Assembly (NCBI GenBank): GCA_031254335.1
Contig: JAIRUP010000013.1
Location: 1 to 32,653, forward strand
From: Rickettsiales bacterium
Lineage (GTDB): Bacteria > Pseudomonadota > Alphaproteobacteria > Rs-D84
Reading direction: 5' to 3'
Length of the DNA: 32,653 nucleotides
Every line of letters starts with the position of its first letter. Within the stretch, counting starts at the first letter, position 1. The translations under genes and the position numbers were made by a program. The notes under the pieces were generated by a model that worked only from the letters and a program-made list of their open reading frames with translations, had not been told where the DNA came from and made no database searches. Of this stretch, positions 1 through 32,653 are shown one piece after another.

Positions 1-354
1 GACCTATCGGCGAACAGCAAATCGAATTCCATAAAGCAGATTGATTCGGCCAAGTTCGCGCAAACCGGGGAAGTGGCTTCGCGCGACAATCGCGCTTATA
101 TGTTCGCCTATGTCTGCGAAGGGGTTTATTGGAACGACGCGCCTTGGACAGATTGCAGCGGTTCGGAGAAAGTATATAATGTGCCGGGCTGCAAGGACAA
201 AAACAAAGGCGACAAAGTGGATTATCATTACACCGACAACCAGGGCAATCCGCAAGTGAGCAAGGATGTGCTTTGCAGTTTCGGCGTCAAATACTGGTAT
301 CCCGCCACTGTCGGCCAAGATTGCCCGGAGTTTTTCCGGGGCGTCAGCGGGTAA
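1..354 (+). CDS. C-terminal part of a cysteine-rich exported protein (runs in from upstream)
   Basis: Frame 1 is open from the first base to a TAA at 352-354, giving 117 residues with no convincing internal start, so the gene begins upstream of the window. The visible part is rich in Tyr, Asp, Lys and Gly and has five cysteines, including AYVCEGVYWND, WTDCSG and VPGCKDKNKGDK. This composition suggests a secreted or surface protein stabilised by disulfides. It resembles in style, not in detectable sequence, the cysteine-rich exported protein at 12164-13456. I do not recognise the family. A folded element (359-514) starts five bases after its stop codon. Being real coding sequence is likely; function is unknown. 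Confidence 0.6.
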   Translation, partial: DLSANSKSNSIKQIDSAKFAQTGEVASRDNRAYMFAYVCEGVYWNDAPWTDCSGSEKVYNVPGCKDKNKGDKVDYHYTDNQGNPQVSKDVLCSFGVKYWYPATVGQDCPEFFRGVSG

Positions 355-358
355 GGAC

Positions 359-514
359 AAAAAAATAAAAGGCCAATATTTCAATTTCGGTCTATATTAT
401 CCACTACCGTCGGAAAACGGGCCGTCGCAGCGGCGACCAAGGCTAGACGCCGACCCGTTTTCCTTGGTATTGAATAATCTATCCTCGAAATTGCGATTGG
501 CCTAATATTTTTTG
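359..514 (+). other. Structured 3' element, copy 1 (four nested stems)
   Basis: The element starts five bases after the stop codon of the preceding gene. Nested inverted repeats can be traced. The outer stem pairs 360-377 with 496-513 (AGGCCAAT with ATTGGCCT, then an A/T-rich arm ending in six T). The second pairs CAATTTCG (382-389) with CGAAATTG (485-492). The third pairs ATTAT (396-400) with ATAAT (474-478). The fourth pairs GGAAAACGGG (412-421) with CCCGTTTTCC (454-463) and is capped by CGGCG/CGCCG (431-435/448-452). The same nested design with different but complementary bases recurs at 5513-5671. A T-run at the 3' edge makes a termination or 3'-processing role plausible. This is an inference. 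Confidence 0.7.
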
Positions 515-524
515 AGTTTTATTA

Positions 525-803
525 ACCTGCTAACCCCACCCGTGAACATGCTTTGCATGTTCCGGGGCCCGGGGCGCAGGCCTTATGACCTGGATGGTCG
601 GGTTAAATCCGACCATGACAATTATGCCGGGATTCCCCGGTCAAGCCGTGGAATGACAGATGATATTTTACAAAATGGGATGCCGACCAACGCCCGCATG
701 ACAAAGACCACCCCCGGCTTCCCACCCACGACCTGCACTTCGCCCCGCTCGTTCTGTCGCGGGACCCGGGCCGCCGACCCATCCATAGGAGGGGAACTTA
801 ATA
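525..803. repeat. Cluster of short palindromic repeats in the 355-813 gap
   Basis: Apart from the structured element, this gene-free stretch is made of dispersed repeats. A hairpin GAACATG/CATGTTC lies at about 544-561. A 'cctgg...tcggg...cccga...atgaca' palindrome is at 586-620. A 'ggattccccgg...' palindrome with one arm decayed is at 626-658. A longer repeat ending in 'aggaggggaactta' (about 709-803) recurs at 18196-18250. The phrase 'gaccaacgcccg' (about 684) and the phrase 'taacctgctaac' (about 525) both recur after ffh at 32388-32430. No gene is supported in this stretch. Confidence 0.65.
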
Positions 804-813
804 ATGACATCTA

Positions 814-2097
814 TTATATCGGCAGGATGACGCGGACGCGGAGGCCGCCCAGGGGCGAGTCTTCCAGCGACAGCAAGCCGCCGTGGTTCTCGACCGCCTG
901 TTTCGCAATCGTCAAGCCCAGACCCGTTCCGCCATCCCCGGCGCGCGCGGAATCCAGACGCACGAACGGCTGCAAAGCCTCGGCCCTTCTCTCCGCCGGG
1001 ATGCCCTTGCCGTCGTCGTCCATCAGAACCTCGACAAACTCTTCCGAATCGGTTTCCGTTATTTTCACTTTCGATTTCGCGTGCCGCACCGCGTTCGTCA
1101 GGATATTCGTGAACGCACGCGCCAGCGCGGTCGGCCTTGCATAGAACAGGACCGGGTTGTCGGGCAGGGCCAGCTCTATTTTTATTTTCTTGCCGTCAAA
1201 GTCGCGGGCTATGCGGTTAAGCATCGGCGCAAGCGACACATCCTGTTCTTCCTCGGGCAGTTCGCCGCGCGCGAAGGCAAGGTAGCCGCCAATCATTCCG
1301 CTCATATTATCGATTTCCGAAAGCAAGGCTTCGTTCTTCGCCGAACCAGTTTCAATGCCCAGCTTCATTCGCGCAAGAGGAGTTTTCAAGTCATGGCTTA
1401 CCGCGTTCAGCATGTCCGTCCGCGTCCTGTTATATCTGTCCAGCCGCTCTTTCATCGAAATCAGGGCCTTGGCCGCCGCGCGGATTTCCAATGTTCCCGT
1501 CGGCGCAAATCCCGGCATGTCCATTCCGCGCCCGAAGAAATTCGCCGCCTTGGCGATTCTTTTTATCGACCGCGTATGCGCGATTATGAACGGCGTGATT
1601 ACAATGGACGCGAACAAGAGCGACGCGAACAGCCATATCACGAACACATCCACGCTGCTTGAATACACGCGGCGAAGACTTGTAGCAAATGTCAGGATGT
1701 CGCCTTCCGCCCTGTGGACATCGATAAACAGCAGCCGCTTGCTTCTGTTCTCGTCGATGTATATTTTCGTCGGGAACTTCACCATTTTCTTCAAGTCCGC
1801 GGAGAGCATTTGGACCTTGGGCGAATTGCCGTCGTTTTTCTTCGGGCGGTTCAGCTTTTCGTGCCGCGTCATGTTTATCCCGACATTCCTCGCCAAAATC
1901 TCTATGCCCCGGGGGTCGGAATCCGCCATGGCCACGAACGCCGCGATTTCGCCCGCCAAATCCCGGCTTAGCGTCGCCTGGACCTTGTCCCAATGGTTTC
2001 CGAAAAAGACGCTTGCCATGATTAACTGGACAATCAGCATCGGGACCAAAATTATCATTATGGTTCGCCCTAAAAAACTGCGTGGAATTATGCGCAT
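814..2097 (-). CDS. Sensor histidine kinase (EnvZ/OmpR-type two-component system)
   Basis: A 427-residue inner-membrane histidine kinase. An N-terminal membrane segment (about 12-34) and a second (about 150-173) flank a periplasmic sensing region of about 115 residues. A HAMP-like stretch (about 174-226) follows, then the H-box NAVSHDLKTPLARMK with the phospho-acceptor His235. The ATP-binding domain has an N-box (ILTNAVRHA), a G1 box (DDDGKGIP) and a G2 box (GGTGLGLTIAKQ). It should phosphorylate the response regulator encoded just upstream on the same strand: its start lies inside that gene (10-base overlap), with AGGA upstream. The arrangement matches OmpR/EnvZ or PetR/PetP pairs. The stimulus cannot be read from the sequence. 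Confidence 0.93.
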   Translation of the reverse strand: MRIIPRSFLGRTIMIILVPMLIVQLIMASVFFGNHWDKVQATLSRDLAGEIAAFVAMADSDPRGIEILARNVGINMTRHEKLNRPKKNDGNSPKVQMLSADLKKMVKFPTKIYIDENRSKRLLFIDVHRAEGDILTFATSLRRVYSSSVDVFVIWLFASLLFASIVITPFIIAHTRSIKRIAKAANFFGRGMDMPGFAPTGTLEIRAAAKALISMKERLDRYNRTRTDMLNAVSHDLKTPLARMKLGIETGSAKNEALLSEIDNMSGMIGGYLAFARGELPEEEQDVSLAPMLNRIARDFDGKKIKIELALPDNPVLFYARPTALARAFTNILTNAVRHAKSKVKITETDSEEFVEVLMDDDGKGIPAERRAEALQPFVRLDSARAGDGGTGLGLTIAKQAVENHGGLLSLEDSPLGGLRVRVILPI

Positions 2098-2702
2098 TTC
2101 GTAATCCTGTATCCTTTGCCGTGGACGGTCGTTATTTCCATGTCAAGCTTACACCCCGCCAGCTTTTCGCGCAACCTTTTTATGGTCATGGGTCCGGCCT
2201 GCGCAATCGCGCCGGGCGGCGTCGTAAGTTCCCGCAGGGTTTTCTTCTCCGATTCGGACAAGGCGGCCGCGCGCCCGCCGACCATGAATTCGCCGCCTTC
2301 CCAGCTCCATTTGCAACGCGCCGCCACAGGCGCGGGCGCGCCGCGCTTCAACATGGCGCGGACGCGCAAAATCAGCTCTTTCAATGAAAAGGGCTTGCCC
2401 ATGTAATCGTCCGCGCCGGCTTCCAATCCAGAAATCGCGTTGTCCGTGTCGCCCAACGCCGTCAGCATCAAGACCGGCGTTCCGATGTTTTTCGCCCGGA
2501 TTTTTTTCAGGAACTCCACGCCGTTCATTCCGGGCATCATTCTATCCAGCACTATGGCATCGAACAGCATGATTTTCATTATTTCAAGGGCTTCTTCCGC
2601 GCTGTCCGCCGACACGACCGACAGGCCTTCGGCTTGCAACGCGTCCGATATTCCCCGATTTAGGACAGGGTCGTCGTCTATGATTAGGATTGTATGGTTC
2701 AT
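2088..2702 (-). CDS. OmpR-family response regulator
   Basis: A 204-residue DNA-binding response regulator. The receiver domain (about 1-120) has the acidic pocket D9-D11, phospho-acceptor Asp53 in VLDRMMPG, the switch Thr81 and Lys103 in MGKPF. A short winged-helix domain follows (LSESEKKTLRELTTPPG to TTVHGKGYRITK). It is slightly shorter than typical OmpR proteins (about 220-240) because of a compact linker and DNA-binding domain. It is co-transcribed with the kinase at 814-2097, overlapping it by ten bases. Read on this strand, the palindromic repeat at 2704-2740 ends in CCAGGTAATAA just before the ATG, so the repeat may supply the AGG of the ribosome binding site. Confidence 0.92.
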   Translation of the reverse strand: MNHTILIIDDDPVLNRGISDALQAEGLSVVSADSAEEALEIMKIMLFDAIVLDRMMPGMNGVEFLKKIRAKNIGTPVLMLTALGDTDNAISGLEAGADDYMGKPFSLKELILRVRAMLKRGAPAPVAARCKWSWEGGEFMVGGRAAALSESEKKTLRELTTPPGAIAQAGPMTIKRLREKLAGCKLDMEITTVHGKGYRITKCA

Positions 2703-2703
2703 T

Positions 2704-2740
2704 TATTACCTGGGTCCTCGGGTCAAGCCCGAGGATGACA
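2704..2740. repeat. Palindromic repeat, class I (cctgg/tcggg type)
   Basis: A 37-base palindrome with the core CCTCGGGTcaagCCCGAGG, bounded by 'ttacctgg' and 'atgaca'. Identical or near-identical copies occur at 586-620, 3818-3854, 10202-10238, 19931-19969, 21905-21943 and 27390-27427. Arms vary together (GTCGGG/CCCGAC, CTCGGG/CCCGAG, GTCGGG/CCCGAC), so the hairpin is preserved. This copy fills nearly the whole gap between the response regulator and the exported protein gene. Confidence 0.85.
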
Positions 2741-2747
2741 GTTGAAT

Positions 2748-3710
2748 TTATTGGCCGGCGGTTTTATCCAGAGGCCGGACGCGGACTTCGCCTTCCTGGA
2801 CCGAATTCATGCCCTGGTCGCGCCAAAGCTCATCCGGTTGGACGCCCCCGGCGTATCTTATATTGTTCGGCCTGTCGTCGCCGACATTGTTCATAGTGCG
2901 CGAGGAATTCGTATATTCCAGCTTCATAAGCGCGTATCCCGTGCCGCCGCCCTGCGCCGGACCCTGCATTCCGAACGAATAGTAGCCGCCGAAGATTCCG
3001 AAATCCAAGTCTATATAATCTATGCTCAGCAGAAACGACACATTCGACGGGCCGTCATGCGTCAGGTTGCACGAGAAATTCCGGCTGACCAGCGTAGCAG
3101 ACTCTTCGTTCGGAACCACTATTTCCGCCGTCGTCGAGGAACACTGCGTTTCCATTCCGTTAACAAGCATGAAATACGACAAAGACAGCCGCGTTTGCGA
3201 CAGGCCCGTCGAGACCGAAACCTGCCTTATGGTCGCGCTTGGGACCTTTATCATCGCGTTCGCTATGCCAACCGACGCCGGGAACGATATGCCCGACTGC
3301 AAGCACGAGCGCGTGAACGGGTCCGCCTCGCAGATATTCAGCTTGGAGTGCGAATTCAGCATGAAGATGTTCGACAGCGTATTATAAAGGTATGTCCGCG
3401 TGATTCTGTCGTTCAGGCGGGAACACCGCGACTGGCGGCAGATAACCGCCGGCCGGTTGCCGAAGCGCGTCGGGACGCCCGTGAAATTCACCAAATCCTG
3501 GCGCATACCCTCTATATTGGCGTCGTTGTTGTTGGAATCCGCGCGAAGCATGAATTCCCCCGCCGGGATGAAATTCTGGTCCTCGGGGGCGGCCATATAA
3601 GAGCTTACGGGAATATTTTCATACATCTGCTGGATGAAGTATTCGGCGCGCGCCGGCATCGCCGCGACCGCGACCGCCACAGAAAACGCGAAAATTCCGC
3701 CAAGTTTCAT
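2748..3710 (-). CDS. Exported protein of unknown function
   Basis: A 320-residue protein with a clear signal peptide (MKLGGIFAFSVAVAVAAMPARA, written here as start MKLGG and cleavage after PARA). I chose the ATG at 3710 because AAGGGGAAG precedes it; an upstream in-frame start at 3743 would add eleven residues before the signal peptide. The mature part has six cysteines (for example VICRQSRC and NICEADPFTRSC), is rich in Ser, Asn and Thr, and has alternating hydrophobic stretches suggesting beta structure. No family is recognised. A likely promoter lies at 3734-3763. It is on the same strand as the two-component genes but separated from them by a palindromic repeat. Confidence 0.75.
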   Translation of the reverse strand: MKLGGIFAFSVAVAVAAMPARAEYFIQQMYENIPVSSYMAAPEDQNFIPAGEFMLRADSNNNDANIEGMRQDLVNFTGVPTRFGNRPAVICRQSRCSRLNDRITRTYLYNTLSNIFMLNSHSKLNICEADPFTRSCLQSGISFPASVGIANAMIKVPSATIRQVSVSTGLSQTRLSLSYFMLVNGMETQCSSTTAEIVVPNEESATLVSRNFSCNLTHDGPSNVSFLLSIDYIDLDFGIFGGYYSFGMQGPAQGGGTGYALMKLEYTNSSRTMNNVGDDRPNNIRYAGGVQPDELWRDQGMNSVQEGEVRVRPLDKTAGQ

Positions 3711-3733
3711 TGGACTTCCCCTTCTTGCTATCA

Positions 3734-3763
3734 AATTTAGCAAATTTGCCCTTGCCGTGTAAA
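3734..3763 (-). promoter_or_regulatory. Likely sigma-70 promoter for the exported protein gene
   Basis: Read on the minus strand, TTTACA (3763-3758) and TAAATT (3739-3734) are separated by 18 bases, placing the transcription start near 3727, about 17 bases upstream of the chosen ATG. Confidence 0.45.
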
Positions 3764-3817
3764 GGTAAAAATTTATATTGAAAACGCATATTAAAATGAA
3801 GTAATAAGGATATTGAT

Positions 3818-3854
3818 TATTACCTGGATTGTCGGGTCAAGCCCGACAATGACA
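3818..3854. repeat. Palindromic repeat, class I
   Basis: Same design as 2704-2740, with arms GTCGGG/CCCGAC. It ends in 'atgaca' 15 bases upstream of the hydrolase start codon. An open frame continues upstream through the repeat, but the ribosome binding site supports a start after it. Confidence 0.85.
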
Positions 3855-3869
3855 CAAGAGGACATCTCT

Positions 3870-4523
3870 ATGATAGACATTATAGTGCAAGGGACGACGG
3901 GAAAAATACACGGCGTATATTCCAAGGGGCGGGAACCCGTTTCGCCGATGGCGGTAATCGTCCCGGGCAACGCCGCCGCAGGACACCACATGAACGACCG
4001 CATATCTTACGCCATGTTCCGGGCCTTCGCGGACATAGGCTTCGCGACGCTTCGCTTCAATTACCGAGGAATCGGGATGTCGCAGGGCGAGCGCGCCGGA
4101 ATCGAAGGCGACATAATGGACACCGCGACCGTTCTCGACTGGATTCAGAACCAAAACGAAGAGGGCGGAAAAATTTGGATTGCAGGATACGACACCGGCG
4201 TTTGGACCACCCTTCACACCCTTATGCGGCGGCCCGAAATCGACGGCTTCGCCATAGTGTCCCCGGATGTGGATTCACAGGATTTATCCTTTCTTTCGTC
4301 GCGCCCGAACAAGGGCATACTTGTCCAAGGCGCGAACGAAAACTATGCCGCAATCGAGATGGCGACCCATCTGACCCGCGTCCTTAAAACCAAAGGCAAC
4401 ATAGAAACCGAGACCGTCCGCATAAAGGGCAACGACAATAAATACGCGACCGGCCTTAAACTTTTGTATGACAATATAAAAGGCTATGCGAAAAAGGAAA
4501 CTTCCGAAGGGACATTATTGTAA
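3870..4523 (+). CDS. Alpha/beta hydrolase-like protein with degenerate catalytic triad
   Basis: A 217-residue cytosolic protein starting at ATG 3870, preceded by AGAGGA at good spacing. The fold is recognisable as the small predicted-hydrolase family (COG2945-like): [12 protein letters not shown] at the oxyanion region, then [17 protein letters not shown]. The nucleophile elbow, normally G-x-S-x-G, is here GYDTG with Asp108 in place of Ser. The position of the usual catalytic His (family motif GADHFF) reads [10 protein letters not shown]. Asp can act as nucleophile in dehalogenases and epoxide hydrolases, but the missing His argues for a non-catalytic or altered role. The stop codon overlaps the ruvB start by one base (TAATG), so the two are translationally coupled. 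Confidence 0.75.
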
Positions 4524-5512
4524 TGGAAGAGAAAAGCAAGATTTTGGACGCAACCGGGACCGATGAAATCGCGGCAAGCGTGCGGCCCAAGCAGCTGTGC
4601 GATTTTATCGGGCAGGACCCGCTTAAAGCCAATTTGTCCGTTTTCATAAAGGCCGCGCGTTCGCGCAGCGAAGCCATGGACCACGCCTTGTTCTCGGGGC
4701 CGCCGGGACTGGGCAAGACAACGCTCGCGCAGATTGTCGCCGCCGAACTTGGCGTCGGATTCCGCAGCACCGCCGCGCCCATGCTGACCAAGCAGGGCGA
4801 TTTGGCCGCGATTCTAACAGGCTTGGAGCCGCGCGATGTTCTGTTCATAGACGAGATTCACCGCCTGAGTCCCGCAATCGAAGAAGTCCTTTATTCCGCG
4901 ATGGAGGACTTCAAGCTGGACATCATGATAGGCGAGGGGCCAACCGCAAAATCCATCAAAATCGATTTGCCTCCGTTCACGCTTGTCGGCGCGACGACGC
5001 GGACCGGCCTTTTGTCCAGCCCGCTGCGCGACCGATTCGGAATCGACCTACGCCTTAACTTTTACGACGAGGGCGCGCTTAAAGAAATCATTTCCCGCTC
5101 GGCGAAAATCCTGAACTACGAAATCGAACCCGAAGCCGCCGCGCGCCTGGCCTTGTCCGCGCGCGGAACCCCGCGAATCGCGAACCGAATTCTGAAACGC
5201 GCGCGCGATTTCGCAACAGTCATGGGGCTTGCCGGAATTTCCAGGGAAACCGCGGAAATCACCCTGGCCCGCCTTGACATCGACAAGCGCGGACTGGACG
5301 AGATGGACAAGAAATACATGAACGCGATTATCCGGCACTATGCGGGCGGTCCCGTCGGAATCGAAACCATTTCCGCGCTTATAGCCGAGCCGGTCGACAC
5401 AATCGAAGATGTTATCGAACCGTATCTCATGCAGCAAGGGTTCTTACAGCGCACTCCGCGCGGCCGGGTTATAACCCAGGCGGCGTATAAACACCTGGGA
5501 ATTACGGAATGA
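4523..5512 (+). CDS. ruvB: Holliday junction branch migration ATPase RuvB
   Basis: A 329-residue AAA+ motor that drives branch migration of Holliday junctions with RuvA and feeds RuvC. Visible features are Walker [10 protein letters not shown] (59-67), Walker B LFIDEIHR (about 107-114), sensor-1 [18 protein letters not shown], and the C-terminal winged helix ending in [16 protein letters not shown]. Length and motif order are typical. GAAGGGA lies upstream within the hydrolase gene. ruvB is usually preceded by ruvC and ruvA in Alphaproteobacteria; here the hydrolase-like gene occupies that position. Downstream ybgC-tolQRA is the usual order. A structured 3' element begins one base after its stop. 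Confidence 0.97.
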
Positions 5513-5671
5513 CAAAAAATCCCAAGCTACATTTTTCGTTTTCGCGTCTAACCGCCCACTATGCATCGAAAAACCACCCGTCGCGGCGGCGTTACAGGCC
5601 AGACGCCGGGTGGTTTTTCTCGGTATTGGACGGTTATACATCGAAAATGCGATTGCGCCAAGGATTTTTTG
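5513..5671 (+). other. Structured 3' element, copy 2 (between ruvB and ybgC)
   Basis: It fills the gap from the ruvB stop to the ybgC ribosome binding site. The outer stem pairs CAAAAAATCC (5513-5522) with GGATTTTTTG (5662-5671). The second pairs CGTTTTCG (5537-5544) with CGAAAATG (5642-5649). The third pairs TAACCG (5549-5554) with CGGTTA (5631-5636), extended by CCA/TGG across a C-A mismatch that also occurs in copy 1. The fourth pairs GAAAAACCACCC (5568-5579) with GGGTGGTTTTTC (5608-5619), capped by GGCGT/ACGCC (5588-5592/5603-5607). Stem sequences differ from copy 1 but pairing is kept. The last T-run abuts GGAGG of ybgC, so termination or control of ybgC-tol expression is possible. Confidence 0.75.
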
Positions 5672-5683
5672 GAGGTTATAAAA

Positions 5684-6058
5684 ATGCATAAATTCAGATT
5701 TCAGATAGCCTATGCCGACACGGACGCATTCGGAATCGCCTATCACGCTCGGCACATCGAAATATGCGAGCGGGCCCGCGTCGACATGATGACCGGCTGG
5801 GACTGGAACCAGGGCGGATTCGTCCTTCGCGCCCTTAGCGCGGAATACAAAAAGCCCCTGCGCGTCGAGGAAATAGTCGAGGTCGAATCCGAATTCATCG
5901 ATGTCGGCGCGGCCTCCGCAAAGGTTCGCCAGACCATCAAGGTCGGGAACGAAGTCCGCTCAATCATTATAGTTGACGCCGTATTTATTAATGATAAAAT
6001 GAAACCCATCAGGATTCCCAAAAGCCTTGTGGATTTCCTGAAAAACAAAAAAGGATAG
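5684..6058 (+). CDS. ybgC: YbgC-family acyl-CoA thioesterase (Tol-Pal associated)
   Basis: A 124-residue hotdog-fold thioesterase of the 4-hydroxybenzoyl-CoA thioesterase family. The family signature near the N terminus reads YADTDAFGIAYHARHIEICE, with the catalytic Asp at position 14 and His21 in the expected YH. The start at 5684 is set by GGAGG at 5671-5675, eight bases upstream. An open frame runs upstream into the structured element but is not needed. It is the first gene of the ybgC-tolQ-tolR-tolA operon; tolQ begins three bases after its stop. Known relatives hydrolyse acyl-CoA thioesters and act in phospholipid metabolism near the Tol complex. Confidence 0.92.
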   Translation: MHKFRFQIAYADTDAFGIAYHARHIEICERARVDMMTGWDWNQGGFVLRALSAEYKKPLRVEEIVEVESEFIDVGAASAKVRQTIKVGNEVRSIIIVDAVFINDKMKPIRIPKSLVDFLKNKKG

Positions 6059-6061
6059 AAA

Positions 6062-6565
6062 ATGCAATCGCACTTCTCGCTTCTCGCGCTGTTCGGCGGC
6101 AGCGATATAATGATACTGTTCGTGTCGCTGGTTCTTCTCGCGGCCAGCATAGCCAGCTGGGCAATCATAATCGGCAAGTTCCGCCTTTGGCGCGAATACC
6201 GCAGAAACACGCCCGAGATTTCAAGCAACGACAACCCGGAAACAGTCGCCGAAAGAATCGTCGCGCCGTATGACAAGAACCTTTATTTCCTTTCCATGGC
6301 CGGCGCGGTCGCGCCGTTTATCGGGCTTTTCGGAACCGTTTGGGGAATCATACACTCGTTCGCCGCAATCGGCGCGACCAATTCCACCAGCCTTGGCGTC
6401 ATCGCGCCGGGACTGGCCATGGCGCTTGGGACGACCGCGCTTGGGCTTATCGTCGCCATTCCGGCCACAATCGCTTACTATTATTTCTCGAAAAAATCCG
6501 ACGATTTATACGAGCAAATCGACGCGCTTCGCAAGGATTTAACCAAGGAAGGCTTTTTCAAATGA
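6062..6565 (+). CDS. tolQ: TolQ, proton channel subunit with shortened cytoplasmic loop
   Basis: A 167-residue MotA/TolQ/ExbB-family inner-membrane protein; with TolR it uses proton flow to energise TolA during outer-membrane constriction. A first membrane segment lies at about 16-38. The conserved core GAVAPFIGLFGTVWGI is followed by TSLGVIAPGLAMALGTTALG and a third segment. Typical TolQ has about 230 residues; here the cytoplasmic region between segments 1 and 2 is only about 35-40 residues instead of about 100. No frameshift is visible, so the shortening looks genuine. AAAGGA precedes the ATG, and the tolR start overlaps the stop (ATGA). Confidence 0.93.
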   Translation: MQSHFSLLALFGGSDIMILFVSLVLLAASIASWAIIIGKFRLWREYRRNTPEISSNDNPETVAERIVAPYDKNLYFLSMAGAVAPFIGLFGTVWGIIHSFAAIGATNSTSLGVIAPGLAMALGTTALGLIVAIPATIAYYYFSKKSDDLYEQIDALRKDLTKEGFFK

Positions 6566-6966
6566 GAAACGGCAGACGCCAGCGGCATTTCGATTTCGCT
6601 TTCGGACTTGTGCCGATGATTGATGTCATGACGGTGCTGCTCGCGGTATTCATGGTGACGGCTCCCATGATGACAAGCGGAATCGATTTGGATTTGCCAA
6701 AGGCGGGAAGGGGCGCGCTTTCGGGCAAAGACACCGCCGCGCAGGTAAGCGTCGACAAGAACGGAAACTATTATCTCGCGAAAACGCGCACGGGCCTTTC
6801 CGAGCTGGTCAAAAAACTGTCCGCCATACAGCGCGAAAATCCAAAACTGGAAATCATCATAAGCGGCGACAAGGGCGCGTATTACGGCGATGTCATTGTT
6901 TTAATGGGCGCATTAAAAGATTCGGGCTTCTCGAAGGTCGGGCTGCGAACCGAAAATGCGGATTAA
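6562..6966 (+). CDS. tolR: TolR, Tol-Pal complex subunit
   Basis: A 134-residue ExbD/TolR-family protein: one membrane segment and a periplasmic domain. The segment carries the proton-path Asp21 in LVPMIDVMTVLLAVFMVTAP, the family hallmark. The periplasmic part contains SVDKNGNYYL and LEIIISGDKGAYYGDVIVLM, typical of TolR. The start at 6562 overlaps the tolQ stop in an ATGA and has AGGAAGG upstream; a longer frame reaching 6340 is not supported. Length is normal. It overlaps tolA by 11 bases. Confidence 0.94.
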   Translation: MRNGRRQRHFDFAFGLVPMIDVMTVLLAVFMVTAPMMTSGIDLDLPKAGRGALSGKDTAAQVSVDKNGNYYLAKTRTGLSELVKKLSAIQRENPKLEIIISGDKGAYYGDVIVLMGALKDSGFSKVGLRTENAD

Positions 6967-7582
6967 CTTTCTATTTTCATCGGAAAATTTCACGGGCAGC
7001 GTTTTGGCGCACCTGGTCATCGCGGCCTTTATGCTAACCAGCTTCGTTTTGTCCGAGCCGATGAAAATCGTAGCGCCAGAACAGATGAAAATCATGGACA
7101 TCGACTTGTCGCAGGTGAAGATTTCCAAAGACAAGACCCGCGCCAACGCGCGCGACACCGTTCGCGCCGAATCGCCCAAGGGCCAGGGGGACAAGTCCAA
7201 ACCCGCCGCGCCCGCGCCGATTGTCAAAACCGTCGCGGTTCAGCGCGATTCCGCGCCCATCGCCCGCGTCGTGAATGTTTCGGTCGTGGACGCTCTTCGC
7301 ATCGCCATGACGCGCTGCTGGCATATAGACACGACCATTCCGGGGCTTGAAGACTTCAATCTGTCCGCCCATCTTACGATGGGAAGGGGCGGATTCGTGC
7401 GCGAGCTTTGGATTGAAAACGAATCGCTGTTCAACGACTTCGGGACCGGCGCCTATGTTCTGGACACCGTTCGCGCGGCCGTCGCCGAATGCCAGCCGTT
7501 CTCCATGCTGCCGGACGAGGATTTCGATTCCTGGAAAAGCATAAAGCTGAATTTCTTCCCGCAACGGGGCAGCGTGAATTAG
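6956..7582 (+). CDS. tolA: TolA-like envelope protein
   Basis: A 208-residue protein in the tolA position. It has a cytoplasmic N-terminal tip, a membrane segment at about 14-34, and a short Pro/Ala/Lys linker (SPKGQGDKSKPAAPAPIVK). The C-terminal domain carries ALRIAMTRCW and a second Cys in VAECQPF, resembling TolA domain III. It is much shorter than usual TolA (about 300-420 residues): the long helical domain II is essentially absent, so its reach across the periplasm would be limited. tolB and pal, which normally follow, are missing; the next gene is convergent, 11 bases away. The assignment rests on context plus architecture. Confidence 0.8.
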   Translation: MRINFLFSSENFTGSVLAHLVIAAFMLTSFVLSEPMKIVAPEQMKIMDIDLSQVKISKDKTRANARDTVRAESPKGQGDKSKPAAPAPIVKTVAVQRDSAPIARVVNVSVVDALRIAMTRCWHIDTTIPGLEDFNLSAHLTMGRGGFVRELWIENESLFNDFGTGAYVLDTVRAAVAECQPFSMLPDEDFDSWKSIKLNFFPQRGSVN

Positions 7583-7593
7583 AGGATGACAAG

Positions 7594-8382
7594 TTATTTG
7601 ATTATTATATCATGCCTGGCGGCGACGGATTGGATTATCTCGTTCCGGTATTCCTTATGACGGAAGTCCGCAAGGTTCCGCTGGCACACGCACTTGAAAA
7701 TGTTCGTCGCGTTGCGGAACGCCCAATAATCGCGGGACAAACGGTATTTGCCGCCGGACAACTCGTATCTTATGACTAGGGTTTTGCGCAGGCTGCCGTC
7801 GAACGCCAGCGCGTTTTGCGAATGATCCTTGAAATATTTGTCCAACAGACAGTTCAGGCGGACGAATTCCGTGTCGTCGTCAAGGCTTGCCGCGCAAACC
7901 TCCGCCGGCCAATTCCGGACCAAATTCGGGCGCAGATTTTCCGGGTCTTTCAGAAACGCAATCGATTCCTTCCAGCGGACCGGGTTATATGACATATGAA
8001 AGGACAGGCGCAGGGCGAACTGGACGGGAGTAAAGGCCTCGACCACCAAATTTTCGTAAGGGTCGTTCTTGTCGCACCATTCGTTCAGGCGGTATTCGCG
8101 GTTGATTTCGTTATAGGCGTCGTTAAGGTCGCGGCTGCTCTTGTTCGTGAAATATTTGCGGTCCGCGGAAAATTTAATATACGACTTTATTCTGTCGACG
8201 CATTCCTTGCTTATTTTGACGGGCTTTGCGGGTTCGGGCTTCGGTTCCGGGGCGGGGGCAATGACGGGGGCTTGGACAATGGTAATGGAAGGCGCGGTTT
8301 TGACAGGCGCGGGGGCAAGGGTCCGTCCCAAGTCAAAGAAACTTGGATAAGCCCAGTTGGTTTGGTTCGCCGTTCTGCCCAT
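7594..8382 (-). CDS. Protein of unknown function with Pro-rich N-terminal region
   Basis: A 262-residue protein not recognised as a known family. After a short N terminus comes a Pro/Ala-rich linker (about 20-55, APAPEPKPEPAKPVK), then a mostly helical acidic/basic domain with six cysteines (for example VCAASLDDD, LNCLLD, KCVCQRN). No signal peptide or membrane segment is evident. The start at 8382 has AGGGAGG about seven bases upstream and a strong promoter at 8423-8451, so the gene is well supported. It converges on tolA with an 11-base gap and no visible terminator hairpin. Confidence 0.75.
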   Translation of the reverse strand: MGRTANQTNWAYPSFFDLGRTLAPAPVKTAPSITIVQAPVIAPAPEPKPEPAKPVKISKECVDRIKSYIKFSADRKYFTNKSSRDLNDAYNEINREYRLNEWCDKNDPYENLVVEAFTPVQFALRLSFHMSYNPVRWKESIAFLKDPENLRPNLVRNWPAEVCAASLDDDTEFVRLNCLLDKYFKDHSQNALAFDGSLRKTLVIRYELSGGKYRLSRDYWAFRNATNIFKCVCQRNLADFRHKEYRNEIIQSVAARHDIIIK

Positions 8383-8422
8383 GACATCGCCTCCCTTGCA
8401 GGAATTAATTCATTTATGCCTT

Positions 8423-8451
8423 ATTGTATTATAATTGTTGGTTTTTGTCAA
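8423..8451 (-). promoter_or_regulatory. Strong sigma-70-type promoter for the 7594-8382 gene
   Basis: On the minus strand a perfect TTGACA (8451-8446) is separated by 17 bases from TACAAT (8428-8423). An overlapping TATAAT just upstream of it has only a 12-base spacer. The start of transcription should fall near 8416, giving a leader of about 34 bases that contains AGGGAGG. Confidence 0.75.
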
Positions 8452-8474
8452 GTGATTATCCTTTGGATAAAAAA

Positions 8475-8560
8475 GAGTCGTCGGCCTTCGGCGCGACGAC
8501 AGTTTTGGAACAATGGACCCCGGCCTCCGCCGGGGTGACGGCGGGAGGGAATGCAGGGGC
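8475..8560. repeat. Composite palindromic repeat (gtcg-type plus 'tggaccccgg' type)
   Basis: A GTCGTCG/CGACGAC palindrome (8475-8502) is followed by ACCCCGGC/GCCGGGGT (8512-8543) and a tail ending in 'cttagggttcat'. The same composite order, with diverged arms, is found inside the dus gene at 22404-22492. Confidence 0.75.
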
Positions 8561-8570
8561 TTAGGGTTCA

Positions 8571-9014
8571 TTAAAACGGGATGTCGTCGTCGATTTGACC
8601 GGGGGTTTCCGCCGGGCGCGGGCTTTGGCCGCCATGGTCGCCGCCGGATTCGCCGGCAGACTTTCCGCCGGACAGAAGAACCATTTGCGCGCCGATTGTA
8701 TTAAGGGTAACTTCGGTCGAGTATTGGTCCTGGCCCTGGGCGTTCTGCCATTTCCTTGTCCGAAGCTGGCCTTCCAAATAGACTTTCGAGCCTTTGCTTA
8801 AAAACCTTTCGGCGACCTGCGCCAAGCCCTGGTTGAATATGACGACGCGGTGCCATTCGGTTTGCTCTTTCCGTTCGCCCGACGCCTTGTCGGTCCAGGA
8901 TTCGGAAGTGGCGACGCGAAGGTTCACGACCTTGTTGCCGTTGTTAAGCGTTCTTGACTCCGGGTCCGCGCCAAGATTTCCGACGAGTATAACCTTATTA
9001 ATGCTTCCTGCCAT
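8571..9014 (-). CDS. ssb: Single-stranded DNA-binding protein
   Basis: A 147-residue SSB. The OB-fold starts [15 protein letters not shown] and contains [19 protein letters not shown] and [13 protein letters not shown] flexible Gly/Ser/Pro region follows, then the acidic tip DDDIPF, which recruits repair and replication proteins. Length is slightly below the usual 150-180. AAGGAG precedes the ATG. It stands alone between repeats and the outer-membrane protein gene on the same strand. Confidence 0.97.
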
Positions 9015-9076
9015 GTCAAATGCTCCTTTTCTTTCATATATTTATAGCGCGCGACCGGCAGGAATGCAAGACCTAA

Positions 9077-9757
9077 TTAAAACGCCCAGCCGACCGAGGC
9101 CTGGACATCGACGGAAGAGCCGCCTTTCTTGAACTTGGTGTCGCCCGATTGCGCTTCGCCCGCGGTGTATGTGTAAGAGTTGACGCTTGTCGTCATATTC
9201 TCATACGAGCGGATTCCGAGCCCGACGCGGACCAAAGGGCCCCATTTTGTGAACCAGGTATATTCGCCCGAAAACCTAAGCGCGCCGCCGGTCAGGTCGT
9301 AATAGCCTTCCTTCGCCAGCTTCGCATCCGACCAGGAAATCGCCGCGCCGATTCCATGCTGTCCGGCGATAATGAACCCGCCGCCAAGGCCGGTGTATCT
9401 TGTGAAGGACAAATCGCCTTCCTTATACATAAGCGCGCATGTGTTCGAGCCCGCGCTGCAATAGGCCAAGTCCGCATTGGTCGAACCAGGCTCGGTTATT
9501 TCGCGGTTGATGGACAGATACCATTTTTTCGTATTTTTGCGGGTTTCCTTGTCTATGCTTCCGAAGGTCATTCCGACGCCGCCCTCGGTTCCGACGAACG
9601 CGAAAGGACGCCAGCTGAACTCGGTTTCGGCTTTCTTTTTGGACTCGCGCTTCGGGACGGCCGTTTCCTTGGTTTCGGCGTCGTCCGTTTCCAACGCATA
9701 AGCCGACGGCATTCCGACGACCGCGAGCAGGGCGAATACTGAAATCAATTTTTTCAT
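9077..9757 (-). CDS. Outer-membrane beta-barrel-type protein of unknown function
   Basis: A 226-residue protein with signal peptide MKKLISVFALLAVVGMPSAYA. A charged linker (about 25-45, KETAVPKRESKKKAE) follows, then alternating Gly/aromatic strands (FSWRPFAFVGTEGGVG, FTRYTGLGGGFIIAG, RFSGEYTWFTKWGPLVRVG) ending in ASVGWAF. The terminal Phe and strand pattern fit a small outer-membrane barrel. Two cysteines (YCSAGSNTC) probably form a loop disulfide. The ATG at 9757 has AAAGGAT upstream; the frame extends further but without signal-peptide logic. A run of nine G (C on the coding strand) lies 49-57 bases upstream of the start, a position where tract length could alter transcription. Confidence 0.75.
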   Translation of the reverse strand: MKKLISVFALLAVVGMPSAYALETDDAETKETAVPKRESKKKAETEFSWRPFAFVGTEGGVGMTFGSIDKETRKNTKKWYLSINREITEPGSTNADLAYCSAGSNTCALMYKEGDLSFTRYTGLGGGFIIAGQHGIGAAISWSDAKLAKEGYYDLTGGALRFSGEYTWFTKWGPLVRVGLGIRSYENMTTSVNSYTYTAGEAQSGDTKFKKGGSSVDVQASVGWAF

Positions 9758-9805
9758 AGTTTTATCCTTTATTGGGGTTTTATTCCTAAACGCAAGCATA
9801 TCAAT

Positions 9806-9814
9806 GGGGGGGGG
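9806..9814. repeat. Nine-base G tract upstream of the outer-membrane protein gene
   Basis: Nine consecutive G on the plus strand, 49 bases before the start codon of the divergently read outer-membrane protein. It is followed by 'tattgcaagggaaaagt'; a similar phrase, 'tgcaaggggaaagtt', also flanks the C14 tract at 30784-30797. Confidence 0.8.
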
Positions 9815-9848
9815 TATTGCAAGGGAAAAGTGAAGCTTCAAAAAAGAC

Positions 9849-9877
9849 TTGAAAAACAAGGGTTTGGCTGTTATATT
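9849..9877 (+). promoter_or_regulatory. Promoter of tRNA-Ser
   Basis: TTGAAA (9849-9854) and TATATT (9872-9877) are separated by 17 bases. Transcription would start near 9884, three bases before the mature tRNA end. Confidence 0.75.
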
Positions 9878-9886
9878 CCCGAAATC

Positions 9887-9976
9887 GGACAGGTGGCAGA
9901 GTGGTTTATCGCGCCCGCTTGGAAAGCGTGTGTGCTGGCAACGGCACCGGGGGTTCGAATCCCCCCCTGTCCGCCA
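9887..9976 (+). tRNA. tRNA-Ser (anticodon GGA)
   Basis: A 90-base class II tRNA with acceptor GGACAGG (9887-9893) pairing with CCTGTCC (9966-9972), discriminator G, and an encoded CCA (9974-9976). The anticodon loop TTGGAAA (9919-9925) gives GGA, reading UCC/UCU serine codons. The long variable arm (about 9929-9946) and the T loop with GGTTCGAAT are clear. It has its own promoter and a Rho-independent terminator. Confidence 0.97.
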
Positions 9977-9985
9977 TAAAAACAA

Positions 9986-10013
9986 AACCGCCTTTATGGC
10001 GGTTGTATTTTTA
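9986..10013 (+). terminator. Rho-independent terminator of tRNA-Ser
   Basis: The stem AACCGCC/GGCGGTT with a TTTAT-like loop is followed by GTATTTTTAT, ten bases after the tRNA CCA end. Confidence 0.85.
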
Positions 10014-10020
10014 TGTTAAA

Positions 10021-10094
10021 CAGGCCAGGGCGGGTCGAACCCGGGGCTCGCTCGTTTTCGCTGACTCATTGTCGAATCTCTCTCTGGCGCGACC
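10021..10094. repeat. Repeat with T-arm-like motif, downstream of tRNA-Ser
   Basis: On the minus strand it contains GGGTTCGACCC, the look of a tRNA T arm, followed by GCCCTGGCC, but no matching acceptor, D arm or anticodon arm can be folded. It may be a tRNA-derived fragment or simply a dispersed repeat. The rest of the 9977-10262 gap holds the terminator and the repeats at 10182-10238. Confidence 0.4.
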
Positions 10095-10181
10095 GGAAAG
10101 ACAAAAAATATAAGGCCGTCTTTTCGAGCTTTTTTATTCCCTTGCGTCGGGGTTGGGGGATTTTGTAGAGTTTTTAGAAAG

Positions 10182-10238
10182 GAGTCGCCAAAGGCGACAG
10201 CTATTACCTGGTTCGTCGGGTCAAGCCCGACGATGACA
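10182..10238. repeat. Composite repeat: gtcgc palindrome plus class I palindrome
   Basis: GTCGCC/GGCGAC (10183-10199) is followed directly by a class I copy with arms CGTCGGG/CCCGACG (10202-10238). The same pair in the same order occurs at 19912-19969, 21881-21943 and 27370-27427. Confidence 0.85.
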
Positions 10239-10262
10239 CGGGAAGGGAGAGAGTTCGTGTAT

Positions 10263-12086
10263 ATGCAGCTGCTGATTTTTCTGGGCTTGGCGTTCGGCCT
10301 TATATATCTGCTGAAACTGGCCCATGTCGGGACCCTTATGGCGTTCCTGGTCGCAGGAATCGTCGTCGGGCCGCACGCGCTCGACCTTTTCAATATATCC
10401 GAGACTTGGGAATTCCTTGGCCAGCTTGGCGTCGCTTTCCTTTGGTTCGTCATGGGCCTGGAACTGAATGTCCGGCGGATTTGGCAGATGCGCGGAATGA
10501 TTTTCGGATTCGGCGCGTCCCAGGTTTTCGTCGCCGTCCTTATGATGCTTCCGCTGCTGTTCATCTTCACCGGATGGCCCGCGCTTTCCATCGTCATGGT
10601 CGCAATGCTCCTCGCCATGAGTTCGACTTCCAGCGACCTACAAATCCTCGCCGACAAGAACGAGCTTCATTCGTCCTTCGGCCGCCAGTCGTTCTCCATA
10701 CTTCTATTCCAAGACCTGTTATCGATTCCTTTATTGGCCATGCTTCCCGTATTCAGCGGCAAGTCCCTCAACCTTGGCGGCGACATCGTGGACATTTTGG
10801 TCATATCCGCCGGCCTTATATTCGGCGCGTTTTTAATAGGGCGCGTCATCCTGAACCCAATCATGCGCGCGGCGTCCAAACTCAAATCGCGCGAGGCCTT
10901 CATAATCATAATATTGCTGAACATAACCTTATGGTCCGTCGTTTTGGACTGGGTCGGGCTGCCGCCCGCGATGGGCGCGTTCCTGGCCGGAATGCTTATG
11001 TCCGAGACTGTCTACCGCCATCAAGTTCGCGCCGACATCGCGCCGTATCAGGTCATGTTCCTTGCGTTTTTCTTTATAGTTTTGGGGCTTGGCATGAATA
11101 TTCCGCTGATTGCGAACAACTGGCTTGTCGTCATCGGCGGCGCGGCTTTGCTTATGTCCATAAAGTTCGGCGCGCTATACATGGTCGGACAAATGCGCGG
11201 AGTGTCCCGGCGCGAATCGCTTAAAATCGGAATCCTGCTGTCGCAGGGCGGCGAGTTCGGCCTTTTGATGCTCAACACCATTTTATCGTCCGGCATGGAT
11301 GTCATTCCAAAAGAACATGCGCAGATTCTTATGGCGGTTATCGTCATATCGATGATGATGACGCCGATTTTCGTGAAGGGCTTCGATTTCTTGGAGCGGC
11401 GCGGCTTCGGATTCCGCGGCGAGGTTCGGCGCGCTTCGCCCGCGGGCGCATTGGACGGCGGCGCGCCGGTTGAAAAGCCCCAAGTCGTAATCTGCGGATT
11501 CGGGCGCGTCGGACAGACCATCGCCAAAATGTTCCAGGCTCAGAAAATCCCATACGCCGCCTTGGATATGGATGTGGACCAGGTCGTGCTTGGCCGCCGC
11601 GAGGGATATACCGTCTTTTACGGCGACAGCACGCGCGAGGATGTCTTGCGCTCGCTGCGCTTGGACAATGTGAAGACCTGCGTTTTGGCCTTGGACAACA
11701 TGGCGGTAATAAAAAAGACCGTGCGCGCGATGAAGGCCGCCAGCCCCCGCGTCAAAATCTTCGCGCGGTCCCGCAACCTTATGGAGGCCGACGCGCTGAT
11801 AAAGCAGGGCGTCGCCGTCGCTTTGCCCGAGACCATCGAATCCAGCTTTGTCCTAGGACAGGAAGTTCTGATAAAACTCGGAGTGCCGGAAGCCGAAATA
11901 AATTCCATGCTGGAACATTTGCGGCGCGACAGCTATGCCGCGCTTGCGGACATTCTGGAAAAGAACGACCCGAACTATTTCAAGCGGCACAGGAAACAAA
12001 TCCGCGAATTGCAGCATATCTTGTTGAAGGGCGAGGTTCCGGCGAAAAAGAAAACTTTGGACGATGTGGTGGAACAAAAAAAATAA
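10263..12086 (+). CDS. KefB/KefC-like monovalent cation:proton antiporter (CPA2) with RCK domain
   Basis: A 607-residue inner-membrane antiporter. About twelve hydrophobic segments span residues 1-385, with the CPA2 stretches LVAGIVVGPHALDLF, MGLELNVRRIW and PPAMGAFLAGMLMSET. A cytoplasmic RCK/TrkA-N domain begins at about 406 with the nucleotide-binding VVICGFGRVGQTIA, then FYGDSTREDVLRSL. It probably exchanges K+ or Na+ for protons under nucleotide control; ion specificity is not readable. I chose ATG 10263 (GGGAGAG about ten bases upstream) rather than ATG 10233, which lies in the 3' end of a palindromic repeat and would add ten residues. A structured 3' element overlaps its stop codon. 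Confidence 0.9.
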   Translation: MQLLIFLGLAFGLIYLLKLAHVGTLMAFLVAGIVVGPHALDLFNISETWEFLGQLGVAFLWFVMGLELNVRRIWQMRGMIFGFGASQVFVAVLMMLPLLFIFTGWPALSIVMVAMLLAMSSTSSDLQILADKNELHSSFGRQSFSILLFQDLLSIPLLAMLPVFSGKSLNLGGDIVDILVISAGLIFGAFLIGRVILNPIMRAASKLKSREAFIIIILLNITLWSVVLDWVGLPPAMGAFLAGMLMSETVYRHQVRADIAPYQVMFLAFFFIVLGLGMNIPLIANNWLVVIGGAALLMSIKFGALYMVGQMRGVSRRESLKIGILLSQGGEFGLLMLNTILSSGMDVIPKEHAQILMAVIVISMMMTPIFVKGFDFLERRGFGFRGEVRRASPAGALDGGAPVEKPQVVICGFGRVGQTIAKMFQAQKIPYAALDMDVDQVVLGRREGYTVFYGDSTREDVLRSLRLDNVKTCVLALDNMAVIKKTVRAMKAASPRVKIFARSRNLMEADALIKQGVAVALPETIESSFVLGQEVLIKLGVPEAEINSMLEHLRRDSYAALADILEKNDPNYFKRHRKQIRELQHILLKGEVPAKKKTLDDVVEQKK

Positions 12087-12155
12087 TCTCGGTTCTTCGT
12101 TTTCGGTTCATATCGTCCACTTGCTTGGAAAACGCGACCTCGCTAATTTTTTTGT
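12074..12155 (+). other. Structured 3' element, copy 3 (short form)
   Basis: A reduced relative of the elements at 359-514 and 5513-5671. The outer stem ACAAAAAAA (12074-12082) pairs with TTTTTTTGT (12147-12155) and spans the antiporter stop codon. The second stem CGTTTTC (12098-12104) pairs with GAAAACG (12128-12134). The conserved CCACT sits in the apical loop (about 12117-12121). The third and fourth stems of the larger copies are absent, as if deleted between the two CGAAAA-like direct repeats that flank them in copy 2. No other gene lies between 12087 and 12163. Confidence 0.65.
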
Positions 12156-12163
12156 AGGATTAT

Positions 12164-13456
12164 TTGCTTTATTATGATAATATTAGGTATGAAAAATTGG
12201 ATTTTGCGCCATGTTCCTACCCCCCCCATATCCGCGAATTTCTGCGGGTTCTAGCCGTTTTTAGCGTTCTTTTTGCGAGTAATTCGTTCGCTGTGCAGAA
12301 AGTCGGAGAATCATGCCTCTTGCCACCTAATGCACCGCCCGGAACTCCAAATCCTGCACCCAATGCGACCAAGGCAATTCAGACCCAGAAAGATGGCATG
12401 TGGGGTTGCGAAGCGACAGAATGCGAAGCCGGATATGAAGTAAAAAAAGACAAATGCGTTGAGACAAAAAAATGTGAAGCCGGATACGAAGTCAAACAAG
12501 GCGAGTGCGTAAAATCCGGCGTCAACGCAACAGGCAAGGACAGAAACACCAAAAACGAAGAAGGGGTGCCTTCGACGACAAAGCCGACCGAGAAAGAGCC
12601 TTCGTTCCTCGTCAAAGCCAGTAAATATCTTGATGACGGGAAAGGGTTGTTTGATTGCTTCGACGCGCCGGACGGCAAGGCATATTGTTGCAACTACAAC
12701 GACATCGCGGCCGCCTATACCGCCCAGTTTGGGACCGCTGTGAATGTTCAGCTGGATTCGTTCGCGTCTTCAACCAACTGTCAGCCCGGATACGGAAATA
12801 AATGCCTAAAAGCAAACGGCAAAAATGTTTTTCAATGCATCCGCGCCCCAGGCATGGATTTTATTCGCACAGCGCAAAGAGAGCCGCCGAAGGGACTCGG
12901 TCAAGACATGTTGCTGAATTTACTTAAAGAAGAAGCGGGTAGGTCCGCACAGCCGGAATCCAAACAACAAGAATCGGACGCCGGGCTGAATGGAATCGGC
13001 GGCGACAGTTTCTTGAATTTATCGCTTACCAGGCAACAGGTTCCTCAGTTGTGGCCGTCCCCACAAGACGATAAAGCCGCGCAAGGGCAAGACGACATTG
13101 CCGCGGCGGCATCTGCGTCAGTAGAAGGCGGCGCGGTGGCGGAAGGGGGTGTTGTCCCACCCGCGGCGGAACAAGCAAGCGCGCCGGTTGTCAAAGACTT
13201 AGGGCTTAAAGATTTGAAAAACCATAAGCTTACGGAAGCAAGCAGATGGGTCGGCGCGGACGGAACATACAACACGAAGCGGTATGTCGTGGACGGCGCG
13301 GCGGCGGTCGTCCTTGGGACGGTCGGCGGATTCGTCGTGAACAGCCTTATGAAATCTTCCCAATCCGACAGCGGATTCGGGAATGTGCAATGCCGCATTG
13401 GCGACGCGACTGTTTCGGGATGGCGTGATTCCTTTAACATAAGCTCCGCGAAATAG
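12164..13456 (+). CDS. Cysteine-rich exported protein; start region interrupted by a C8 tract
   Basis: About 415-430 residues. A signal-peptide-like stretch (REFLRVLAVFSVLFASNSFA) is followed by two tandem cysteine repeats (CEAGYEVKKDKC and CEAGYEVKQGEC), a further Cys-rich region (LFDCFDAP, YCCNYND), a low-complexity Ala/Glu/Gly part and a hydrophobic segment near the C terminus (VDGAAAVVLGTVGGFVVNSL). Function is unknown; a surface or adhesive role is only a guess. As sequenced, the frame is open from TTG 12164 but has no ATG before the signal peptide. The natural ATG candidates at 12189 and 12211 are out of frame because of the eight-C tract at 12220-12227. Nine C would connect ATG 12189, seven C would connect ATG 12211. 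Confidence 0.7.
   Translation: MLYYDNIRYEKLDFAPCSYPPHIREFLRVLAVFSVLFASNSFAVQKVGESCLLPPNAPPGTPNPAPNATKAIQTQKDGMWGCEATECEAGYEVKKDKCVETKKCEAGYEVKQGECVKSGVNATGKDRNTKNEEGVPSTTKPTEKEPSFLVKASKYLDDGKGLFDCFDAPDGKAYCCNYNDIAAAYTAQFGTAVNVQLDSFASSTNCQPGYGNKCLKANGKNVFQCIRAPGMDFIRTAQREPPKGLGQDMLLNLLKEEAGRSAQPESKQQESDAGLNGIGGDSFLNLSLTRQQVPQLWPSPQDDKAAQGQDDIAAAASASVEGGAVAEGGVVPPAAEQASAPVVKDLGLKDLKNHKLTEASRWVGADGTYNTKRYVVDGAAAVVLGTVGGFVVNSLMKSSQSDSGFGNVQCRIGDATVSGWRDSFNISSAK
12220..12227. repeat. Eight-base C tract in the start region of the cysteine-rich exported protein
   Basis: Eight consecutive C lie between candidate start codons (12189, 12211) and the signal peptide. Gain of one C or loss of one C puts one of these ATGs in frame with the rest of the protein. 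It is either a slippage switch or an assembly indel. Confidence 0.75.
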
Positions 13457-13498
13457 TTATATTTTATAATAGTTGTTATTTATAAGGAATATTATTTT

Positions 13499-13540
13499 GC
13501 CGGGATTCCCCGGTCTCGCTTTGCTCGCCGGGGAATGACA
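13499..13540. repeat. Palindromic repeat, class II (gattccccgg type)
   Basis: The hairpin arms GATTCCCCGG and CCGGGGAATG enclose a loop 'tctcgctttgctcg' and end in 'atgaca'. Other class II copies lie at 626-658, 25665-25691, 31278-31306 and 32357-32386. The repeat fills most of the 13457-13542 gap between convergent genes. Confidence 0.85.
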
Positions 13541-13542
13541 AA

Positions 13543-15444
13543 TCAGCTAATCAATTCCTTCATGGCCATATATATGCGGCCGATGTCGGTTTTCAGAAGC
13601 GTCGCCGTGATGGCGTCCTTGTTCTCGTCATGGCTGGCATCAAGCAGCATTTTATGGAAGCCGCGCAAGAACTGCGTCGCGTTTCCGCGGAAGGCCGCGT
13701 CAGTCTTGAAAAGATTCTGGAATTCCCTTTTATCCGCCGCGGATACCATTTTCGCAAACCATTTGGCAAACACCGCCTTGTCTCCGGCGCGGTATCTGTC
13801 CCAAATCTGGTCCGGGACCTCGGCATTCGTCGCGCTGACCAGGTCCACCGAAATTTCGTTCAGCTTTTCCATCATGCCGTGCGCGCTGGCCATGAAGTCC
13901 GAGGTTCGCCCCCCCACCGCTTCGCGCTTCGCGCTCCGCGACTCCCCCGCAAGGGGGGAGTTTGGGGCGGCGGTGCCGGCGCGGGCGGATTCCATGCCGC
14001 CGGACAGCTTCTCCATTTTCGCAAGCGCGGCGGAATAATCCGACAACAACTCTATCATCATTTGCCGCGACTGCTCGGTCAGCTTTTCCAACTTCATGGA
14101 AGAATTCGTCATGCCGACCATCGATTCGGCCGTCGTTTGATTCAACGATTTCAGCTTCGCCGCGATTTCGTCCGAATTTTTGCCCAGCTCGGGCAGGACC
14201 CTGTTATATCCGGACATCAGCTCGGTAAGCGGGGCGAGCTGCGCGGCGACTTCGCGCGTCATCTCTATCATGCCGCCCGCCTGCGCGGACATCTTCGCAT
14301 TCATGCCGTCAAGCTCTTCCAGCGTATCCTTGATTCCGCCGCTCATGCCGGACACGCTGTCCGCAAAGGCGGCTTCGGCGCGCGCGGTGCCTTCCAGCGC
14401 GGCGTTCGCGTTGTCCGAAATCTGTTTAAGGTTTTCCAGCATGCCGCCTATCATTTCCTTGACCTCGCTTTGCAAGCGGCCGGTCAAGGTCGTGATTTGC
14501 ATCGAAATTCCCTTCACATAACCCTCGGTATCGGTCGCGTGCTCCATAAGGGTTTGGACGGATTTCTCCAATATCTGCTGCTGCTTGTCGATGCTGCTTT
14601 CGGCGAGGCGGATTTGGCTTCCGACCGCGCTGGCCGTGTTGGTCAGGCCGCCAAGCTGCTGGTCCAGAAGCATCTTCGACTGGCGCGTATAGTTCGCAAT
14701 CTTGTCCATGTGCGCGTCGACCAGCTTTTCGTTGTTCTTCAATGTTTCCTCTATGCCCGCGGATTCAATTCGAATCTTTCCGAACTTTTCGCCGGTGTCG
14801 GTCATAAGGGCTTGGATTTTGGACGCGAAGGCCTCGCCCTCTATATTGAACGAATTCATTTGCGCGGTATTGCTTTCAAGGCCGACCGACAGGACCGAGT
14901 TAAGCCGCTTCGCGTCTTCCGTCCAATCGTCGAAACAGTTCCGTAAATTATTAACGCGGTCGGAAATCTCAATCGAGAGATTGTCGGCGGATGAAAACAA
15001 CTCCGAAATATTTTTGCTGAACTCCATAGAGTTCTTGGAAAGCCGCGCCCATTCGTCGGAACCGACCACCTTATGGAAATTGGCAAGGCGCGCGTCAAGC
15101 ACCTGCGTAATCGCGGACAGTTTTTCCGCGGCCAGGTTCGCCGTTTGGACCAGGCCTCTGTTGTCTTTCGCAAGATTTTCGGCGATTTGCTCGGCGCGCG
15201 TCGTTTGAAACTCTATCGCGCGGGACAATTTGGACACAAGGGCGACGGTCGCGGCCATGTGCTTTTCGGACATCTTCTCGACAAGTTTTTGCGCGCCGGC
15301 AATGTCCGCGCCCGCCGGGTTCGTCAGGATTTGGGCAAGCGCGGCGGAGTTCTTGGACGACTTCATAAGCGCGGCCACGGCGAACAGAACCGTGACGCAC
15401 AAAAGCAGGGCCGCGACAATCAAAAAAACCAAAACGCCATTCAT
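13543..15444 (-). CDS. Membrane-anchored long coiled-coil protein
   Basis: A 633-residue protein with one N-terminal membrane segment (about 3-27, LVFLIVAALLLCVTVLFAVAA) followed by more than 400 residues of Ala/Leu/Ser/Glu-rich helical sequence that looks like extended coiled coil. A compact C-terminal domain follows (about 540-633, VPDQIWDRYRAGDKAVFAKW to YMAMKEL). The overall look resembles methyl-accepting or apolipoprotein-like helical proteins, but the chemoreceptor hairpin signature is absent, so I do not call it a chemoreceptor. Residues about 491-514 are encoded by a dispersed repeat inserted in frame (13904-13972). Function is unknown; an envelope scaffold is possible. It is divergent from addA with 57 bases between starts. 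Confidence 0.8.
   Translation of the reverse strand: MNGVLVFLIVAALLLCVTVLFAVAALMKSSKNSAALAQILTNPAGADIAGAQKLVEKMSEKHMAATVALVSKLSRAIEFQTTRAEQIAENLAKDNRGLVQTANLAAEKLSAITQVLDARLANFHKVVGSDEWARLSKNSMEFSKNISELFSSADNLSIEISDRVNNLRNCFDDWTEDAKRLNSVLSVGLESNTAQMNSFNIEGEAFASKIQALMTDTGEKFGKIRIESAGIEETLKNNEKLVDAHMDKIANYTRQSKMLLDQQLGGLTNTASAVGSQIRLAESSIDKQQQILEKSVQTLMEHATDTEGYVKGISMQITTLTGRLQSEVKEMIGGMLENLKQISDNANAALEGTARAEAAFADSVSGMSGGIKDTLEELDGMNAKMSAQAGGMIEMTREVAAQLAPLTELMSGYNRVLPELGKNSDEIAAKLKSLNQTTAESMVGMTNSSMKLEKLTEQSRQMMIELLSDYSAALAKMEKLSGGMESARAGTAAPNSPLAGESRSAKREAVGGRTSDFMASAHGMMEKLNEISVDLVSATNAEVPDQIWDRYRAGDKAVFAKWFAKMVSAADKREFQNLFKTDAAFRGNATQFLRGFHKMLLDASHDENKDAITATLLKTDIGRIYMAMKELIS
13904..13972. 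repeat. Dispersed GC-rich repeat inside the coiled-coil gene
   Basis: A block with 'ctccccc...ggggggag'-like inverted arms and the alternating 'gcttcgcgcttcgcgctccgcg' phrase (abbreviated here as repeated gcttcgc units), read as NSPLAGESRSAKREAVGG. It interrupts an otherwise helical Ala/Glu-rich sequence and keeps the frame. It includes a run of seven C. Confidence 0.65.
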
Positions 15445-15446
15445 TC

Positions 15447-15475
15447 TAGACTTTCCCTTCCCTCCGGTGTATAAT
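15447..15475 (+). promoter_or_regulatory. Probable addA promoter
   Basis: A perfect TATAAT at 15470-15475 with a weak TAGACT 17 bases upstream (15447-15452). Transcription would start near 15482, leaving a leader of about 20 bases before ATG 15502 with no evident ribosome binding site. Confidence 0.5.
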
Positions 15476-15501
15476 CATGAAGCGATTATGACAGAACAAT
15501 C

Positions 15502-18105
15502 ATGGAAAACAAGACGATTTTACAACCCAATCTTTCGCCGGAACAAACCGACGCCGCAAACCCGGACAAAAATGTCTGGGTGCGGGCCAACGCCGGCACG
15601 GGAAAGACGACCGTCCTTATCAGGCGGCTTTTGAAGCTTATGCTTGGCGGCGCGCGGATGGATTCCATCATGTGCCTTACCTACACGAACGCGGCCGCCG
15701 CCGAAATAAAGGAAAGAATACTTAAATCCCTTGAAGAATTCGCAACGGCGACGGACGCGGAATTAAAGGAAAAGCTGGATGCGACGGGCGGGGGCGAAGC
15801 GGCGACGGCGCGCGCGCTTTTTTACGAATACATCGAAAATATGGATTCGCTTAAAATCCAGACCGTTCACGGATTCTGCCAGGAAATTTTACGCCGATTC
15901 CCGACCGAGGCCGGAATCAATCCGGCATGGGTTCTTATGTCCGACGGGGACAATGCCCGAATGGCGGGAGAGGCCTTTGAAAAGTTTTGGGAAGAGGGCG
16001 CGGACCCGGCGGCGCGGGACGCCCTTATGCACATCGCGGACAAGGTTTCGGAAACCGGCATGGGGGAAGTTCAGGATTTGGTCACGGGGCTTTATAAAAA
16101 CTTCTTCTCGCTTGGATTCGACATTAATAACGCCAAACAATTCGTTGAAACCAGTCGTAAAAGTTTTAGGACGCATAATTTCGATAAAAACGGGTTTTCG
16201 GCCCCTGAACGCATGAATTTTAGAAAAATTTATGGTGAAAAACTTCGCGCCGCGTGCGCGGGGCAGGACAGTGTGAAAAATGCGTCGGAGCTGGCCGACG
16301 CCATGCTGGGATTCGCCGCCGGCAGCATATCGTTCGAGGAATACAGAGGCAAATTCATAGATTCCGCTTTCGAGAAAAAGAAACTCGCCGGCATAACCGA
16401 AAAGAAGTTCGGACCGGAAATCGTCTCGTTCATAATGGCCGAGCAGGCCGAGCTTTATGAATCAGCCCAGGGCGAAGCACAGGAAGAATTATCGAAGGAC
16501 ACCGCCGCGCTTTATATTTTGGCGGCCAAATTCGCCGAGGAATTCCGCCGCGCCAAGGAAGATTCCGCGCGGCTGCATTACGACGATTTAATCCTTTACA
16601 CCATGCGGCTTTTTTCTTCCCAGGACATGATGGGCTGGGTCATGTCCCAGCTTGATTCCAAAATCCGGCACCTTATGGTGGACGAGGCCCAGGACACCAG
16701 CCCGGACCAATGGGAAATCGTCCGCAGCCTGCTGACGGACTTCTTTGTCGCGGCAGGGCGTCCGTCCGTATTCGTCGTCGGCGACCCGAAGCAATCCATC
16801 TTTTCATTCCAGGGCGCGAGCATCGACAGCTTCTTCGCCGCGGAAGAATACATCGGCCGACAGGTTCGGGAAAACCGGCTTGAACTATCCCGGATAGACT
16901 TCGAAAAATCGTATAGAACCGCGCAGAACATACTTGACGCAGTGGACCATGTTTTCAATCACGATTCAACGCTTTATTTCACGAAGTGGAAGCAGGCGAC
17001 GCGGCATTTGTCCGGGCGGGACGGGGCGGAGGGGAAGGTCGTCCTTCATCGCCTTGTTCGGGACGAATCCGACGAAGAATCGAACTCCGCCGCCCGGCAA
17101 AAGGCATTTGCAAAAACGATTGCGGAAAATGTAAAACGCATGCTTTCCGCACAGCCCGACCTGGTTCCCGGCGACATCATGGTTCTTGTCAAAAAGCGCA
17201 CCACCCATGCCCCGAATATTATCGCGGCCCTGAACGAGGCCGGGGTGCCGACCAGCGGCGCGGACCGGATGCACCTTGCGGACGCCCTGCCGGTTCGGGA
17301 TTTGCTTGCCGCCATGCGGTTTGCGACCGACCAGACCGACGATTTTTCATTGGCGTGCGTTTTGCGCTCTCCGCTGTTCGAGGTTTCCGACAAGGAATTA
17401 TATGGGCTTTGCAACGGGAGGGAGGGGACATTAAAGGAAGAAGTAAGAAGCAAGAAGGCAGAAGGTCTGTATGAGGAATTGGAAAAGATTATCGAATGGG
17501 GCCGCGGGCTGGGGCCGTATTCATTCGCCATGAAGCTGCTGGACACCGAGGGCCGCCGCGAGAATATGCTGCGGCGCATGGGCGCGCAGATTATAGAGCC
17601 GCTTGAAGAATTTTTGACGCTGGCCCTGTCATACGAGCGGACACAGGCGGGCGGGATTGTTCAATTCATCGAATGGTTTCTGCGCGGCGAATCCGTCGTC
17701 AAGCGCGACATGCAGTCCGGCGGCGGGGTGCGCGTCATGACGGCTTACGGCGCGAAGGGTTTGGAGGCGCGCGTCGTTTTCCTTGCCGACACCACCAGCA
17801 TAAAAGGCAAGGACGACGCGAATCCGATTGTGCCGATTTCCGGGCGCGGACATTGGATTTGGGCGGCGGGGAAGGGGAAACTCTGCGCCGACTATGCGGC
17901 CCTGCGCGAGGCGTATGAGGCCAAGGAATTGGAAGAATATTATCGGCTGCTTTATGTCGCCATGACGCGCGCGCGGGACGAGCTTCATATTTTCGGGACG
18001 GCGGGCAAGCGCGGGCCGGACAAGAACAGCTGGTATGAATTATTGGCGAAGGTTCTGCCGGAGTTCCCAGGCTGCGAATGCGAGCGCGAGTCCCAGCCGG
18101 AATAG
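15502..18105 (+). CDS. addA: AddA helicase subunit lacking the C-terminal nuclease domain
   Basis: An 867-residue UvrD/AddA-family superfamily 1 helicase for processing double-strand breaks with AddB. Walker A is at 30-38 (ANAGTGKTTV) and motif Ia reads LTYTNAAAAEIKERI. Further motifs are HYDDLILYTMRL, motif II VDEAQDTSPDQWE (about 392), VVGDPKQSIFSFQGA, AYGAKGLEARVVFLADT and motif VI YVAMTRARDEL (about 817). Alphaproteobacterial AddA is normally about 1,150 residues with a PD-(D/E)XK nuclease at the C terminus. This one stops about 40 residues after motif VI, and the missing nuclease is found as a separate gene at 23542-23943. An AG-rich repeat is inserted in frame near residue 645. No addB is present in the window. 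Confidence 0.92.
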   Translation: MENKTILQPNLSPEQTDAANPDKNVWVRANAGTGKTTVLIRRLLKLMLGGARMDSIMCLTYTNAAAAEIKERILKSLEEFATATDAELKEKLDATGGGEAATARALFYEYIENMDSLKIQTVHGFCQEILRRFPTEAGINPAWVLMSDGDNARMAGEAFEKFWEEGADPAARDALMHIADKVSETGMGEVQDLVTGLYKNFFSLGFDINNAKQFVETSRKSFRTHNFDKNGFSAPERMNFRKIYGEKLRAACAGQDSVKNASELADAMLGFAAGSISFEEYRGKFIDSAFEKKKLAGITEKKFGPEIVSFIMAEQAELYESAQGEAQEELSKDTAALYILAAKFAEEFRRAKEDSARLHYDDLILYTMRLFSSQDMMGWVMSQLDSKIRHLMVDEAQDTSPDQWEIVRSLLTDFFVAAGRPSVFVVGDPKQSIFSFQGASIDSFFAAEEYIGRQVRENRLELSRIDFEKSYRTAQNILDAVDHVFNHDSTLYFTKWKQATRHLSGRDGAEGKVVLHRLVRDESDEESNSAARQKAFAKTIAENVKRMLSAQPDLVPGDIMVLVKKRTTHAPNIIAALNEAGVPTSGADRMHLADALPVRDLLAAMRFATDQTDDFSLACVLRSPLFEVSDKELYGLCNGREGTLKEEVRSKKAEGLYEELEKIIEWGRGLGPYSFAMKLLDTEGRRENMLRRMGAQIIEPLEEFLTLALSYERTQAGGIVQFIEWFLRGESVVKRDMQSGGGVRVMTAYGAKGLEARVVFLADTTSIKGKDDANPIVPISGRGHWIWAAGKGKLCADYAALREAYEAKELEEYYRLLYVAMTRARDELHIFGTAGKRGPDKNSWYELLAKVLPEFPGCECERESQPE
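17433..17465. repeat. AG-rich repeat inserted in addA
   Basis: A 'ggaagaagtaagaagcaaga' type purine tract, read as LKEEVRSKKAEG. The same AG-rich unit occurs between or at the start of genes at 18160-18200, 19892-19912, 21846-21880 and 32337-32350. Confidence 0.7.
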
Positions 18106-18120
18106 AGCTTTATTATTGTA

Positions 18121-18148
18121 TTGAAAATTCAATAGTTTTTGTTAGGAT
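18121..18148 (+). promoter_or_regulatory. Probable promoter for the TPR protein gene
   Basis: TTGAAA (18121-18126), a 16-base spacer and TAGGAT (18143-18148). Transcription would start near 18155, followed by AAGGAAG and the ATG at 18174. Confidence 0.5.
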
Positions 18149-18159
18149 AAGGGATAAAA

Positions 18160-18250
18160 AATAAGGAAGAAGTATGAAGGCGGAAGGAAGAAGGAAGACA
18201 AAGACCACCCCGCGGCTTCGCCGCACCCCTCCACAGGAGGGGAACTTTAT
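18160..18250. repeat. AG-rich repeat plus 'cccctcc-aggagggg' repeat forming the TPR gene start
   Basis: The AG-rich unit (18160-18200) runs into a repeat (18196-18250) that matches 704-803, sharing 'gacaaagaccaccccc', 'ggcttc' and 'aggaggggaactt'. Together they supply the ribosome binding site, start codon and first 25 or so codons of the TPR protein gene. Confidence 0.7.
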
Positions 18251-19898
18251 CACGGGGTATAAAAGGCAGGCGCGGGTGGTCGGGATTGTGGCCGTTATTG
18301 CCGCCGTGGTCGGGATTCTTGCGGGTGTCTTACGGAATGAAAATTACCCGCTGATGCGGGCCTTATTACTGGATTCCGGCCTTCGCCAGAATGACGACAA
18401 GAGCGAAGAGCGCAAGGGTAAAGAGTTCGGGGAATTCATGGCCGGTTTGCACGCCATTCAAATCAGCGATTTCGCCGGCATGAAACGATTCTCGGAAGCC
18501 ATGTCCGATTCCAATTCCAAACTTGTGCGCGAGACCGTCATGCGCGCCGCATTCATGTCCGGCGGCGACCTTGTCGGCGGACATCCCGGGACGGGCGAGG
18601 CGACTCTTGTAAAATTATCCATCGATTTCGCTTTGGCCGCCAAAGAAAACCGCTGGAAGGACGCTTGGAAAATCGTTCGCGCGAAAGACATTTTCCTGCT
18701 TGCTCCGGCACGCATTGTCGCCGCCGTCGCCGCCGGGCAACCCGAATTCGCCCATAAAATCGCCGATTCCAACAAGGCCTTTCCCGACCTGGTCAATTTC
18801 TATCACGGGTTCGCCCACGCCGTTCAGGGGCAGCCGAAATCCGCGAAGAAATATTTCGATTTGATGTCCGACGATTTCCTCAACCTGAACGATTTCCTTT
18901 TCATTCGCGCGTTCTATCTTCACCACAAGATGGATGAGGCGGCCGCCGCGCTTACCGAGCGGTTCGCCGCCAATCCGCGCGGCAGCTTTATCGCCGACAT
19001 AGCCGATTTGCCCGACTGGTCCAATTACGACACTTATCAAAAGCAGGTGCGTTTCGGCCTTGTTTCCGTTGTCGCGCACAATCCGTTCATGGTCGGGACC
19101 GGCTGGGGCTTGGTCGCCCTCCGCACCGCCGAGGCCGTGGCCCTTGGCGAGGCCGACGACGCCCTGAACTATTATCTCGGCATGAATTTCGCCGGGACCG
19201 GGCATGGCGATTTCTTCTTCGACCGCATATCGGAGGCCAGTCCTTTCCGCCCCTTTGTCATGGCGCAGGGCGGCGCGTCGGCAAGGGTTCTTGAAAAACT
19301 GGTCAAGAAATATCCGTCGTTCACGCCCGCCGTCGGCCGGCTTGCGCTTCTGCGAATCGCGGACGGAGATTTGCGCGGCGCGCTGAAAACAATCGACCGC
19401 GCCTTGGACCATGCCAAAGACGCGTCGCCTTCAACCACCGTTTATCTTCTCAAAATCCGGGCGCACATAAATCTTCTGGCCGGCGAGCTGTTCGAGGCCG
19501 AGAACGACCTTAACGAGGCCTCGCTTTTAATGCCCAAAGACCACGGGCTTATCGCCGACAAGGCCCGCGTTTGGGCCGCGCAAGGCCGCGCCTTGGACCA
19601 GGCTTACGATTTGATGGTATCCCTTATCAAGGAGAATCCCGGCGTGTCCGATTATTGGGACGCAATCGGCGTCGTCCTTAACGCGCGCGGCGAAGGCGCG
19701 GAGGCCGCCAAAATTTTCGAGCGGGTGCAGCGCATAGAGCCGGATGTTTCCAGCTATGCCGAGCATGCGGGCGACGCATACTCCGCCATCGGCGAAGTTC
19801 GGCGCGCGAAAGACGCGTATCGGCGCGCGCTTGACCTTAAAGCCGACGGGCAAATCAACGCGCGGGAAGTAAGGAAGAAGATGAATAGATTAAAGTAA
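18174..19898 (+). CDS. Membrane-anchored tetratricopeptide repeat protein
   Basis: A 574-residue protein. A basic N-terminal tail (1-33) precedes one membrane segment (about 34-53, VVGIVAVIAAVVGILAGVL) and a long helical region. At least three or four recognisable TPR units lie in the C-terminal third, including YLLKIRAHINLLAGELFEAE and AEHAGDAYSAIGEVRRAKDA. TPR domains mediate protein-protein contacts; the large part should face the periplasm. Two repeat families contribute codons: the first 25 or so residues come from an AG-rich plus 'cccctcc...ggagggg' repeat, and about 66-76 (LDSGLRQNDD) from a class III palindrome. The ribosome binding site AAGGAAG is itself part of the AG-rich repeat. 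Confidence 0.85.
   Translation: MKAEGRRKTKTTPRLRRTPPQEGNFITGYKRQARVVGIVAVIAAVVGILAGVLRNENYPLMRALLLDSGLRQNDDKSEERKGKEFGEFMAGLHAIQISDFAGMKRFSEAMSDSNSKLVRETVMRAAFMSGGDLVGGHPGTGEATLVKLSIDFALAAKENRWKDAWKIVRAKDIFLLAPARIVAAVAAGQPEFAHKIADSNKAFPDLVNFYHGFAHAVQGQPKSAKKYFDLMSDDFLNLNDFLFIRAFYLHHKMDEAAAALTERFAANPRGSFIADIADLPDWSNYDTYQKQVRFGLVSVVAHNPFMVGTGWGLVALRTAEAVALGEADDALNYYLGMNFAGTGHGDFFFDRISEASPFRPFVMAQGGASARVLEKLVKKYPSFTPAVGRLALLRIADGDLRGALKTIDRALDHAKDASPSTTVYLLKIRAHINLLAGELFEAENDLNEASLLMPKDHGLIADKARVWAAQGRALDQAYDLMVSLIKENPGVSDYWDAIGVVLNARGEGAEAAKIFERVQRIEPDVSSYAEHAGDAYSAIGEVRRAKDAYRRALDLKADGQINAREVRKKMNRLK
18369..18397. repeat. Palindromic repeat, class III (ttccggc type) inside the TPR gene
   Basis: It reads 'ctggattccggccttcgcca' then 'gaatgacga'. 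The intact form at 27547-27577 has full arms ATTCCGGC/GCCGGAAT; here the right arm has decayed slightly. It is in frame, between the membrane segment and the helical domain. Confidence 0.65.
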
Positions 19899-19969
19899 GA
19901 AGGAAGAAGTATCGCGTCGCTTTGCGACAGTTATCACCTGGATGGTCGGGTCCTTGCCCGACCATGACA
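19892..19969. repeat. Three-part composite repeat (AG-rich, gtcgc, class I)
   Basis: AG-rich tract (19892-19912, overlapping the end of the TPR gene), GTCGC/GCGAC palindrome (19914-19930) and class I palindrome with arms GGTCGGG/CCCGACC (19931-19969). It fills the gap before the ABC exporter gene. Confidence 0.8.
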
Positions 19970-19988
19970 TAAAAAAAGAGAAAACAAA

Positions 19989-21845
19989 ATGTCATGTCCG
20001 ATGTGCGATTCGCTGCACGAATGCGAAGATGAAAAATGCCGGTGCGCCGGAAAACAGGCCGACACCGGCCTGCCCAAGACCATCATCGGTTTTTGGTTCA
20101 AATACGGCTTCAAGACCATGCCATGGGTTCTGACCCTTTGGGCCGCGCTGTTCATCCTTGCGGAAATCGGGTTCAAGGTAATCAACCCGCTTCTTTACAG
20201 ATGGTTCGTTTCCGTTTTCGAGAGCGGCCTGCCGATTGGCGCCGACTGGATTTCATACGCATTGCCGCCAATCATAACCATATTCCTTCTCATGCTGCTT
20301 TTCGACATAATCGACGCGTCCAAGAACCTTATGCAGGGGCGGTGGACGCCAAAGCTCGCGCGCAGAATATCCGAGAAAATTTTCGACTGGCTTTATCTTC
20401 AATCGTCGTATTTCTTCCACAACACTTTCGCCGGAAAAATCAACAGCCAGGCCAATTACATATCCGACGGTTTGCGCCGCGTCCTGCGAGAGGGGATGCA
20501 ATTCGCGGTCTGCTTCGCCGCAATCGTCCTTAACCTTGGGCTTATCGGCATGCTTAACTGGAAGGTGGCGACCGTCATGATTGCCGCCTTTACATTCAGG
20601 TTCATCTGGTCTTTGGAGTGGGTCGGGAAAATGCAGGGGCGGTTCGAGAAGTCTTCCAATCTGGCGTCCTCGCTGAACGGCCGCCTGATAGACAGCCTGT
20701 CGAACTTCAACATCATCAAGCTGTTTTCCGCGACCGCGCGAGAGAAGCGGCACATGGCGGAGCCGCGCGGCGAGCTGCAAACCGCGCAGAAAAAAGCCAA
20801 CGACACCATGTTCCTGTTCTGGGCCGTGCCGTCCCTTCTGACCACCGGGTCCTTTATAATCGTAATGCTTTTGTGCGCGTCGATGTATTTCAACGGAACC
20901 ATGACCATCGCCGAGGTCGTTTTCGCGTGGTCCGTTTATTGGGCCAATTCCGAGGCCGTGTCCCAGATGGTTTGGACCCTTCCCGACCTGATGGAAAATT
21001 ACGGCAACGCCAGGCAGGCTTACGCCATGATTAACAAGCCCCTTGATGTAATCGACGCCAGCGGCGCGAAAATCCTGAAAGCGACCAAAGGCAAAATCGA
21101 GTTCAGGGATGTGTCGTTCAGATACAAGCGCGCGAAGCCAGGCAAGCGGATGGATGTCATAACCGGTTTCAACCTTGTCATCAAACCCGGCGAGAAAGTC
21201 GGAATCGTCGGGCGAAGCGGCGCGGGAAAGACCACCCTTGTGAATCTTCTTCTGCGCTTTTACGATTTGACGCGCGGCAAAATCCTGATTGACGGGCAGG
21301 ACATATCCAAGGCGACCCAGGATTCGCTTCACGACGCAATCGCGTTCATTCCGCAGGACCCGTCCATGTTCAACCGCAAATTATGCGAAAATATCGGATA
21401 CGGGAAAGAGGGCGCGACCGCGGACGAAATCCAGGACGCAGCCGAAAACGCCTCGGCCAAAAATTTCATAATGGACGCGCCCGACGGATTCGACACCCTT
21501 GTCGGCGACCGCGGCATAAAACTGTCCGGCGGGCAAAGGCAGCGCATAGCAATCGCACGCGCCTTCCTTAAAACCGCGCCGATTCTCGTTCTGGACGAAG
21601 CCACCAGCGCGCTTGATTCGGAAACCGAGGCCGCAATCCAAAAGGCCATAGCCAAACTTTCCGCAAAGCGCACCACCATCGCAATCGCGCACCGCCTTTC
21701 GACCCTTCGCAATATGGACCGCATAATCGTCATGGACAGGGGCCGCATCGTCGAATCCGGGCCGCACAGCGAGCTGCTTAAAAAGAAGGACGGCATTTAC
21801 GCGAAGCTGTGGAAGATGCAGAGCGGAGGGTTTATTCAGGAATAA
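19989..21845 (+). CDS. ABC exporter (fused membrane and ATPase domains) with Cys-rich N terminus
   Basis: A 618-residue half-transporter of the MsbA/Atm1-like exporter class. It has six membrane helices between about 35 and 330 and an ATPase domain: Walker A GRSGAGKTT (about 408), Q-loop FIPQDPSMFNRKL, signature LSGGQRQRIAIARA, Walker B ILVLDEATSALD and H-loop IAHRLSTL. It should work as a homodimer exporting a lipid, peptide or metal-thiol substrate. The N-terminal tail holds six cysteines in 19 residues (MSCPMCDSLHECEDEKCRC), including CPMC and CRC, unusual for exporters and suggestive of metal binding. The ATG at 19989 has only a weak AAGAG upstream; a start further downstream would lose the Cys cluster. 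Confidence 0.9.
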   Translation: MSCPMCDSLHECEDEKCRCAGKQADTGLPKTIIGFWFKYGFKTMPWVLTLWAALFILAEIGFKVINPLLYRWFVSVFESGLPIGADWISYALPPIITIFLLMLLFDIIDASKNLMQGRWTPKLARRISEKIFDWLYLQSSYFFHNTFAGKINSQANYISDGLRRVLREGMQFAVCFAAIVLNLGLIGMLNWKVATVMIAAFTFRFIWSLEWVGKMQGRFEKSSNLASSLNGRLIDSLSNFNIIKLFSATAREKRHMAEPRGELQTAQKKANDTMFLFWAVPSLLTTGSFIIVMLLCASMYFNGTMTIAEVVFAWSVYWANSEAVSQMVWTLPDLMENYGNARQAYAMINKPLDVIDASGAKILKATKGKIEFRDVSFRYKRAKPGKRMDVITGFNLVIKPGEKVGIVGRSGAGKTTLVNLLLRFYDLTRGKILIDGQDISKATQDSLHDAIAFIPQDPSMFNRKLCENIGYGKEGATADEIQDAAENASAKNFIMDAPDGFDTLVGDRGIKLSGGQRQRIAIARAFLKTAPILVLDEATSALDSETEAAIQKAIAKLSAKRTTIAIAHRLSTLRNMDRIIVMDRGRIVESGPHSELLKKKDGIYAKLWKMQSGGFIQE

Positions 21846-21943
21846 AGGAAGAGGGAAGAAGGCAGAAGGAAGAAGGGATGAGTCGCCGCACAAGCGGCGA
21901 CTTATTTATTACCCGGGTCCTCGGGTTAAACCCGAGGACGACA
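21846..21943. repeat. Three-part composite repeat (AG-rich, gtcgc, class I)
   Basis: AG-rich tract (21846-21880), GTCGCCGC/GCGGCGAC (21882-21902) and a class I copy with arms CCTCGGG/CCCGAGG (21905-21943). It occupies the entire gap between the convergent ABC exporter and the small orphan gene. Confidence 0.85.
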
Positions 21944-21948
21944 ATCCA

Positions 21949-22209
21949 TCATCGGGAGGAGTTGCGGAGGATGGCGCGGGCTTCGGAATACTGCGCCCTA
22001 AGATAATCAGGCATATCCCATTTCGCCGTTTTCGTCGGAAATTTGCCGTCGGTGCGCTCGACGCATTCACGCGCCGCCTGCAAATCCGCCTCGGACGGGT
22101 TGTCGATATTCCAATTATTATTTATGCCGCCGTCGTATGTTTTCGACGGGTAGCCTATCACATCGTGCGACTGAAACTGCATTGCCCCGTTCACATAAGT
22201 ATATGACAT
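21949..22209 (-). CDS. Small protein of unknown function, downstream of dus
   Basis: An 86-residue soluble protein, rich in Tyr, Asn and Asp, with one cysteine; no signal peptide or membrane segment. The C-terminal half (EADLQAARECVERTDGKFPT, then PDYLRAQYSEARAILRNS) looks helical. The start at 22209 follows the dus stop by 11 bases with GGGG upstream, so it is probably translated from the dus transcript. No family is recognised. Support comes from operon spacing and ordinary composition. Confidence 0.55.
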   Translation of the reverse strand: MSYTYVNGAMQFQSHDVIGYPSKTYDGGINNNWNIDNPSEADLQAARECVERTDGKFPTKTAKWDMPDYLRAQYSEARAILRNSSR

Positions 22210-22220
22210 GCGCGCACCCC

Positions 22221-23204
22221 TTAGCTGAAAAACCCAGCAACAGATTGGCGCATTTCGCCCGGGTCGGTCAAGCCGAATATTTTCGCCCTAAACTCCGCGC
22301 CGCCCGGCATGCCCGCGGAATACCAAGCCAGGTGCTTCCTGAACATATAGACGCCGTTCGGGAGACCGTAGTAGGCGAGGGAATAATCCAAGTGTCTTAA
22401 TATTGTGTCGCTGCGCGACAAACTTGAACACAATGGACCCCCGGCTTCCCGGGGGTGACGGGCAGGGGAAAGTTCTACACGGGAACTTAGGGCGTATGGA
22501 TTTCCTAAAAGGACGCGGGCGAGCATGACGCCGTCGCAGTTCGTAATATCCCGCACTCGCGCGATGTCGTCATGCGTTCTTATATCGCCGTTCGCAATTA
22601 TAGGAATCGGCGAGCTTTCCTTTATACGCGCTATGGCATCCCAATCCGCTTTGCCCGAATAGCCTTGCGCGCGGGTGCGCCCGTGGACCGTTGCGAAGCC
22701 CGCGCCGCTGTCCGCGCATATTTTGATTAATTCCGCGCTGTCGAGATGTCCTGCGTCCCAGCCCAGCCGCGTTTTTATAGAGATTGGTATTTTAACCGCC
22801 TTACGGATGGCAGCGACGATTTCGCCCGCCAGCTTATGGTCGCGCATAAGGTTCGCGCCGGCCAATGCGCGGGTCGCAACCTTGGGAACAGGGCAGCCCA
22901 TATTCACATCAATCCATTTCGCGCCGCGCGATTCCAGAATCCTTGCGCCTTCGGCCATCGCCGCCGGGTCCGCGCCGAAGATTTGCGCGCCAATCAAGCC
23001 TTCCGCCGAAAAGTCGTCCGAATTTCGTTTGGCCTTCGCGTTCTGTATCAGGCTGTGGCACGAATTCATTTCCGTCATAAGCGGCGCGAATGGCGCGATT
23101 TCGCGCAAAATCTTCCGATACGGCAAATCCGTCACGCCAGCCAGCGGCGCCGCGAATATCGGGCTTTCAATATAAAGTTTATCAAGTTGCAGCGGGCGAA
23201 ACAT
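22221..23204 (-). CDS. dusB: tRNA-dihydrouridine synthase (DusB-like) with a repeat-encoded insertion
   Basis: A 327-residue FMN-dependent enzyme that reduces uridines in the tRNA D loop. It has the TIM-barrel start APLAGVTDLPYRKI, catalytic Cys104 in DVNMGCPVPKV, SIKTRLGWD, VHGRTRAQGYSG and the flavin-phosphate region PIIANGDI and GVMLARVLLGNPY. A C-terminal helical domain (YGLPNGVYMFRKHLAWY) follows. Between them, residues about 240-266 (from RVELSPARHPREAGG) are encoded by a composite palindromic repeat absent from the family. The start codon is 17 bases from that of the divergent ftsB-like gene and has no ribosome binding site; GATTAT lies six bases upstream, suggesting a leaderless mRNA. 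Confidence 0.93.
   Translation of the reverse strand: MFRPLQLDKLYIESPIFAAPLAGVTDLPYRKILREIAPFAPLMTEMNSCHSLIQNAKAKRNSDDFSAEGLIGAQIFGADPAAMAEGARILESRGAKWIDVNMGCPVPKVATRALAGANLMRDHKLAGEIVAAIRKAVKIPISIKTRLGWDAGHLDSAELIKICADSGAGFATVHGRTRAQGYSGKADWDAIARIKESSPIPIIANGDIRTHDDIARVRDITNCDGVMLARVLLGNPYALSSRVELSPARHPREAGGPLCSSLSRSDTILRHLDYSLAYYGLPNGVYMFRKHLAWYSAGMPGGAEFRAKIFGLTDPGEMRQSVAGFFS
22404..22492. repeat. Composite palindromic repeat inserted in dus
   Basis: GTCGC/GCGAC (22411-22425) followed by ACCCCCGGC/CCGGGGGT (22433-22460) and 'gggaacttaggg'. The intergenic counterpart is 8475-8560. The copy is open on the dus strand and keeps the frame. Confidence 0.8.
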
Positions 23205-23215
23205 TTTGTTATAAT
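23187..23215 (+). promoter_or_regulatory. Promoter of the ftsB-like gene (leaderless)
   Basis: TTGCAG (23187-23192), a 17-base spacer and a perfect TATAAT (23210-23215). Six bases follow before ATG 23222, so transcription should begin at or next to the A of the start codon. The -35 box lies within the 5' coding part of the divergent dus gene. Confidence 0.7.
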
Positions 23216-23238
23216 CGCATTATGTTCGGGAAAATCAA
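23211..23238 (-). promoter_or_regulatory. Probable promoter of dus (leaderless, overlapping the ftsB promoter)
   Basis: On the minus strand TTGATT (23238-23233), a 16-base spacer and GATTAT (23216-23211), six bases before the dus ATG. The -10 boxes of the two divergent promoters overlap. Confidence 0.5.
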
Positions 23239-23545
23239 GCAATTATTAGAGTTCCTGCGCCTTGCGCTTCGCGGCGGATGGCAGGGCGTTATCGGCGCGC
23301 TTTTGATTCCGCTGGCCCTTTGGCTTTTGTTCGCCGCCGTATTCGACGAGGGCGGTTTGGTTCAGCTTGTCAAACTGTCGCGCGCCGAGGCGCGGATGGA
23401 GCGCGTCGTCGCCGAAAAGCGCGCCAAGCTGGACGACCTTAACCTGCATATCGGGCTGCTTAACAACCGCTCGCCCGACTATATGGAAGAGCTGATTCAG
23501 AAGCGGCTGAACATGGCCGAGCAGGGGACGAAGGTTCTGAAATGA
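23222..23545 (+). CDS. ftsB: FtsB/DivIC-like septum formation protein
   Basis: A 107-residue bitopic membrane protein: a short basic cytoplasmic tail, one membrane segment (about 23-42) and a periplasmic coiled coil (about 44-78, LSRAEARMERVVAEKRAKLD). The C-terminal stretch SPDYMEELIQKRLNMAEQGT matches the DivIC/FtsB pattern of a short helix after a conserved 'D-Y-x-E-E'. It would join FtsL and FtsQ at the division site. In Alphaproteobacteria it commonly neighbours eno and pdhA; here it sits between dus and an AddA nuclease gene, whose ATG overlaps its stop (ATGA). There is no ribosome binding site; the promoter positions suggest a leaderless transcript. Confidence 0.82.
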   Translation: MFGKIKQLLEFLRLALRGGWQGVIGALLIPLALWLLFAAVFDEGGLVQLVKLSRAEARMERVVAEKRAKLDDLNLHIGLLNNRSPDYMEELIQKRLNMAEQGTKVLK

Positions 23546-23943
23546 CATACAAATCCGTCAAAGAATTCTTGGAAAAAAACAAGGAGCAGGAGGCCGCGAT
23601 TCAGGCCGGGATAGACTTCCACAAACTGGCGGAACGGGGCGAGCTTCCCGCGACGGTTTTCGAGAAGACGCCCGCCTTGCGCGAATTCTTTTCCGACGCC
23701 GCCCGGGCAGAGGTTCCGCTTGCCGGGACGATTGGCGGGAATTTCGTATCGCGGCGGATAGACCGTATGACCCTGTCCGAGGCCGAGGTCAAGTTTTTGG
23801 ACTTCAAGACAGGCGGCGGAGATGCGGACGACTACCGCCGCCAGATGTCCGAATACTCTGAATTACTGTCCGAGATTTATCCAGGCAAAAAAATCCGCGG
23901 ATTCATTTATTGGGTTGAAAAAGCCGAACTTCAAGAAGTATAA
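23542..23943 (+). CDS. Free-standing AddA-type PD-(D/E)XK nuclease domain
   Basis: A 133-residue protein matching the C-terminal nuclease of AddA. Conserved elements, in order, are His27 in AGIDFHKLAE, Glu57 in ARAEVPLAGTI, Asp74 in SRRIDRM, the catalytic DFK at 87-89 in VKFLDFKTG, Gln101 in YRRQMSEY, and the typical AddA ending YPGKKIRGFIYWVEKAEL. Normal AddA carries this domain fused behind the helicase, which here stands alone at 15502-18105. The gene is intact, starts with an ATG overlapping the ftsB stop, and ends seven bases before recN, so it appears to be expressed. A functional AddA would require the two proteins to associate. Confidence 0.85.
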   Translation: MTYKSVKEFLEKNKEQEAAIQAGIDFHKLAERGELPATVFEKTPALREFFSDAARAEVPLAGTIGGNFVSRRIDRMTLSEAEVKFLDFKTGGGDADDYRRQMSEYSELLSEIYPGKKIRGFIYWVEKAELQEV

Positions 23944-23944
23944 T
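23915..23944 (+). promoter_or_regulatory. Promoter of recN (leaderless)
   Basis: TTGAAA (23915-23920), an 18-base spacer and a perfect TATAAT (23939-23944) that contains the stop codon of the nuclease gene. Six bases then separate it from the recN ATG, the same geometry as the ftsB promoter. Confidence 0.7.
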
Positions 23945-23950
23945 CACCTT

Positions 23951-25603
23951 ATGCTTAAAAGACTGGACATCAACAATATCGTTCTTATCGACGAGCTGGG
24001 GCTGGAATTCCACCCCGGCCTTAATGTCATGACCGGCGAAACCGGCAGCGGAAAATCCATACTGATGGACGCGCTCGCGCTGTCCCTTGGCGCGCGGTCC
24101 GATGTCGGGCTTCTTCGCGCCGGCGCGGCGTCCGGCCAGGTCATATCCGAATTCCTTGGCGAATTGTCCCCGGTCGTTCGCGCGATATTGGACGAGAATG
24201 GGATTGATGTTAATGACGACATATTAGTATTGCGGCGGAAGGTCGAGGCGTCCGGGGTCAGCCGCGCCTGGGTCAACGGCGTTCCCGTCAATATCGGGAC
24301 CCTTCGCCAAATCGGCGACGCGCTTGCCGAGATTCACGGACAGTTCGAAAACCATTCCCTTATGGACGCGTCCACCCATATTTACGCGCTTGATAAATTC
24401 GGCGGATTGGACGCCGCGCGCGAATCAGTCGGCGCGCTTTTCCGCGAATGGCAGGCCGCCGAATCCGAATTGGAATCGCTGAAACGCGCGGTGGCGAAAG
24501 CCGCCGAAGAGCGCGAGTTTTTGGAACACTGCGCGTCGGAACTTTCCGCTCTTAATCCCCAGCCCGGCGAAGAGGACGAGCTGGCCTCGCTTCGCGCCAG
24601 ACTTATGGACGCGGAAAAGAACGCCTCCACTTTATCCGATGCGGCCGCCGCTTTATCCGGCGGCGGGAATTACAAATCCGCGGACGAAATTTTATTTTCC
24701 GCCGCGCATATTTTGGAACGCATAAAGGGCGCGGAGAATCCATATCAAAAGCAAATCGACCGCTTGTATGAACTTGGTTCCGAGATTTCCGAAATAATCG
24801 AAACGGTCCGGCCAATCGCGGCGGATACCGCGACCCTTGAATCGGCGGAGGAACGGCTGTTCGCGCTTCGCGCCGCCGCGCGGAAGCACAAGGTGTCCGT
24901 CGCGGAACTTCCAGGCAAGCTGGATGAAATCAACCGTGATTTGGAATCAATCACCAGCGGCGAGGAAAACCTTAAAGCCTTGGAGCGGGCGGCGGCGGCC
25001 GCGCAGAAGAAATTCGACGACGCAGCGTCCGCGCTTTCGGCGGACAGGAAATCGGCGGCGAAAAAAATGCGCGACGCCATTATGGCCGAGCTTCCAGACC
25101 TTAAACTGGGGCAGGCCGATATCGCCATGGAAATAAACGACGCCTCGCCAAACGCGTCCGGCAAGGATTCCGCGATATTCATGATTAAGACCAATCCGGG
25201 GACGCCCGCCGCGCCCCTGCACAAGACAGCAAGCGGCGGCGAACTGGCGCGCCTTATGCTTGCCATGCGGGTCGTTCTGGCGGGCAATGAAGCCGCAAGC
25301 AAAATCTTCATATTCGACGAGGTCGACACCGGCATTTCCGGCGCGACCGCAGCCGCGGTCGGCGAACGGCTGGCGAAACTTGCCGCGCCGTCGCAAGCCA
25401 TCGTCATAACGCACTCGGCCCAGGTGGCCGGATTCGGCGACCACCATTATCTTATATCGAAGTCTTCCGACACCCATTCCACCAAGACCGCCGTTCGTGA
25501 AATCGTCGGCGACGAGCGCGTGTTTGAGGTCGCGCGCATTCTTTCCAGCGAAAAAATCACAACGGAATCCATCAAAAATGCGAAGAATCTTATTAAGAAT
25601 TAA
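23951..25603 (+). CDS. recN: DNA repair protein RecN
   Basis: A 550-residue SMC-like ATPase acting early in double-strand break repair. It has Walker A GETGSGKS (29-36), long coiled-coil arms through the middle (about 150-340), the ABC signature ASGGELARLMLAMRV (about 423) and Walker B FIFDEVDTGISG (about 453), then THSAQVAGFGDHHYLISK. Length is normal. I start at ATG 23951, which gives the canonical MLKRLDINNIVLIDEL; the frame upstream is open only because it overlaps the nuclease gene. No ribosome binding site is present; a promoter places transcription start at the ATG. Confidence 0.96.
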   Translation: MLKRLDINNIVLIDELGLEFHPGLNVMTGETGSGKSILMDALALSLGARSDVGLLRAGAASGQVISEFLGELSPVVRAILDENGIDVNDDILVLRRKVEASGVSRAWVNGVPVNIGTLRQIGDALAEIHGQFENHSLMDASTHIYALDKFGGLDAARESVGALFREWQAAESELESLKRAVAKAAEEREFLEHCASELSALNPQPGEEDELASLRARLMDAEKNASTLSDAAAALSGGGNYKSADEILFSAAHILERIKGAENPYQKQIDRLYELGSEISEIIETVRPIAADTATLESAEERLFALRAAARKHKVSVAELPGKLDEINRDLESITSGEENLKALERAAAAAQKKFDDAASALSADRKSAAKKMRDAIMAELPDLKLGQADIAMEINDASPNASGKDSAIFMIKTNPGTPAAPLHKTASGGELARLMLAMRVVLAGNEAASKIFIFDEVDTGISGATAAAVGERLAKLAAPSQAIVITHSAQVAGFGDHHYLISKSSDTHSTKTAVREIVGDERVFEVARILSSEKITTESIKNAKNLIKN

Positions 25604-25620
25604 GGCCGCCGCCCTCCCAT

Positions 25621-25629
25621 GGGGGGGGG
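25621..25629. repeat. Nine-base G tract upstream of the radical SAM gene
   Basis: Nine G directly after 'ccctcccat', making ATG GGG. With nine G this ATG (25619) ends at a stop after eight codons. With eight G it would be in frame with the radical SAM gene. Confidence 0.75.
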
Positions 25630-25661
25630 TAGAAAATTGGCTTAAATCAAAGTATTATTCG

Positions 25662-26717
25662 ATGAGATACCCGGTCAAGCCGGGTATGACAAAGGCACCG
25701 GAGAGGGTGCGGCTTGATATTTCCACCCATTGCCAGCTGAACTGCGCCTGGTGCGCGCTTCGGAAATCGCCAGACCTTAACGGGCGGACCCGCGGCTTCC
25801 TTTCCGCCGAAAAGTTTCGCGAATTCCTGGACAAGCACCCGTTCGCAAAACGCATAGAAATATCCAACCAGGGCGAGGTTTTCCTTAACCCCGAAATCGC
25901 AGAAATTTTCAGAATCGCCCATGAGAAAAAAGCCGTCATAACCATTTGGAACGGGACGAACTTCAACACCGTATCGGACGACGCCATGGACGCAATGTTC
26001 AAATACAAGGTGCAGGGCATGAATGTCGCGCTTGACGGCGCGTCGCAGGAAACATATTCCAAATACAGGCGCGGCGGCGATTTCGACCGCGTCATAGAAA
26101 ATATCCGAAGGTTCAACAAGTTCAAGGAAAAGCACACGACAAAATCCGTCATGCTGGCGCATACTCCCGTTTGGCCGTGGCATGTTTGGACGCACAAAAA
26201 GGTCGTGCCGCACACCAATATCAACTGGCAGTATGTGGTCCTTCCCACCAACTGCGACATTTCGGAAATCCGCAAGGCCAAGGCAATCGCCGCAAGCCTG
26301 GATGTGGGAATGCAATTCCTTGCCGACAGATGGAAGGACTTCGTCCCGCCAAACCGCCGCGAGGTCGAGAAAGAAACCGGCCTTTCATACAAAACCGTCC
26401 TGCCTTGGAACAGGCGAAAGCATATTCGGATGCGGCGCCTTAACACCTGCGCGCAGCTTTGGAAAGCCCCGCAAATCAACTGGGACGGGCGGTTTTACGG
26501 CTGCGCCTGCAATATCTATAAGGAATTCGGCGGCAATGTCTTCGAAGACGGATTGGAAAAGTGTCTTGGAATGAAGCTGTTCCGGGACACGCAAAAAATG
26601 CTTTGCGGCGGGCCGGTCGCCGACAGGTCGCCTTGCCTTAGATGCCCGTTTTACCACGAGATGGTTCGGACCGGCGTTTATATGACACGGAAGGAGATAG
26701 AGGATAGTCCGTGCTGA
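25662..26717 (+). CDS. Radical SAM/SPASM-domain protein
   Basis: About 351 residues. The radical SAM motif is CQLNCAWC (Cys24, 28, 31 from ATG 25662), which binds a 4Fe-4S cluster for S-adenosylmethionine cleavage. Following elements include EISNQGEVFLNPEIAEIF and NVALDGASQETYSKYR. The C terminus has a SPASM-like set of cysteines (NTCAQLWKAPQINWDGRFYG, then CACN, LCGGP, CLRCPF) for auxiliary clusters. Relatives modify peptides or sugars; the substrate is unknown. The start is uncertain: ATG 25662, ATG 25686 at the end of a class II palindrome, or an upstream ATG 25619 linked through the G tract. None has a clear ribosome binding site. Confidence 0.85.
   Translation: MRYPVKPGMTKAPERVRLDISTHCQLNCAWCALRKSPDLNGRTRGFLSAEKFREFLDKHPFAKRIEISNQGEVFLNPEIAEIFRIAHEKKAVITIWNGTNFNTVSDDAMDAMFKYKVQGMNVALDGASQETYSKYRRGGDFDRVIENIRRFNKFKEKHTTKSVMLAHTPVWPWHVWTHKKVVPHTNINWQYVVLPTNCDISEIRKAKAIAASLDVGMQFLADRWKDFVPPNRREVEKETGLSYKTVLPWNRRKHIRMRRLNTCAQLWKAPQINWDGRFYGCACNIYKEFGGNVFEDGLEKCLGMKLFRDTQKMLCGGPVADRSPCLRCPFYHEMVRTGVYMTRKEIEDSPC
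25665..25691. repeat. Palindromic repeat, class II, at the start of the radical SAM gene
   Basis: TACCCGG/CCGGGTA around 'tcaag', ending in ATGACA. Read in frame it gives YPVKPGMT, and its ATG may serve as a start codon. Confidence 0.75.
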
Positions 26718-26760
26718 TTTTTTTATGGCAGAACATAGAAAAATGTCCTAAATTATTCGA

Positions 26761-26790
26761 ATGACAAAGAAGAACGGACAGAGGTTATGA
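26761..26790 (+). CDS. Possible nine-codon upstream ORF coupled to the CYTH gene
   Basis: ATG 26761 opens a nine-residue frame (MTKKNGQRL) whose TGA overlaps the CYTH start codon in an ATGA. TAAATT (26749-26754) lies six bases before the ATG, the leaderless geometry seen at ftsB and recN, although no good -35 box is visible. AGAGG lies only two bases before the CYTH ATG, too close for standard initiation, so coupling from this ORF could help. Short length makes this tentative. Confidence 0.35.
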   Translation: MTKKNGQRL

Positions 26791-27356
26791 AAACGGAATT
26801 CGAATGCAGATTCATAGATATTGACGCGGCGGCGGTAAGGGCCAAACTTTCGGAGCAGGGTTTCGCCATTGTCGAACCCGAACGGCTTATGCGGAGGAAG
26901 GTTTTCATGCTGCCCGACAAGGACAATGTTCAACGATGGCTGCGCTTGCGCGACCAGGGCGACAAGACGACCCTTACATTCAAACTGAAAGGCGACATTT
27001 CACAGGGCGCGGCATCCATGAAGGAAATAGAATGCGTTGTCGAAGACTTCGGGCTAATGGGCGAGCTTTTGGCCGCAGCAGACCTTAAATGCGCCGTTTA
27101 TGAAGAAAACAGCCGCGAAAAATGGGCAAAGGAAAATGTCGAGGTTTGCCTGGACACCTGGCCGGAGCTGGATACTTTCGCCGAAATCGAAGCGGACAGC
27201 GAGGCGGCTGTCAAAAAGGCCGCGAGCGAGCTGGGTTTCGACTGGAACGAGGCCATGTTCGGCAATGTCATGGAAGTTTATAAGAAAAAGCTTGGCTTGG
27301 ACACCGCGCAAATGCACGAACGATGGGCCAAAAAATGGGCCGATAAGCTGAAATAG
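26787..27356 (+). CDS. CYTH-domain protein (adenylate cyclase class IV / triphosphatase-like)
   Basis: A 189-residue soluble protein of the CYTH fold, a barrel that binds triphosphates and divalent metals. The N-terminal signature normally reads E-x-E-x-K; here it is EFECR (Glu4, Glu6, Arg8), with Arg for Lys. Other expected charged strands are WLRLRDQGDKTTLTFKLKG, KEIECVVEDF, CLDTWPELDTFAEIEADSE and FGNVMEVYKKK. Members make cyclic AMP, hydrolyse thiamine triphosphate or inorganic triphosphate; which applies cannot be told. A predicted upstream ORF overlaps its start. Confidence 0.85.
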   Translation: MKTEFECRFIDIDAAAVRAKLSEQGFAIVEPERLMRRKVFMLPDKDNVQRWLRLRDQGDKTTLTFKLKGDISQGAASMKEIECVVEDFGLMGELLAAADLKCAVYEENSREKWAKENVEVCLDTWPELDTFAEIEADSEAAVKKAASELGFDWNEAMFGNVMEVYKKKLGLDTAQMHERWAKKWADKLK

Positions 27357-27369
27357 TCCGGTTTATATT

Positions 27370-27427
27370 GAGTCGCTTATGGCGACAGTTTATTACCTGG
27401 GTCCTCGGGTCAAGCCCGAGGATGACA
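27370..27427. repeat. Composite repeat: gtcgc plus class I palindrome
   Basis: GTCGC/GCGAC (27372-27387) followed by a class I copy with arms CCTCGGG/CCCGAGG (27390-27427), between the CYTH gene and the uvrA promoter. Confidence 0.85.
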
Positions 27428-27440
27428 TATTAGAAGGGGC

Positions 27441-27468
27441 TTGATTTTTGGGAAAATTGCGCTAGTCT
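27441..27468 (+). promoter_or_regulatory. Probable uvrA promoter
   Basis: TTGATT (27441-27446), a 16-base spacer and TAGTCT (27463-27468), eight bases before ATG 27477. There is no ribosome binding site upstream of the ATG, so the transcript may be leaderless. The match to consensus is moderate. No LexA-type operator is evident. Confidence 0.4.
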
Positions 27469-27476
27469 TAAAGACT

Positions 27477-30416
27477 ATGGCTAAAACAGTTAAAAAAACA
27501 TTAAAGAACAAAAAAGAGTCGGCTTCGCCGACGGTTTCCGTGCAATCTGGGATTCCGGCCTCCGCCGGAATGACAAAGGGGAAGGCGGCGCGCGGGACGA
27601 CAGATGTCAAATATATCTCAATCCGGGGGGCGAGGGAGAACAACCTTAAAAACCTTGACATCGATATTCCGAAAAACCAGCTGGTCGTCATAACCGGCGT
27701 GTCCGGCAGCGGCAAATCTTCGCTCGCTTTCGACACCATTTACGCCGAGGGGCAGAGGCGTTATGTCGAGAGCCTTTCGTCCTATGCGCGCCAATTCCTC
27801 GACATGCAAAAGAAGCCTGAATTGGATTCTATCGAAGGCCTTGCGCCCGCGATTTCCATCGAGCAAAAAACGACATCCCACAATCCGCGTTCCACCGTAG
27901 GGACGGTGACGGAGATTTACGATTACATGCGTCTGCTTTGGGCGCGCATCGGCATTCCGCATTCGCCGGTTACAGGCAAACCGATTTCAAGCCAGACCGT
28001 GCAGCAGATGGCCGACCAGACCATGGCTTTGCCCGCCGGCACCAAGATTTTCATCATGGCACCCTTGGTCCGCGAACGAAAGGGCGAATACAAAAAGGAA
28101 CTCGCATTTTTGGCGAAGCAGGGATTCCGCCGCGCCATCATCGACGGCAAACTTATAGACGACATTACCGCCGCGCCGTCCTTGGATAAAAACAAGAAGC
28201 ACAATATTTTCGTAATCGTCGACCGCATGGTCGTCGCCGCCGACATGCGCGAGCGGCTGACCGCTTCGTTAGAGGCCTCGTTCCGGCTGGTTCCGAACAT
28301 CGTCATCGTCCGCCGTCTTGACACCGACGAGGACATTTTATTTTCTTCCATTTTCGCATGTCCCGAGTCCGGGTTCTCGTTGCCCGCAATCGAACCAAAA
28401 ATGTTTTCGTTCAACGCGCCCGCGGGGGCCTGCCCGGAATGCAGCGGCCTTGGCGTCCTTTATAAAATGTCGCCGGAACTTGTCATCCCCAACCCGACCC
28501 TCACCATTCGCGGCGGCGCAATCGCCCCATGGTCGCGCGGCGGCATGCTGACCCAATACGAACACATCATCGAGGCCATGGCGCGCGCTTTCAATATTCC
28601 GCTTTCCAAACCGTGGAAGTCCTTATCTTCAGCCCATCAGGACATGATTCTTTTCGGCACGGGCGAGGTCGCCCTGGACCTGAACTGGAACGGATACGAA
28701 TATTCCAAACCGTTCGAGGGAGTAATCCCGAATCTTGAACGCCGATACAAGGAATCCGATTCCGCATTCATGAAATACGAATTGGAAAAATACCAGACGC
28801 AGACCCGGTGCCAGATGTGCGGCGGAAAAAGACTTGGCGTGCAGGCACTTTGCGTCAAAGTCGCGGGCTTTGATATTTCCGAGGCGACAGGGATGCCAAT
28901 AGTCCGCGCAATCGAATGGTTCGGAGGCCTTTCCGCGAAACTTCCGAAATCGTCCGCCACCATCGCCGCGCCGATATTGCGCGAGATTACCGACCGCCTG
29001 AATTTTTTGGCGAATGTCGGCCTTGGGTATCTGACGCTTGACCGAACCGCCGGGACCCTGTCGGGCGGCGAGTCGCAGCGGATAAGGCTTGCGTCGCAAA
29101 TCGGGTCGGGGTTAAGCGGCGTGCTTTATGTCCTGGACGAGCCGTCAATCGGACTGCACCAGCGCGACAATGAGCGGCTTCTTAAAACCCTTTATTCCCT
29201 GCGCGACAAGGACAATTCCCTGATTGTCGTCGAGCATGACGAGGACACCATGCGCGCCGCCGACTGGCTTATCGATATCGGTCCCGGCGCGGGCGCGCAG
29301 GGCGGGCATATCGTGTCGCAAGGCAAACCCGCCGCCGTCATCGCCGACAAAGGCTCGCTTACAGGGCAATATTTATCCGGCGCGAAAAAGATTCCCGTGC
29401 CGAAGCGCAGGCGCAACGGTTCAGGCGAATCCATCAAAATCATCGGCGCGGCCGAGAACAACCTTAAAAACATCGACGCGGAAATTCCGCTTGGAAAATT
29501 CGTTTGCATAACCGGCGTTTCCGGCAGCGGCAAATCCACGCTGATAACCGACACTTTATATCCCGCCTGCATGCGCCATATTTACGGCTCTAAAATTCGG
29601 GCCGGGAAACACAAGACCATCGCGGGGCTTGAACACATCGACAAGGTCGTCGACATCGACCAGTCGCCCATCGGGCGCAGTCCGCGCAGCAATCCCGCGA
29701 CCTATACCGGGCTTTGGAATCCCATCCGCGAATTCTTCGCCGCTTTGCCCGTCGCGCGCGCCCGCGGCTACGCGCCCGGACGGTTTTCGTTCAATGTGAA
29801 GGGCGGACGGTGCGAGGCCTGCCAGGGCGACGGCGTCAAGCGAATCGAGATGCATTTCATGGCCGATGTCTATGTCGAATGCGATGTCTGCAAGGGCCGA
29901 CGCTTCAACCGCGACACTTTGGAAATAAAATACAACGAAAAAAATATCGCCGATGTCCTGGAATTAAGCGTGTTCGACGCATATAAGTTCTTCGCCAATG
30001 TTCCCGCGATACGGAAACGCTTGGAGAAACTGCGCGAGGTCGGCCTTGATTACATTTCGCTTGGGCAGTCCAGCTTGGAGCTGTCAGGAGGCGAGGCGCA
30101 GCGCGTGAAACTTGCGAAAGAGCTGGCGCATGTTTCCACCGGGCGGACGCTTTATATCTTGGACGAGCCGACGACGGGCCTCCATTTCGCCGATGTGGAA
30201 ATGCTGCTGGAATCGCTTCACAAGCTGGTGGATTCGGGCAACACCGTCGTCGTCATCGAGCATAATTTGGAAGTCATAAAGACCGCCGACCATATCATCG
30301 ATTTGGGGCCGGAGGGGGGCGACGCGGGCGGACGGATTATCGCCGCCGGCACGCCGGAAGAGGTCGCGAAGAACAAAGAGTCGGAGACAGCGAGATTCTT
30401 GAAAAGATACTTATGA
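27477..30416 (+). CDS. uvrA: UvrABC excinuclease subunit A
   Basis: A 979-residue nucleotide-excision-repair damage sensor with two ABC ATPase halves. The first Walker A is at about 73 (GVSGSGKSS) and the first signature is [18 protein letters not shown]. The second Walker A is at about 679 (GVSGSGKST) and the second signature is [15 protein letters not shown]. Zinc-binding motifs include [22 protein letters not shown] and CDVCKGRR. The usual protein starts close to 'I-x-I-x-G-A-R-x-x-N-L'; here that motif ([12 protein letters not shown]) is preceded by about 45 extra residues, including ESASPTVS and [11 protein letters not shown], encoded by two palindromic repeats. ATG 27477 is my choice; ATG 27570 at the end of the second repeat would give a near-canonical protein. 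Confidence 0.96.
27515..27577. repeat. Two palindromic repeats in the 5' part of uvrA
   Basis: GTCGGC/GCCGAC (27517-27533) followed by a class III copy with arms ATTCCGGC/GCCGGAAT (27550-27573), ending in ATGACA. Both are open in the uvrA frame. Confidence 0.8.
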
Positions 30417-30716
30417 TGAAACAGCTTTCTTCAAGGGCGCGAGGACTTCCTTCGTGTCGTCGTCGGATTCGTTGTCATAGATATAAAACTTTTCCACCCC
30501 GACAAGGCGATGGTATTCGAGCCATTCCTTGAAATACGCGCCTTCGTTCTTGGCGATGGCGCAAACGGCCAGCTTGTGCGGAAATTTCAGCTTCGGTTCC
30601 AGCATAAGCGCGCAGACGGTTTTGAGCGGGCCGAATCTAAGAATATTTCGGACTCGAACCCTTGCGGGTTTATAAGGGATAAGGCAACATATTATATTTA
30701 TAAAAAGTTTTTTCAT
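30411..30716 (-). pseudogene. N-terminal remnant of a glycosyltransferase (GT92/GT2-like)
   Basis: A 101-residue frame starting at ATG 30716 with GGCGGA upstream. It contains LAVCAIAKNEGAYFKEWLEY and FYIYDNESDDDTKEVLAPLK, the N-terminal signature of bacterial glycosyltransferases with 'A-I-x-K-N-E...E-W...H...Y-D-N-x-S'. Those proteins are usually about 250-350 residues; here the frame ends after the first nucleotide-binding section. Its TAA overlaps the last Leu codon of the convergent uvrA, so the uvrA end was probably joined into the old gene. It lacks the donor-binding and catalytic parts. A run of 14 C lies 68-81 bases upstream of the start. Confidence 0.7.
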
Positions 30717-30783
30717 TTTTATCCGCCCCCTTGCCGTATGAACAAACCTGTGCGAGCAACGGCACATTTTCCTAGGCAGTCTA

Positions 30784-30797
30784 CCCCCCCCCCCCCC
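30784..30797. repeat. Fourteen-base C tract
   Basis: Fourteen consecutive C on the plus strand, upstream of the glycosyltransferase remnant and about 215 bases before ffh. Tracts this long are prone to slippage. A downstream phrase 'tgcaaggggaaagtt' resembles the one next to the G9 tract at 9806-9814. Confidence 0.85.
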
Positions 30798-30877
30798 GTC
30801 AATAAAATGCAAGGGGAAAGTTAAATAATTGAAAATAAAGGTTGCAAATTTTATTTTCTGAGTAATAATGAATTCAT

Positions 30878-30944
30878 AAGTTTCCCAAGTTTTGGGGAGC
30901 CTAAGGAGAGAGAGTTAGGGCGGGCGAAAGTCCGCCTTAAACTT
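30878..30944 (+). ncRNA. Three-hairpin structured leader upstream of ffh
   Basis: A closing stem AAGTTT/AAACTT (30878-30883/30939-30944) encloses three hairpins. The first is CCCAA/TTGGG (30884-30888/30892-30896). The second is CCTAA/TTAGG (30900-30904/30915-30919) with a purine loop 'ggagagagag'. The third is GGCGGGC/GTCCGCC (30919-30925/30930-30936) capped by a GAAA tetraloop; G30919 can pair in only one of the last two. This four-way-junction layout lies between a plausible promoter region (TTGCAA at 30842, TAATAAT at 30863) and ffh. It does not contain the SRP RNA core motif. It could be a regulatory leader; the fold is by eye only. Confidence 0.5.
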
Positions 30945-30946
30945 TT

Positions 30947-30985
30947 CCCCATTCCTCCGCGTCGCTTCGCTGGCTCGGAATGGGG
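30947..30985. repeat. Palindromic repeat in the ffh leader
   Basis: Arms CCCCATTCC (30947-30955) and GGAATGGGG (30977-30985) around 'gcgtcgcttcgctggct'. It sits between the three-hairpin leader and the ffh ribosome binding site (AGAAGGG). Apart from these, the 30817-31012 gap shows no gene. Confidence 0.75.
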
Positions 30986-31012
30986 GCCCCGGAAAAAGAG
31001 AAGGGTTATAAA

Positions 31013-32338
31013 ATGTTCGATGTGCTTACAAAAAGATTGAATTCGGCGTTTGCGAAAATCAAAGGCAAGCTCACCGAGAATGTGTTGGACGACGCACTTT
31101 CGGAGATAAAAATCGCACTTTTAGAGTCCGATGTCGCTTTATCGGTGGTTAAGAAAATATTAGCTGGTATCAAAGAGAAATCTGTCGGAATTAAAGTAAT
31201 CGCCGGCGTAAATGCCGGGGAGCAGATTGCGAAGCTGGTTTATGACGAATTGGTGGAAATTTTGGGCGGCGCGGCCGAGATTCCCCGGTTAAACCGGGGA
31301 ATGACAGATAAAAAAAGGACCGTCATATTGATGGCGGGGCTGCAAGGAACCGGCAAGACCACCAGCGCGGCAAAACTTGCAAAATGGTTCGCCGCGCAGG
31401 GCAAGACCGTTCTCTTGGCCTCCACCGATATTTATCGCCCGGCGGCCAAAGAACAACTTCTTATGTTAGCCGACCGGGCAGGGGTTTCGTCCCTTCCCAT
31501 CATTCCGGGCGAGCCGCCTATTGACACCGCCCGGCGCGCCATTGCTTCATCCGAAGACATCATCATAATCGACACCGCCGGGCGAACCCAAATCGACTCC
31601 GCGCTTATGGACGAGCTTAAATCCATCAAGGCCGCCGTCCGTCCCGACGAAGTCATGCTTACCGCCGACGCCATGATGGGGCAGACTTCGGTCGATGTCG
31701 CCCGCGAATTCAATTCCGCCGTCGGCCTTACCGGCATAATCCTGACCCGCGCGGATTCCGACGCCAATGCGGGCGTCGCGCTTTCCATGAAATACGAGAC
31801 CGGCGCGCCAATCATTTTTACCGGCATTGGCGAGGGTTTGGACGCGCTTGAACAGTTCCATCCCGACCGCATCGCCAGCCGCATTCTTGACATGGGCGAT
31901 GTCGTGAGTTTGGTCGAAAAGGCCCAGGCGAACATCGACGAGGCGGACGCAAAAAAGCTGACCGAGAAGATGTTCAGCGGCCAGTTCGACTTGTCCGACA
32001 TGCTGTCCCAGATTCGCCAAATCAAGAGGCTGGGGTCCCTTGGGGGCATAATGAAGATGCTTCCCGGCATTGGAAAATTATCAGCCGGCATCAAAGACAA
32101 AATCAACGATTCCAACTTCGGAAAACAAGAGGCCATCATACTTTCCATGACCCCGCGCGAGCGGGCCAACCCGGACATCATTTTCGCCAGCCGGAAGCAG
32201 CGCATCGCGAAAGGCGCGGGCGCGACCATGCGCGATGTCGAGCAGCTGCTTGGCAATTATACGAAGATGAAGTCGCAGATGAAGCAGCTGCAATCCATGG
32301 GCGGGATGGCGGGGCTTATGGATATGCTTAAAAAGTAA
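31013..32338 (+). CDS. ffh: Signal recognition particle GTPase Ffh with repeat-encoded N-G linker
   Basis: A 441-residue GTPase that binds signal sequences and delivers ribosomes to the membrane with FtsY. The N domain spans 1-85 and the G domain has G1 GLQGTGKTTSAAKL, DIYRPAAKEQL and DTAGRTQID. The Met-rich M domain starts at about 325 (FSGQFDLSDMLSQIRQIKRL) and ends with MKQLQSMGGMAGLMDMLKK. The start at 31013 gives the standard MFDVLTKRLNSAF with AGAAGGG upstream. Residues about 89-99 (EIPRLNRGMTD), exactly the N-G domain linker, are encoded by a class II palindromic repeat; usual sequences have a short 'G-K-P-P'-like linker there. All GTPase motifs are intact. Confidence 0.96.
   Translation: MFDVLTKRLNSAFAKIKGKLTENVLDDALSEIKIALLESDVALSVVKKILAGIKEKSVGIKVIAGVNAGEQIAKLVYDELVEILGGAAEIPRLNRGMTDKKRTVILMAGLQGTGKTTSAAKLAKWFAAQGKTVLLASTDIYRPAAKEQLLMLADRAGVSSLPIIPGEPPIDTARRAIASSEDIIIIDTAGRTQIDSALMDELKSIKAAVRPDEVMLTADAMMGQTSVDVAREFNSAVGLTGIILTRADSDANAGVALSMKYETGAPIIFTGIGEGLDALEQFHPDRIASRILDMGDVVSLVEKAQANIDEADAKKLTEKMFSGQFDLSDMLSQIRQIKRLGSLGGIMKMLPGIGKLSAGIKDKINDSNFGKQEAIILSMTPRERANPDIIFASRKQRIAKGAGATMRDVEQLLGNYTKMKSQMKQLQSMGGMAGLMDMLKK
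31278..31306. repeat. Palindromic repeat, class II, inserted in ffh
   Basis: Arms ATTCCCCGG/CCGGGGAAT around 'ttaaa', ending in 'atgaca'. It is as intact as the intergenic copies and keeps the reading frame. Confidence 0.9.
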
Positions 32339-32430
32339 GAAGGAAGAAGTGCGTCCGGGATTCCCCGGTCAAGCCGGGGAATGACAATAACCTGCTAACG
32401 CAGGACTTATATTCAGACCAACGCCCGAAT
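32337..32430. repeat. Repeat cluster downstream of ffh
   Basis: AG-rich unit (32337-32350), class II palindrome with arms ATTCCCCGG/CCGGGGAAT (32357-32386), a small CCTGC/GCAGG hairpin (32391-32404) and 'gaccaacgcccgaatgacaa' (about 32417). The last two parts also occur in the 525-710 cluster. Confidence 0.75.
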
Positions 32431-32450
32431 GACAAAGGATATATAATAAT

Positions 32451-32633
32451 ATGGCTATATGTTCGGATTATTTGAAGTGCGCGCATTTCGCCGCGCTTTA
32501 TAAAAAACACCTTCGCATAAACCCGTATGACAATAGGGAAGAAGTTCCCGCGGATGCCGAAGGCTATGAAAAACTCATCAAAAACAAACTTGTCCTTACG
32601 CGGTGTCTGAGCTGCAAAGACCGCGAGAAATGA
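32451..32633 (+). CDS. Small protein with paired cysteines, unknown function
   Basis: A 60-residue soluble protein. Four cysteines are placed as C-x5-C near the N terminus (CSDYLKC) and C-x2-C near the C terminus (CLSC), which could form one zinc site. The middle is charged and helical (LYKKHLRINPYDNREEVPAD). AAAGGAT lies ten bases before the ATG, and TATAAT (32442-32447) overlaps the start region. No family is recognised. The stop is followed within five bases by GTCCA/TGGAC, an inverted repeat around TATAAT, at the window end. Confidence 0.5.
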   Translation: MAICSDYLKCAHFAALYKKHLRINPYDNREEVPADAEGYEKLIKNKLVLTRCLSCKDREK

Positions 32634-32653
32634 ACTTGTCCACTATAATGGAC

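Follow-up and report, generated by a model that had tools for sequence, protein, structure and literature searches.

The SRP GTPase gene ffh, normally essential in bacteria, carries a perfect palindrome between its N and G domains in the stretch of DNA analysed here (the window, 32,653 nucleotides), raising the question of how such a sequence entered this gene and whether it does anything there. The window comes from a metagenome-assembled, reduced genome of a gut bacterium, a draft of 749,938 bases (~0.75 Mb) in 14 contigs that is 92.8% complete. The answer that we favour, with a probability of about 0.86, is that a copy of a dispersed REP inserted into ffh in this lineage and was tolerated in a relaxed linker, most likely without effect.

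A palindrome in frame within ffh

The product of the gene is recognised by its Pfam domains SRP54_N (residues 5-80), SRP54 (103-292) and SRP_SPB (324-423), and by its match to E. coli Ffh 2xxa (phmmer, E=8e-110). The relevant features of the gene are as follows.

31013..32338, plus strand: ffh, encoding the SRP GTPase Ffh (441 aa)
31271..31306, plus strand: the REP copy as inserted, GCGGCCGAG plus the 27-nt core, shared by dispersed copies and lacking from three same-genus Ffh
31280..31302, plus strand: perfect inverted repeat ATTCCCCGGTT/AACCGGGGAAT, an RNA hairpin of -17.2 kcal/mol
31303..31306, plus strand: GACA, reading on the minus strand as TGTC, the unpaired tag of REPs of the CGTC/TGTC superfamily
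31337..31360, plus strand: P loop GLQGTGKT (G1 motif), beginning at residue 109

The preliminary description had reported an intact palindrome at 31278-31306, immediately before the GTP-binding motif. The palindrome is indeed intact and in frame: 31280-31306 reads ATTCCCCGGTTAAACCGGGGAATGACA, a 27-nt palindromic core that forms a perfect 11-bp inverted repeat about one base or, as a hairpin, a stem of 9 bp and a loop of 5 nt. Since other copies also have GCGGCCGAG upstream, the repeat-like stretch begins somewhat earlier, at 31271, and covers 36 nt, exactly 12 codons (A87-T98), with the peptide AAEIPRLNRGMT. Helix N4 precedes the insert and strand 1 of the G domain follows it; the order relative to the GTP-binding motif is as described, but "immediately" is loose, since the P loop begins 11 residues after T98. 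Upstream of ffh, an ORF fragment on the minus strand that resembles a glycosyltransferase (30411-30812) carries at its start a run of about 14 C (30784-30797), possibly a phase-variable tract or an assembly edge.

A dispersed repeat of the CGTC/TGTC superfamily

The preliminary description had called the palindrome a repeat, and this holds for the whole genome. Three copies occur in the window at <=3 mismatches, with none expected from shuffled sequences, while the core pattern matches at 20 places in the genome and the looser ATTCC-N8..20-GGAATGAC at 34, each against 0 for its control (the pattern reversed). Comparison of the copies gives a common stretch of about 33-37 nt (gcggccgRG plus the core) with conserved flanks GCCGRG...GACAATT, and copies with an 8-bp stem are also present in this genome. 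Most copies lie between genes and some lie within unrelated genes; those in the window, besides the one in ffh, are listed below.

632..658, plus strand: third REP copy of the ffh-insert subfamily, a pattern match
13505..13540, plus strand: intergenic REP-like palindrome, long loop
25668..25691, plus strand: REP-like palindrome (TACCCGGTCAAGCCGGGTATGACA) near an ORF start, peptide YPVKPGMT
27552..27575, plus strand: 8-bp-stem REP (ATTCCGGCCTCCGCCGGAATGACA) within the uvrA N-terminal extension, encoding GIPASAGMT
32360..32386, plus strand: second REP copy, intergenic, 21 nt past the ffh stop codon

The few copies within proteins mostly translate as IPxxxxGMT on one strand or VIPxxxxGIS on the other. 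Two interrupt a Pfam domain, namely FtsJ/RlmE (rlmE/ftsJ, residue about 108) and QueH (queH, residue about 147, just ahead of a conserved C-G-C stretch), and further copies occupy the N-terminal extension of UvrA or stand in the end or leader parts of several other proteins. With at least two other recognised genes carrying a copy inside a Pfam domain, ffh is therefore not special. The uvrA N-terminal extension (window 27400-27580) and a TatB-like ORF (L052) have a longer peptide in common, and the REP in this extension thus appears to move together with another short palindrome (GTCGGCTTCGCCGAC).

The CGTC/TGTC REP superfamily is defined by a CGTC, TGTC or CCTC tag, an 8-9 bp stem opening with complementary A and T, and a 4-5 nt loop; its members are concentrated in alphaproteobacteria, partly inside genes, and lack a dedicated transposase (Di Nocera et al. 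2013, PMC3733652). The ffh copy has each of these structural features, namely the TGTC tag (GACA at 31303-31306, read from the minus strand) next to the stem, a 9-bp stem ATTCCCCGG/CCGGGGAAT whose first pairs are A-T and T-A, and the minus-strand loop TTTAA, which is CTTGA in most copies of the subfamily. Judged by these features, the ffh palindrome belongs to this superfamily, as one copy of a non-autonomous repeat that is dispersed in the genome; because its tail and the scarcity of dimers fit less well, it is classified at superfamily level. A Y1 transposase of the RAYT type was considered as mobiliser and rejected: PF01797 has no match at E<=0.001 in the 92.8% complete draft, and among 40 genomes of the family it occurs in four, without any apparent relation to how many repeats a genome has. 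This is consistent with the published statement on CGTC REPs and a dedicated transposase (PMC3733652).

Insertion into a linker of variable length

Comparison of ffh among close relatives, which the preliminary description had proposed as a check, supports its suggestion of an insertion, specific to this lineage. All three same-genus Ffh examined lack the insert. Measured between the conserved LGG and (V/I)ILMAG, the linker has 17 aa in the window Ffh versus 9 in the nearest protein (86% identical) and 13 and 12 in the other two. The insert was thus probably gained in the window's lineage after its split from the known same-genus relatives, which is the most economical reading. The window linker has a net gain of 24 nt over that of genome G002, whereas the repeat-like stretch is 36 nt, and because the linker has diverged, neither a clean empty site nor a target duplication can be read. 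The other part of that suggestion, that the recipient gene is essential, needs a caveat: the GTPase domain of Ffh is absent from sister genera of the same family.

The linker itself is unusually variable in this order. Unrelated bacterial Ffh have 13 aa in 24 of 27 cases and 14 aa in the other three, versus 8-33 aa in the 30 Ffh from this order and family (the window Ffh among them); constraint on the linker therefore looks relaxed here. The 29 relatives mostly have linkers that are shorter than that of the window (8-13 aa) and non-palindromic, and only three are longer (18, 26 and 33 aa), so the equally long, non-palindromic linkers that would have spoken against insertion are not the rule. 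In genome G001 (L023) the linker holds a copy of another low-copy dispersed repeat, CCTACGCCCTTTGGGCTACGG, found in three places of that genome at <=2 mismatches, and in G026 (L043) it holds a tandem palindrome pair, GGCGTCTTTCTATGAAAGACGCC, that occurs nowhere else in that genome. Such linkers suggest repeated colonisation of this site by mobile repeats.

Taken together, the course of events would be as follows. A non-autonomous CGTC/TGTC REP would have been carried into ffh by a mobilisation event after the split from the known same-genus relatives, landing at the protein surface, in the linker that joins helix N4 to G-domain strand 1 and tolerates changes in length. It would have survived there because its length is a multiple of three, its frame (AEIPxxxxGMT) is open and the linker is tolerant, and the 12 encoded residues would most likely only lengthen a flexible loop and be neutral.

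Structure, hairpin stability and other explanations

AlphaFold2 gives the window Ffh a mean pLDDT of 75, with residues 91-100 below 50 in a loop between helix 68-84 and strand 103-108, and with averages of 84-94 in the blocks of 10 residues from 101 to 240. The inserted residues are accordingly predicted to be an unstructured loop.

The strongest alternative, itself highly improbable, is one that the preliminary description had allowed: selection acting on the DNA or RNA would keep the hairpin in ffh. Translational pausing between the N and G domains would be an example. A perfect stem could in principle also result from selection, and the 11-bp inverted repeat is perfect and its hairpin is stable (-17.2 kcal/mol, z -3.3, with 0 of 200 shuffles equally stable). 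However, the intergenic copy that follows ffh folds as stably, so this stability belongs to the repeat and not to ffh; moreover, about 34 similar hairpins lie mostly between genes or in unrelated genes, and same-genus Ffh do without one. Selection of the hairpin in ffh was therefore dropped as an explanation.

Less probable again is an adaptive peptide, with the insert altering the regulation of the SRP GTPase through N-G coupling. Its position between the two domains fits this idea, as does an N-G interface unlike that of other bacteria: in the window's genus (g1), ALLEADV is changed to ALLESDV and DARGG to DANAG (window) or DSSAG, at window residues about 34-43 and 244-261. Given the departure from DARGG, N-G coupling may indeed be altered in this genus, a point that also counts against the favoured reading. 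But these motifs are changed in each of the four same-genus genomes, whether the insert is there or not, and the insert falls in residues predicted to be disordered, in a linker ranging from 8 to 33 aa among relatives, which also speaks against the role in coupling N-domain movement to nucleotide state that had been ascribed to the linker. An assembly or binning artefact is the least probable of all, for although a 14-contig, 92.8% complete draft is open to misjoins at repeats, this repeat is only 36 nt long, Ffh continues on both flanks in a single open frame, and uvrA lies upstream of ffh just as in relatives. The insertion of a dispersed REP thus remains the preferred explanation, and it is probably an ordinary, neutral case of a known repeat type.

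Ffh reduced to its M domain in sister genera

The relatives also yielded a side finding that is probably more important than the insertion. In a search of 183 genomes of the family, an Ffh with the GTPase part was found only in genera g1, g2, g4, g8, g9 and g11, while about 150 genomes match only window-Ffh residues about 300-441, nearly all of them in g10 and the remainder in g3, g5, g6, g7 and g12. Most of the M-only ORFs that were read begin with MFGFGKKK and have 163-176 aa; one is longer.

L163-L166, L189-L201 and L207-L219: stand-alone Ffh M domain loci, in genera g3, g5, g6, g7, g10 and g12

Among 40 family genomes, the profile PF00448, which also catches FtsY, exceeds its cut-off in 18, each from one of the six genera with a GTPase part, and in none of 21 genomes from g3, g5, g6, g7, g10, g12 and g13, several of which are 98-100% complete and one of which (G035) is a single contig; a control was detected in 14 of 14 genomes. 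With no SRP GTPase domain, these 21 genomes therefore have no FtsY either, and 19 of them have the M-domain family PF02978. FtsY was likewise not found in the window's own 92.8% complete draft, probably because of an assembly gap, and it is present in the three same-genus genomes.

Of the 29 M-only loci read, among which three pairs represent one gene each, 25 have uvrA upstream, at a distance of no more than about 1 kb and in the same orientation. Since uvrA is also upstream in the window, the M-only gene is most simply the ffh orthologue after loss of its 5' two thirds. A tree of M domains places the M-only proteins together inside the family, as a single group (100/100) with a long branch. 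Among 26 aligned M proteins, S378 is replaced by A in 25, R394 by A in all 26, and G401 by T, K or others, at columns where full-length Ffh, 30 of them bacterial and 15 from the family, show no variation. These columns align to the SMT...SRK.RIA.GSG region of E. coli Ffh, which we take to be a 4.5S RNA contact, and the changed residues are thus putative SRP-RNA contacts. Rfam SRP RNA models, which are insensitive here, matched below the gathering score in five of 40 genomes, none of them M-only. In chloroplasts and mitochondria, mutation of such motifs has been linked to the absence of an SRP RNA, and the mitochondrial protein MAP67 is related to the M domain only (PMC8321541). No report of a bacterial M-only Ffh was found in the part of the literature covered by our search.

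Within this one family of reduced alphaproteobacteria, Ffh therefore ranges from the intact protein, by way of forms whose N-G linkers are relaxed, to an M domain in genomes that lack the GTPases. This natural series makes a role of the SRP M domain without GTP, and possibly without RNA, testable. A tentative and rather doubtful extension is that the N-G linker, variable and repeat-bearing, marks the beginning of a family-wide relaxation of SRP GTPase coupling, ending in sister genera with the loss of the GTPase domain and FtsY and with a stand-alone M domain, at the same locus, that possibly works without SRP RNA, like MAP67. As for the insertion itself, it extends the list of genes with REP-type palindromes to an essential GTPase and shows what kind of site tolerates them.

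Comparison with known repeats

The ffh repeat is closest to the CGTC REPs. It shares with CGTC-3 and CGTC-4 the 9-bp stem, the 5-nt loop, the A-T and T-A first pairs and the TGTC variant of the tag, and with CGTC REPs in general an alphaproteobacterial host, dispersal, some intragenic copies and the lack of a dedicated transposase (PMC3733652). It differs in its tail, which is CYC (CTC or CCC, then GGC) rather than CCA, a superfamily consensus that holds for most repeats and not all, and in that its 34 dispersed copies are almost all single, whereas those of the superfamily are predominantly head-to-head dimers. An insertion in ffh is not mentioned in the sections of their description covered here (PMC3733652). 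The superfamily takes in dRS3 and two Rickettsia elements, RPE-4 (CGTC-4) and RPE-6 (CGTC-1) (PMC3733652). Like these two, the repeat here is a short palindrome that lies in frame in protein genes of a reduced alphaproteobacterium; unlike them, it belongs to a different host lineage, and the likeness rests on their published equivalence to CGTC-4 and CGTC-1 (PMC3733652), the longer Rickettsia element RPE-1 being a different element. The RAYT-mobilised GTAG REPs and REPINs are likewise short, palindromic, non-autonomous and dispersed, but the repeat here carries a TGTC tag in place of GTAG, in a genome with no Y1 transposase domain detected.
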